Shown one piece after another: positions 1-64,000 of a stretch of 64,000 nucleotides of DNA. The stretch comes from Letharia columbiana (taxonomy: Eukaryota > Ascomycota > Lecanoromycetes > Lecanorales > Parmeliaceae): contig NW_023501051.1 of NCBI RefSeq assembly GCF_014066305.1, positions 248,001 through 312,000 on the forward strand, written 5' to 3'. Below the pieces are notes generated by a model, which saw only the letters and a program-made list of their open reading frames with translations, searched no databases and was not told the DNA's origin. The translations under genes were made by a program, and so were the position numbers. Numbering within the stretch: position 1 is the first letter of the stretch; every line of letters starts with the position of its first letter.

Positions 1-26
1 ACAGAACAGGCTGGAACAGGCTAATA

Positions 27-905
27 ATGGGTGTCCTCCAGCCACGAACCGCCTCCGTCTCACTCACGACCTACGCCGCCACCACGGTCGTCCTTGTTCT
101 GTGGCTTCTCGCCATGGTCGCGGTAGTCCTATATTTGATTCTCCAGCAGCGCAATCGCACTCAAAGACCTCAAAGTACAAGCTCTGGCGACCGCTCTGCC
201 TCACATGGCAGCACCGCTCCTCGTTTCCCTCCCAGCGATCCGACCGCGCTACCGTCGTATCCACAGCGGGCACAGGCACGGTCTCATCCACCGACTTGTC
301 CGCCATCGCTTTCAGCAACGATGAGACCTACGAAATCCCCCCCATTCCGTACGACATCACCAAACATCGACCCTGTCCCACCTGGGGCTTCGACGAGAAT
401 CGCAGACTTGGGTCATATTCCTACGGTGTCACCAACCAGGAACCCTGTCCCCGCCACGCCTTCATCGAACGAAGCAAGGCAACAAGTTCTGCTTGCTAAC
501 AACTCATCACAAGCAGCCATGATCGCGAGATTGCAGGCCATGCCACTCGCGAGTGATACCACAGACATGAGCACGGAGACGGTGGATCCCGGGAGGGAAG
601 TGGCCAATCGAAGGTATTTGGCCATGCTGGCGCAGAGGGACATCCGTGCTCGGGACCATGCGCTTTTGGGAAGCGACGATAGCACCGATGCTGGCGGTGG
701 AGCCGGAGCCGGAGCCGCACTCAGTTACGCTGTCCGTGCTAGAGGCATGGGTCCGAGGTGCGTGCGCATAGACCGAGAGAGGGAGCGGGGCCGCCCTACG
801 AGTCTAGGTGGCAGAGGGCGGGCTGTGACTTTGGGGCAAGAGAGTGGAGATGGAGAGCTGGAGAGGGTGATACCTTTGCAGGTGAAGAAGATGCCTTCCG
901 GGTGA
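27..905 (+). CDS. Hypothetical single-pass membrane protein
   Basis: Uninterrupted 292-codon frame starting at an ATG. Residues about 13-40 form one strongly hydrophobic segment (VVLVLWLLAMVAVVLYLIL) followed at once by basic residues (QQRNR), which suggests a signal anchor with the rest of the chain on the cytosolic side. The remainder is low complexity, rich in Ser, Thr, Pro and Arg, with a short Gly/Ala run near residue 230 and an Arg-rich tail. No domain is recognised and no function is proposed. No intron is needed. The window edge lies only 26 bp upstream, so an upstream exon cannot be excluded. It may be lineage-specific. Confidence 0.55.
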   Translation: MGVLQPRTASVSLTTYAATTVVLVLWLLAMVAVVLYLILQQRNRTQRPQSTSSGDRSASHGSTAPRFPPSDPTALPSYPQRAQARSHPPTCPPSLSATMRPTKSPPFRTTSPNIDPVPPGASTRIADLGHIPTVSPTRNPVPATPSSNEARQQVLLANNSSQAAMIARLQAMPLASDTTDMSTETVDPGREVANRRYLAMLAQRDIRARDHALLGSDDSTDAGGGAGAGAALSYAVRARGMGPRCVRIDRERERGRPTSLGGRGRAVTLGQESGDGELERVIPLQVKKMPSG

Positions 906-2046
906 AGGTCTTGGGGGATGAAGGAGTAGGATGGATTGGGATGGGATGGCGTGTTCGCTTGCAGGACGAGCTTGTCAGCCTTTTTGATTTGTCCGTCTGG
1001 GTGGTCTGTTTTGGTTTTTCCTGGGTACGGCCGTTTGATAGTTGGATATACATAGCTCTGACCGGTAGAAACCCTCTGCTTCCTGGCACTTTTCGCGCAC
1101 CTTTGCGCTCTGCGCCCTCAGTATGTGTGTCTTCTTCCCCCCACAGTCTCCTTGAAGTCCTTGCTCTTCTGAAGTCTTATACGTGCAAGATTAAACAAAT
1201 GAACAACCGATGGAGTAGAATCGATTTGACTTGCAAAATGACTTGCTCCCACCCCTTGTATTCATGGTGTCTTAGGCAGGATAGATTAAATATATGGAAC
1301 AGAGGGAATTCCTTGCTGGTATAGGCAACGACGATTTTTAGGGAAAGTCTGACATTGTCATTATGAGAGGGCACTGCGCCTGAATCGTACGGCTCTTACG
1401 AATTCTCCCTTGCAGGTAAAGTGACGGTTCTTAGGGAAATTTTGTGGAATTTGTCACTATTTTCTGGCACGTGCCTGAACACCACGACTTCTGTAAGTTC
1501 TCCCTTGCAGATAAAATAACAGTTCCTAAGGAAAAGTGGGTGAAGATTGCCACTATATTCTGGCACTGCACCTGAACTCTATGACTTCTACAAGTTCTCT
1601 CGTACAGAATATATGACAATTCCTAAGGAGAAGTTCGTGAAATTTGTCACTCTTGTCTGGGAATTGTTGGACTTCTACAATTATATTAAGAGAGAAATTC
1701 CGCCCTCTGTGCATAACTTTTGCTACATACTCTTACCTTTATCACATTAGCAATTAGTTTCCTTCGTTTTTTTTATCAAACTTCAATCTATTCAGGGTTA
1801 CCACGGCCACTACATTGTGCCTGACCTGAAGCTTGAGACTCGCGCAAATTTCTGTCTTTTTGTTTTCGGGACTGTATCTTATAAACAGGTGTATCCTTCT
1901 GGCTTTGGCTTTTATGCTTTTCGACATGATTTCTTCAGGGGATTGTGCTTTACTTCGACCGCCAGAGACGCATCTGATCCATTGCCGTAAGAATTTCCTA
2001 AAAGAGGCCAAGGGATGTGAGCAATTTGAGAGGTGAATATCATCTT
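906..2046. other. Intergenic, 3' ends of two convergent genes
   Basis: Stretch between the TM-protein gene (+) and the pantothenate kinase gene (-), which converge here. Apart from the tandem repeat at 1330-1695 it holds only short frames without protein-like composition. No gene is supported. Confidence 0.6.
1330..1695. repeat. Degenerate ~95-bp tandem repeat, about 3.8 units
   Basis: Units begin near 1330, 1425, 1520 and 1617 (spacing 95, 95, 97). Each carries a TTCYTARGG-like start, a GTCACTNTT-like middle, a TGGCAC..TGCCTGAAC block and an end resembling TTCTCCCTTGCAG. The last unit is truncated. Units can be framed as GT...CAG blocks with a CTGAAC and a pyrimidine tract before the AG, so they look intron-like, but they lie between convergent genes and no coding context is visible. 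Confidence 0.75.
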
Positions 2047-3459
2047 TCACTCTTCGAAGCTATTTCTTCGGCCCCAAATTTTTGGCTGGCGCTTTACGAA
2101 TGCTCCAACGGATCCCAGATAGCCTTCGTGGCGGAGGAAGTACGCTTCCTTTTCGCCGTTCGACCAGAACCTGATGGCATACGATAAGGTGTTCATGGTT
2201 TGCCGATGTCCACGGATGAAAGAGCCTCCGAAATAAATGTGCTCAAGCTTATGCTTTTCGCTTTGCAGGTACGCAATTTGGCCGATGTTGTTACTAACGG
2301 CGTATAACAAACTTCTACTGATGTCTTCTGGGGCGAATGCCCGGTCTGGATCAGAACTTCCACTCGCTGGTTGAGGATCACCGTTCGACAATCCATTTCC
2401 ATCTTCGGCATCGTCCTCACCTTGCCTCTTCATCTTGAAGACTTTGCCGAAGCTGCTGGCAATGGTACTGGTCTTCAACCCAATTTTGCTGTAGTCCGTG
2501 CCGTATATGTCACCAACAAGCATATCGACTGTTGTATTGTCGCCTCGGTCAGCCATGGCTAGCATATCGTCGAACGTCCTTGCTCCGGTAAGCAGAGACA
2601 GAAGACCCCACAGAGTGCCTCCGCCGAGTGAGGTGCCACCAATGCGCTCGAATTGTTTCGGCCCTGAGACCTTTACCATTGAGACGCCTGATCCAATGTT
2701 GACCAGGAGGTATGGATAGATATTGGCACGTGGTTCCTCGAAGTGCATTGGATCCAGATCCGCGTAGGTGAAGACTTCGCGTGGGATCTCAGTGATGAAG
2801 AAATCAAGGCCCATGATTAAGCACTCCATCTCGTCTTCGCGAAGCACTTCTACCCCCAACACATTCTTCATCTCGTCGTAAAACTTGTACGCTCCTCCAC
2901 CAGTTGCCACAATGCATAGCTCTCCAGGCTGAGACCCATTCAGAGGTTGCTGCTTAGCCTTCAGTTCCTGCACGACTTTGAAGCACTGATCGATTCTATC
3001 GGTCTCAAATTTGAGAAAGTTGAGTCTGCCTCCCAGCTGAAAAAGTCGTTGGGGTCAGCATTCCCTCATCAGGATAGTCGTTGGACGAAATAAATGGAGA
3101 CGATTGCTTTAAACAGTGGCTAGCAGCTCAAAGTTCCACGCAATCAATCAATCAATTGTAACTGTCCGAAACGTACACACCTCCTTGGAATCCGGTTCAC
3201 GCGAAAAGTAGACGAGCTTGGCAAGAGACCCGCCTATATCAAGTGCAACATGGCTAACTACACCCTTATGATTGGGTAGGCGGATGCATCTGGTGTCATG
3301 CTGCGCTCCGTCATCTGGCTGATTGCCCGTAATAGAAGCCACTTCATCCGCAATGAAAGCCCCTTGCACGTTGATTTTAACGGAACCTGGAGAGAGGATA
3401 GTCTCATCGAGTACAGAATCCCTTCGCTCTTGGAGGGTTGGACGGCGGCTGTCTGACAT
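2047..3459 (-). CDS. Pantothenate kinase (eukaryotic type II)
   Basis: Phosphorylates pantothenate with ATP, the first and controlling step of coenzyme A synthesis, in the cytosol. Two exons on the minus strand: 3181-3459 and 2047-3036, with a 144-bp GT-AG intron at 3037-3180, giving 422 aa. The N-terminal exon has the glycine-rich nucleotide-binding start DIGGSLAKLVYF. Across the junction the chain reads ELGGRLNFLKFETDRIDQC, matching the family. Exon 2 carries ATGGGAYKF, VNIGSGVSMVKV, the GGTSLGGGTLWGL loop and the C-terminal YFGGSFIRGH block. The start is taken as the ATG at 3459 (GCC before ATG); the frame upstream is open only through a TTG codon. The intron is long for this window and may be a diverged introner-like element. 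Confidence 0.93.
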
Positions 3460-4166
3460 GGCTGACGTCCTGAGGATAAACAAGCTCGGAAGCGTGAGAC
3501 TTTGACGTCTGCAGGGTCGTAATGAGTCATCAAGACTTTATCAAAACAGAAGAGGGCCCATTCTGACTCGGCTTATTCCCTGGTCAGGCCGATAGTCCCG
3601 AGGGCCAGGAACCGCGTCATATATGCCGAATAATCATGTAATGTTGCACCAAGTACCGTGCTTAGAAAGAGCATACACAGCTCGCGCACAATGCATTAAT
3701 GATGCCCGTGTGTCGCGTGATTCCTTTTCTTTAATGGACATACAACGCAGCATGAGGTACAGAGTACAGTAGTCACTTAGCTTCCGGCTACACTAAAGTA
3801 CCTTACCGTACTTACCTTATCTCCGAGTCCGCTAAATACGCGCATCGCAGCGGGAATAGCCGAATGGCCGTCGTGACGTCATCGGAAATGCAGAGTTGGA
3901 GGATAAAGTAAAGTACATGAACTCGGTAACTCTCGGTCAGCATTAATATTCGCATGACTGCCGAAAAGCCGATGTGCAAATATGAAAGAGTCCCTTCAAA
4001 CATGCCTTGTTATATGAATACCTACTCCCTCGCCCCGCGCCTTATTGACTTACCTACCAAAAACAACTTATCCTATATCTACCTTTTCTTTTTCCATTGG
4101 ATTGTTCCCTAATCAATACATATAAATCAGTCTCTCATACTTCCAAAATCGGTTTGGTCGAGGGAC
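3460..4166. other. Divergent promoter region, PanK / MFS transporter
   Basis: 707 bp between divergent start codons. Contains no convincing reading frame. It must hold both promoters and the 5' UTRs. A short stretch around 3790-3815 repeats ACCTTACCGTACTTACCTTA-like words. No defined regulator site is claimed. Confidence 0.5.
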
Positions 4167-6044
4167 ATGCCAGAATTGAAACTTAGCCGTTCTGCACCAA
4201 CGCCCAGCTCAGAACCCAGAGCTCAAATCCGCCGTGGCCGGTCCAACACAGCCAATCGTCCCCATCTACAGCACGTCTTTTCTGCGCAGCACCTCGATGA
4301 TGTCTCAAACTACCACGGTGGCGACCACGACTCAAAACTTGAGGACGAAGATGACCAGACCGAATACTCTGATGAGCTTGAGCAAGTGAGGAACGAAGAC
4401 TTTGACGAAGCCGCTAGAAATGGCGAAGATGAGGTGGCCGAGGTTCGAATGGGCGTTCTCGACACGCGAGACCTCGAGGCAAACCTGGAGAAGAAACAAA
4501 GTACGAGATCGATCAAGGATCCCAATTTGGTACGAGTGGTTGACTGTATCCTCTGCAATATGACAGTATGATTGACTGGCTTTCTAGGTATCGTGGGATG
4601 GCCCCGAAGACCCTGAAAATCCCAAGAATTGGACTTTTGGGCGTAAATGGGCTGCGACGCTTATTGTATCATGCTTCACCCTCATCTCGCCTGTCTCGTC
4701 GTCAATGGTGGCACCTGCTCTCACATCAATATCCAAAGAATTTGGCATAACGAACGAGGTGGAGTCGCAGCTCGTGTTGTCTGTCTTCGTCCTAGCATAT
4801 GCGATCGGGCCTCTATTTTTGGGTCCGCTTTCCGAAATATACGGCCGCGTACCGGTCCTTCAAATTGCGAACTTGGTATATCTGATCTTCAATATTGCAT
4901 GTGGGGCCAGCAGAAACAAGGGGGAGATGATCGCGTTCCGATTTCTTGCTGGTCTTGGAGGGTCTGCGCCATTGGCGGTACGTCTGCTTGGGGTCGAGAT
5001 ATGCGGCTGTCGTAGGAGCTTGCTGACTCTCTACAGCTTGGTGGTGGCGTCCTCAGCGATTGTTGGCGAGCGGAAGAAAGAGGTCGTGCGATCAGCATCT
5101 ACAGTCTTGCTCCCCTTCTTGGGCCAGCCATTGGTCCCATAGCAGGTGGCTTCATTACCCAGAACACAACGTGGAGATGGGCTTTCTGGGCCACGTCGAT
5201 TGCCGATGGGGTCATCCAGATCATGGGGCTCTTCTTCCTCAAGGAAACATATCCACCCACCCTACTTCTCGCGAAAGCAAAAAAGCTTCGAAAAGATACC
5301 GGCAATGCAGCTCTTCATACGGAGTTTGAGCATCCTGAACGGACGCTTGCCAATACCATGAAGCGCAGCCTGATCCGCCCATTCAAGCTTTTGGGTACGC
5401 AACCAATAGTTCAAGCCCTGGCGATTTATATGGCATATCTTTACGGCCTCATGTATCTCGTTTTGTCCACATTTCCAGGTCTGTGGGAAAACCAGTACCA
5501 CGAGTCCATTGGCATTGGTGGCCTGAACTACATCTCTCTGGGCGTCGGCTTCTTCCTTGGAACTCAAATCTGCGCTCCAGTAAATGATCGTATCTACCGT
5601 CGATTGAAGACAAAGAATGACAATGTTGGCCGCCCGGAGTTTCGCACGCCTCTAATGATTCCAGGTAGCCTACTCGTTCCCTCTGGCCTCTTTATATACG
5701 GCTGGTGTTCACAGTACCACACACATTGGATAGGACCGAATATCGGCGCTGCCCTCTTTGCGGCAGGTGTTATCATTGGCTTCCAATGTATTCAGACATA
5801 TCTTGTCGACTCCTATACGCGTTTCGCAGCTTCGGCTATCGCGGCGGCGACGGTACTCAGAAGTCTTGCAGGTTTCGGTTTCCCATTGTTTGCTCCTTAT
5901 ATGTACAATGCCTTGAATTATGGCTGGGGAAACAGTCTGTTAGGATTCATCGCTCTTGGATTGGGCATACCAGCACCATTTCTGTTGTGGTTTTTCGGGG
6001 AAAAATTGAGAGAGAGGAGTCCTTTTGCTGCTGGCGGTGATTAG
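4167..6044 (+). CDS. MFS transporter, DHA1 drug:H+ antiporter type
   Basis: Predicted plasma-membrane proton antiporter of the major facilitator superfamily. Three exons: 4167-4529, 4588-4977 and 5037-6044 (introns of 58 and 59 bp, phase 0), 586 aa. The first ~140 residues are a polar, acidic cytosolic tail. Then comes the DHA1 hallmark ENPKNWTFGRKW before TM1, motif A as GPLSEIYGR between TM2 and TM3, and the antiporter motif C as GPAIGPIAGG in TM5. Second-half TMs lie at roughly residues 370-570. This family includes fungal polyamine and drug exporters such as Tpo1 and Flr1; the substrate cannot be told from sequence. Next to an aldo/keto reductase, but no other pathway genes accompany them. 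Confidence 0.9.
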
Positions 6045-6518
6045 GTGTATTGGCAGAGAGAGGCCTTGGTAGTCTTGGTTGCGGTGAATGCAGTGCATAT
6101 AGAATATAGATGGAGTTTCGTGTACATGTATCTAGATACAACAGACATCGAGATCCCTACCAAATTGACAGCTTTTAATCTCATCAATGACAAAATTTTG
6201 TTAGATGTCCAGGAACGAGCAAAATCATAGAACCAGTACCTATTTATTCGAGAATTTAATGAGGATCTTTCAGCCGCATGCTCAGGGTCCAATGCTTCGG
6301 CTTGGACCTTCTCGCCGTTGCTTGAGCTGAGTACTTGGACCTTTAGGTCTTTATGACATATAAGCGTCGTTCTCTCACCGCGCCTGATCTGCTCACGTAC
6401 CAGAGTCACACCTCATCTTACATCCCAGTCTACTACCAGTCGCCTCCCCTCCAAGCCCCAAAGCTGTTTCAGTAAGCTCCCACAGCATCAATACCTTGTC
6501 AAACGCAGCGTGAGCACC
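6045..6518. other. Intergenic, MFS 3' end to AKR promoter
   Basis: 474 bp between two genes in the same direction. No reading frame of quality on either strand. Expected to hold the transporter terminator and the reductase promoter. Confidence 0.5.
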
Positions 6519-7550
6519 ATGGCGGCCGACATCCCCAAAGCAGTGTACAAGCAGCTTGGTAAGAGCGGTCTGAGAGTCTCTGTGCCGATTCTTGGTGCTA
6601 TGAGCATTGGAGACAAGAGATGGCAGCAATGGGTCACGGAAGAGGATGAAGCGCTACCTTTACTGAAGGCTGCTTACGACCGAGGCTTGAATACGTGGGA
6701 CACAGCCAATGTGTACAGCAATGGCGCGTCTGAAGAGATCATTGGCAAGGCAATCAAGAAATACAACATCCCTCGCCATAAACTGGTCATTTGCACGAAG
6801 TTGTGTGGTACTGTTCGTGAAGGAAATAGCCCAGAGGTGATGGCTCTCAAGGATATCGACAACACGGTCGATTATGTCAATCAGCGAGGACTGTCACGAC
6901 AGGGAATCTTAGCTGCTGTCAATGCCTCTCTCGCGCGTTTAGACACATCCTACATCGATCTCTTACAAATACACCGCTTCGACAAGACCGTCCCGGTCGA
7001 AGAGACTATGAAAGCACTGCACGACCTTGTCGAAAGTGGGAAAGTGCATTACATAGGGGCAAGCTCCATGTGGGCGTATCAATTCGCAACGATGCAATTC
7101 GTGGCCGAGAAGAATGGATGGACGAAGTTCGTATCGATGCAGAACGCCTATAACTTACTCTACCGAGAGGAAGAGAGAGAGATGAATAAGTTCTGCATGG
7201 AGACAGGCGTTGGATTGATACCATGGGGACCGCTGTCTCAAGGTCAGCTCGCTCGCCCATTTCATGTCAACGGCAGCACCACTCGCTCTTCTGGCAAGCC
7301 AGCGCTGCCAGAAGCAGACATCTCAATTATCTCCCGAGTAGAGGAGCTTGCCAAAAAGAAAAATTGGAAGATGGGTCATGTAGCGTTGGCGTGGCTCAAT
7401 TACAAAGGCATCTGTAGTCCTATTTGTGGGTTCAGCAGTGTGGCGAGGTTGGATGAAGCGTTGGAGGCTAGGGGAAAGGAATTGACCGTGGAAGAGGTGA
7501 AGCATCTGGAAGAACCATATACCCCCAAAAATGTCTTCGGCCATGGCTAG
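6519..7550 (+). CDS. Aldo/keto reductase
   Basis: NADPH-dependent carbonyl reductase of the AKR superfamily, TIM-barrel fold, likely cytosolic. 343 aa, no introns. The start is the ATG at 6519 in an ideal CACCATGGC context; the frame extends 9 bp upstream only through a GTG. The catalytic tetrad is intact: Asp in [10 protein letters not shown], Tyr in the same block, Lys in VICTKLC and His in LLQIHRFD. The C-terminal NADP-binding loop appears as [12 protein letters not shown]. It resembles the fungal group containing yeast Aad-type and versiconal-acetate-reductase-like enzymes. Substrate unknown. Downstream of the MFS gene by 474 bp, in the same direction. Confidence 0.92.
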
Positions 7551-8241
7551 CAAGGAATGAATATTTGGCGGTATGGAGTTGCGTATCAAAGTCATTTCTA
7601 GCAAGGCCACTTCAGCACTGGCGTGAATAGCAGAGTTGCCTATCGAAAACAGTATGCCGAGTTCCTAAACCCGGACTCATGCAATACCAAGGGGATCAAA
7701 TATCATCTTTCCAAGAACCAAGCCTTCTCCCTCACGCCATCGCTGTTTCCACTACCGTTGAGCTGTATCTCTGGCCCTCTCTTCGGTTTACGCCGAAAAC
7801 CCAGGTTTCGCCATGGCTACAATCGCTGGCTCGAGCTTGCTCTTGCCGATTTTTAACCCTTCCATCTCGCGATTTCCTTCGACCAGGCAGTCATTGATGT
7901 TCTACTCCAACAAGACTCCTAGCCCGCTCGCATGTTCTGCCCGAAATACCTCCACCCTTGCTCTAGTCTCACTTTGGTGACGATGGCCTCGGAAAAATTA
8001 AGATGCACGAGAATTCTCGTTTGAACAACAGCATGTGAGTAGATCGTGCCACCATACTTATAATCTCTTCCAAGGTTAACTATTAATCGTGGGCTTAGAT
8101 GCATAGGGAAGGAGCGATGGCTGGGAATTACCTATCGACTCTAGCCTGATCCCAGGAGGCATCCCGTCTCATTGCGTTGAGCACCATAGATATTATCATA
8201 GAATATCTTACTCATTCATCTCTTTCCCGAGGCCTCCCGTT
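7551..8241. other. Intergenic, no gene seen
   Basis: 691 bp between the reductase and the next gene. Short overlapping frames lack protein-like composition. No repeat or RNA gene recognised. Confidence 0.5.
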
Positions 8242-9561
8242 ATGGATAACCAGAAGCTAGTAGCAATTTGCAGGCACGACTTACGATTGGAAGAAGATTA
8301 CGACATTGCTCGACTAATCAGAGAGGTCAAAATAGTACAAGAGGATTCGAGCGACACCTATGCCAGGCTCACTAGAAAGCACAGAATCAAGGCTCGGGAG
8401 ATATTGTCCGGGTATATGTTAGCTTGGGAATATGTGGAAGACCTGGACGGCTCAGGTTATGGCCAACGCTTCTGGCTGTGCGTGTTTTCGGAATCCGTAT
8501 TTCCTCTTCTGAACCAAACCTTGAGTCTCGAGACACGCCTTGGGAGTGTTCACTCTCTAGACGTTTCTCAAGGCTCGCTAAACTCCCTCAAACAAGCAAG
8601 ACTGACCCTGAATCATAATCCAGAGGGAAGTCGTCTCGTCCCGATGCTCTTATCTGGCCTGAGGATAAGAAGAAGTGGTGTGCAATGACAAGCTTTCAGC
8701 TCAACATACTGATATATGCTAGGATCCTCGCGGGCGTCGAGAAGATGTTCAACGACTTGCAGGACTATGCAATAATTGACCGGCAGAAGAGGAAATCACG
8801 GCCAATACCAGAGATTGATAAAAAAGCGGTAAGTATACGTCGATGAGCAAAATTCCCACATCTGACACCTAGTGCCTGGAGTCTAGGATGCCGGAAATGA
8901 CCCACCTCCACCGGGTGCACAATCAACATTTGGACCACCAACAAAACATGGTAGTAGAAGGGATAAGCAACCCAAGACTGATGTCACCCTGGTCCCATAC
9001 AACGTGGCTCCTATTGCCCAAGATGCAAAGCCCGGCGAACGAGCCGCCAGCCAGAAGGAGGAGCCAAAGAAAGCAGCCAGCGAGGAGTCCTACGACGTGG
9101 ATCCCAGTACGCGACCAGAAGGAGCCGTCACCGACGAGTCTGGCGAAGAGACACCATCCAGGAAGAGAGCATTAACGCCTCCGTACATCCCAGAAAAGGG
9201 TCTTCACCAGACATGGCCAGCTTTCGGGTTCAAGATCGTCAGTAAGGAAGGAGCTCGGGCTCTAAGAAACCGGGCTGTAAAGATCGACGACTCCGAAGAA
9301 TCAACGTCTAAGACTACTCCCATGACGCCCCGTAGATCCAAGGGCTCGAGGGTGAAGGCGAACCGGAAGCAGGATTCAGCAGAGAAGAACTCCAGCACTG
9401 TATCTGCAGAGAGAAGCGAAGAGGAACATATCGATATCGAGGAGCCGAAAAAAACTGGGAAGGGCCGCCTCCCCAGCTTACCAAATTCGCTTTTGACTCG
9501 TCGTCAAGCCGCATCGGCGAAAGCAACTGGCAATGGCAGCCCGAGATCAGAAGATGATTGA
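8242..9561 (+). CDS. Unrecognised basic, low-complexity protein
   Basis: Three exons: 8242-8477, 8624-8828 and 8887-9561, 371 aa; both junctions keep frame. The first half is ordered: residues 1-80 contain YDIARLIREVKIVQED and AREILSGYMLAWEYVED, then exon 2 has WPEDKKKWCAMTSFQLN followed by ARILAGVEKMFNDLQDY. The second half is disordered, Lys/Glu/Ser rich, with a conserved-looking aromatic patch (ALTPPYIPEKGLHQTWPAF) and several basic runs compatible with nuclear location. No family is recognised. Intron 1 (8478-8623, 146 bp) is a member of the repeated intron family described in the findings; intron 2 is an ordinary 58-bp intron. The frame through intron 1 is open by chance, so a naive call ends at 8688. 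Confidence 0.75.
8478..8623 (+). repeat. Introner-like element copy 1 (intron 1 of the gene at 8242)
   Basis: 146 bp running exactly from a GTGCGT donor to a CCAG acceptor. Ungapped comparison with 26073-26219 shows most of the first 86 positions identical, including CTTGAGTCT, GAGACA and CTTGGGAGT blocks. The branch region is ACTGACCCTGAATC, about 15 nt before the AG. Removing it joins the two protein halves in frame. Confidence 0.85.
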
Positions 9562-10289
9562 GCAAACGGCGAAGCCAGCCTCTCAGCAGTCCCGAGTAGC
9601 GATGGCCCAGCTGTTCAAAGGTCTCCAAAATCCCTCAGCGAACACCACTAATTTGCAAATGAGAGAGTGAGAAGGGCCCAGAGAGGGTACATCGAGTCAC
9701 GCTGCCCGGACGTTATGAAAGGAAACTGTGGACATGGAGGACTAAGAAGTAGGCTTGTGAGTGGTCAAGCAGTCAGCAATGGGATATTGCGTAATGAAAG
9801 ATTCACCAGATCAAAGGACCAAATGCACTTGTGATCGTGAACTTGCCAGCCGGCTCCCAATTCGTGCCATGTCCGAGACAGTAATTCTTGCACAGCGCAG
9901 CAGACATAGCTACGAATGCTTCCCCTGAGTCCAACAACTCGGCTAACGGCTGCTGCAGGTTCATAGCTGAATGATGGAAGATTAGAAGTGAAATTCTTAT
10001 AGACACATTAGCAACAGCAGCACGAAAGCTAGCCTCCTCGAATAACGTTCCTTCACTATATGCTTCAGGCTTCGATCCGTAGATTGCGCACCATCAAGAG
10101 GGACCAAACGCATGAAATCGGGGAGGCCTTCTCCGGACAGACGATTCAATCATCGAGGTTCGAATAGAAGTTCTTTATTGCTCCTGAGCGTACGTAGCTA
10201 CGGCCGCTGCATAGCAAGATCATCCTTCGTTCTGCCCCTGCTTCTTCACAACATCCTTCCCTTCTGCCACCCCCCTCAAATCAATGAAC
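9562..10289. other. Int​ergenic, no gene seen
   Basis: 728 bp between convergent gene ends (gene at 8242 on +, eL37 on -). Nothing protein-like on either strand; a GGTTCGAATA word near 10159 is not part of a tRNA cloverleaf. Confidence 0.5.
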
Positions 10290-10871
10290 CTACGCTGGAT
10301 TCGTAGTCGTCCCCCTCGCTCCCTTTGGTGCACCAGTCTGGAACCCATTCTTGAACTTGCGCGGCACCTCCTTCATCGAGCGCATGCGGCCGGTACCGGT
10401 GGTCTTTCTTCGCTTGGCTTTCATTCCCCAGTTGTCTGTGGAATACGAGTTAGATATTGGTGCGCAATAGCGGCTGGAGAGGAAGGTTGTAGGTGGAAGT
10501 GGATGAAGATTGAGTGCGATTATTCCGAGGAGATTTCAAGGATGGAGAGAGCGTACATTGGCGGATCTTAGCAGCAGGATAGCCACATGACGAGCACGTG
10601 TGCTTCTGGATGTGAAGAGAGCGGCGACCTGGGACAGATGCGATTAGCAAGGCGTTCGATCCATAAGAGGGCCTCGCAGTTGACGGATGTTTGGGCCTGG
10701 GAAGCCAATTTTGCTATGACCAACGCAGAGGAGATGGACTGAGCTTACCGCAGCGTCTGCACAAAGTGTGAGTCTTGTTATGGCGTTTACCAAAGGACGA
10801 GGTACCCTTCGCTATTTGGAGGTCAGTTGCGACCCTTTTTGGCTTGTCCCGGGCTTCTCGAACGCACTCAT
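10290..10871 (-). CDS. 60S ribosomal protein eL37
   Basis: Zinc-binding protein of the large cytosolic ribosomal subunit. Four exons on the minus strand: 10868-10871, 10749-10811, 10557-10628 and 10290-10435, 94 aa. The first exon holds only ATGA; the junction gives [19 protein letters not shown]. The zinc site is CRRC followed by CSSCG, then [17 protein letters not shown], all matching the family. Introns are 56, 120 and 121 bp. The C-terminus ends in [10 protein letters not shown]. Upstream at 11027-11051 are two motifs also found in the other ribosomal-protein promoters of this window. Confidence 0.96.
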
Positions 10872-11294
10872 CTTGGGCTAGGTTGTCTATTGTACTATAT
10901 CAGCCATAGAGTGATGGTCATTTGTGGAAGGATATACATACCCTCTCGCGATGTCAATGTGGTGGCTGTATGGGTGGTCGTGAACTGGTAAATTTGGAAG
11001 ATTGACGTGCGAAAATCTGCCAAGACCTCGCTTGATTGTCATTAGCGCCCGCGATTTAGTCGTACCGGCGCCCGCAGATTACGGACTCACAGAGTCTGTC
11101 CCTCGGTCTTCAATTACTTTACTCTTCTCGTTGTCATTTCTTTATCAGATTGACAGCGGTGGAGCTGAATGATGGCAAGTGACTCTGTATTAGCACGAGT
11201 TTATATTCGTTCATGGATTCTTTCCTTCGACCAAGGCTCCGCTAATGCAATCTACCCAGTCTTCATCCGGCTTCCAGTACCGGACTCGAGACGC
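10872..11294. promoter_or_regulatory. eL37 promoter region and ELP6 3' flank
   Basis: 423 bp between the eL37 start and the ELP6 stop, both on the minus strand. Contains ATTAGCGCCCG at 11041-11051, the exact complement of an 11-mer in the eL21/uS4 promoter, and CTCGCTT at 11027-11033. No gene seen. Confidence 0.5.
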
Positions 11295-12235
11295 TTAAGC
11301 ACCCCTCTCAAACACCTTCACTCCGCCATCCGAGCCTACATAGTACAGGCATTCCCTCTCCTCTACATCTCCCTCATCTCTCGACTCCTCGGCTCCTTTG
11401 CTAATCCTTAGGACACCACTGACATCCTTCGCCACGCCTGTATCGAGTCCCCTCACGCTCAAGATCGATCTCGCCTGATGTGCTAAGCTCATCACGAAAG
11501 CTGTGTGAGATATTTCGAGAGGCGTAGTGGGCGATTGAGAAAGGGGCATGTCGGCAGCTGTGGCAATAATGGTGGAGTAGACGTGCTATTTCTCGACACC
11601 TCCGTTGAGCGAGTGCATGGAGCCTGTAGATGGAGAAAAGGCGTACCTCTCTGAGTTCACCAATCATATCCAGCATCCCCAGCACCTCCCACCCTGTAGC
11701 CGCAAGCAAGAAGTCTAAGCCGTCTAGCATCAGTATAACGTTGCCTCCGCCGGTTGGAGTCTTCTTGCTCCCAATAGCCTTCATGATCGCTTTCTTCACA
11801 TCAGCTAACCCTCCAGCACCCATGCCTAATCCATTACTCAGAGCATCAATGAGATGCACTCTCTGGAAATCGATGCCCTAAGAGCGTAGGTGCCGATTAG
11901 CTCTGGTCCTTTTCGTGCATTCTTCTACCACGTAGATACCACGTGGATACCGAGATAGAGGATGTGCTCACCAGCTTCCGTCCGCTCTCCCTCCACCATG
12001 CCCCATCCCTGAGCCAGCTCACCAGCACTATCCTTTGGTCGAAGGGATCACCCTGAGTAATGTGGCAATCATGGCCAGTGCCGTAGCCCTTGCTCTTCAA
12101 TGTGGCACATACGAACCGCAAGACCAGCCAATTTGTTGTGGCGCCGAGGGTCGAGGTGAGAAGCGTGAGAGAGGTGCAAGGATGGGCGGAGAGATTGGGA
12201 GATAGCAAAGGGGGAATCAGTGGCTGCGATGGCAT
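11295..12235 (-). CDS. ELP6: Elongator complex subunit 6
   Basis: Subunit of the Elp4-Elp5-Elp6 ring of Elongator, which supports wobble-uridine modification of tRNA. RecA-like fold without a catalytic Walker site. Three exons on the minus strand: 11972-12235, 11647-11877 and 11295-11585, 261 aa; introns of 94 and 61 bp, all phase 0. Recognisable blocks are LTLLTSTLGATTNWLVLRFV, VLVSWLRDGAWWRESGRKLGIDF, NVILMLDGLDFLLAATG, and near the C-terminus HTAFVMSLAHQARSILSVR followed by DVSGVLRIS and YYVGSDGGVKVFERG. The start ATG at 12235 fits family length. Confidence 0.85.
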
Positions 12236-12754
12236 CTAGGGCGGCTCAGCGGACGATGAAAGGGGTGCACGAGTCATTATTTTTGGGTACGGTCGAGAAA
12301 TATCGGGGTTTGTTTTTGTTGGCAAGAGAGGGACAAATTCGGCTACGTTGATCAGAGCATCATGTTAATCTACGGTGTACAACCATCACATTTCTACGCA
12401 GCTAGAGTCATTCGAATGTTTTAACGGGTTCTTGATTTTTTAAGTCTTTCTTGGAAAAACACTCGATGCGTTAAGCAGCTAGGAAAGTAATGCGTGAAAC
12501 GTAATGGTTCGTTCGTAGCGGATGTGTCTTCATTCTGGCTTGCGATTGGAAGCGTCGTGCTCCTCGGTAGGCTTGATGACATGAAACAAACAGGTCGTAA
12601 AGCTATCTTCCACAGAAGATGATCGATGTTACGATATCGAGACCTTGATTCAAGCCGACCATCGTACTGTTACACGTCAGTGTGTGTACCCAAAAGATTG
12701 TGAAAAATGGGGCACATACCCTGAAAATGCACCCCTCCTCAATTCATTCTCTCC
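12236..12754. other. Intergenic between RdRP 3' end and ELP6 promoter
   Basis: 519 bp upstream of ELP6 and downstream of the RdRP gene. No reading frame of quality. Should hold the ELP6 promoter and RdRP 3' UTR. Confidence 0.5.
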
Positions 12755-15700
12755 TCACGATCCCGGTACCGCGTCATCTTCGGCAATCGTTGCCAACTGG
12801 TCAAGCAAGTTACCTTTGGTATCAATAGACACCATCACTTCGTCTGACTCAGCGTCGCTGTCACTGGAATAGCCCACCTCATTGTTAGCTTCGTGATTGT
12901 TCTCCTCCTCTTTCATGGTTCTCTCCTTTTCCTCATCCCTTTCCACCTCATCGCTAAGGTCGACCGTTGACAGCTGACTTGTCTTAACTGCCTGCTCTTC
13001 TGCTCTGCCAAAGAACACATCCTCAAGAGCTTTTTTCTTCTCTTTGTGGAAAGATTTCAACTTCCGGTCTTCTGGCTCGTCCGAGGGAGCGGACAGACCC
13101 ATCATCAGATCAGTCAACAGTCGTAGATTGGATCCTTCAGGTATGGTGCAATCAGACTCGACACTGAGATCCTTGTCATCCCCCAAGGTTCCTCCAAAAA
13201 ACGCCTCGTTGAGCGCAGCAGTCTGCTCCTCTCCGGCTAGCCGTGCTACTTCTATCCTCCCTTGACTGTCCAAGGGTCTTTCTGATCCACGGAGATGGCT
13301 AACTGACCTAGCCGTAGACTTGGAGTTGCCCTCCACTGATGCTTCAGGATTGTAATAATGGTCATCATGAAACTTCCGAGCCAGAAGCTCCGGTGAGCTC
13401 GAAGACGAAAAATCAATCAAGCCCTCGTTCGCCGAAGAGCCGTGTTCCACGCTCGAGCCCATTGATGAGTTGAATGACTTAGCGCTAATTGAACTAGAGG
13501 GTATATATTCCGCCGCGGTAGGCCTGTCACGTTCGTAAGACTCTCTGGACCTTCCGAAGAGCTCAAGCAATACTCCAGGATGTGTAGTGTCCTCTGAGGT
13601 CTCCAAATAGTCGCTCGAATCTAACATACTAGGACCAACACGACTCGGCTTCGGTTGAGGTGCCTTGATCTCATCCGGTGGGACTGCGGCCTTCGAGCCG
13701 ATTTCTCCTCGCACGGAAATTGGACCCTCGGCCTCAGAAGTATTGCTCTTTGCAATCTTGCCAAGGACGTCCTGGAACAGCCATGGAAAACTCATCAAAG
13801 GCATGGCAGATGCCGTCATCTCTCGTAGGGGTCTCGATTGGCCGCCAACGAGCTGAACGCGATGACATTCTTCGACAGCTGCGGTCACTTCTCCGGCCGT
13901 GACTTCATACATGGCTGCAGCGAATGGACCGATATGCTTGTAGTCTTTTCCTCCGGCACGCTCATGGCATATAAGTCGAAACTGGTCTTTGAGTGCCATG
14001 GAGATCTCTCCAATCTGCTCATGGTATTTAAACGCATTGTTTGTACTCGAGTGCTGCAACACGAAGGTTGACCAGACCTCAAACTCGGTTTTGATCTCCT
14101 GCTGCGCCATGATGCGACGCATGTGCGCATCGTACTCGTCTTTGATCTCACGCGCACTCTGGAGGATGTTCTCATCGAGTCTGTATGCTCGTAAGATTCG
14201 CGGGTCGAAAGGCGCAGTGAACGCAGGAACAAAATCTATGCGTTCAACTTGATCGTAAAGTTGTCCCAGCACCTTTTTCGATGTGTAGATCTGATGCTGT
14301 TTTTTGCCGACCTTCTCCATAAAATGAGGCCATTTCAGAGGCTCTAGGTCGCGGGTCAACTGAGCTGGTTGACCAGTCTTGACGTAATCCACAGCCATAG
14401 AATGAAGATTGGCAAGCTCCAGGCCTAATCGATAGTCAGCAATGTAGAAGATAGATACACTCGCAAAACATACATCTCGCTTCCTTCACGCCTTCTTCCA
14501 AATAGTCGGCATTTGCGGTATGGGCATGCGCTATTCGCGCCAAGGTATCATTTTTCATGTAAGTCACAAAAAAGGTCGTCAGATCGTCGATCCCAATGTT
14601 CTCGTTGGGCTGTTCCATAGGAGGTCGAGAATAGTCCATGGCCTCATGGTTCCACTCACTAGGCAACAAGTCCTGGTCCCAAATGACGAGGAAATCGTCT
14701 CCATCTAGATCGCCCCCAGAACACATTCCCGCAACATCTCTGTCACCCGTTTGAGGCAGAACTACTACGTCTTTCAGATGGTGAAGCTGTGGAACGTCCA
14801 CACCGCAGACAACTCGAACATCTCCTGGATGGAGAGAAGGGTTCCGAGCGAGCAGCATTGGTCCGAGCATGACTTCAGGTCTTCCGTCAGAGTTTTTGGA
14901 GATTTGAACAAAAACCTGTGGTACATGTCTGGCCTTTTCATCGTTGGAAGCGTCTGCTGAGAGTTTTGGACTATCGTTGAAGTGGCCTCGAAGAGTTGCC
15001 GTTTCGTCCACACAGCCCAAAAGGAGAGCGCCGGAACCGATCGTTATCCGCGCCTTCTCTTTCAGATATTTGATGGACCATGCTCGCCACAACTGTAACA
15101 GAGAAGTCACGAACGGTTCTCTCGTCTTCTGAAAACCGTCCAATACCATGCTCGCGACAGTCAGCGTCATTTGATTATGATCGATTTCTTTTTGCAAGAT
15201 AGCCAATGCCATTGTCTCGTCAGTCATAGCCCGCTCGAGTCGTGACAACTGCGTTTGCAGCTTTCGAGCAAACACTTGATCCGGGACCCCCAAAGCAGAT
15301 AGAATCAATATAAGTTGGCGATTCAGATTGGCGAAAGCGTATTGAGACCATCGGATTATCTCCAAGTTCTCGTCCATCGCAGGGAATTTGTACTGGCTCT
15401 TGCGAATATGAATTTGCCTTCCAACAGAGTCCGGGGAAATGGCGAGCACGCCCTTACAGCCGCCAACACGAATCTGGAACACACTTGGCGGATCTTGGGA
15501 GTGTTGGAGTATACCCAATTCTGACGCCGCAAGATAAGCAAGGAATGGAGAAATTCTACCCACGCCGTCCGTGAAATTGTGTCCGTTGCGTCTGATGTCC
15601 GGGATCTCAACCGTAATAACCCGTGCACCGTGTATTGCCCGTGTAGTCGAAAAGCATTGGCCAAGTCGAGAAGTATAGAGCGCCACGGTCTTGATCTCTC

Positions 15701-18297
15701 TGAACATTCCCATCCATTGTCGAATCTTCTCTGTAGTCAAATTTGGCAGGGGAGCGAAAAAGTATGCTCCATGTTCTCGAAATTGAGAATTTCCACAAGC
15801 TAGAAACTCGTATGTACGATCGCCAATTCTGATACCGTTGGTCAATACTCTCTTAACGCGGGTAAACACTTCGTTCATCGTATCCTTATGGGTTGGATGT
15901 ATCTTGCCCTGTCCCGATAAGTTTCGTCCACTGCAGCGTTGGGAAAACGTACCTCTGTTTTCTCCTCCGTGAATCGGACACGAAGAAATCGGTCAGCGTA
16001 TTGGGAATATTGGCGTATTACACGATTTGAAGTCTCCGCAACTGGCGTTAGGAAATGAACAGTCGTTGGTGTAACCGTTGCAGAACGGACATAGGCGCAG
16101 TAAGATGGAATTCTGGTTCTGGAAAGCGAAGCCTTGCCATTTATTGCCTGTAGCAACAACATCGGATCGTAGATACGATTCCCATGATTAGCAATGTACT
16201 CGAGAAGGTCCTGAGCTTGTTCGACGTTCATGTTCATGAGTGTCGTAATGAAGTGTTCGCTCAGATTGTGCTCGTTCAGAAATCCTTGTGAGAAGCAGAC
16301 CTCGAGTTGATAGCGGGCTTCAAACGCCATCCGTGGCTTGTTGGCATGGATCATCTCCTCCAAGCCGGTTCCTTTGTTGCTTCGTTTCTTAAGTGGTAGG
16401 TCGATGAGCTTCCAGACTGGGGCGTCGCGTTTCGAAGTGATGTAGAAATTAGGGAAAGGTACAATCTCAATATTATAGTCGCGTAACGCTTCACGCATTT
16501 GGTCGAACTGTGGTAGACCATTCTCCGGACTATTGAAAACCAAATGATAGGTCGTCCAGCGTCCTTCCATAGGTCAGTCACGGGGTCTTGTGCAAAGGAT
16601 TAATGCTTACCAAGGTCGATAATCGGATTTGTCTTCTTCCAAGTCAGGGAAGACTTCTTCAGATCATTGGGTACGTATACAAGATCAGTTTGACGATACC
16701 ACGCATCGTTGTCGCCCCATGTCACTGCTTGATCATCGTGACTCTTCGAAGGATCCAGCTGCTTGAAATACTTTGGTGGTGTCTCCATGGAGATGAGAAG
16801 GATCAATTTGTGTCCTTGTCCCTCTATTCGGTGAATCACCTTCAACTGGGTGAAAGGAATCCGAAATTGGAAGAGCTCTGTCCTATCGTACTTGCCTCTT
16901 CGCATGTTTGGGTTGTTAGAAGTCGCTCGTGGGTCCACAATGTGCATCGGGAACTCGACCGAGATCTCCTTGTGGAACATATTCATGCAAAACTTAATCC
17001 CAGTCTCTCTAGTTGGCAGCACTCTACGCATGTTCATCATCGTTATCTGATCGAACATAGTGCCAAAATCCAGGGACTCAGCATACATGGTCTGAGAGAT
17101 GTTAGTTGTCGTAGAATCACTGGAATACAAGCAGCATACCATGGTCTCCGGGTATTTGCTCTTCGACTGGACTGGAAGAACCGATTGTTGGCGAGTCTCG
17201 TTATATACCCTAACAGATATTGTACGACCCCCAGCAAGCTGTATCGAATACTTTCCACGCTTCCAGAAAGCCTTGGCTGGTGGTGGACTACCACCTCGTC
17301 AGTTATTGCGATGGCGCGGACATGAACGATATGTGGAAGCGTACCTGAACTTCACTTTGGCTCCGCCATCTCGATGGCCTTTCGCATTTTGGTAAAGCCG
17401 AATGTGCGCAATGTGGCCTTCATGCTTGAAAGCTGTCCATAGATCACGAGTTGTGGCGCTGTCTGGAAGGTCGCAGACCTTGATGAATATGTGTTCCCCA
17501 AGAGCCCAATCATTCTGGATCCTATGGTCACGACGCGTCATCACGGATGAAAGGTGTGAGAAGTCATTCGGAAGTCGTGGCAGTGGATGCTGGACGATGC
17601 TATTGGGCCGACCGTGCGAGGATGATTGATTGTAGACACCATTGGTTATGGTGCTGAAGGGGGTTGGATTCTGGGCATACAGAGACTGTGATGGGAGCAG
17701 ACCCACGGGCTGAGGTGCAGCTTTTTGATGTGCCGATGTCTGGAAAGTCGAGCTCGTGCTGCTGGAAGAGATTGAGACACCCAATCCATTGAGCAGAGGG
17801 GTAGATGGTTTGGTCGACATGTCGCTTGTCTGGTTTCCTGCTTCGAGGGCTTCGGATGCTGCTTTAGCTTCTTGCTGCTTGGCGGCTTTTTCTAGCAGGA
17901 ATCTACGCCTCGCTGCTTTGATGCCTCGGTTGGCTCCACGTCTTCGTGGGCCGCCTGAAGATGAAGCTTCGAATGACTTCTTCGCATTCTGTATATGCTG
18001 TGATGGAGGTAGATTTACTCTGGTGGGGTGGTGATCGAAGGAGCAAGAGGGGGAAGAGGTTGAATTGAGTGAGGAGGATTGTTGTTGTTGATCCGAGTCT
18101 GAATCCGTCATTGAGTCTTTAGCGTCTTTTCCTAGCGGCTTTCTCTGGTCTATGTCGGGAAGTCGCACTGCAGTGTTGTCATCCTCGGAGTCCGAGGAAA
18201 CACAAGCTCGAGGTAGTGATAGTTCGACTGGGCCATCGATGTTACTTCTGCCACCAATCACCGAACCAATGCTGTTCATAGCTTCAGATAACGCCAT
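12755..18297 (-). CDS. RNA-dependent RNA polymerase, RNA-silencing type
   Basis: Makes double-stranded RNA from single-stranded templates for RNA silencing or meiotic silencing. Six exons on the minus strand: 17345-18297, 17140-17287, 16611-17091, 15953-16563, 14474-15884 and 12755-14424, 1757 aa; introns of 57, 48, 47, 68 and 49 bp, all in phase. Order of parts: acidic Ser-rich head; basic stretch (RRRGANRGIKAARRRFLL); RRM-like domain about residues 265-345 (KVCDLPDSATTRDLWTAF ... GAKVKF); RdRP core (NGIRIGDRTYEFLACGNSQF, REHGAYFFAP); catalytic loop GGDLDGDD near residue 1120; CLELANLHSMAVDYVKTG; long acidic Ser-rich tail from about residue 1400. The N-terminal RNA-binding domain fits the SAD-1-like branch better than QDE-1, as an inference. 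Start is the ATG at 18297; an upstream in-frame codon is only TTG. Confidence 0.92.
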
Positions 18298-19458
18298 ATT
18301 GCCGCCCAGCACGTAGGTGTATCTGACTCTACAGCCCAAGTTCAAGAGAGTGTCTGAAGCGACGATAGAGTTCTATGAGTAGAAAGTGATGAAGGAGGTT
18401 ATAAAAAGAAGTGGTGAAGGCGGTTGCGAAGAGAAAGGCGGAGCAGCTGTTTTAGCTTGAAACGAGGGTAATGAAAACAGTATTGAAGGGCAAGAGTGAT
18501 GTTAACGGCAAATTCCGTGCTTATCTCCGTATCCTCAATGACTGCCCTTGAACACCAATGCTCGCTTGAGGACCAGTGGCTCGATCTGTCGGTGTTGATG
18601 TGAAGAGGTGGAAGGAGTCTTTGAGGCGAGTTGGGAATGGCAGAAGATCTGATCTTGATCTTGGTCAATGCAAGCAGAAACCTTTGATCATTGCAAGTAC
18701 TCGATACGCATAAAGTCTAAACCGAATCAAGTCTAACAGTCTGGAGTCCTAGCAGTCCTGTGTGGCCTTTTCCACCAGAAGGCTTCGCATTGGGATTGCT
18801 GAGGAATCAGTGTAGTAGGCGGCGTGTGGGAAGGATGGTCAAATGGACGATGAGGGCAATAGAAATACATCAGGAAGCCCACCGCCAGGGATCAGAGATT
18901 CACTATAGGAAGTGAAGGCTTGGAGGTCCCTTCTACCATGGTGTTGAGAGGTCTTCACAGTCTTCAGTCTTCACACTCCTGCCAGTCTTTACAGCCTTCA
19001 CATTCATTCCTAGTCTTCAAAGGTAATTGAGAGCTTTACAGAATGAACAAATCTCTTCCACGGAGTGAGCGACTATGTCGTGGCAGGCTGGTTTGTTAGC
19101 AAATATGGTAGGAAAGGCAAACAAAGGATTCCTTCAATCACGGACATTTTTCTTAGGCGCAGGAACCCGCTATGCCACTCAAGACCCAATCGGAAACACT
19201 GGGCGACCCTCAAACACAGCCTTGGCAAGCACCAATCACAAAACGATTTGACACACCATCGAATGTGAAAGGTCAAAAGGCCATACAGAACCACTCCGTT
19301 ATAAATGGATGCGGATCCGGTTTCAGCAATCTCATCAACAAGATGTGGAACGAGACCAAAGGTCAGTAGCACCGGCCGGTGGCTCCTGCACCCAGTGAAT
19401 CCAAGTAGCGCACCTCAATGTTCGATGCAGTTCAGGTTCTAAGTGCTACATCATCGTA
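18298..19458. other. Intergenic, RdRP promoter and 3' flank of the coiled-coil gene
   Basis: 1161 bp with no supported gene. The part at 18948-19020 is a pyrimidine-rich run of imperfect TCTTCACA/GTCTTCA words. Short frames on both strands look random. Confidence 0.5.
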
Positions 19459-22400
19459 TCAGAACTCCGTGGTCGTCTCATCGTATTCGTGTCTCGGCAG
19501 TTTGCTGCGCAGCGCAGGAATCTGTTCTTGTTCGGTGCTTGTGAAAATGTCCCCTCCGCCAAAGGACTCTTCCTCAGAGTCAAGATCCGGAGATACTTGG
19601 TCATTTTCTGTGGGTATTTCCCCAGCGCCGTCGGTTTTTGGGGTATAATGTTCTCGAGATTTTGGATTTTTTAATGCTAAAAGACCCGGACTCTGCGTTG
19701 ATCCGAGGTCACCCAGTGGGACTCTACCAACTCTCATAACGCTGCGCTGGTGCTCTTTCGATGTAATAATAGACTTCGAACTTTTCGTTGCACGGGTTGT
19801 CGGAGTCCTAGAGTCCTGGTGTCTCTTGATGCGCTTAGGTGCTCTGCTGGAAGCGCTGGAGTTGGGTGAATGCAGTGATTCGGCGGCTGTCAGATCTGGA
19901 CTATTCGCACCAGACGAGGGTAGATCACGCTCGTCATGCCCTAGAGTCCTCAACTCTGCCCCATGAGATGATGTTTGGCGCTTGGTGGTTCCCATAAGGG
20001 ACATAAGGCGACCGCTTAGCTCCTGAGCTTCTGCAAACTCTCTAGCCCGCTCCTGTCAAAAATTCCAGGATTAGCATTTCTTGTTTCAGACTTGGATGTC
20101 TGTACACTCCTGAGTCATGTCTCACGGCTCCAAATTAGGCGCCATGAGTGCAGTATAGATTCCAAAAATACATACCTCGCGCTCTTTGCGAAGTTTGCTA
20201 ACCTTGCTCTGTAGGCCAGCGATCGTCGCCGCATTCTGCTCGCTGGCTGCTGCAGCCCTCCTGTGCGCCACCTCAAGCTCGCTTTGCCATTTGTCATTCG
20301 AAGATCGATTAGACTCGTCTAAGCGCTCAAATTCTGCGTCTTTGGCAGATACGTACGTCTCGTGCTGCAATCGCAGTTCGGATGTGTCAACTTCCACGTT
20401 ACGAAGTTGAACCTGCAAGGCTGAGATCAGTGACTCGTTCCGGTCAGATGCTTCGTTCACCGCAACAATAGTACTATTCAGCTCTTCAATGAGGGCCTCG
20501 TTGTTGCTGATCTTCGCGGTATTGCGGGCATCTTGTTCTTTTGTTTGATTCAATTCATGTTGAAGATCCTGGACACGGCGTTCCGAGGCGGAAATAGCAT
20601 TGTTCAATGTTTCGATGTGTGTCTCCCTGTTGTTCAACTTCTCGGCATTCTTGGCATCCAGCTCTCTCATACGGTTTATTTCATATTCAAGGGAATTGAC
20701 ATGATTCTCAGTGCTGGCAAGCTTCAAGCATTGCTCCTCAAAAACCTCATCTTTTCCCGTCATCGTAGCTAGGCACGCGAGGTCTTGTTGCCTAGCGCTT
20801 TCGATGGCAGCTTGTGCTGCCCGTTCAGCTTCGATCTTGGCATGGTCGAACTCCTGATGGATATTGTCGAGACTTGTCCCTAAATCTTTCAATCGTCTCT
20901 CGGTCGCCTCAACCTGATTGGCGAGACAATCTCTTTCAGTCTCTAGGGCGCTGAGGGTTGATTGGCGGTTTCGTGCCTGAAATTCCAATCCAGCGTTCTT
21001 TTGCTCCGAGCTTTCCAGCCTTGCTTGAAGGTCACGAGAATTTGATTGTTCCTCCCGAAGAGGACGCTCACTTTCGTTACACCGAAGCTCAAGGTCCCTA
21101 CAGATCTCACCGACCATTCTGATAACACCCTCATAACGACAATCTACGTCTCTTGACATTTCTCGTATAAGGCCGTCTCTCCAATTAAGGCTAACGGAGT
21201 CCACACGCGGCGTACTGACAGCCTCGAACAAGGATATCTTGGGCGTTGTGAGGTTCATCGATCTGCGTTGATTACACTCCACAGAGGCGGGCTGAGTAGA
21301 AGAATGAAAGAACTGTTTCTCAAGCAGCAACTCCATAATGGATGCATCGAAATTACCTCCACATTTTGAAGCGTAAAGTGCAGATTTCAGAAGCATAACC
21401 GCAAGACTTTGGTGGAGTCGTGCTTGGGCTTCACTGTAAGATATCGGGCAGACGTCTATGGTACTGTGGCCATGAACGAATCCCAAGCGCATGGTTCCTT
21501 GCACTTGAGAGGCGTATTGAAGGACCATGTCCGAGACCGCGTTGCTCGAAATGGACTGCAAGACTGCTTTGAGTAGCTTCGATGACGTGGAAATGCTTTC
21601 CGTAAAGACAGAGATCAACCGTAAGGCATTGTCAATTTTCGTCAATGACTCCCTGCATGGATGCCACTTATCACACGCCAACACCAATAGCGACTCCAGA
21701 AGTTCACGTATAGAGGCGTCTTCGAGTAAGACCTGCATCTACTTAGCCACAGCCTGCTTTTCTTGTGCTATGAATGGTCTTACGATGCACTGTCCGATCG
21801 CACTGGCAGATAGATTGTCCGTTTCGGATGTGAGAAGGTGTTTTTTGAGATTCGGAATGACTTCCGGAGGCAACGATTCCCCAGCAGACAGAACAACAAG
21901 GAAGTTCAGTGCCTAGGCAGATGTTAGTTCCTAAGAAACCGAGCACCTCCCTTTATACATACCTCGCATTGCACTCTCGCTTCGACCCCAGACGTAAGGA
22001 TCTTCTCATACAACTTCTTGGTTTTCCTGGTGTTGGCAGCTAGCCAGGAGCTTTTCTCTTTCTTGTCAAAAGCATCCACAATCTCTCTTGAAAGCTTCAA
22101 ACTTTCGACAATCTCTTGTGTACTCAATGGGCAGTGTCGAGAGAATGCTGTGATGGCTTTGAGGACTACCAAGTCAAGCGTTTTCGGGGCTCGTCTCGAT
22201 GAGAAGAACTTTCGAGCGGGAAGAAATCTATCTGCAGATTCGGGTCGAACTTCGCCGCTCGGCGAGGATTGGATACTCGGCTGACACTTCTCCATGCCAC
22301 TTGACCTGGAAGCGATTTTTGCCAAAATGGCCAAACATAGTAGACTGGCCAGATGATTGTCCGAGTCAAGATTGGTCAGCACCTCAACCATTTGACTTTG

Positions 22401-23201
22401 AAAGCTGGAGAGAACATCGCAAGGCAAGATATCCAGATAGCTGGATTCTAGCCCTGATAGTAGCAGGTAGACTGGTCTGATAGTCTCAGGGGAAAGCGAT
22501 TGGGTGGCCTTCTCCAGGCATTTCATGAGAAAGACAGGAACCTTCGAGGGAATTGGGAGTTCTGACGATGTAGAGAGCAAAGCAACGCAGGTGGCCGCAT
22601 ACTGTATTTCCGTCAGTACTCTGTTGGCGACACATAGGGTAATCTCGGTTGAGTACCTTATCGAAGCCTGAGTTCGAGTCTATGGCGTTGGTGGAAAGGG
22701 TCTCGAAAAGCATTGGCTTCTGCTGCAAGGCAGCGTTTCGGAAGGAAGGAATAGACGCTTGAAAAGATTAGTGAGCAAGTGGCATCTTACTGCTTTTCTG
22801 ATCATACCTAAAACCGTCAAGACATCTATAGTGAAAGGCCATAGCTCAAGACCTTCTAAGACTACGACTTTATGATTTCGGAGTTAGCATTACTCTTTCG
22901 GGAGGAATGCTGAATCACGAGACATGTCTGCCGACACACAGGACAGCGTGAATTGGGAAGAATTGCCTGGGAAATCATAACGTACTGGCCAAGTAGTCTT
23001 CAGGTTTTCGGAGTCAGTATCTCTTCATTGTATCTCGGAACACAAATTGGGGCACGGATTAGGAAGGGAGGTATTGCTCCGAAATGTAGACGTACCAATC
23101 TGACAAGGATTTCCTCGGGCCCACAGTTGCAGAATGCCAACATCAACAATTTGCAGAATGTCATGGAGCTTCTGCTTTCGGGCGTCAGCTTCTCTTATCA
23201 T
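19459..23201 (-). CDS. Large coiled-coil protein of unknown function
   Basis: Eight exons on the minus strand: 23096-23201, 22986-22997, 22808-22867, 22657-22757, 21963-22601, 21784-21912, 20176-21738 and then, after an intron at 20053-20175, 19459-20052. A 45-bp intron (21739-21783) is assumed because the frame otherwise meets a TAG directly before 21738. The spliced chain is about 1067 aa. Residues 1-400 are helical and repeat-like (LEGLELWPFTIDVLTVLASI, VLKAITAFSRHCPLSTQEIV), followed by a very long coiled coil (about residues 520-850: SALETERDCLANQVEATERR and similar) and a basic, Ser-rich tail ending in HEYDETTTEF. The layout suggests a structural or scaffold protein, but no family is recognised. 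Introns 1, 2 and the last one resemble the repeated intron family. The start at 23201 is tentative: a second open frame lies just upstream. Confidence 0.7.
20053..20175 (-). repeat. Introner-like element copy 7 (last intron of coiled-coil gene)
   Basis: 123 bp, donor GTATGTATTTTTGGAATC, acceptor GACAG. Shares GAGACATG..GGAGT and ACAGACAT..CCAAG blocks with the copy at 26073-26219, and its 3' end reads TGCTAATCCTGGAATTTTT, parallel to the CTGACTCCGAAATT end of that copy. More diverged than the DUF7704 copies. Confidence 0.65.
22868..22985 (-). repeat. Introner-like element copy 6 (intron 2 of coiled-coil gene)
   Basis: 118 bp, donor GTACGTTATGATTTCCC, acceptor AAAG. Shares the AGACATGTCT block and a 3' end TGCTAACTCCGAAATCATAAAG-like (positions nearest the acceptor) with the other copies. 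Located right after a 12-nt exon. Confidence 0.6.
22998..23095 (-). repeat. Introner-like element copy 5 (intron 1 of coiled-coil gene)
   Basis: 98 bp. The first 15 bases, GTACGTCTACATTTC, are identical to the start of the DUF7704 intron 1 at 25777, and about 26 of the first 30 match. The branch region ACTGACTCCGAAAA is identical in its first 13 positions to the copy at 26073-26219. Acceptor is GAAG. Confidence 0.7.
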
Positions 23202-23958
23202 TTCACAATTGCGTAAAACGCTCGTAGGACAGAAAGAGGAACGAGAGATCCTTCCTTTCCCCCATCCTTGATCTTAGGTACCTTCAAGCTAGGAGTATAC
23301 GGGCAATTCGTTATGCGATGCACTTCCACACGTAATTCTTCCATCATGCACGGATCGTCCATCTTCTGATGAACTGTGAAGGCCAGGACAATTCGTGTTC
23401 AAAGGTTGGAGGCCTTCTCTCCGGTTATCTTGCCCTGGTTGCCCATCGCAACGACGTTTGGGACGGGAGGCTAGCCCGGACGAATCCATCTCTTGAATCA
23501 AAAGCCTTGGGGGCCTGGCTCGTCCCTTCGAAGTAGCTGTACTACTGCACTGCTTTGCGTCCCTTGGACTATGGCTACTTAAGTGCAAAGGTTCGAGGAT
23601 TGCAGGATCTCTTTAACACGGGGGCGATGAAAGCGGGAACTAGCCCTCTCTTGACTTGCTGCATCTGCCCTTCATTTAAATCTTTTGTCTTCCACTGCTT
23701 CTATAAGATAACATGACAAACCAGAATACTGTCATCTACTCATGATGATAGACTAAGTTCATAGATGATAGCCCGAGGCCTTTTTTTCCCTGTACAGTGG
23801 GGCAACCTGTGGTGGGAGAAGGGGTTGTTGGAAGTACAGAATCAGCTCGTACGAGTACAGAAAGTTCTTTGTTTCTGGAAATTGTGCATGTTGAAGGTCG
23901 ATACAGCTACTCTGGTAAAACATTATGTTCCGCTCTTCGCTTACTCAAAAGAGCCGAC
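23202..23958. other. Intergenic, promoter of coiled-coil gene
   Basis: 757 bp between the coiled-coil gene start and the Myb gene stop (both minus). On the minus strand a frame at about 23205-23300 reads protein-like (KEGSLVPLSVLRAF) and may be an unjoined first exon of the coiled-coil gene. Otherwise nothing supported. Confidence 0.45.
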
Positions 23959-25452
23959 TCAATCGAATGGAAACATGGGCCTCGTAGCCATATCCTCCCA
24001 CGCCAAAGGAGCCAAAGTGAGATTCTCATCCCAATCCCAGTCATTGTGTAAAATCGAATTCGAGAGTCTATGGTCTTCCTCTTCTGTATGGGAAGCTGGT
24101 ACGGTTTTAGAGCCTGTCTTATCTCGCGCGCCCCCATCGCTTTCCTCATTCGCTGGCTCATTCGGATCATCCACCGTCTTCCTTGTCCCTGTTGAGCTCT
24201 TTGCATGCTTTTTTTTATTCGGAGATGTTTGGTTTTCCTTGGGTGAGGCTGTTGAATCCTGCTGCTTATACAGGCCAGGGAATCGCAGGCGGAACCGATC
24301 CCGTATCTGGCCACATGATCTTTGGTCGAAATTCAATGCGGGATCCTTGAGCATGAGATTCCATTGAAATCCATACAATTGGAAGCCTTTTTCAAGCTCG
24401 GTATCTTCCTGCTCTGTCCAGAGACGTTTTGGAGCTCTTAGTGGAGACTTCTTCGCAGTCCCTTTGGTCGCAAATTTGTAGCCAGAGGGTGCTTCTGCCA
24501 CAGCGTTAGGTGTTGATACTATGAGGTAAGTTTCTTTTGTGGCCAAGCGTACCTTGGTCGTCGTCTGGAGGCTCTGGCATTGCTCTAGTCCACTTGTGCC
24601 GTGCGTTCGGGGGGAACACGACGCGGAACCTGAGAAAGATTGATCAGCCGCTGAGTGGGACAGCTAGCAATAGGATGTCATGTACCGATCCTTGAGATCC
24701 ATGTTTGTCCTGCCTTCACGGAAATGCAATTCCGGGTGGTTAAGGATACTTTTCCATCTTCCCATCCCATAGATTGCGACACCTTTGACCAATTGGTCAG
24801 TCTCTTCTTCCGTCCACGCTGTCCGTTCTCGAGTATAGATTCTTTTGGCAGTACAACTGCCAGTAGAGCGCACCCTTGGCTTCCTCTTTCTAGCAGGTGG
24901 ACGCCCGGGATCTTTGGTCTGGTTTGGAGGTTGCCCAGCACCAGAATGATATTTATCATGCTCTTCTTGAACTGCATTTGGCGTTATTGGAGGGAAGAGT
25001 GCTGCACTTGGAGGTGGTTCATGCAGCTCGTTGAGGACCGAGATCGGCTGGAACGGACGCGGTTTATCTTCTCTCAATTTTGTCTGAGGTCGAGGCAGCT
25101 GAACGAAGTCGGCAATTTGTTCATGGTCGTAGAGCTTCTGTTTCTTCCGGGGCCGCTCTTTCGGATGCTCCGTCTCTTGTGCTTCAGGGAGTGCAGCAGG
25201 CTTGGCTGTGATGGATGCTTCGAGCTCATTGTGTTCCGGCGCCCCCAGAGGTTTCGCTTGCGCAAGTGCTCTTTGTCTACCAGTGAGCTTGTTCGCTTCG
25301 TTATCGATGTTGACGCGCGCATTAGGCTCCAACGGAGAAGGTCTTCGCGAAATAATCGAGAGTGGGGGGAAAGGGTCTTGTAGGGGAGGAATCCGTAGAG
25401 AGGGACGGGTTTGGAAATCATCAAACATATCATCGAACATTGGAATATTCAT
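23959..25452 (-). CDS. Two-repeat Myb/SANT telobox-type DNA-binding protein
   Basis: Nuclear DNA-binding protein. Three exons on the minus strand: 24686-25452, 24553-24629 and 23959-24494, 459 aa; introns of 56 and 58 bp. The second intron has a CCTAAC branch site; an earlier AG would leave only 34 bp and was rejected. Myb repeat 1 (about residues 209-258) runs WTEEETDQLVKGVAIYGMGR to TNMDLKDRFR, and the DLKDR motif is the telobox signature. Myb repeat 2 (about residues 305-355) runs LWTEQEDTELEKGFQLYGFQ to IRDRFRLRFPG. This layout is that of fission-yeast Teb1-like factors, which bind telomere-type repeats and some promoters. The N-terminus is uncertain: the frame stays open beyond 25452 without an ATG. 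Confidence 0.8.
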
Positions 25453-25763
25453 AACGAAGTCACAGATGGTCTGGAAACATTGCCCCCAGAGACTCCACGC
25501 GGAATCACGTGATGCAGCAATTTGAGCAGAAGTAGAATTTTCGATCAGTGTTGGTGATGCCTTGCAGCGCCAGGATGCTCGGCCCCGCCAAACGTAACGG
25601 CAGCCAGAGCGGAATCGTTCCGCTCGGCATCGACAATGCTGTTGATGCACAATGTCGATGCTTGTGATATCGCCCGCCAGCTTCAGCTACCGTACTCGAG
25701 GGACCTCCAAATTCACATCCTCTGCGACTCTCCTCTTTGAGCCTCAGCCGATCTACAGCAAAC
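25453..25763. promoter_or_regulatory. Divergent promoter, Myb gene / DUF7704 gene
   Basis: 311 bp between divergent ATGs at 25452 (-) and 25764 (+). Open frames on the minus strand cross it but have no convincing start, so part may be an N-terminal extension of the Myb protein. Confidence 0.45.
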
Positions 25764-26676
25764 ATGGCTACCATTCGTACGTCTACATTTCCGAGCGATT
25801 CCTTCTTACATCTGCACTCCGATGTTTCAACAGAATCGTACTCATCGACCTTGTCTTGTGACTTCTTTTACACCTTAAAGAAGGAATCCTGACTCCGAGA
25901 GCTTGAAGTGCCTCCGATTCCCCGCTTCATCTTCACGGTATTCGAGCCCATCGCCCTTCTCGCTGGCTACCTCTCCCCAATGCTTGATACAACCAGCTTC
26001 GTCAATTCTCAACTTCCCGCAACCTCAGTCACCACCGTATTGCCGACAGCGACAAACCGCGTCCTGGCCCTTGTATGTATTTCCGGAGTCCGTCTTTCCT
26101 CCATTGGACCAAGTCTTGAGTCTGGAGACATGTCTTGGGAGTTTCTACTCTGTAGACATATTCCAAGGCGCAATGCAAAGTTCTCGAATAAGCAGTACTG
26201 ACTCCGAAATTAAAATTAGCAACTGGGTAATGTATACGGACTTCTTGCTATGGTTGGTGTTGGCATTCTTTACGCCACAACAGAAGCAAAAGTCGTGCGC
26301 AACTTTCTACTTGCCTGCGCCATTGCCGACGTAGGTCACCTGTACGTTACGTATGCAGTAATGTACGTATTTTTGACGTTTATGTTGCATTCTTTAGACT
26401 AAATCTTGAATCTTGAGAGATATCTGGGAAGTTTCTACCCTTTTGGACATGTTCGAAGTCTTGATATACCCTCTATGAAATGCAATAATGACTCTGAAAT
26501 TATAATCCAGGGGTTACATGGACTTCATAGATGTGCAAGGATGGAACTCAATGGCGTGGGGCAATATTGGGGTTACGCTTGGGCTTTTTCTGACCAGGGT
26601 ACTGTACTTGACGGGTTTTTTGGGGCAGGATAAAGTGGTCAATAGCACGAGAAAGACAGTCAAGAAGAATATATAG
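25764..26676 (+). CDS. DUF7704-type four-TM membrane protein
   Basis: Small integral membrane protein found across Pezizomycotina; function unknown. Four exons: 25764-25776, 25909-26072, 26220-26362 and 26511-26676, 161 aa. The first exon holds only MATI plus one base. The chain continues LPPIPRFIFTVFEPIALLAG (TM1), then LGNVYGLLAMVGVGILYATT (TM2), KVVRNFLLACAIADVGHLYV (TM3) and GNIGVTLGLFLTRVLYLTGF (TM4), ending in a basic tail. These blocks are typical of the DUF7704 family. All three introns (132, 147 and 148 bp) belong to the repeated intron family, and no ordinary short intron remains. Without removing them no frame longer than about 140 codons is seen here. Confidence 0.88.
25777..25908 (+). 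repeat. Introner-like element copy 2 (intron 1 of DUF7704 gene)
   Basis: 132 bp, donor GTACGTCTACATTTCCGAG, branch region CCTGACTCCGAG, acceptor GAAG. Its 5' end matches the coiled-coil intron at 22998-23095 and an internal CTTGTCTTG block matches the copies at 26073 and 26363. Confidence 0.75.
26073..26219 (+). repeat. Introner-like element copy 3 (intron 2 of DUF7704 gene)
   Basis: 147 bp, donor GTATGTATTTCCGGAG, internal TTGGACCAAGTCTTGAGTCT and GACATGTCTTGGGAGTTTCT blocks, branch region ACTGACTCCGAAATT, acceptor TTAG. Best reference copy of the family. Confidence 0.88.
26363..26510 (+). repeat. Introner-like element copy 4 (intron 3 of DUF7704 gene)
   Basis: 148 bp, donor GTACGTATTTTTGACG, internal AATCTTGAATCT and TATCTGGGAAGTTTCTAC blocks, branch region AATGACTCTGAAATTATAA, acceptor CCAG. 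Aligns end to end with copy 3 just 143 bp upstream. Confidence 0.88.
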
Positions 26677-26933
26677 GAACGGGTAGCCATTACCTTGACG
26701 AATGTGGTTGCAGACATAGGCGAATTAAGCGGGAATGTCTATGTAGGTTGAAGGTATGCCGCCATTAGGGGCTAGGATGATGCCCTTGTTGTTACGTCGT
26801 CGTCCAGCGTAAAAGCACGGCAATACTTCGAACGCAGTTTGAATCTTCTGTAAAGCTAGGGTCTAAGATCTGAAGCCAAGCTGGTTGTGCCAGGCTATTC
26901 CTCGCTTCGACATCCTACGATGTCCTCCGTAAC

Positions 26934-27983
26934 CTAGTGACCTGCAATTGCATATGCACGACGACGATCCCTCTCCTCTGCAATTGATAGCTATTCACAA
27001 TCAGCATGTTGTCACGTGATTGCGTAGAACAGCTCCACCACTGTCGTACCTTAACTCCTTTACCCTTAGGCAGACTGATCCATGGCTTCTCGTTGCCAAT
27101 GACAAAGACATTAGTTTCCCGAGTAGCAAAGGAATTGTCTATGGCATCCTTGATGTGCACAATGTTGAAGCCTCCATCGTGACGCTCGCGATGTGTGATC
27201 ACACCAACACGGCCCATGTTACGACCACCTGTTGCCATTGCAATAACACCAGTATCAAAGCGAATGAAGTCGCTGATTTTGCCTGTCGATAGATCGATCT
27301 TGACTGTGTCATTCACTTTGATAGCAGGGTCCGGATAGCGAATCCTACAGTATGACTTCCAGTCAGCACCTTACTTAGGAATGCCACCAAAACTTGGTCC
27401 AACGACTGAAAGAGTGCAACAAACTCACGTTCGTGCATCATGCGTAACCAAGAATGGGATTCCACCCTTGCCTAATTGCACCCTCTTGACCTTTGCCAGC
27501 TTGTATTCCGCCTCTTCAGTGGTAATGCGGTGGACTGTGAAACGACCCTTTGTGTCGTAGACAAGTCGGAAGTTCTCGCCAGTCTTCTCGATAGAGATGA
27601 CGTCCATGAAGCCGGCGGGATACGTGGTGTCGGTGCGAACCTTGCCATCGACTTTGATGAGGCGTTGCATGACGATGGCCTTGGTTTCGCGGGAGTTGAG
27701 AGCATACTTCAGTCTGGAAGAAGTTAGTAAGGTCTGCTTGGTTTGGACAAAAGCTGTTCAAGCTCACCGGTTACGGATGAAGACAATGAGTGGCATGCAA
27801 TCTCGGAGCTTGTGAGGACCTGGCGATGGGCGAGGCGCATAGGCACCAGACAGTTTGTCCAGAAGCCAGTGCGATGGCGCGCTGAGACGCTTCTGATGCT
27901 TCTTCCTACAGTGATTTTAGCCAGAGTCTTCTGAGTAACCGGCAATGATGACGAAAATGCTGTACTTACGGTCCGCGACCCAT
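26934..27983 (-). CDS. 40S ribosomal protein eS4
   Basis: Component of the small cytosolic ribosomal subunit. Five exons on the minus strand: 27970-27983, 27768-27905, 27429-27713, 27050-27344 and 26934-26990, 262 aa, the usual length. The first exon encodes MGRG plus two bases. Blocks match the family throughout: [77 protein letters not shown] and the C-terminal [16 protein letters not shown]. Introns are 64, 54, 84 and 59 bp. The 84-bp intron (27345-27428) has an internal TTGGACCAAGTTTTG that nearly equals a core block of the introner-like family. Confidence 0.96.
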
Positions 27984-28755
27984 GATGGCGATATCACTGA
28001 GTCGACGTTGTAGAGACTTGGGCGGAGGTTAGTTCGTTTGATCACGATTTTTGTGGTCTCCAGGCGAAGTGGTGGGGCCGCTTAAGCGAGCCTTGGCGCC
28101 AAGATTCTAAGGCTTCGCGGTAATCTGTCCGATTTAGGACGTCAACGGATAATCATTTGTTATTCGTGGTTGAGATTGCTCACTGAAAGTGTTAGAAAAT
28201 TCAGCATCTTCCTCAATGATGCTAGATTGGTTGAATTTCTGAGAATCTTTAGCCCTTTCAATGCCTCTTTTTCTGACACCTTGCCTGCCTCTTTCCATGG
28301 AATATCTGAGCTTGGCACACCTAAGCCTAGAAGCTATGGGCTTAATGGCAAGGCAGACGGTCTTCGTGAAAAGAAAAGCAAGAAACAGATTCAATCCTTA
28401 TCATTCAATATCTAGTATTGATGAGTTGCTTCTAATAGCAACCACGCTCATGCTTTCCTACCTAGGGATCCACGGAGAATAATCCCACTCATGAATAGCC
28501 AGCCACTCGCCAACGTCCTCATCTACACGGAGTACACCTCTTGTCTTCAGCTGACACCCAGTCTCCGACCGAATCTGATGGTTACATGCGCTTTCCCATA
28601 ACCATTCGACGCAGAACCTAAGTTTCAGACCGTAAACGCCCTTGTACCGAATACTCCACGTATGAAATGGAAGCCGCCCTATTCCTCTGCCTCGCCGGAT
28701 AGCAACTTGCGCCTAGTGATCCCCAGCATAGCCTTCGTAGTGGCATTGTCGTTCC
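27984..28755. promoter_or_regulatory. eS4 promoter and flank
   Basis: 772 bp upstream of eS4 on the minus strand. TAAGCGAGCC at 28083-28092 (complement GGCTCGCTTA) is shared exactly with the eL21/uS4 promoter. No gene is supported in the rest. Confidence 0.45.
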
Positions 28756-29432
28756 CTAATTATGCTGTGACTTGAACCGCCAAGGCGTTCTGGCGTGCAA
28801 CAGCGCAAGCATAGGTATCGTCGACCGGCGACATCGTGAAGCGGGCCTCGCCCATAAAGACTGAAACCAGTCCGAGCTCTTTTTCCTACACTCGAGCTTC
28901 TTGCATCGGCTGAAGCTGCGCTGCGAATAAAGGTTATCGTTTTTCTCGTCTTCGAGCTCGGCACGGACTCGATCCAGTCGCTACTCTAGCTTCTTGATTC
29001 GTCGCAACGCCGAAATGACTGGGAGAGACTTTGAGTAAAATATATGGCTGTTGCCTGTCAAACTGGGAAGACTTACGCAGCTCCTCTCTTTCATTATCAA
29101 CGTTCTCCTGAACTACCTTCGTATGTTCCGGTTCCTCGTTTCCCTTGTCATCGTTCTCCTGAACCTGCCTCAACAGTGCCTGCGCAACCCGCCGTAGAAT
29201 GTCTCGCTAGCTGCGCAGACGTCTGATCGTGTGGTTCTTGGAGTTGATGCGGTTGCTCATACGGCCAACTGTGAGAGTGTAAGTCAAGGGTCTCAACGTT
29301 CAGGAAGAAGCTGGAGAGCAGGATGACCAGCTTACTGCGTTGCTTCCTGTTCGATGATCTTTCTTCAAGCTTTTTGAGGTACCTCATGACATTCCTGGCT
29401 GCAGGTATTTGGGGCGCGGCGAAAGTGGCCAT
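28756..29432 (-). pseudogene. Coiled-coil gene interrupted by two in-frame TAG codons
   Basis: Minus-strand exons 29336-29432, 29077-29268 and 28756-29018 join in frame through 67- and 58-bp introns with good splice sites, giving 184 codons with a terminal stop. Two internal TAG codons (29207-29209 and 28981-28983) break the chain. Both sit in coiled-coil-like sequence: RRLRS before and RDILRRVAQALLRQVQEND after the first, RRIKKLE before and RLDRVRAELEDEKND after the second. A glutamine (CAG) at each point would fit, so single C-to-T changes explain both. The alternative is a real 52-residue protein ending at the first TAG. No family recognised. Confidence 0.55.
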
Positions 29433-31151
29433 GACGACAAAGTATGGAAGAACAGGGTGAATTCGATGCCACTGATGAGTTCGAAAGGGGGAAGTGTTAG
29501 TACTCGCGAAAGTCTGCCTGCGATCAACGATAGAGAACTGGTTGATATATAGATAATTGTTTGAGAGAAGAGAGAGGCTCTAGTAGTAAGCTTCTGAAGA
29601 AATTTCGCGGTCAATAGGGATACCACGTATTATAGGCGGAAGATAGGAATTGCTGCTTTGCATGAAATGGCAATTGCTTACCTGCTTTTAAGTCTGTGTG
29701 GAAAAGAGATCAACAGCAAATTCGAGACGGTTTTGGAAAGCGAACTCGCATCACACTTTGGCAATAAAAAGGTACAGCTGTGCATGTTGATAGTGATTGA
29801 TTGAGTGATTGAATGAGTCAAATTGGACACCCTACGGGTTACCCCAAGGGCGTCACAGGCGTCAAAGGCCGAGCCAGATGCATCGTCCCTCGGGCTTCCT
29901 AAAAATGTTGACACCGCATCCATCCAGAATGGTCGAGGTCGTTCAACTTCAAGGTTCTACCCATAGCTAGCCATTAACATGAAGTTAACCGAAAATAGCC
30001 CTCAGAGGTTGCGCGTCTATTCTTTGTAGTCACTTTCTGACTCTGGTTGATATCCATACCCTTTGCTTTCTGCTTTTTGCGCCGATGCCCCTCCTCCGAC
30101 CTCGCCTCGCCGGCAGCGCCGACATGGCACGACACGCTTGGGCAGCTGCTTGTACCTGCGTCCTTATCAGGTCCCTTTCAACCAAATTTTAATCTCGCCC
30201 GGCCGTGGCTCGAATCTCTTCGTCCGGCCTCTCCCTCCGAGCATCTGATGTAACCATTGAGATCCTCTGCAATGACACAAATGTTAGCAGTCTCATGTCT
30301 CCATTCACAGAAGGGATGGAGTGTCAAGTATCGCTCACTCCCAAATTCGACTTCCAGAACGCTGTCATGCAATTCGACCTCTCTCTCTCAAACTTAATCT
30401 GTCCGTAGTTTGAAAGCGACCTCTATCCTCCCCCTAAAGCATCAAGAGGCTCTTCAAGCCTTTATACCTGGTGGTATATCTGTTGGATTTGACATTGCTG
30501 AGGTCACATTGGGCTACTCATGGATTCCTTCCAAATGAGCGTTCGAACAGTCTTTTCCCTATCAAATTGCCTGAGTTTCTATTTTTCAGATGTTGAAATG
30601 TCTGAGCTAGTTGAGCCCGAAGTCGGAAGTTCAGCCATGATGCACAGAAATCGAAAGATAGTGTATGTTTATATGGAACGAGTCTGGGGTATGAGACTGG
30701 CACAACGAAAGGAGAAAGCAACACGAGGCAGTGATAAGATAGAAGTTTGATACTCCCAGAGCAAGCAGCGTTGAAAATCGGAGGAAACCTTATAGACTGG
30801 TGGAAGGCTTTGCTAGGCACGAAGACAGGAAGAAAGAGTAACACTGAGATGGATTATAGTAAGGGCGGAGGTTTCGCATGGAAAAGGCGCCTAATGATGA
30901 AAGAAACGTATTGTTGTGCTTCCTTGTCACGATACTGGCCTTCCACATAGTGACAGCAACAGGAAGCAGAAGAGAGACAGCTTCGTTAACTCGGTACATG
31001 AAGAAACTTCTGTACAATGCCTTGATTGACTTGTTGTCCCTTGCCACTGGACGCCATTCGCTCAGTTCGCTGTGATTGCTGAAAGAATAAGTAGACCGCT
31101 GCTGTACATAATAATCATCCTAACAGTCCTTACGTGAGTTCTCATCACGCT
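29433..31151. other. Long stretch without a supported gene
   Basis: 1719 bp between the broken coiled-coil gene and SNX3. Frames up to about 110 codons exist on both strands but show no family resemblance or consistent splice structure. A TGATTGATTGAGTGATTG simple-sequence patch lies near 29794. A non-coding RNA or decayed gene cannot be excluded. Confidence 0.45.
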
Positions 31152-31737
31152 TCACCATGAGTTCCTATCCCAATTTGGATCTATACCAGCATTAGCCCTT
31201 CCACATAGATGCATAACCCTCCCTGCCTGATGTAGAATACTCACCCTGCACAAAACTCGCCAACACTTTGCTCCCCGTCTGCAGCAAAGGATGGCCTACT
31301 ACAATCTGTAGGAATCGCTGCAGTCCCTCCCTCCGGTGCTCAATAACATCATCGCTGAATCGATTCGTAAACACCTTTCCCGGCAATGGCGGTATAGTCA
31401 CCCTCGCGCTCTCACGCTCCAGTATATCACGGAAGTATTCAAAATCGGAGTATCGCCGACGGACCGTGCTATGCTTGAGCTTGAAAGCGGGGATGTTGGT
31501 GCGGCAAACGATTTCGTAGTCAGTGTACATGTTGCGTGATGTACCGTGGGTCTGAGGGTTCTTGACCTGGTGGAGGTGGATGCAGCGTTAGCTTAGGAGG
31601 TCTTGGGGCAGAGGCTGAAAACCTAAGGATCCGCAAGATGATGACAGTGAGGGACTGACTTCTATCTCTAGAAAGTTCTCTGGGGGGCCATAGATCTCTT
31701 CGAAGCTTTGTTGGCGGGCGTCAGGCATTGCCTGCAT
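31152..31737 (-). CDS. Sorting nexin 3 (Grd19-type PX protein)
   Basis: Phosphatidylinositol-3-phosphate-binding protein of early endosomes that helps retromer recycle Golgi proteins. Three exons on the minus strand: 31660-31737, 31245-31566 and 31152-31180, 142 aa; introns of 93 and 64 bp. Almost the whole chain is the PX domain: [43 protein letters not shown] (RRYSDF with the basic lipid-binding pair), IPPLPGKV (proline loop) and [18 protein letters not shown]. The last exon gives the usual [10 protein letters not shown] end; without it the frame runs into unrelated sequence. Confidence 0.94.
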
Positions 31738-32037
31738 TTTGGCAAGTGAGAGGGGAATGATGGAGCTGCTTCGCAGAGGGGTCAGATCCTGATGAGGCTC
31801 ACTTGTAGCAAATTGGTTTTTTCTGAGCGGCTCAAGGTGTATAGTCTTAGAACGGCTGTTTGAGAGGGTATCAAAGATGGAGAGAACTACACAAAAGGTG
31901 GGGCGGACTCGCGTTTCATGGGCGACCCTGGTCTACACAAATCACACGATCAATCGATATATGAGGATACATTTATTCTAAAGGAAAACCTGCAGCCAAT
32001 CTCTAGGACGAAGCTTCTATGTAAGTTCCCCTATCTG

Positions 32038-33529
32038 CTATCCCTGCTCAAGTAGAAAGCTGTCTGTGACAAGACCACTACTCTTTCGATCCCTTTGGTA
32101 CGATTCCATCATAGGAAGCCTATGTTTGCGGGGGGTGACCGAATTGCTGAGGGATTGAAGGGGGAAATCTCGCTGGAGTGGCCGTCCATTCAAAGCACCT
32201 GGTTCCACATATCTATTGTTGACAAGGGTCGGTGGTCTGTGAACGGGGTCCTTTAGTAGGGCTTGTTCCGGTATCTGCATGGGCACCGTAGAAACAACCG
32301 GTTCGTAACCCTCGGTGCTCCGTTCTCCACGCCTCCTGAGCCCTGGCGCATGTACATCTTCAACGGCCGTTGAGCCTTCTTGGCCGTGCGATCGAATGCT
32401 GGTTGGCCCACGGGGACTCTCAGCTTCAGGGGCTGTTGAGCCTTCTTGGCCGTGCGATCGAATGCTAGTCAGCCCACGGGTACTCTCAGTTTCACGGGCC
32501 GTTAACCCTTCTTGGTACAGCGATTGAACACTTGTTGATCCAATACTCTCAGTGAACTGATTCGACCGGAGCCCTTCTGTTTCGACATGAGTGCTGGACG
32601 TTTCTCTAGAGATTTGTCTTTCTAATAGATTTCTCATTTCCTTTCCCACATGATCGTCAAGCATCCCTCCATACCCTTGACCTTGTTCGTGGAGACGTAT
32701 AAATTCCATCAGCTCGTTTAGAGGTAGGAGTCCGTCCATGTGGACCGGTCGGCCGCGTCTCCTCCATTGCCTTAGTCGTCGTAGTGCGTAGGCCGGGAGC
32801 ACAGTTACTGGTGCAGAAAGCCACATGACCAAGCGAACAAACCACGTAAATCGGCCTGAAATCTCTAGGTGGAATACAGGCATGACGAACGTAGGTCCTA
32901 CCTGGCTAACCATAATTACTATATTGGTCGTAAGGTATGAAAAGCGACTACCGGTCTTGAGCAAGTGGCTCCAGAAGAATGGTAGGACTTCCGCAATGGC
33001 CACGGACACAACTACCAGGGAAACAAGCATCCAATCCGGTCGGTTTCGAACTTTCAGTACCTTGCCAGCAAACGTTCTGTGGTTCATTAGCCCATTACAT
33101 AGGTCTGAAAGCACGTTATCAGACGGAGCCTCACCTGCGTCGTTTGTCACCGGTCCGGTTCCATACCGTCAATCTTGGTATATCAACACTCATGATACCC
33201 CACATAACAAATGCCAAAACGCCGTAAAGAGCTACCAACATCATGGCAACGGAGGCCATAACCAACCACATTTTGCCAGACCATACGGCAGGGTAAATGC
33301 AAATCGATGTGTTTGCCGGGGTTCCTCCCCAAGCTTGTGGCCGACCAACATGGCTGTCTCCAGCCGCTGAACCCTGGTCATTAGGAGGCGAGAGTCCCCG
33401 ACGGCTGTAAGCGAGGGGAGCTAACCCAAAGGGCGCAATGTTGCTCTTGCTGTCGTTTGGGATCGGAAGCCCGCTGGTCCAAACGAGGAGGAATACCAGA
33501 TAAATAAACAGTTCTGAGGAGAGTTGCAT
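32038..33529 (-). CDS. Multi-spanning membrane protein with repeat-bearing tail
   Basis: Two exons on the minus strand: 33135-33529 and 32038-33076, joined in frame by a 58-bp intron with a GCTAAT branch site; 477 aa. Residues 1-20 look like a signal peptide (ELFIYLVFLLVWTSGLPIP). Hydrophobic segments follow near residues 88-112, 146-168, 180-200 and 215-238. The last ~230 residues are polar. Within them a 22-residue unit ending SIRSHGQEGSTA is repeated about three times, encoded by a 66-bp direct repeat. No family is recognised. Confidence 0.7.
32350..32545. repeat. 66-bp in-frame tandem repeat, about three units
   Basis: The word TGAGCCTTCTTGGCCGTGCG recurs at 32371 and 32437 and a diverged form follows at 32503, an exact 66-bp period. 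It lies inside the membrane-protein gene and encodes three 22-residue units. The first two are nearly identical, suggesting a recent duplication. Confidence 0.85.
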
Positions 33530-33859
33530 GCTGAATAGATCCTTGAGACTCGATTAAACTGCGGGAATAGAATTGCCTTTGGGTCTGCGATTAGAGGAAA
33601 GCATTGCGCTTGGCTGTCTTCCATCTGGAAATTTTAAATTGAGGAGAGATAACATTGCATGAGAATTGTAACAACGAAGATCGATCTTTCCCAGCTTGGT
33701 GTTCTTGGTAATTGGGCAAGAGAAACCGAAATTGGAGGCCTGTAATTACTTGTTTGGCAGGAGCAATCGGCAGAGGGCCGTGAGACACAGTGTGTTGAAA
33801 AATGTTTCCTGCCTAACAAAATCTTATCTCCCCTCTCAACGCACCAGCCACGTCGACAA
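33530..33859. other. Intergenic, promoter of the membrane-protein gene
   Basis: 330 bp between the membrane-protein start and the SEC61 gamma stop, both on the minus strand. No gene seen. Confidence 0.5.
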
Positions 33860-34314
33860 TCATCCAACGAGAACCTGGTTGACCGGAATATGTACTAAAG
33901 ACTACGAGTCAGGACCGGATGCTGTAAACAAAGCCGCGAGTGTGAAGGGTCAAGTGGCTCAGGACATACTGAGTTTCACAACATATCCTAGTGCCCCCAT
34001 CACGACGAAGCCAACACCGACCTATGTGATGTCAACGGAAGTCATCAACCTTCCTGCGTCTATTTTCGTGCACTCACTGCCTGAGAAATCTTAAGAAATT
34101 CAAGCTTATCAGCTACACATCCTCGTGGTCAGCGTCAGGGTGGGCGGTCAAGAAAGATTGACGCAGCTTACGCTTTGTACATCTGTGCTACTGGTTAGTA
34201 AATTGTAGAGGGAGTTCTGAGGGACGAGGACAAGGCGAACCTGTTCATAAATTGGGTGCCATCGTGCAAAAAGTCCCGAGGGATGTCGAGGATCTCCTTG
34301 AATTGATCTGACAT
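33860..34314 (-). CDS. SEC61 gamma (Sss1-type translocon subunit)
   Basis: Tail-anchored subunit of the ER protein-conducting channel. Five small exons on the minus strand: 34241-34314, 34172-34182, 34078-34112, 33970-34021 and 33860-33894, 68 aa. The chain reads MSDQFKEILDIPRDFLHDG, then FMNRCTKPDKLEFLKISQA, then VGVGFVVMGALGYVVKLIHI and ends PVNQVLVG, the family pattern with one TM helix at about residues 42-62. Exon 2 is only 11 nt. Introns are 58, 59, 56 and 75 bp; the donor of intron 1 is the unusual GTTCGC. No long open frame reveals this gene, so automatic callers could miss it. Confidence 0.93.
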
Positions 34315-35285
34315 TATGTGGTATTGAGAGTTTGCAAAGGGGGCTCAATGTTCTGCGAAGTGGTGTTTATTTAAGCTAATACCAATGACACGAGGGAGTG
34401 TGAGGTTGTGTGATTTGAAAGATCTACCATGATTAAAGTAGAGAGGACAGCTGGAGCTGGAGCTCGCTAAAACATTTTCCCGAAGGAGTCTCAAAGATAC
34501 GCAGTAGTTTACATCACGAATCTTTCGCATCGAATCGAACTCGTACCAGAGCTTGCTTGATCACTTCTCTTCCACTACTCAACCCACAACCTTTCAGCTT
34601 CATTTTCGGTTCCCGGCGTCACCACTACTTAGTATCACGCTCCTTTCGCCACCTCGTTCACAAACAAGCGGTTTGGATGAAGACACCACACCACTCTTCT
34701 AATCTCCATCCAACTTGACAAGGCTGAGAATTGACTGTCTCTCCAAGTTTGGAGGTCCCATCTTCCAAGTTGAGACTACTGCCACACCGCTTTGGAGTCC
34801 CCGTACTGACTGCAGTGACACTGTCGTCTCTTCTTCTGACTCGGGGAAAGCAAGGTGCTGGAAAATTGTTTGCTGAGATCTCCTCTGAGCCAGCCGCTGT
34901 CCTGTACTCTTATTGTGCTCCTTCAACTTCAGCCCGTCATTTGCCGAGACAACCTCGTCGGCCAAAGCAATTGTTGTACGCAGTCCAAGTATTCAGTGCA
35001 AGATCTTCTTTTCTCGTGGGCTTCCTTCACCTGTACGTATTCTTGCATGTTTTCCTGGAGATTTGTCTAGTAGTGCTGGCAGCTCTTGCGTTCTACGATC
35101 GGCGAACATCGTGCAAGAGGTGGTCCCTAACGATCAGTACGTTGTATTTACCGTGTATTCTCGAAAGCTAATACATTTACTGGCACCTGGCAGACTTGTA
35201 CTTCTACCTTGAATTCGAGACTGTTGTACTCATGATACAAAATACACTCACGATTTAATTAACAGCTGAATCAACGATTTCCACA
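34315..35285. other. Divergent promoter region, SEC61 gamma / CFIm68-like
   Basis: 971 bp between divergent starts. Several short frames on the plus strand around 34730-35210 look like translated UTR rather than protein. No gene supported. Confidence 0.5.
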
Positions 35286-36903
35286 ATGGCTGCGGAAGAG
35301 GACAATTTCGACATTGACATCTATGGTGATGGCGGAGAGGATGATCAAAATCAAGAGCCGGAGGATGGGATGAAGGCCGAGGAATCCTCCGACCAGACTC
35401 TACAACCATCAGAGCCTACATCAAATGCAGCAGACCATTCCTCGGCAAATGACCAGAGAGTAAATTCAGACGTAAAGATTGAGCATGAAGGCAATGATGT
35501 TGCACAAAAGATCGCCAGCACAGACGAATCTGGTTCAGATCCTGTGCAGCTTCCGAAACAAGCACCACAGACACAGGGACTGAAGCGAAAAGACGGAGTG
35601 GACGATCGATACGTTGATCCTGGCGCGACCACCGCTCTTTTCGTGTCCGAGCTACATTGGTGGGTCAATGATGACGACGTTCGCGGCTGGGCAAATCAGA
35701 GTCAGTGTGAGGACGAGCTTGAGGATATGACATTCAGCGAACACAAAGTGAACGGGAAGAGTAAAGGGTGAGTGTTTCTCAGGAGAAGAAGCTTGCATGA
35801 GTTGCTAATATGGCAATTTTCAATAAACTAGTCAGGCCTATGTCCTATTCAAAACGCCGCAAGCTGCGACAGCCGCAAAGCACAAGATTGAATCCTTTGG
35901 TGAAGGCCAACAGTACACGAAAAAGTTCACGGTCAGCTACACCAATCCCTACACCAACCCTTTCCGTACGCTTCCCAAAGACGGGCCTGCTCGAAATAAC
36001 GCTCCTGTAAATAACAATCGGTCGACTTCCGGGTCATACGGTGGTGCAGGAGCAGGAGGCACGGGTGGCACGCCACAGTCCTTCAACAATGGCTCCGGTG
36101 GCTATCGAGGCAACCGAGGAGGTGGGTACAACAATCGGGGTGGAGGCATGAACAATATGTCAGGCTACAGCAGAGGAGGCTTCCAACAACCAGTGACGGG
36201 GAGCTTCCAAGGCTCTGGCATGGGCGGCTTCCAAGGCTCACCCATGGGAGGCATGCAGTCCTATGGAGGCTTTCAAACCCGAGGGGCCATGATGGGAGGC
36301 ATGCGTGGAGGACCGATGGGCATGCGGGGGGGAAGAGGAGGTATAAACCCTAGTGGAATAATGGGCATGCCGATGACTGGGATGGGCATGAGTGCGATGG
36401 GAGGCATGGGGATGAGTATGCCACAAATGAACGGAGGCATGGGTATGCAAGGTATGCAAGGCTCTCACTTTCACCCCCACATGAATCTCGTTGGACATTA
36501 CGGTTCGTCTGCCACCCCGGTGGGACATTCCTCACCTCCTATCCCTCAAGCGATGCACTATTCGCCGTCGCCCCCTACGAGGCTCCATCCTTCCCTCATT
36601 CGTGGACGGCCTGCTCCCCCCACGGGCAGTGCCCCCAGCTCTGCTTGGGCCCAATACACACAGTACTTGCCATCACCGGCCAGTAGCTCCCCCACACGTC
36701 TTTTTTCTCAAGTAGAAGCTCCAGAGACTTCCTTTGCTCCCTCTCTACAAACCACAGCGCTAGCAGGGGATTCATCGCTGACAGGTACCCAAGCCCACTA
36801 CAACCCTGCATTCTTTACCCAGCAGCAACAAGGACAGCAAGGCGGCAGCTCGGGGGATGCGAACTGGAACCCGCATGGTGCAAAACGAACGAGACAAGAA
36901 TGA
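35286..36903 (+). CDS. CFIm68/CPSF6-like RNA-binding protein
   Basis: Predicted nuclear pre-mRNA 3'-processing factor. Two exons: 35286-35767 and 35832-36903 (64-bp intron), 517 aa. An acidic N-terminal third is followed by one RRM at about residues 115-190: ALFVSELHWWVNDDDVRGWA, then DMTFSEHKVNGKSKGQAYVLF. The WW-x-DDD RNP2 environment and NGKSKG loop are typical of the CPSF6/CPSF7 RRM. Residues 225-350 are Gly/Met/Arg rich with many GGM repeats, and the tail is Pro/Ser/Gln rich. Assignment to cleavage factor I is by RRM resemblance; a different RRM protein is possible. Confidence 0.8.
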
Positions 36904-37544
36904 GACCTCCAACTCCCTCCGCCTCTGATATTTACCATTATGCCCCAACACATGAGGTGTGAAGATGTGGTGGAGAAGGCCCACCTCCTCATTTCAACGA
37001 CAAAAGGCCGCTTAATATTAGGAAGTCAAGCATCGGTCAGATCCACCTCAGTTTGATTGGACGATAAGGTTTCATTTTCTACATCTGTATTCTAGGTCAA
37101 AAGCGGCTGCGAAGGGCTATCATGTAGGGCAAATGGATAGTCTTGACTATGCATGCAAGATCAGATCCGGTGCAGATAGCCCGTGATTCGCCGGAGGCCA
37201 TGCCTTGTCACCTTTCCTGTGTGCTGTCGACACCTTGCCCTGTTTTTGTTGTAACCGCGCCTGTTTCTTGGCCTGCCAATCGCCAATAACACTGGGAAGG
37301 TCCAACGTGTACTCCCTGCCAAACGAATTCGTATCGAGAGAAGAGAAACCCTGCTAACGGATAATCCAATCTCAGTATTGCAGTATTGAGGCTGCTGGCT
37401 TGATAGCTCATACTCAACAAGCAATGCATCTCCTCCGAGCTCGTCCCTGAAGTCGAAGGGCGCGGGATTCCTTGTCGAAATGGCGTTCATGCCCCTTTGC
37501 AGTACCGCAGAATCACTACAGCGTGTTTCTTATCAACGGCTGTT
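36904..37544. other. Intergenic between convergent genes
   Basis: 641 bp between the stop codons of the CFIm68-like gene (+) and the 2EXR-type gene (-). Only short frames; no gene supported. Confidence 0.5.
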
Positions 37545-38446
37545 CTAATATGGAGATCCCCAACTATACCCAGCTCTCGATGAAGGAAATTCTTTCCGCT
37601 CTTTTTCAGACCGCTTGCTCAATCTCATGATATTTTCAAGATAGTCCTTAGCATCCTTTGGCACCCCGCAAATCTCAATGTGCTTCAGTCCCTTCAATTG
37701 TCCTAAGCATTCTAAGACCTTATGCTCGTGGCCTGTTGTCAATTGCTCTGTGCCGAGAGCGAGGAAGTTCACTTTCAAGCTCTTCAAGTTGTTTGAGAAT
37801 GATAGGATTTCGCATAGCTCTCCAAGAGCAGTGCCAACGATAGCAGCAACTTCCAATTTCTTGTCCTCTAGTAGCATCCTGGACGGCGTATGAAACGTCT
37901 CATGTTCGGGATTCAGGGTAACATACAGGGTTAGTTGTCGCATATGGTGCACATAATGCCTAATCTTAGATGTCCATTTCGACGGAATGGAGGCGAGGTC
38001 GCCCCCTGCCACGGATATGCTGAGTGGGATTCTGCTGGAGTAACCCAAATAGCTCGCTTGATTCAAGACGATAGAGAAATTGTTGCGTTTGCACATGATT
38101 GCACAGCCTTCCTTCCGGATTTGTTTGTTGGTCCGGAGCAGCTGTGGTGCTAATGCTGTTGGTGCTTCTGTACCAGGATTTTGCAGACCACCTTTACAGG
38201 AAATCATTCTCTTGGCCGTGACGGCTATTTCGACGTCGTCCTCGAATTGCAGGCAATACGCCCAAATCTCATTTCGAAGTCTGAGATAGCTAGTCAGCAT
38301 CTAGCCTCTGTCAGGAGTGGAATCACATGCTCTGCGGGAAGACTTAGGAGGTTTCGAGATTCAGGTGAAGAAGACGTATCTTGAGCAAAAGGATGCATGT
38401 TATTCGCATGTTCTGGGAACTCTGACTCTGTGTGACTAAAGTCCAT
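37545..38446 (-). CDS. 2EXR-type (F-box-like) fungal protein
   Basis: Member of the large fungal group with an N-terminal LPAELRNEIW motif, usually called 2EXR or F-box-like; function unknown. Two exons on the minus strand, 38331-38446 and 37545-38280, 283 aa. The motif is only formed if a 50-bp GC-AG intron (38281-38330, donor GCATGT, CTGAC branch) is removed: the join gives LLSLPAE followed by LRNEIWAYCLQF. No GT donor joins the frames. The rest contains ALAPQLLRTNKQIRKEGCAI, the second conserved block of the family, and LKSLKVNFLAL. If the intron is ignored the ATG at 38300 gives a 251-residue chain lacking the motif. Confidence 0.8.
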
Positions 38447-39473
38447 GATGTAGAAGATGTTAAAGCGATGAGGATAGTGGTACGAGTCTATTGGATGACA
38501 GAAATTAGGTTGGTAAACGTACAAATCCGGTGAGCGCAGGGGAAATTAACGTTGTTCAAACGTTAAGTGTTATGGACAGCTTTCAATTGTTATTTATTGG
38601 TATGGAATTAAGTCAACGTGTGAAAAGGGAATATTTAATATTGCATATTCACTCCCATGCTTTTGACATGAGTCAGCTTCGGCCAAGACTGAATGCTGAG
38701 CCTTGCCTGGGATTTGAGGCCATCCTTCAAGGGTGGCGACAGGCTACGCTGTATGTTGCTCGCGAAAATGGTGGTCTGCAAAAGACTTCTGTTCCTGTGT
38801 GTTGGATGGAAGCAGGGCGGTAGTAACGGCTCTTTTTCACATCTCTCAATTACATGAGATAAGAGGAAAACGAATTACAGGTTAGAGGACAAAGAGGAAA
38901 GAGGCAATGTTCTTTCTCGGTTTCTCTTATATTGTCTTGGAAAAGCTGCAAATAGGCTGGCGATTTGGGACTTCGATGCCGCCATTTTGGATGAATCTTC
39001 CTCGCTCCTTCCAAGCGACTTGTAGTAGAATTGGGAATTCCAACTCCATAACCCAATTGAGATTCTTGTACTCGTGATGATATTAGTGCAGCTCACGAAG
39101 CACAAAATTCCAGGATCAAGTTTCAAAGACAAAAGAAGCCATGTAAATGCCTGGTGAACTCCCCTCGCCTCACATATAAGCCTCAGCCTTAGCCCGTGAT
39201 GCACTAAACCGTTTTGAGACTGCATAAGTTTTCGTGCATTGTCACATTTAGTCGGCAAATATATTCCGTTACGAGTGACCTTGAGAGATTTGGTAAAAAA
39301 ATTGTTAAGTAGATATCAAATTGAAATTAGGGCATTTATGTTGTTAAATAGTAGGTTATTTAGTTAAAGTGTTAGAGGCTGAAGATTTATTATTTATACT
39401 AATATCTCATGTACACATACCATCAACAGATTCACCTGCTTGCCATCTTCTTGCCACAGGCGGTCGTCTTTTC
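38447..39473. other. Intergenic with an AT-rich patch
   Basis: 1027 bp between divergent genes. Positions about 39280-39420 are very AT-rich compared with the surroundings. A frame at 38530-38823 starts with GTG and lacks recognisable content, so it is not called. Confidence 0.5.
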
Positions 39474-40737
39474 ATGACCATCCCACCTGCCTGGGGAAAA
39501 TTTGCGCCGGCGCAAATTCAAGGACCTACACCAGGCTTGAACGAGGCATCGTTACAGCAGTCGCGAGAGAATGAAGATGTCATACGAAGTTTCCAGCTCA
39601 AAGACACGACAACAAAGAAGCAAGAAGGCCATGTGCGGAAGCCATGGGCACATTTTGTCGCGGGAGGGTATCCAATATCCAGAAACCGTTGCCCACTGAG
39701 GAATCGACTGATTTCATCCTAGAATTGGGGGAATGAGCTCTGCGATTCTCACATCTCCTCTCGAAGTCCTCAAAACTCGATTACAATCCGACTTCTATCA
39801 ATCTCAAATATTAGCAACGCGAGATGCTCGCGGCATACCTCCACCATCCGACCTCTCTTTACCTCGCACAGCCCTCCTACATTTCCGTGAAACTTTCCAG
39901 CTATTATTCTCCATCCATCGCGTTGAGGGATGGCGAGCACTTTTCAAAGGGCTGGGGCCCAACCTCACTGGTGTAGTCCCAGCGCGGGCGATCAATTTCT
40001 ACTCCTACGGCAACGGCAAGAGAATCATAAGTCAAAACTTCAACCACGGACAGGACGCCGCCTGGGTCAATTTTTGTGCTGCTGCGAACGCGGGTATAAT
40101 CACAGGCACGATCACAAACCCAATATGGGTCGTCAAGACGCGGATGCAACTCGATAAAAATCATGCGGAAAAAACAAGCACTTCGTCCAATCGTCAATAC
40201 TCAAATTCCTTCGATTGCGTCAAACAGACAATACGTAGTGAAGGAATTAGAGGTCTATATCGGGGATTAAGCGCAAGCTATCTTGGAGTGACTGAAAGTA
40301 CTTTGCAATGGGTGCTCTATGAGCGGATGAAGCTGTATTTGAGGCGCAGAGAGGACAGGCTCATGGCTTCGGGCAGAAAAGCAACGTACTGGGATAATTC
40401 TGTGAGCTGGGGTGGCAGAGTTCTGGGGGCTGGCACTGCGAAGTTCTTTGCAGCTGTTATCACGTATCCCCACGAAGTGGTTCGGACTCGATTACGGCAA
40501 GCACCACAAAGGGATGGCCGCATGAAATACACTGGAATCGTGCAATGTTTAACGACCATCTGGAGAGAAGAGGGTATCGCCTCACTGTACGGTGGGCTTA
40601 CACCACACATGCTGAGAGTCGTACCTAGTGCTGCCATCATGTTCGGAATGTGAGTATAAGTCAAAATCCTTTGAACATACAATCTGACCATCTCTAGGTA
40701 TGAAGTTATACTACGGCTACTAGGAGAGCAAGCTTGA
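39474..40737 (+). CDS. RIM2: Mitochondrial pyrimidine nucleotide carrier (RIM2-type)
   Basis: Inner mitochondrial membrane carrier (SLC25A33/36 group) that imports pyrimidine nucleotides. Three exons: 39474-39667, 39723-40649 and 40698-40737, 386 aa; introns of 55 and 48 bp. Three carrier repeats each start with the PX[DE]XX[KR] signature: SPLEVLKTRLQ, NPIWVVKTRMQ and YPHEVVRTRLRQ. The first junction recreates HFVAGGIGGM at the start of TM1, and the last exon gives YEVILRLLG. The long insert between the first signature and TM2 and the NPIWVVKTR motif are typical of RIM2. The ATG at 39474 is the first that reads into the family sequence. Confidence 0.92.
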
Positions 40738-41192
40738 TACTCCATGTCTTTGCTTTGACCTATGACTTCCAACTTACAAGAAGCCTCTTGAGCCTCTTGG
40801 CATGGCACGCCTCCCCAGCGAATCTCCATCTTCTGTACAAAATTCCTAACATTCACCATAGCCAGGAGGATCGAAGGAATGGTTTCCGCCGGATAATCTC
40901 CGCTCTTGAATGAAGCCTGACATGTGTAATTACAGCGCTTGATAAGATATGAACATCAGGAGCTTCTGAGCAGGCGTACTCGATATGATATGATATACTA
41001 TAGCTAATATCATAATAATGTATTCACTGTGCTTCATTTCGTCTACTCTCGAATCGGTCTTTTCGCACGCTCCGAGGAGTAACGCCTAACTCCGGCACTA
41101 ATAGGATACGATAAGAACCACCTGGATCATCGGCCAATTGCCATCATTGTTCGTCCGTCTCTTGATTACTCTTTACTCACCTCATTGTTACT
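40738..41192. other. Intergenic, no gene seen
   Basis: 455 bp between two plus-strand genes. Includes a short TATGATATGATATAC-like AT repeat near 40990. Nothing else noted. Confidence 0.5.
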
Positions 41193-43642
41193 ATGGCTAC
41201 CTCACACCCTTCTGAAATCATTCGCGGCGAATCTCCAGATCCTTCAAGTCATGCTGCAAACATCTACGATGCCTCAGGTGCAGAAGGTGAGTGGCTCGAC
41301 GAGACAGAAGATGATGACGACACTTTCGAACCAACAACAGATGAGAGTGAGGATGCTGAGTTCTTCGATCCTTCTGAGGATGTTGAGGCAGATTTCCACG
41401 GTACGTTGTTATCAAACTGTTTTTTCTACGTGGAAAGACTTCCTAGTGTGGCCAAGTACAGGCTGTTTGCTAATGTATGATTGTCTGATATTCAGATGCT
41501 GAGGATGGCATGAGCGGCGTTGAGATCGAATTCTCTGCTGAGGATGGAGGAATTGGCACACAAGATGATGATGGAGGAGCTGGAACTGAAGGTGGCGACT
41601 CTCGGACCCAGGCGAACACAACTACTGGAGGGCCTTCACGCATACAAGGTAAATGGCAGTGTGATTTATTTAGGAAATTACTAAACCTCATTGATAGTCC
41701 CAACTCAGATCCTGCAGCTTTTGGGGCATGCCGGTCTTCGCCGGATATTTGCCAACCATCGGGCAGGCGGCTCTGGCATCACATTGCAGCTAGATGACAG
41801 GAATGAGATTCTAGATGACGGCCTCGGAGGTCTGGCAACTCGAAGTAGACGGCGCGCGAAGGGCTCGAGCAAGAAGTTTCCTCCGGTACCAAGCGAGGAA
41901 GGGAAGAAATTAATGGACGGTGGTTGTTTTGGGAGTAATGAATACTACCGAGACACAACCAGAAAGAGGAACACGAGACTGGCAAGGAAGCTGATGAGCC
42001 GGGAGCTGGGCACAAGTAGGGGCCAGTCCACAAGAACGGCCAGCGCTATATCACAGGTATGACGAGAGGCTGAGCAGACCTCGGTCAACTCGCAAAATTC
42101 CCTACTAATGTGAACAGGGAATGATACCATCGTCGAATGCGGACACAATTATTCATTACAACTCTCGGTGTTATTCTGGTCAATTCTCGGAAGATGGGAA
42201 TTTCTTCTTCTCGTGCGCACAAGACTTCAAAGTGCGGATGTACGACACTTCGAATCCCTACAATTGGAAATATTACAAAACTGTTGTATATCCATACGGC
42301 CAATGGACCATTACCGATGCTTCTCTCAGTCCAGACAATAAGTGGTTGGCATACAGCTCAATACGAAGTATTGTTTGCCTTGCTCCCACAGATCCCAGCT
42401 CAAGCGGTGAACCATTTCTTCTGGACTTTTCAGATATGGGCGGACGTGGGACTAGGAGGAGTCGAGGCTTCCACGGAGGATTCAGCCATTTCGGCGTAGG
42501 TCGATCCGCGTTAGCTTTTCAGATGGCCGTAACTGATCCATCTACAGATATGGTCAATTCGCTTTTCTGGTGACGGTCGAGAGATCGTAGCTGGGACGTC
42601 TGATAATTCCGTCTACGTCTATGATCTTGAGACCCGTCAATCTATCTTGAGTATTCCTGGACATAACGATGATGTCAATGCTGTTTGCTTTGGAGATTCT
42701 AATTCTCCTCATATCCTCTACTCTGGCTCTGACGATACTACTATCAAAGTCTGGGACCGGAGAAGCATGGGCGATAGCCGAGAAGCTGGTGTCTTCATGG
42801 GTCATACCGAGGGTTTGACCTATGTTGATAGTAAAGGCGACGGTAGATACGTACTCAGCAACGGCAAAGACCAGACAATGAAGCTTTGGGATCTTCGTAA
42901 GATGATGCCAACAGAAAAAGCATCGAGGCTGGACCCAAGTCGATATACCACAGCTTTTGATTACCGCTTTATGACTTACGACGAAAAGGACTTTGAGCCG
43001 CATCCTTATGACTGTTCACTCGTCACATTTCGGGGTCATCGAGTATTGAAAACGCTAATACGATGTCATTTTTCACCGCCTGGTAGCACCAACTCTCGAT
43101 ATGTCTACTCGGGAAGCGAAGATGGGAGCGTCTATATCTACAACATGGATGCGACTCTAGCAGGTAAAGTCAATGTCAACCAAGCGACACATCACTCTCG
43201 GCCTCGAGATCCGGATCTGTACGCTAGTCACTACGAACCTGAGGAAGGTCGGAGCAGGGGCGCATGGAAGACGTGCGTTCGGGATGCGAGCTGGCATCCC
43301 AACGCACCCGTCATTGCTGGTAAGATTGGCTCTCTCCATTGGCAACGGCTAAGGTCCCGAAAGTCAATGTACTGACGTATCCCAGCAACATCCTGGAATG
43401 GTTGGGGCATGTCCACTGGAACCTGCACAACGCACAGCTGGAACGACGGAGCAGAAGACGATGAAGGCGAACCGAAGATGGGCTTGAGGGTGGATCAGCG
43501 ACTCGAGATGGATGATGATCTCTACGATAACACACGTCCGTTGCGAGACGGACGACTGATGAGCCACTACAGAGCACGATTGAGGAGTCAAAGAGTTGCG
43601 GCTACAAATGATGATGCTGTCGATGATGAAAGCCACTGGTAG
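41193..43642 (+). CDS. DCAF11-like WD40 protein
   Basis: Predicted substrate receptor for a CUL4-DDB1 ubiquitin ligase (WDR23/DCAF11 group). Six exons: 41193-41400, 41496-41648, 41698-42056, 42118-42495, 42548-43319 and 43386-43642, 708 aa, all joins in phase. An acidic N-terminus is followed by the family block HYNSRCYSGQFSEDGNFF, then YDTSNPYNWK, DASLSPDNKWLAYSS and the junction product FGIWSIRFSGDGREIVAG. WD repeats continue with VNAVCFGDSNSPHILYSGSD, TIKVWDRR, LSNGKDQTMKLWDLR and VYSGSEDGSVYIYNMD, ending at ATSWNGWGMSTG. The basis for the name is this order of blocks; a closely related WD40 protein is the alternative. Confidence 0.83.
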
Positions 43643-44017
43643 CCTTACTTACTACTCCAGCCCCACATACAGGGAATGACAGGAGCGCTTCTGAAAGAAA
43701 GAATTTGATATGAAGTAGATGAGCTATTCTCATAGCACCCAAGAGAGCGTCCTGCTCCAGAAAACATTGTGAAACCACATACATTAGCCACATGGTCTTC
43801 CGTCTATTTACCAGCTTGCAGGCGTTCGGTGGAATTGACTGCATTTGTGGAAGGGAAACATATGGCATGGGGCCATGAGAATTTCATCATTGTCTGAGCA
43901 TTTACATAGGCGTCACAGTTGTCAATAATATCAAGAATGTGTGGGTGAATCTCAAAGCTTTCCATCGTCTTGTAGACAGTGAAGTATTCAGGCTTGATAT
44001 GCACGGTACTCTTCCAT
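43643..44017. other. Intergenic between convergent genes
   Basis: 375 bp between the WD40 gene (+) and eL21 (-). No gene or clear element. Confidence 0.5.
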
Positions 44018-44715
44018 CTAAATTGTCGTTTCGTAAGCAATCGGCACGACGGTCTCAACACCTCCCTTCGCATCGATTGTTCTTTCTTCCCTCGGTCCTA
44101 GAGGCTGCCTCTTCAAGAACATGTGCACACCCTCGGCTTTAGCCTTCTGCTTCTTCCCTGCGTTGTCTTTAACTCGGTTGATGAATTCTTCTCGTGAGCG
44201 GGAGAGCGAGACGTGCTCGATGCGGACATTGACTCGCTTCTCGATGTACCGGTTGCCGACTCGCTTGTAGATTATGACGCCCACTGCGGATTTGGTGACA
44301 TTGTAGATGACGCCGGTTTTGCCGTGGTAAACTTTGTGAGGCATGCTACGGTACTTATCAGGAAGATCGTTTTGGATTGTCCAAAGTAGAAGAAAATGCC
44401 CACCCTTTTTGGACGGCTCCGTTGGCTTTGACATCAACGATGTCCCCAACTCTAAAGACCCGTTAGACTATCAGCTGCGGATTTGGCTCGAAGGTAAAGA
44501 CTTGCTTGTACTGTCTCAAGTATGTCGAGAGCTTGATCATACCCTTCTTCTTGAAGTCGCGCGAGAACGCATACTGTAGCCCCAGTCAGTTCTGAGTCTG
44601 TGGTTGAGAGCAAAGTAGAGCTGATGGAGATCAGCTTGTATAAAGCCGTCCAACGCTACTCCTGAGATCTTTCACATACTCGAGTGCCGGCACGGAGACC
44701 ACCCGAGTGACCCAT
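44018..44715 (-). CDS. 60S ribosomal protein eL21
   Basis: Component of the large cytosolic ribosomal subunit. Four exons on the minus strand: 44680-44715, 44506-44573, 44404-44451 and 44018-44345, 159 aa. Blocks: MGHSGGLRAGTRYAFSRDFK, KKGMIKLSTYLRQYKVGDIV, DVKANGAVQKGMPHKVYHGK, VGNRYIEKRVNVRIEHVS and LKRQPLGPREERT. Introns are 106, 54 and 58 bp. The second intron (44452-44505) must be a GC-AG intron with the canonical donor GCAAGT: only this cut gives QYKVGD; no GT donor restores the frame with the Tyr-Lys pair. Divergent from uS4, whose ATG is 179 bp away. Confidence 0.95.
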
Positions 44716-44894
44716 GGTGGCTTAAGGATCGTTTGTTGAACTGGTTTGTCGTCGTACTATTTCTTGTTGTTTTTCTAGAGGGCAAAGTTCGTGGTGGGCT
44801 CGCTTAGGGTCTTGGCCGGGCGCTAATTACCCGCTCCCTTCCCACATTGAAGAAACCATTCTCAACTTCTTGCCAAAGCGTCCTATCCGCAGTC
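44716..44894. promoter_or_regulatory. Shared divergent promoter of eL21 and uS4
   Basis: 179 bp separate the two ribosomal-protein start codons. It contains CTCGCTT at 44799-44805, a telomere-type TTAGGG at 44804-44809 and CGGGCGCTAAT at 44817-44827. The first and third also occur upstream of eL37, and GGCTCGCTTA also upstream of eS4. Joint control of the two genes is an inference from this arrangement. Confidence 0.65.
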
Positions 44895-45725
44895 ATGGCA
44901 CCACGATCATACAGCAAGACCTACAAGGTGCCACGTCGTCGTAAGTAGCTTCCGACATTGAGATGTGTGCTCTCACGGACTGACCACGTCCATAGCTTTC
45001 GAGGCTGCTCGTCTGTCAGTATTTCCCGGCCACTGAAGCAAGAGCTTGCTCTGCTCATGTCGATGGATTCAAATTGACTCCTGTTACAGGGACTCTGAGC
45101 TCAAGATCGTCGGCGAATATGGCCTTCGTAACAAGCGTGAGGTGTGGCGCGTTATGCTCACCCTCTCCAAGATCCGTCGTGCTGCTCGGTATCTCTCTAT
45201 TTGCTACACTCCTTATAATCTACGCACGCTAACCTATGGCCCATCACACAGTCAACTCCTGACCATGGAGGAGAAGGATCCAAAGCGTCTTTTCGAAGGA
45301 AACGCCTTGATTCGCCGTCTCGTACGTGTTGGTGTGCTTGATGAATCCCGCATGAAGCTCGATTACGTGCTTGCGCTCAAGGTGGAGGATTTCTTGGAGA
45401 GACGGCTACAAACTTGTGTCTACAAGCTCGGATTGGCGAAGAGCATTCATCATGCTAGGGTCTTGATAAGGCAGAGGCACATTCGGTAGGTCTTGTGTCT
45501 ACGATGTGACATGGACAATACTGATCTCGAGGGCGTTCTTGTAGTGTTGGAAAGCAAATCGTCAACGTCCCATCCTTCGTCGTTCGTCTCGACTCGCAAA
45601 AGCATATTGATTTTGCTCTGACCTCGCCATTTGGTGGTGGACGCCCTGGACGTGTGAGGAGGAAGAAGGCTAGAGCTGCGGAGAAGAAGGATGAGGGTGA
45701 TGCTGGTGAGGAGGAAGAGGAGTGA
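44895..45725 (+). CDS. 40S ribosomal protein uS4 (yeast S9)
   Basis: Small-subunit protein that binds 18S rRNA early in assembly. Five exons: 44895-44940, 44996-45014, 45090-45188, 45252-45485 and 45545-45725, 192 aa. Blocks: [59 protein letters not shown], and the S4 RNA-binding domain ending [20 protein letters not shown], then [20 protein letters not shown]. The C-terminus is Glu-rich. Exon 2 is 19 nt. Introns are 55, 75, 63 and 59 bp. Intron 2 starts GTCAGTATTTCCCGG and ends TTGACTCCTGTTACAG, faintly like the introner-like family. Confidence 0.96.
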
Positions 45726-45970
45726 GCGGGGCCTACCGTATGCTAGACGCTGTCTTCTGGCTACAGGCACGGTCAGAGCATGGCAAATTTCCCTAAGCAA
45801 CAGGCCAGTTTACGTCTGAGCGTAGACCAATCAATTAAATCAAGCCATGATTGCAAAAAACTCGCTCATTGGTATCTTCTTCGTCCTCGGGCTATCCGCG
45901 AGGTCCCAATGGACTTTTCTGGACCATGACGCCAACGCAATGCAGAGATCCACTTTGGACACTTTGGACA

Positions 45971-47425
45971 CTAATGCAGGAGCTCGTCTGTGCCTAAAAG
46001 CATTGCCATAGGATCATCTGTCATTGCCCTGGACCTTTTGTAAGCCTCGAGTTCTTCCTCACTAACACCACCCTTCATTTCCGTCAATGTCCTTTTCTTC
46101 GTCATTGCCTCTGCTTTCCCATCCATTCTCTTGTTCTCGACTGGCTCTTTCTTTTCTACAGTCTGTATAACACTGTCTTCGGTTAATCGGATTGCCTTTA
46201 TGTCGGTCACACCTTCAAGCTCTCCACCGGTCCGGATCTTGTCGGCTTCTTCGAAGGCTACCCTGCCCTCTTCACCTGTGCAGTAACTGTTTCTAGTTGT
46301 AGAATGGCAGCAGGTATAGCCCCATTGAAAATTGGACCACCAGCTTCCCCATACTGAAGTATGGTTATTGAGGAACACGTCCTCCGGATACTTTGACTTC
46401 GCCTCCGCTTTCGGTGCTCCTTTGATCGCTCCTGTCTCATCGTATTCCACGTATCGTTCGTTTTCCACAACGGCCATATCTCGCAATTTGGACGGTTGTA
46501 GGTGCTGCTCACCGCCATACTTCTCCAGCAGCAATTTTCGTTGCGCCTCCCGTTGCACGTCGCTCTCTTCCTTTTCTTTTCGTCGAAAGTATTCGCCCGA
46601 AGTAGGATTGGCTTGCAGATGTGTTTTGTCCTTGTCTCCTCGCTCTTGTGACTCCCATGCGTATTTCTGCGCCCTCTCAAATTCTGCTGCATCCCCTGAA
46701 GCTCGCATGAAGTTATCTTCTGCAACTAAAGCGGCGGCTTGGTCGGCTTGAGCGCCCATGTCTACCATTGATCTTGTCTTGGGATCGTATTTAGCAGAAT
46801 CCAAGTCCAAATTGAGCAAGTATTTGGCTGTGTCCTCCCGTATTCGTAGGTTTCTAGTAGCAGTGCTCTGCTGCCGCCCCATATCAGACTCCTCGGCATA
46901 CTTCGCCTCCTCTTCCTCACCCTCTGGTCTCTGTTCATCATCCTCAGTCAGAAGCTTCTGTCCACTGGCGTCTGCCTCCTCGCCTTTCAGTTTTTTCTTC
47001 AGATTCTCTAACTCCTCCCATTCCTCGGTTACATTTCGGTATTGCTCCGCATCATATCCATTCCACCGATCTCTTTTCGCATCCCAGCCCAACTCAACAT
47101 CCTGCACTACTTCATCGGCTTGAATGTCCTTGCCCGTCCACCGAGCACCCTTCGCCCTTGGCCTGCTCAAGCAATCTTTGGTCTTATGTGTTAAAGCCCC
47201 ACAGTTCTCACAAGCGCCTTTGCGGAACTTTGTTGCTGCGGGACCAAGTCGCTTTCCACGATCATACCATTTTGACTGGTCAGGTGTAGAGGTCTGGAGA
47301 CGTTGATGCTCGAGGTAGTCGTTTTCGCTGTCCGCAGATTCAAGGTAGAAAGGCTTTTTGGAGATGAAGGAGGGAATGTACTCGTTCTGCTCTTTTTTGG
47401 CGGGTTCTGCAGGTTTTCTGGACAT
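45971..47425 (-). CDS. SLU7: Pre-mRNA splicing factor SLU7
   Basis: Second-step spliceosome factor that helps select the 3' splice site. 484 aa, no introns on the minus strand; ATG at 47425. It carries the CCHC zinc knuckle as [14 protein letters not shown] at about residues 92-105, preceded by [13 protein letters not shown] and followed by [16 protein letters not shown] and [12 protein letters not shown], all conserved in the family. The Slu7 block [20 protein letters not shown], with CCHST following, lies near residue 355. Length is usual for fungi. Divergent from REV3. Confidence 0.95.
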
Positions 47426-47845
47426 GATGACGATGAAAGGAAGGCGTGTGAAAAAGTGCGACGGTCTTCGAGTGGAGGAGTGTAATGATCGCTTCCATTA
47501 CTGTGAGAATAATCAAACCGACGAGATCTCGGGAAAGTGAAGTTTTTCGCCCGCCCTATATCAATGCTTGGAGACTCGGGCTGACGGGGGGAGAGCACAT
47601 TTGATGTGCTTATATTGTGAAGAGCTTCTTCATACTTGGCTGTAGAGCGAAGTATCGGAAATAGCTTATGTCCGTAGTGCTGAAGTGAAGTGCATGTGTT
47701 TTCGCGATGCATGTTCGCGTCATCCAGGTTCCATTCGTGTTTCTACTATCTCTTGTTCCTCATCCAATGGTGCTTTGATGCCTTGATACTCGGAACTTTG
47801 TGACAACCCATCGCACGGTTGCTCCATCATGCACTCGAATCTTCG
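47426..47845. promoter_or_regulatory. Divergent promoter region, SLU7 / REV3
   Basis: 420 bp between the SLU7 ATG (-) and the REV3 ATG (+). No gene seen. Contains both promoters by position only. Confidence 0.5.
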
Positions 47846-50800
47846 ATGGACCTCTTTCGCGTTAGACTGAACTGCGTTGACCACTACCAAGCAACTCCTA
47901 CTGCATTCGATCCCCAACTCCCTGGTGTCCATGCCTCCAACCAGCAGAGGGCCGTTCCCAAGGTCCCCGTTATCAGGGTTTTTGGCGCCACTGAGTCAGG
48001 ACAAAAGGTATGCGCCCATGTTCATGGCGCGTTGCCGTACCTCTACGTCAGATACGATGGGAGTCTGGTACAGGGAGATGGTAAGGCCCGCTTCTTATCC
48101 CGGTCCAGAAAAGTCTCTTATAGGCCTGTAGTAGCCGCATACATTCGTCAACTCAACCTATCCATCGACCATGCCCTTGCAGTCAGCTACCGCCGCAATA
48201 TGTACGAGGGAAAATTCGCCTTCGTTGGGCACATCACTCTTGTCAAGGGTGTTCCCTTTTACGGTTATAACGTCGGCTACAAGTTCTTTCTCAAAATCTA
48301 CATGCTGAATCCACTCCACATGACTCGCTTGGCAGACCTTTTACGACAGGGCACGATTATGAAGAAGGTCATTCAGCCGTACGAAAGCCACATGCAGTAC
48401 CTGCTACAATGGATGTGTGACTATAACCTTTACGGGTGCGCGTACATAGACTGTAGCCAAGTCAAGTTCCGCAGCCCAGTGCCAGATTACTTAGACATGA
48501 ACAGCACTACCCATCAGTGGCACAATCGGGCAATTCCTCCTTCTTTCATTTCTGACAATGAGAAAATACCGCGGCAAAGTCACTGCTCTATTGAGGTTGA
48601 TGTCTGCGTACAGCACATTATCAACCGACTTGCCGTCAAGTCACGGCCTATACACCATGACTTCGTTGAGCGTAAATTTCCCATTGCGACAGACGAAAAG
48701 CTAGTACAAAGCATGGCAGGTCTTTGGCGTGACGAGACTAGGAGGAGAAAAGCCAGGATGGGGGAGACGAATCCAGGAAGTAGCCCATTTCCGCCGGAAG
48801 TATTGGTCTCTGTTTCAGCGGATCCCAGAAACACTCAGGCAGGCGGATGGATCCATGAGAAGGAGTACATGGAGAAGATCAAAATTATCGTCAAAGACGA
48901 AAGACAGAAAAGTGATGGCGGGGAAGTTGGGTTTGATGGATTTGTTGAAAATCAAAGTCTTGGGGACCAAGTGAAAACATCGCTGGAGAGCGTAGAAGAC
49001 CTTTTCCCGGAGAATCTTGCTCGTGTAATGATTTTCCGGCTGGCATCTCAAGCTGCTGCGGATAACGCACAGGAATCAGCAGCCGATATGCCAGAAGTGG
49101 ATGAAAGTCGGCTGCTCTCTTTCGAGGAGGATGAATTCCCATATGAGTCGGACGAAGAGCTGGCGCGAGACCTGGAAACGTCTCAAAAGAAGCAAGGCGA
49201 GCGGATAGATGATGAAATGGAACAATTCGCGAATCAAGGCATGAAGGAGCCAATGTACGATAACGAAGAAAGGCTTGCATATGTTGCGTCCACTACCAAT
49301 GCCACGGAAGTCCCGAGATCAGCTCCACTTGCAAAAGTGCAGGACATTACAAGCTCTACTGAGATTGAAAAGATGGGAATCAGAAATGTGGGTAACTACG
49401 ACCACGCTGATGAGGACGCTTTCGAAATCCCCCTGGAATTTGCAAGCGACATCAGTGCTGAACGAGCTAAGGACTCGACCAAAGATTATCAACATGACAA
49501 GAAGAGACGTAAGCTCCCCAACGGCGATCACCTTACAGTCGTGGATATCTCCGATCACCCGCCCCCAGACAGCAGTCGAGAAGTCTATGATATTTCTGCG
49601 AACGGTCCGACGAAATTGCGAGACAAGCCTGATATTGATCAATCGGTGGGGTCGTTTTCCTCAGAGGGGCCATATGGAACGCCTCACTCGCGTGAAAATA
49701 GCCAGAGAAAGCGCAAGATGCTGCCTTCTTCCCATGAAGGAATCAACTCCGCGACCGGAAACAAGACTCTCTCATTTCAAGTCGTTAAAGATCCGTATGA
49801 CCCAAACACCATCAAGAAGCTCAGTCAAACCAGCGCTTCAGATGTCAAAGGCTCACAGAAATCAAAAACCAAGTCTGTATCTTTTCCACTGTCTAGCGAG
49901 CCAAGCCCAAGCGCGTTCAGTGCACCAAGGCTCGGATCGCTAGGATCTTTAACGTCACCAAGGAGAGTGTCTAGCCAGGTGTCCGAATGCTCCTCAAATG
50001 TTCACCAAGTGTTCGACATCAGATTACGAAAGAAGATATTCATCCTAGCTTATGAACCTCCTCGAGCTTCCGAGATCCTACTAAAAATGCGAGATGAAAG
50101 GCTTCCGTCAATCATTTATCAGGACGCTTACTATAGTAACGAAAAGGATGTGCCTGAACGTGCTAGAGAGTACGCGGGAAAGGATTTCAAGCTTGAGAGT
50201 AGAACGGTTCCATTCCTGGCAAGTTTCGATCCCACAGGGACGTCGGCAGCCAGTCGAGGGGAAAAACTAAGCGTGGTCGTCGACAAGACTGATGAGGAGC
50301 GACTATCTCGAAGACGAAGAATGGCATGTGGACTCCGAGCCTGGGAAATAGAAGAAATGCCTCCCACGAGACAGGAAGTCCAAGCTTGGTTAGATGAGGA
50401 GAGCGGGGAAGCATCAGGGTCTTCGGATAAGGCAACTGTCTATCACGGGATCACATCGACAAAGATGGATCTCTCGCAGATTGACGGTGCCACTCAAAAG
50501 AACAAGCACGGATTCAAATACTCGCAAAAGCAGAAATCGACCAGTGTACAACACGAGACTCAGTACATGAGCGTCATGAGTCTTGAAATCCACGTCAACA
50601 CTCGTGGGAAGATGGTGCCTAACCCCGAGCAGGATGAAATTGGATGTGTTTTCTGGTGTCTCCAGTCTGATGAAGAGGATCTGGAAGTCAACGGCATCAA
50701 TGAAGGGACACACGTCGGAGTCTTGGCCCTGTCGCATATTGGAGGGTTGGCCCATAGAATCTCCCAGCACACTGGCGTGGAAGTGGAAGAGGAGATCTCT

Positions 50801-53104
50801 GAGCTTGAAATGATCAATCGCATGGTCGATATCGTTCGTGGCTATGATCCTGACATCCTAACCGGCTACGAGGTGCACGGCGGGTCCTGGGGGTATATGA
50901 TAGAACGAGCTCGATGCAAATACGACTACAACTTGTGCGATGAACTTTCGAGAATGAAGTCCCAGTCGCATGGTCGATTTGGCAAGGAGGACGATCGCTG
51001 GGGTTTCAATCACACTTCCACCATCAGAGTCACAGGAAGACACATGATCAACGTCTGGCGCGCAATGAGGGGAGAGCTGAATCTGCTGCAGTATACGATG
51101 GAGAACGTCGTTTTTCAGCTCTGTCATCGCCGTATACCGCACTATTCTTTCCGAGACCTGACATTCTGGTACAAGAGTGGCAAACCAAAGGACCTGGCTA
51201 AAGTTGTGGATTATTATGTCTCCCGTGTCCAGCTGGACCTAGAGATCTTGGAACAGAACGAGCTTATTCCAAGAACTAGTGAGCAAGCGCGGTTGCTGGG
51301 AGTAGATTTCTTTTCGGTGTTTTCGCGAGGATCTCAATTCAAGGTCGAATCACTTATGTTTCGAATAGCCAAGCCAGAGAATTTCTTGTTACCCTCACCG
51401 AGTCGAAAGCAAGTCGGTCAGCAGAACGCCTTGGAATGTCTGCCTTTGGTGATGGAGCCTCAAAGCGCATTTTACAACAGCCCACTACTGGTGCTTGACT
51501 TCCAGTCTCTATACCCGAGCGTCATGGTTGCATATAATTACTGCTACTCCACATTCCTAGGAAGGGTGGTTAGCTGGCGTGGTCAAAACAAGATGGGTTT
51601 CACGGACTATCATAGAGAACCAAGACTCTTGGAGCTTTTGAACGACCAAGTCAACATCGCGCCGAATGGTATCGTGTATGCCAAACCCGATATTCGCAAG
51701 TCTCTTCTCGCAAAGATGCTGGGGGAGATCCTGGAGACTCGAGTCATGGTCAAAAGCGGGATGAAGGATGACAGGGATGACAAGACTCTGCAGAGGCTAC
51801 TCAACAATAGACAGCTCGCATTGAAGCTCATTGCCAATGTCACTTACGGTTACACCTCTGCCTCCTTCTCTGGGCGCATGCCATGCTCCGAGATTGCCGA
51901 CAGCATTGTCCAGACAGGTCGTGAGACATTGGAGAAAGCCATCGCATTAATACATTCCGTGGAGAGGTGGGGTGCTGAGGTCGTATATGGTGACACTGAC
52001 AGTCTCTTCGTCTATCTCAAGGGCCGTACCAAAGACGAGGCGTTTGACATTGGTAAAGAGATCGCTAAGACCATCACGGACATGAATCCCAGACCAGTCA
52101 AATTGAAGTTCGAAAAGGTGTATTTTCCATGCGTTCTACTCGCAAAGAAGCGATACGTAGGCTTCAAGTACGAGAGCAAGGATCAAATGGTGCCAGACTT
52201 CGATGCAAAGGGTATTGAGACTGTGCGCCGAGACGGAACACCAGCTGAACAGCAGATCGAAGAGAAAGCCCTAAAGATACTGTTCCGCTCGGCGGATCTA
52301 AGCCAGGTCAAATGCTACTTCCAGCGACAGTGCATGAAGATCATGAAAGGAAAGGTGTCCATCCAGGATTTTTGTTTCGCGAAAGAGGTCAAGCTTGGTA
52401 CGTACAGCGACAAGGGTCTGCCGCCTCCCGGAGCACTCATTAGCACCAAGAGGATGCTGGAGGACCCTCGTGCAGAACCGCAATACGGAGAGCGTGTTCC
52501 CTACGTGGTAATTACCGGAGCTCCAGGGGCTAGGCTCATCGATCGATGCGTGGCTCCAGACGTGCTGTTGCACAACGATAATAATGAATTGGATGCAGAA
52601 TATTACATCTTGAAGAATCTTATTCCACCACTTGAACGTATCTTCAACCTCGTTGGAGCGAATGTACGACAGTGGTACGACGAAATGCCCAAATATCAGC
52701 GAGTGCGCCGCATAGAAGCAGGGGCACTCACGGGAGGGAAGGAGTTGATCATATCGAAGAAAACATTGGAGTCTTATATGAAGTCTTCTACCTGTCTCGT
52801 CTGTCATGAGAAGCTCGAAGAAGAAATGGCAATCTGCGCCAGGTGCATACAAAATGCTGACAGCTCTCTTATGACACTGCACTCGCGGCTCAACAAAGCA
52901 GAGAGGAAAGCTGTCAATTTGGAGAACGTGTGTCGCTCTTGTGCGAGTCTGGCTTGGGGCGAAGAGGTGAAATGCGACAGCAAGGATTGTCCCGTTTTTT
53001 ATACTCGGACGAGGCATATGGCAGGTCTACGGAATTCAAAGTTAATGGCGGAACCGGTCATAGGGATCTTAGAGGAGCTTGAGGCTGGCGAGCTAGATTG
53101 GTGA
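47846..53104 (+). CDS. REV3: DNA polymerase zeta catalytic subunit REV3
   Basis: Translesion B-family DNA polymerase extending past damaged bases. 1752 aa with no introns. The start is the ATG at 47846 (MDLFRVRLNCVDHYQA); the open frame begins nine codons earlier only at a TTG. The N-terminal domain runs to about residue 250, followed by a poorly conserved polar region. The degenerate exonuclease domain starts near MSLEIHVNTRG. Polymerase motifs are intact: DFQSLYPSVM at about residue 1217, KLIANVTYGYTSASFSGRMP, and YGDTDSLFVYL near residue 1380. Two Cys clusters at the C-terminus, CLVCHEKL..CARC and CRSCASL..CDSKDC, are the zinc and Fe-S modules that bind accessory subunits. Confidence 0.97.
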   Translation: MDLFRVRLNCVDHYQATPTAFDPQLPGVHASNQQRAVPKVPVIRVFGATESGQKVCAHVHGALPYLYVRYDGSLVQGDGKARFLSRSRKVSYRPVVAAYIRQLNLSIDHALAVSYRRNMYEGKFAFVGHITLVKGVPFYGYNVGYKFFLKIYMLNPLHMTRLADLLRQGTIMKKVIQPYESHMQYLLQWMCDYNLYGCAYIDCSQVKFRSPVPDYLDMNSTTHQWHNRAIPPSFISDNEKIPRQSHCSIEVDVCVQHIINRLAVKSRPIHHDFVERKFPIATDEKLVQSMAGLWRDETRRRKARMGETNPGSSPFPPEVLVSVSADPRNTQAGGWIHEKEYMEKIKIIVKDERQKSDGGEVGFDGFVENQSLGDQVKTSLESVEDLFPENLARVMIFRLASQAAADNAQESAADMPEVDESRLLSFEEDEFPYESDEELARDLETSQKKQGERIDDEMEQFANQGMKEPMYDNEERLAYVASTTNATEVPRSAPLAKVQDITSSTEIEKMGIRNVGNYDHADEDAFEIPLEFASDISAERAKDSTKDYQHDKKRRKLPNGDHLTVVDISDHPPPDSSREVYDISANGPTKLRDKPDIDQSVGSFSSEGPYGTPHSRENSQRKRKMLPSSHEGINSATGNKTLSFQVVKDPYDPNTIKKLSQTSASDVKGSQKSKTKSVSFPLSSEPSPSAFSAPRLGSLGSLTSPRRVSSQVSECSSNVHQVFDIRLRKKIFILAYEPPRASEILLKMRDERLPSIIYQDAYYSNEKDVPERAREYAGKDFKLESRTVPFLASFDPTGTSAASRGEKLSVVVDKTDEERLSRRRRMACGLRAWEIEEMPPTRQEVQAWLDEESGEASGSSDKATVYHGITSTKMDLSQIDGATQKNKHGFKYSQKQKSTSVQHETQYMSVMSLEIHVNTRGKMVPNPEQDEIGCVFWCLQSDEEDLEVNGINEGTHVGVLALSHIGGLAHRISQHTGVEVEEEISELEMINRMVDIVRGYDPDILTGYEVHGGSWGYMIERARCKYDYNLCDELSRMKSQSHGRFGKEDDRWGFNHTSTIRVTGRHMINVWRAMRGELNLLQYTMENVVFQLCHRRIPHYSFRDLTFWYKSGKPKDLAKVVDYYVSRVQLDLEILEQNELIPRTSEQARLLGVDFFSVFSRGSQFKVESLMFRIAKPENFLLPSPSRKQVGQQNALECLPLVMEPQSAFYNSPLLVLDFQSLYPSVMVAYNYCYSTFLGRVVSWRGQNKMGFTDYHREPRLLELLNDQVNIAPNGIVYAKPDIRKSLLAKMLGEILETRVMVKSGMKDDRDDKTLQRLLNNRQLALKLIANVTYGYTSASFSGRMPCSEIADSIVQTGRETLEKAIALIHSVERWGAEVVYGDTDSLFVYLKGRTKDEAFDIGKEIAKTITDMNPRPVKLKFEKVYFPCVLLAKKRYVGFKYESKDQMVPDFDAKGIETVRRDGTPAEQQIEEKALKILFRSADLSQVKCYFQRQCMKIMKGKVSIQDFCFAKEVKLGTYSDKGLPPPGALISTKRMLEDPRAEPQYGERVPYVVITGAPGARLIDRCVAPDVLLHNDNNELDAEYYILKNLIPPLERIFNLVGANVRQWYDEMPKYQRVRRIEAGALTGGKELIISKKTLESYMKSSTCLVCHEKLEEEMAICARCIQNADSSLMTLHSRLNKAERKAVNLENVCRSCASLAWGEEVKCDSKDCPVFYTRTRHMAGLRNSKLMAEPVIGILEELEAGELDW

Positions 53105-53528
53105 TTGGCATTGGACTCAGCGATTGCATTGAAAGCGTGCGCATTATACCCCGAGGAGAACGTTGCAATGGCGTTAGTTACAGTCCAGAGACTATAATGA
53201 GGTAGATTATACTACTTGTGTAATTAAATTGTTTGAGGAAGACTTCGAACAATGTGCCCGAGCCGTGCGTCATGCTTAATTAGATCCCTTGATCACACCG
53301 AAAAGGCAAACTAGATTATCAATCTCACATGTTGTAAACCGTAGCGGCCTCTACTCAAGCAAAGCTTTGGAGATGAGTCGACTGATCAAAACGCCCAAGT
53401 GTCAGCAAAGCAAAGCGCAGAAGTGTCGTCGGAAGTTGACTACAAGCCAAACCTGACACCTTGCATGCCCAAGCCGTAAGCACGATGAACGAGATACCTT
53501 TGCATCTCAAAGAGCTGCCCTCGTCGTG
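53105..53528. other. Intergenic, no gene seen
   Basis: 424 bp between REV3 and the NVJ2-like gene, both on the plus strand. Confidence 0.5.
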
Positions 53529-56321
53529 ATGGGCATCTCTATTGCTTTTATATTAACCTACTTACTCGGTGGGCTAACCTTGTTGCCCATCCTTTTCGCC
53601 ATTGTTCTCCTACATGCGTACCTCACGTTCCCCGTACAAGATCGGTCCTCGACCTCCTCCGACACCTCTTCGGACACCCTCCGCGATGACAAAGACGACG
53701 GACAAAACCTCAAATCTCATGCGAGTATAGCAGATATCGCGGAGAAATTCAAACGCGCACATGAGCCTGATGTTGCAGCTGGCTACTTCGCCGTGTGCCG
53801 AGAGTACGTGCCTGGAGGTATCAATGGCAAACCACCAGAGCGGACGACCCCGGCTGGGGCGGTAATAGCTACAGAAAGCCCTAGCGTGTACCAGAGCATG
53901 TATAGAAGTATATTCGACCGGAAGCAAGGGCCAAGTCTAGATCCCGGGAAAGGCAACAGCAAGACCGTCAAGAGGGCTAGGAATGTCTTCTTTGTTGTTC
54001 TACGACACGGACACTTAATGCTTTACGAAGATTCAGAACAGCTGGAGGTCAAACATGTCATATCACTGGAACTTCACGATGTCAGCATCTACGGTGGAGG
54101 GAACGAAATCCCCGAAGGAGAACTATGGATAAAGAGAAATGCTATACGCTTGACGAGAAAAGCCGGGTTTGAAGATCCCGCCTCTACGTCCAAGCCTTTC
54201 TTCCTCTTCTCCGAGAACTGCTCAGACAAAGAAGACTTCTATTTCGCGCTATTACAGAACCAGGAAATCAAGCCAAATGCGCCTGATAACCCGCCGAGGC
54301 CACAGCAGTACGAGACCAAGCATGTCATCGGGCTTGTGCAGAGGCTGCATTCGTCGGAAGAACAACTGCAGACAAGGTGGATCAATGGACTTGCGGGTAG
54401 ACTTTTCCTTGCCCTTTACAAGACTCAAGTCATCGAGGAATACATACGCAAGAAGATCACTAAAAAGATTGCACGGGTGAAGAAGCCTGCCTTCCTCTCC
54501 GGTCTCGTACTCCAAAAAATTGAGATGGGAGAGAGTGCACCCCAGATTACTAACCCGCGACTCAATGACCTCACGATCAACGGCGACTGTTGTGCCGAAG
54601 CAGACTTCAAGTACAACGGGAATTTCCGCCTAGAGATCGCAGCTACAGCTCGCATTGATCTCGGTGCGCGATTTAAAGCTCGAGAGGTCAACTTGGTGCT
54701 GGCAGTGGTTGTCAGAAAATTGAACGGTCATGTCTTGGTGAAGTTCAAACCACCTCCAAGTAATCGCGTCTGGATATCCTTTGAGACAATGCCTGATATG
54801 GAGATGACCATCGAGCCCATTGTCAGCTCGCGACAGATCACATATGGCTTTATCCTACGAGCGATCGAGAGTAGGATTAGGGAGGTTATGGCCGAGACCA
54901 TCGTCATGCCGCACTGGGACGATAGTCCATTCACAGACACTAGACAACAAACTTTTCGAGGGGGCATCTGGGCGGACCAAGGGACGACTGGTGGAATGCC
55001 GACTGAACATACAAACATTCCAGATGAAGCACCGGAAGATGACGCCGAGCTCGAAGCCGATGCGGCTCCAACCCATCACGCCTCGCCCCGCGCGAAAGAC
55101 GAGAGAACCTTGAGCATGCCGGTCTCGCTTGATTCGTTTCCCTCAGGTCCAATTCCAAATCCAGCAGCGAGTTCTAAGCAAAGCCTCGATGAGACTGCTA
55201 AAGATAGCGTTGCTACTGGCGTTCAGAAAGGTCCAGAGCCACCTAAAACCCTCAGATCGCGCTCGTTTGCATCAGCTGCCAACCCACTCCTCAGCATGGA
55301 TAATGCAAATTTTGACTCTATTCAACCGGTAAAGAACACGAAACAACTACAAGACGCCACTAGTGCAATGATGGCAATCTCGAACCGCTCGCGCCCTACG
55401 TCTCCTACCGACACTCCCATGGGGTCTGCCCCAGGCCCCTCTACGTTGTGGGGGAACAGCCGAAAAACCAGTAGTAGATCCTCTACGTTGTCTGATTCTA
55501 ATGGCACACCTGAGCAGAATCTTCTACAAGACATTTATACATCTAGCCCTAGCCAAACTTCTTTGCCTCCAACTCCGACTACTTCAAGCTCACGGTCCAC
55601 GAAGTCAACTTTTGGAAATGTTATGCCACAGTCTAGAACACTGCAAGCAGATGTTCGCATGCCAGCATCGTCGGAGAAGAGACAATCAATAGTAGTCCTT
55701 GGCGCGGCGACTGCAGCCGCCAAGAAATGGGGTTGGGGAGTACTCAGCAGGAACATGGATCAGAAGAACCAGCAGGCTGCTGATCCAGATCGCGCTGGGA
55801 CACCCAAGCACCCCATCGGACGAGGTCGCCCTTTACCTCCACCCGGCCAGCCCTTACCGTTCCCTGAAAGGCCTCACACGAAGACGATGCCGGCCACGAC
55901 CCCCCAAAGAAAGCCCGTCCCAAAACCAGACCTGCTTCAAACACGTCAGGATGAGGCCAAGGCACGATCGGTCCCTCCGCCACCACTTCCGGCTCGCAAA
56001 AGACGAGGATCAGCTCACATTGATCATGAGAGCGACGGCGGGCTCTTAGTTGTCGAAGCTCCGCCCGAATCTGAAACCTCGAGCCCCAATGATGACAAGC
56101 GGGATGAGTATATCAGCGACCCTGAGGTTGAGCCTGTAGCTAGCTTACCGAATAGCATTGCGCCAGACGGAGGGGACCATAGCTCAGAACGACGACGGAG
56201 GTCAACTTTCATACAGGACTCGCACGCGGAGGATGAGAGTGCTCATTCGATTTGGCAGTCGGCGCAGGAAGAAGAGGCCAGATCAAAGAGCATGTGGCTA
56301 GATACCCATGAGCATTCGTAA
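53529..56321 (+). CDS. NVJ2/TEX2-like SMP-domain lipid-transfer protein
   Basis: Predicted ER membrane protein at contact sites, moving lipids through an SMP domain. 930 aa, no introns. The start is the ATG at 53529; the preceding codon is GTG. Residues 4-32 form a TM anchor (IAFILTYLLGGLTLLPILFA). A PH-like domain lies at about residues 145-245 (ARNVFFVVLRHGHLMLYEDS, HVISLELHDVSIYGG). The SMP domain follows at about 270-470 (RWINGLAGRLFLALYKTQVI, NLVLAVVVRKLNGHVLVKFK, SRQITYGFILRAIESRIREV). The remaining half is disordered, Ser/Pro rich, with proline stretches such as PPPPLPARKRR. Domain order matches Nvj2 of yeast and TEX2 of animals. Confidence 0.9.
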   Translation: MGISIAFILTYLLGGLTLLPILFAIVLLHAYLTFPVQDRSSTSSDTSSDTLRDDKDDGQNLKSHASIADIAEKFKRAHEPDVAAGYFAVCREYVPGGINGKPPERTTPAGAVIATESPSVYQSMYRSIFDRKQGPSLDPGKGNSKTVKRARNVFFVVLRHGHLMLYEDSEQLEVKHVISLELHDVSIYGGGNEIPEGELWIKRNAIRLTRKAGFEDPASTSKPFFLFSENCSDKEDFYFALLQNQEIKPNAPDNPPRPQQYETKHVIGLVQRLHSSEEQLQTRWINGLAGRLFLALYKTQVIEEYIRKKITKKIARVKKPAFLSGLVLQKIEMGESAPQITNPRLNDLTINGDCCAEADFKYNGNFRLEIAATARIDLGARFKAREVNLVLAVVVRKLNGHVLVKFKPPPSNRVWISFETMPDMEMTIEPIVSSRQITYGFILRAIESRIREVMAETIVMPHWDDSPFTDTRQQTFRGGIWADQGTTGGMPTEHTNIPDEAPEDDAELEADAAPTHHASPRAKDERTLSMPVSLDSFPSGPIPNPAASSKQSLDETAKDSVATGVQKGPEPPKTLRSRSFASAANPLLSMDNANFDSIQPVKNTKQLQDATSAMMAISNRSRPTSPTDTPMGSAPGPSTLWGNSRKTSSRSSTLSDSNGTPEQNLLQDIYTSSPSQTSLPPTPTTSSSRSTKSTFGNVMPQSRTLQADVRMPASSEKRQSIVVLGAATAAAKKWGWGVLSRNMDQKNQQAADPDRAGTPKHPIGRGRPLPPPGQPLPFPERPHTKTMPATTPQRKPVPKPDLLQTRQDEAKARSVPPPPLPARKRRGSAHIDHESDGGLLVVEAPPESETSSPNDDKRDEYISDPEVEPVASLPNSIAPDGGDHSSERRRRSTFIQDSHAEDESAHSIWQSAQEEEARSKSMWLDTHEHS

Positions 56322-56553
56322 TCAGATGCATTAGCGGGTACGGGGCATTGTACACATCCAAGATGTCAGGGCGTTAGAGCGATGAATTGACTTTGAGACT
56401 CAATTAGACGCATGATTACTAGTGTAGAAATGCCATGATTATGTATGTGAATGCAAATGATGGAATTTTATGCGCAGGCAAAGGAGTGTGCTGGTGGTAA
56501 TACGGATCTTTCCGAATTTGATGTCTCGGTCCCATATCCCTTCATCATCTTCA

Positions 56554-57819
56554 CTAGCATCGTCGATGTCGAATCCGAACCCCCCCCCCATATCGCCAAG
56601 GATTTAGGATTTGATTCGGTCTGGCAGCCGTTTCGCCATCAATTTTGCCATCAGTTTCGCCTAAATCTCCTACATGATCCTTCCAGCAGTCCAGATACTC
56701 ATCTTCCAAACACACCCTATCCTCTAGGTCCATATCGTACTCCGAGTCTAAGTAATCCTCATCAGTAATCTCACCATCACTCAGACTGAGTGAAGTTGCA
56801 TACCCTTTGTAACCCTCTTTATCATCGCCCTGCCCATAATTATTCCGCGGAAAGCCGGATGTTTTAGACACATAGGTAACAATAGCTGCCTCCGGAATTG
56901 CGATTCGTTTATTCTTAATCCTTCCCACCTGCTCATCGTGTTCAATCTTTACCCTACGTGAGACCTGTAATCTTATGATCTTGGCTCGTTCAGATATCGA
57001 ATTGAACGTGAGTCTAAGACCCGATGGAAGGCGGACTTGAAGTTTCGAATCCAGCTGCCCGTTCGACTCGAAGATGTGCTCTGGAAGATATCTTATCATG
57101 AAGAGAACGAAAGGTCCGCACGACCACCAGTCCGTTTTAGTAAAATTATAGTTGGCCTGATAAGGCGTCTGATATTCTTCAGGAAAGGCAAATTTCCTCA
57201 AAACGCATCCGACTCCAACCACGGCTCGCCTTACGACATTCGCTTATGAACTATAATGGGACGCTATGCCGGCCTCGATATCCATAACCAATAGAGACCA
57301 GTGACTACCACCTGAGTCGCCAAGCTCGACGTCGTTAACGATCACGAACAAAGAATTCTACCTTCAAGATCCTGTCAGTCACGATCCGTAATCTTAAGAT
57401 CTTATTGCTAGCCGACAAAGGAGATCCATTGCAGGACATATCAACGAGATATAGTCGCCTTTAGGATCGAACTGAGAGTGAAAATGCTGCGTTACGAAAC
57501 GCAAGATGGAATCAGGGAGCCATTTGCCATTAGGCGAAGCCACAGTATAGATATCAGCATTGGTGACTGTAGCCTCATCGGCTGTGACAGAGACATCGTT
57601 ATTGTCCTCAATGCCTAAACCATGCAACATGCCTTTGAGTTCGCTTACATACCCAGCGAGCATATTGACCGAGTCCTGGTCCTTCTTCGGCACAATCAGT
57701 TTCCGCTTCTTGCTTCCTGACCCGAGGGAAGGTAGTAGTACTGAGTCAAGCTTCCGTCTCTGCCTTGTTCGAGGGCCTGGGCCATGCCCAGCCTCACTAC
57801 ATGCTGAATCCATGATCAT
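56554..57819 (-). pseudogene. Decayed Ulp1/SENP8-like (C48) protease gene
   Basis: Minus-strand parts of a C48-type SUMO/NEDD8 protease. The first exon (from ATG 57819 to about 57415) has the WLPDSILRFVTQHF block that precedes the catalytic core. A second exon from 57357 has NDVELGDSGGSHWSLLVMDI with the catalytic His. It then reads HYSS where active members have His-Tyr-Asp-Ser, so the catalytic Asp is missing, and one codon later a TAA (57244-57246) interrupts the frame. The same frame continues with ANVVRRAVVGVG and TKTDWWSCGPFVLFMI, holding the catalytic Cys, followed by an acidic tail to 56554. A CAA-to-TAA change would explain the stop. The intron between the first two parts lacks a good donor. 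Broken or inactive. Confidence 0.6.
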
Positions 57820-57998
57820 CAGTGTACTTCTACCAGCGTGGTAGCAAATCCGACGCTTTTGCGCTTTTATTAGTTTGCGGAACACGTACGACTAATTATC
57901 TGCTCTTGTGATAAATTTTTCTTGCATCACAAAGCAATGATGGATGGAAGATGAGTATATCAGAACGGGTGAAGGTATATTCAGTAGAGGTGGGTGCG

Positions 57999-58190
57999 TT
58001 ATGGAAGGCCTTCGTGCGTATCAATAAAGTGAGGAACAATCTGACCGTGTTGAAACAACTGATAGGGTTTCGAATACGGATTCAGCGCTCTCAGATATTT
58101 CTCGATCCGGTCGTGGTCCTTCTCTGGGGTTGGAGGGAGGTAGACGTGGTACTGAGGCAAGCAATCGCGACTGTTGTGTGGACGATGCAA
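57999..58190 (-). pseudogene. Protein-like fragment of an unrecognised gene
   Basis: Minus-strand frame with conserved-looking sequence: PQYHVYLPPTPEKDHDRIEK, then ALNPYSKPYQLFQHGQIVPH and FIDTHEGLP before a TAA. There is no good start codon and no flanking exon was found, so it looks like one exon of a lost gene. Family unknown. Confidence 0.35.
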
Positions 58191-58640
58191 CCCTTACGAG
58201 GCAGTGCGGCCACATGCACTTGTGTCAAGCACAAGCGCTCCCAGACTGCTGTAAGCTGATAGAAAATGTTATGTGTCATAGGTCAATGGCGTACGCTGAA
58301 CACTGGCCCGTGTCGTATGTCAATATAAACCTTTATAGCTTTATTAACCAATGCTTATACTGAACACTCAAACAGTATCAAGGTCGAAATAGAAAGGCTC
58401 GAATCAAGGGCCTGGCTTTGCGCTTTCCATCAATTCCCCATTTCTAAAACCTGGAATCATTTGTGCAAGGCTTCTAGACCAGAGAATCAGGGCTTGTGCA
58501 GAGGTGCAATCAATAAGCTTTGTCGTACAACAACGTGGCCTTTTATGGTTCATCGATATGAACCGTCGATTATACTAAAATCCGTCGCCTAGATAATCTA
58601 GCAAATTCTTCTTAAACTCAGCCATTAGCCCATACGCTCT

Positions 58641-58884
58641 CCTTGTCACGGCGTTCTCTGATCTGCTTGTCTTGGCTTCTTGATGCTGGCGATGAATCTT
58701 CGCAGCTCCCTACTATGGTCATGCAAGACCTCAATTTCGGTCTACTCATCATCTTTCACGCAGTCCTGTATCGTTGGTGGAGTCCTGACCCGGCTGTCAA
58801 TACCGCGAAGCTTTCGTTCAGCTTCGAAGATCTCGGCGGTTTCGAGGTCGATGAGGACGTTGTGTTTTGTGTCAATCTCGGTCT
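58641..58884 (-). pseudogene. Helical gene fragment interrupted by a TAG codon
   Basis: Minus-strand frame begins after an acceptor-like CACCTCTAG and reads ETEIDTKHNVLIDLETAEIF, then AERKLRGIDSRVRTPP and VKDDE, meets TAG near 58741, and continues in the same frame as TEIEVLHDHSRELRRFIASI before a final TGA. A CAG at the break would give a continuous helical stretch. Family unknown. Confidence 0.35.
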
Positions 58885-58940
58885 CTAGAGGTGAAGCTTT
58901 AACATAGCCTATGCAGCAGCCTGGGAATATAAGCATGTAA

Positions 58941-59039
58941 GCGAATATCACGGAGTAAAAGAGTATCGTAAGATAGAAGCATATCGCAGGGTAGGAGAGT
59001 ATCGTAGGATAGGGGAGTATCATAGTATCGTAGGGTAGA
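58941..59039. repeat. Short degenerate tandem repeat, ~17-20-bp unit
   Basis: Units of the type GAGTATCGTAGGATAG recur at least five times with substitutions and small length changes. It lies in non-coding sequence just 5' (on the minus strand) of the fragment at 58641-58884. Confidence 0.7.
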
Positions 59040-59354
59040 TATTTGTTGTCAGCTAGAAAAGCAAAGTATAATAATGCTGCAGGCCCTAGAGTACTTTAAA
59101 GCTCAGTAAAAGCGGCCGCGAGTGGGGCCACTGGGGCCCATGGGGGTCATTTTCGGCTTTGGGGCCATACATAAGCCTAACTACGACAACCGGGAAGTTT
59201 GAGCATACGAATTTCTGCCTGAACAGATCTAGTATAGCTCTCCGGCGACTGCTATCAAGACACAGACCTCCTTCTCCTCCCATCGATCTTGCTCTTCTCG
59301 TGTGAGCCGTCCGGTAATACTGGATCCTACCACCATCGTGCTTTCCCATTGGTC

Positions 59355-62300
59355 ATGTCTTATGGCTACGGGGGGTCAAGCTCACGCAATGTTGATTTGG
59401 GCAAGTAAGACAGCACCGAATAGTCCCTACTCCGTATTGCTATTGCCGCCGAATCGGCCGTCAGATATCATGGATATTAATTCTTTCCCCAGATCAGAGA
59501 CCGACCTCGCAATCAACATCCGAAAAGCAACAAGCATAGGTCAGTCATGGCATTATGATGACCTGGAGCTGGAGCTGGAGCTGGAGGTAGACTGACGTTA
59601 GTTCCTCTTTCCAGAAGAGACTGCGCCCAAACGTACGTCTTTCAGCGATCGTTCGTCCGAAGAGCTTCTTGTGCTCACGGTATCCAGGCAAACACGTCCG
59701 AGCATGCATTGTCTACACATGGGACCATAAATCGTCCCAGTCGTTCTGGGCGGGCATGAAAGTGTGCGTCTACGAGCCCGCGCCAATTCCTGCCATAGAA
59801 CACTCATCGGAGCTCGTTAATGCTGATGGTAACGCTCTCCCTCTATAGGCAACCCATCCTCGCCGATGAAGTGCAGACGTTCAAAGCTTTGATTACCGTA
59901 CATAAAGTCCTCCAGGAAGGGCACCCAATTGCAGTGAAGGAAGCGCAGGCGAATATAAATTGGCTGGAAAGCCTAACAAGAGGTGTTACCGGAGAAGGAC
60001 TTCGAGGTATGGACCCTTGTTGCGCACGAGAGGAACCCCGGGCATTTCTTCGAGGCAGTGAAGGCTCAGGGTTTGAAGGGCAAAAACTTGACGGTTGAGA
60101 CAGGATATGGACCTCTGCTACGAGATTACGTCTACTTCCTCTTAGCCAAATTGGCGTTCCACAGGCAGCATCCCGAATTCAATGGTTTGAATTCTCTTGA
60201 GCGTGCGCGCATGGTAGGAGCTAAATAGCCTTGCAGGGCTTTTTGAATATGAGGAGTACATCAGCCTGAAGTCGATCAATGACCCCAACGAAGGGTAGCG
60301 TACCTCATCAAATGGCTATTCACCGTCTGCTAACCCACTTCATAGATATGAGACAATCACAGACCTTATGACTCTTCAAGACCAGATCGATACCTTCCAG
60401 AAACTCATCTTTGCCCATTTCAGAGGCGGTGCCAACAACGAATGCAGAATTTCAGCGCTGGTTCCTTTGGTGCAAGAAAGTTATGGCATCTACAAATTCG
60501 TCACAAGCATGCTGCGAGCAATGCATACTAGTTCGTACCACACTCTCTTCTGGGCTGGACGCGACTGACTGAATACGCATAGCTACTGGAGATGACGAGG
60601 CCCTAGAACCTTTGCGCTCGAGATACGATACACAACATTACCGTCTTCTAAAATTCTACTACGAATGCTCAAATCTCCGATATTTGACTAGCCTAATCCA
60701 AGTACCCAAGCTACCGCAGGAACCACCTAGTCTCTTCGGCGAAGATGAGGATCGGCCGGCTTTACCACGCCGGCCAGCGAAAGAAGTGGAGAAGAAAGAG
60801 GAGCCAGCCCCCCCGAGATCGCCTCCTCCCGGTAATGCTCCGGACCCTGAACCAATCAATGAGTTCTGGAAGAACGAACAGCGAAGGCAGCAAGAGGAAT
60901 ACGATGCTGAGCAACGACGATTACAGGATCAATGGAATCAACAACAATATCAGCAACAATTGGCGCAGCAACAAGCAGAGCGTGACTTTGAAGAGCAGCG
61001 ACGGTTGCAAGAGGAGCAGCAACGGCTCGCTCAAGAGCAGCTAATGAGAGAACAGTATCAAGCTCAGACGCACGGCCGAATGGCTGAGTTAGAACAGCAA
61101 AATCTCAAGGCTCGTGCCCAATACCAACAAGATCAGTTGATGCTAGAACAGTACGATCGTAGGATGAAGGATTTAGAGAACCAGCTGAGTCAGCTAAACA
61201 ACAACTTTAACCAGCAAAACTCCTCGAAAGACGACCAGATTCGCTCGCTCCAAGAGCAAGTCAACACATGGAGGACAAAGTACGAAGCGCTCGCCAAATT
61301 GTACTCCCAGTTACGGCACGAACATCTCGAGCTACTGCAGAAGTTCAAAAGCGTCCAACTCAAAGCGGCGTCAGCGCAAGAAGCGATTGACAAGAGGGAG
61401 AAATTAGAGCGCGAGATCAAGACCAAGAATCTTGAGCTAGCAGATATGATTCGAGAGAGGGACAGAGCTCTTCACGAGAAGGATCGGGTTACAGGGGGCA
61501 ACAGAGAGGAAGTGGAGAAGCTTAAGCGCGAGCTTCGATTTGCCCTCGAGAAGGCAGACAACGCGGAACGTGCCAAAGGTTCCGAGCTGTCTTCGATGCT
61601 GGCAAAGTACAACCGGGAAATGGCTGACCTCGAGGAAGCTTTGCGGGTAGACCTCTCCATTGTGCGCCATGCGAGAACTTGCTGACCTCATAATAGAACA
61701 AGACTCGATCTTTTGATGATATTCACTCGAAGTATGGAGAGCGGGACGGGGATCTCGAGCGGAGCCTTCGTGAAAAAGAAGAGGAGCTCGAGATCTACAA
61801 GTCGGGCATGGACCAGACTCTGCTCGAGCTCAACGAACTGAGGATGGTATGTTCTGGAAGACTAACCACTGAGCCTCACTAACGATATTTAGAATGGCGG
61901 AGATACAGACAAAGCTCTTGATGAGCAAATCGACCAGGTCCTTTTGGGCAACATCCAAAAGATCAACGACATAATCGACTCCGTGCTACAAAGTGGAGTT
62001 CAGCGTGTCGATGACGCTCTCTATGAGCTCGACTCGTCAATGCAAGCAGGAAACCAAAACGCCTCGGCTCCATATGTCCTCTCTCAAATCGAGAAAGCAT
62101 CCGCCAGTGCTACTGAATTTTCAACAGCGTTCAACAATTTCATCGCTGATGGGCCCAATAGCCCTCATGCTGACATTATCCGTACTGTGAGCGTATTTGC
62201 CGGCTCAATAGCAGACGTGCTCAGCAATACGAAAGGGCTCACCCGTTTTGCCACCGAGGAGAAGAAAGCCGACCAGCTCACAAATGCTGGCCGCCAGTCT

Positions 62301-63285
62301 GCCCAGTCTACAGTGAAATTTTTCCGTGCGCTCCAGTCATTCCGTTTGGAAGGCTTAGAAGCTACCCAGAGGACCGACGTCGTTATCAACAACAACCACG
62401 AAGTACTGATGAACCTTCAAAAGCTCTCTAAGCTTGCAGACGCTTTCGCTCCCAACTCCGGGAAAATCACAAACGCAAAGGGCGACCTTGGAGATCTAGT
62501 AGATACAGAAATGACGAATGCCGCGAAGGCTATTGATGCCGCTGCAGAACGTTTGAACAAGCTCATCAACAAGTCTAGAGAAGGCTACAGCACTTACGAG
62601 CTCCGAATCCACGATAGCATCCTCCAAGCTGCGATAGCAGTCACCAATGCCATCGCTCAGCTGATCAAAGCCGCCACTGCTTCCCAGCAGGAAATTGTCA
62701 AGGAGGGCCGCGGCTCCTCTTCGCGAACAGCTTTCTACAAAAAGCATAATCGGTGGACGGAGGGGCTCATCAGCGCCGCGAAGGCTGTTGCTTCGTCCAC
62801 CAATACACTCATCGAGACGGCGGATGGTGTTATCAGCAACCGGAACAGCCCAGAGCAACTCATTGTCGCCAGTAATGACGTAGCAGCTTCTACTGCACAA
62901 CTTGTGGCGGCGAGTAGAGTTAAGGCAAATTTCGGCAGCAGGACGCAGGATCGACTTGAAGAAGCCAGCAAGGCAGTCGGCAGAGCATGTAGAAGTTTAG
63001 TCAAACAGGTACAAGACATCATTAGTCAAAGAAACAGGGAAGAGGGAGAGGACGTGGACTACGCGGCTTTGAGTGGACACGAGTTCAAGGTCAGAGAGAT
63101 GGAACAGCAGGTTAGTGCCCCCAAGTTTTGCTTTGATTGGGCATTGTTGGAGGCAGTGGTTTGGAGTTTTTCAATCACTGACATGATTTGTGGCTTAGGT
63201 TGAGATTTTGCAACTGGAGAATAATCTTGCACAGGCTAGGCAGAGACTGGGTGAGATGAGAAAGATTTCTTATCAGGAGGACTAG
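59355..63285 (+). CDS. SLA2: SLA2/End4 endocytic adaptor (HIP1R family)
   Basis: Links clathrin-coated pits and PI(4,5)P2 membrane to actin at the cell cortex. Twelve exons: 59355-59404, 59493-59539, 59615-59632, 59688-59763, 59849-60006, 60104-60184, 60237-60294, 60346-60530, 60583-61646, 61697-61846, 61893-63110 and 63199-63285, 1063 aa, all in phase. The ANTH domain (residues about 17-290) starts KSETDLAINIRKAT and has KHVRACIVYTWDHKSSQSFW and LALITVHKV-type helices. A Pro-rich linker and Gln-rich coiled coil follow (about 300-620), then the THATCH/talin-like actin-binding region (NRWTEGLISAAKAVASSTN, ASRVKANFGSRTQDRLEEAS). The protein ends GEMRKISYQED. The start uses a first exon MSYGYGGSSSRNVDLG; a second ATG at 59470 is inside intron 1. 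Confidence 0.94.
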
Positions 63286-64000
63286 GTCTGGGAGAGGCGT
63301 GGTTGGCGGCAGGCAAAGCCAACACACAGTCATGAATGCATGCATGTACCATTGTATGCTTAGTAGGCCTTTTGTAGGATAGCAAAAGATATGGAATTGT
63401 ATCTTATCATAGAGTCGATACGGTTCCCGGGTTGCTGGAAGATGTATGTGCTTAGTATGTCCTCGGAGAGTATGAGCGATGCTACATGCGATATGCTACC
63501 TGAGTGCAGATCGTGGAGGAGCGCGCAAATCTACCTCACCCTGTCGCTAATGTGGTACTCTAAGTCTAGGACAGGAATTGGGTTACGTCAGGTACGCGGA
63601 CAGACTCGATAACGCTCTTAGAGTTGCAAGGGCAACATCAGGAAAGGGTCCTGCCGTTAAGAGGAAGAGAACATGCCATCCAACAGCTCCTGTCCGCTCT
63701 GTTGTATTTACCAGCGATTGTTCCTTTGGTCTGGTAATTTATAGAACGGAACTATAGGATTAAGAGGAGATATTAGGACATGTTGATCGCTTTGCTCGGA
63801 TTAAGTTACCACCATTGACGCCAGTTCATTCCCAACATCCTAGCGCAATCCTTCATGTCGAGCCACAAAATTAGAACAATTCATCTTGCGTAGCTCTGGA
63901 TGTCTGGAACTTCAGTCCCTGCATGGGTTTGCATGAATGATGCCCGGTTTGTAGGTGTTGGCTCATCTGAAGAAGGTCTTGGGAGCAATCTATTCGAAAA
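63286..64000. other. 3' flank of SLA2 to window end
   Basis: 715 bp with no supported gene. The frame at 63391-63612 has no recognisable content. A gene starting beyond the window could have its 5' region here. Confidence 0.45.

Follow-up and report, generated by a model that had tools for sequence, protein, structure and literature searches.

Seven introns in a 64,000-nt stretch of the genome of the lichen fungus Letharia columbiana (the window, whose numbering is used below) belong to a superfamily of introners comprising families A, B and D and a small family C, which we estimate at several hundred copies. We consider it probable, at roughly 0.6, that they descend from a mobile spliceosomal intron, or introner-like element (ILE), copied via its excised hairpin RNA. 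Since related lichens still lack an intron at some of these sites, we appear to have a further case of self-multiplying introns, and the Letharia introners are a new family, in a new lineage, of a known kind.

Results

All seven introns run from GT to AG, at the coordinates and on the sense strands that a preliminary description had given them. We infer their splice borders from reading frame, protein domains and homologues. On the forward strand, a 146-nt copy of family A (8478..8623; E 1e-35 with a held-out HMM, that is, one whose training copies all came from outside the window) follows, in phase 2, a coding exon at 8242..8477, whose start codon is our choice; the spliced frame of this host gene stays open as ...GQRFWLGKSSRPDALIWPEDKKKW.... 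The other forward-strand host is a DUF7704 gene of four exons, 25764..25776 (13 nt, phase 1), 25909..26072, 26220..26362 and 26511..26676 (with the stop codon), separated by a 132-nt introner of family C (25777..25908), a 147-nt copy of family A (26073..26219; E 6e-39, held-out HMM) and an older copy of family A of 148 nt (26363..26510; E 3e-26). In its spliced product of 161 amino acids, residues 2-146 align with PF24803 (E 4e-57), and the gene is readable with these three introns alone, no extra intron being required. On the reverse strand, removal of a diverged 123-nt introner related to family A (20053..20175; E 1e-7, held-out HMM) gives the open frame KLRKERE|ERAREFAEA, as against an unspliced frame with stops. 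An internally shortened copy of family B (22868..22985; 118 nt against about 147; E 2e-28), which was the query of the family B genome search, and a 98-nt introner-like intron of family C (22998..23095), both also on the reverse strand, enclose 12 nt (22986..22997) that may be a micro-exon: with both introns removed the frame is kept, whether these 12 nt are retained or lost. Beyond the seven segments, the held-out HMM scan gave no match with E below 0.5.

The introns at 8478, 26073 and 26363 do align end to end, with 112/152, 105/157 and 103/152 identical columns and scores 10-15 s.d. over shuffles; at 67-74% identity, however, they are not the near-identical copies first described, and their unrelated host genes number two rather than three, as 26073 and 26363 both lie in the DUF7704 gene. 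The four further introns had been joined to these three as one set. This holds strongly for 22868, in family B, and weakly for 20053 and for 25777 (E 1e-5 against the held-out HMMs), but very weakly for 22998 (E 0.04-0.5 against the profiles of A, B and D); 22998 and 25777 instead form the separate family C, each with one genomic relative by DNA search (C3:390712, E 9e-12, and C2:1141961, E 1e-12, respectively). Compared pairwise, the four members give six scores, every one of which exceeds those of all 300 shuffles.

A genome-wide search, which the preliminary description had set as a test, returned many further copies at unrelated loci; 26073..26219 gave 40 matches, its own locus counted. 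Over the whole genome, the shared 3' end pattern occurs at 276 sites (control 0), the 5' end pattern of family A at 167 (21 for the reversed pattern), the 3' end pattern of family B at 50 (control 0) and the 5' end pattern of family D at 330 (control 87), a count that can tally one element twice because the 3' end of D is a near-complement; for family D we used only the 88 listed matches with 0-1 mismatch, a number with no control of its own. Among 104 strong copies, 74 match over the full profile length, and all 74 begin with GT and finish with AG, although the input sequences of the profiles had themselves been cut at GT and AG; two B copies, L034 and L035, are 5'-truncated. A typical copy has the donor GTACGT, an acceptor, CTGAC as the likely branch site and an imperfect inverted repeat over much of its length.

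Most of the strong copies lie in sense within coding sequence and preserve the reading frame. In the 73 with sense calls on both sides, the frame shift is 0 in 52, 1 in 10 and 2 in 11, and Pfam domains clearly span the junction in 18 of 20 spliced hosts. Neighbouring copies within 600 nt form 34 pairs in the same direction and none in opposite directions. One of these pairs is probably a single split element. A frame open across the junction is present in 93 of 103 copies, modestly above random flank pairing (mean 84.5, maximum 93 in 200 draws), and absent in 10. Coding scores on 240-nt flanks, over the threshold at 68/104 introner sites and 833/1500 random window positions, prove no genic bias, because the two hardly separate, and were replaced by 60- and 90-nt flanks with an ORF control. 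With 60 nt, antisense calls were at the level of the ORF control and the frame-kept fraction of introners, 0.36, lay between those of shuffles (0.08) and ORF controls (0.48); with 90 nt, both flanks were called antisense in 0.087 of introners (control 0.027). Given these frame and antisense figures, some copies may be intergenic, UTR, antisense or mis-ended.

Orthologues had been expected to lack the introns, and of six insertions checked in three host genes five are indeed missing from the relatives' proteins. The aconitase site is continuous in 120/120 and the asparaginase D and A sites in 119/120 each among the homologues listed, and at the first two DUF7704 sites (25777 and 26073) the relatives' frames read straight through. 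By contrast, 26363..26510 occupies a position that the relatives share, their frames breaking at the same codon, and this copy is an older introner; the newly gained positions typical of ILEs are thus found for every checked insertion but this one.

Direct repeats of 5-10 nt abut none of the 104 copies, and repeats of 1-4 nt occur at the shuffled level (3 nt once, 1.6 expected; 4 nt once, 0.4 expected), so that target-duplicating transposition is rejected. A proto-splice preference for AG|G is not seen at the insertion sites of the strong copies. They do show a weak and symmetric one for CN|NG, which was picked out post hoc from 16 positions and consists of C at -2 in 47/104 copies (p 2e-4) and G at +2 in 36/104 (p 0.015). 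Among copies of at least 120 bits the preference is not seen at +2 (G in 15/60; C at -2 in 27/60), nor is it seen in the 44 copies below 60 bits (14 C, 8 G) or in family D (C 3/13, G 3/13). Seventeen newly fetched copies, with 8 C at -2 and 7 G at +2, are suggestive at most; they derive from 20 loci, three of which were excluded because the score was below 40 bits, the ends could not be assigned or no match was listed. The preference, a weak clue and the most unexpected one, would be easier to reconcile with cutting of DNA than with reverse splicing.

As in ILEs, the predicted secondary structure is stable: the consensus folds reach -56.2 (A), -47.8 (B) and -71.3 kcal/mol (D), with z of -7.9, -5.5 and -9.5 against mononucleotide shuffles. 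In the predicted fold of D a 17-bp terminal stem leaves the two terminal Gs alone unpaired, and in that of A the stem is near-terminal, so that both have terminal inverted repeats (TIRs); the ends of B are unpaired. A structure common to the three consensus sequences pairs 110/123 cells, versus 34-56 in slid controls, and has 4 pairs with double-sided change, versus 0-2. Ends taken from one and the same copy show no pairing advantage over ends exchanged between different copies. Copies more stable than in a neutral-decay simulation number 44/61 in A and 8/13 in D, but 6/30 in B; because A and D exceed neutral-decay stability and B falls below it, free decay of the hairpin once inserted is no more than putative.

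Discussion

The copies, their sense coding context, the kept frame and the absence from relatives support the ILE reading of the preliminary description: judged from sequence, many intron copies appear to sit in unrelated genes, ending at splice sites and in sense to the host. RNA-mediated copying is favoured. In the cycle that we infer, whose splicing step, RNA intermediate, insertion chemistry and use of the hairpin are all putative, the spliceosome would excise the element from its host transcript. The liberated intron RNA would form a long hairpin, which would shield it and bring the two terminal Gs together. This RNA would then enter a new exonic site, either through reverse splicing into DNA under transcription or through capture at a break under repair, and be copied into DNA. 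The new copy would be tolerated because it is spliced from the outset, and would decay into an ordinary-looking intron.

The main rival, which we regard as possible but unlikely, is DNA transposition without target duplication: the introns would be non-autonomous, MITE-like transposons with TIRs, moved by an enzyme that leaves no duplication, their antisense or untranscribed insertions being lost or unseen. The inverted repeats over much of the element, the terminal stem of the D consensus, the two-fold symmetry of CN|NG and the remainder of antisense or non-coding calls all speak for it, as does the mostly DNA-based appearance of introner families outside ascomycetes in the available text of PMC9860276. 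Against it stand the 104 copies without a target duplication, the 34 neighbouring pairs without an opposite orientation, the seamless proteins of relatives and the presence of both splice sites within the element, unlike the algal mechanism of co-opted sites as outlined in the available part of PMC12403724. Speculative, and rather improbable, is a scheme combining transposon-like ends with splicing-dependent, sense-only copying, in which blunt cuts of two-fold symmetry in exonic DNA (CN^NG) would receive hairpin introns at their midpoint, seamlessly and without target duplication, the hairpin being selected for copying and largely released after insertion.

Copying of genomic segments, in which intron-bearing exons would be duplicated or gene-converted and the introns be paralogous via their hosts, does describe L034 and L035, a near-identical duplicated region with the same truncated B copy. 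As an account of the family it is most improbable: the tested sites are continuous in relatives, the scanned hosts span many Pfam families, and the other copies inspected have unrelated flanking exons, for which exon duplication is rejected. Convergence, whereby splicing constraints would produce similar long hairpins in the introns of this fungus, can hardly be credited, for although the donor GTACGT and the branch site CTGAC, as signals for splicing, would be shared regardless, the likeness spans the entire 147 nt, loop included (E down to 6e-39 for held-out window copies), and the two ends of a copy have no pairing advantage over exchanged ones.

The origin of new spliceosomal introns is an old question, and fungal introners are poorly understood. 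In Letharia, families of several ages have consensus sequences that form strong hairpins, relatives have kept empty sites, and long-read assemblies have been published for two species; hairpin dependence, orientation bias and site preference are therefore directly testable. The PMC listings that we surveyed, which covered part of the matching papers, mention no introners from a lichen fungus; the supplements of PMC9860276 may list Letharia.

The closest precedents are the ILEs of Dothideomycetes and, in Hypoxylon, the symmetrical sister introns. The former, known from Fulvia fulva, Dothistroma and Zymoseptoria, were reportedly described by van der Burgt in 2012. In the available text of Collemare 2015 (PMC4457414) they are multi-copy canonical introns in unrelated genes, in several families of differing age, and the Letharia introners resemble them in these respects as well as in their new positions, their decay towards ordinary introns and their stable predicted structure. 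They differ, compared by description rather than sequence, in their lecanoromycete host, and they lack an AG|G proto-splice preference, whereas van der Burgt's ILEs prefer AG/GY according to the part of PMC8469720 available. With the Hypoxylon sister introns, as far as the available text of Fekete 2025 (PMC12403724) describes them, they share (i) long terminal or near-terminal inverted repeats that bring the terminal Gs together, (ii) seamless insertion without target duplication and (iii) function on the coding strand only. In contrast to that system, they are canonical GT..AG introns that show no trace of a stwintron parent, their consensus ends differ from NTIRE-10 GUAUAAAAAC, and they show the weak CN|NG preference where that text reports no site preference. 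As canonical introns of terminal inverted repeats without target duplication they would, by analogy, match type-2 cropped sister introns, whose TTTCTAGAAA palindrome is absent from the A, B and D consensus. The 5'-GGU start of the [D1,2] stwintron of Xylariales is rejected, G preceding the donor in 32/104 copies (28 expected from shifted controls). Finally, the DNA-transposon introners of algae and other eukaryotes (Gozashti 2022, PMC9860276) are likewise multi-copy and in some families carry TIRs, but many of them, in the text available, have target duplications of 3-9 bp, unlike those of Letharia. The same text states that ascomycete introner families have neither TIRs nor TSDs; to the statement that they lack TIRs, as it stands there, the TIR-like ends of the Letharia introners provide a counter-example.

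Introners in the window and across the genome

The seven introns of the window all lie at the positions claimed and read GT..AG on the sense strand. The three main copies (8478-8623, 26073-26219 and 26363-26510, plus strand) belong to family A of the introner-like element (ILE) introns. They align end to end as described, with pairwise identities 10-15 s.d. above shuffled pairs; at 67-74% over their length, however, they are moderately similar, not near-identical, and they interrupt two genes rather than three unrelated ones. Profiles trained exclusively on copies from outside the window retrieved 26073, 8478 and 26363 with E values of 6e-39 to 3e-26. The kinship proposed for four further introns was uneven by the same profiles: on the minus strand, 22868-22985 was retrieved at E 2e-28, 20053-20175 weakly and 22998-23095 very weakly, and 25777-25908 (plus) was also weak. 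Beyond these seven segments the profiles gave no match in the window with E below 0.5. The introns at 22998 and 25777, together with two further genomic members, make up the small family C.

Elsewhere in the window, long open frames at 12755-17298 (minus) resemble a QDE-1-type RNA-dependent RNA polymerase, and frames at 26915-27757 (minus), convergent with the DUF7704 gene, resemble ribosomal protein S4.

Further copies expected in the genome (52,243,142 bases, 161 contigs) were found in number: the seed 26073 alone gave at least 40 matches including itself (40 scored of 48 candidates), and the seed 22868 at least 52 matching pieces (40 scored of 50 candidates). In pattern counts controlled with the reversed pattern, the family A 5' end occurred at 167 places versus 21, the family B 3' end at 50 versus 0 and the 3' end common to the families at 276 versus 0; the family D 5' end was listed at 88 places when at most one mismatch was allowed. 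Among strong family A copies that had been identified independently of the family A pattern, 31 of 40 contain it. From the seed searches and pattern counts we estimate a whole-genome total of several hundred copies.

Within 80 merged regions (311,170 bp), comprising the window and regions picked for holding copies, three profiles delimited 153 elements without overlap (A 72, D 45, B 36); GT and AG ends could be assigned near the profile ends in 148 and not in 5. There are 104 strong copies, scoring 60 bits or more and 95-170 nt long (A 61, B 30, D 13). In 74 of them the match spans the entire profile, and each of these starts with GT and ends with AG exactly at the profile ends, the profiles having been built from GT/AG-trimmed sequences. 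The 44 weaker elements (<60 bits) are about as long, and CTGACTCC-type 3' ends occur in many of them, which points to decay of introners as the origin of some longer introns in this genome.

Host genes, reading frame and orientation

Where both 120-nt flanks of a strong copy were called sense-coding, the frame shift was 0, 1 and 2 in 52, 10 and 11 copies, respectively. With 60-nt flanks, the fraction with both sense was 0.56 (ORF controls 0.61, shuffles 0.25), with both antisense 0.067 (0.054 and 0.29) and with shift 0 0.36 (0.48 and 0.08); with 90-nt flanks the antisense fraction was 0.087 versus 0.027 in ORF controls. From these fractions, a minority of copies may be antisense, non-coding or mis-ended. 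A junction-spanning open frame was present in 93 of 103 copies, a weak test given that random pairing of flanks averaged 84.5 and reached 93 at most. Among 20 spliced hosts scanned against Pfam (the DUF7704 gene and 19 picked for long open flanks), a domain clearly crosses the junction in 18, marginally in one (methyltransferase) and not in one (helicase). The spliced aconitase host aligns with the solved pig aconitase 5acn with no gap at the junction.

All 34 element pairs no more than 600 nt apart share one orientation, one pair being probably a single split element. At one locus (L066, C12_1108467 region, 655-945, minus), a single nucleotide separates an element of family D from one of family A, which implies either that they are spliced stepwise or that one was inserted next to the other.

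Absence of introns from relatives and age of copies

The preliminary description held that relatives should lack these introns, and this applies to every site compared except 26363. Absence is inferred here from frames rather than genomic alignments, since the homologue database contains raw frames alongside gene predictions. The family B site of the aconitase host is continuous in 120 of 120 listed homologues, including frames of ~500 aa starting at or near the same methionine. In the asparaginase host, 99% identical to a Letharia lupina protein, the family D site is continuous in 119 of 120 listed homologues (the exception, a predicted Pseudevernia protein, is without that stretch) and the family A site likewise in 119 of 120, with an insertion in one. 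Seven asparaginase homologues, continuous at both introner sites, have an insertion where an ordinary intron lies nearby, which is what genomic frames left unspliced should show.

The DUF7704 gene (25764-26676) bears three introners: 25777 (family C), 26073 (A) and 26363 (older A). Without them it has a complete frame for a 161-aa protein whose residues 2-146 fill the Pfam domain (E 4e-57). In 23 of 120 listed homologues the match breaks off precisely at residue 107, where 26363 sits; in 22 of the 23 it begins no later than residue 5 and hence spans the first two sites. Of 24 read-through tails past residue 107, 10 outdo 99% of shuffles in their fit to a translated introner consensus (best match family A in nine, D in one; 19 of 25 columns identical in the best tail), and 14 fall below that level. 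Judged from these stops, frames and tails, the 26363 position is common to relatives and older, probably an old family A insertion, whereas 25777 and 26073 look like later gains within the Letharia lineage.

The most similar pairs are 90% (A), 85% (D) and 94% (B) identical, so that we see no very recent burst among the closest pairs of these families. The B value excludes one duplicated locus pair at 98%. Two near-identical duplicated loci (L034, C71:262315.., and L035, C89:71008..) share one 5'-truncated family B copy; the pair may be a haplotig, given the triploid-like thallus reported for the published L. columbiana sample (PMC10512270).

Hairpin, insertion sites and proposed mechanism

The A, B and D consensus sequences (147, 147 and 155 nt) start with GTACGT and carry CTGACTCCGAAAT ahead of the acceptor. 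The minimum free energy is -56.2 (A), -47.8 (B) and -71.3 (D) kcal/mol, with z scores of -7.9, -5.5 and -9.5 relative to mononucleotide shuffles. In the predicted folds, pairing of the 155-nt D consensus runs through nucleotides 2-154, so that just its two terminal Gs lie beyond the stem; B has unpaired ends. In a structure common to the three, 110 of 123 cells are paired (34-56 in slid controls), with double-sided change at 4 pairs (0-2). The two ends of a single copy show no better pairing than ends exchanged among copies (of 100 permutations, 25 gave a mean as low for A, 84 for B and 9 for D), which suggests that the hairpin is a property of the spreading form and is not maintained after insertion. 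Against non-maintenance, A and D copies fold somewhat more stably than under simulated neutral decay; B copies fold less so.

Abutting direct repeats of 1-10 nt stay at shuffled level in the 104 strong copies, with none of 5 nt or more. Compared with phase-matched shifted sites, position -2 is C in 47 of 104 (29 expected, p 2e-4) and G occupies +2 in 36 (25 expected, p 0.015), jointly in 23: a weak preference for a dyad CN|NG, spotted post hoc after inspecting 16 positions. Seventeen further copies point the same way (C in 8, G in 7); in the 60 best copies G at +2 shows no excess (15/60), and in the 44 weak ones neither base does.

The element contains its own donor, acceptor and likely branch site, inserts seamlessly and faces with transcription; the predicted hairpin brings the two terminal Gs together and would protect the excised intron RNA, which would be reinserted into DNA by reverse splicing or capture at breaks. 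We infer the RNA step and regard such reinsertion as the most likely working, given the internal splice and branch signals, the seamless insertion, the orientation and the hairpin-joined terminal Gs. Copying by a DNA route is the main, less probable alternative, the inverted repeats of the elements and the possible CN|NG dyad speaking for it.

Comparison with known introners

RNA reinsertion by reverse splicing or break capture has been proposed for Hypoxylon (PMC8469720; PMC12403724), and the Letharia elements work like its symmetrical canonical sister introns, a likeness in manner of working. Placing them in a Dothideomycete setting was mistaken: Letharia columbiana is a lichen-forming Lecanoromycete. 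Among the papers listed in our literature search, none names introners in lichen fungi. Ascomycete introners are stated in PMC9860276 to be without TIRs or TSDs; in contrast, the Letharia elements have TIR-like ends, and likewise no TSDs. They show the tested features of fungal ILEs, again a likeness in features.
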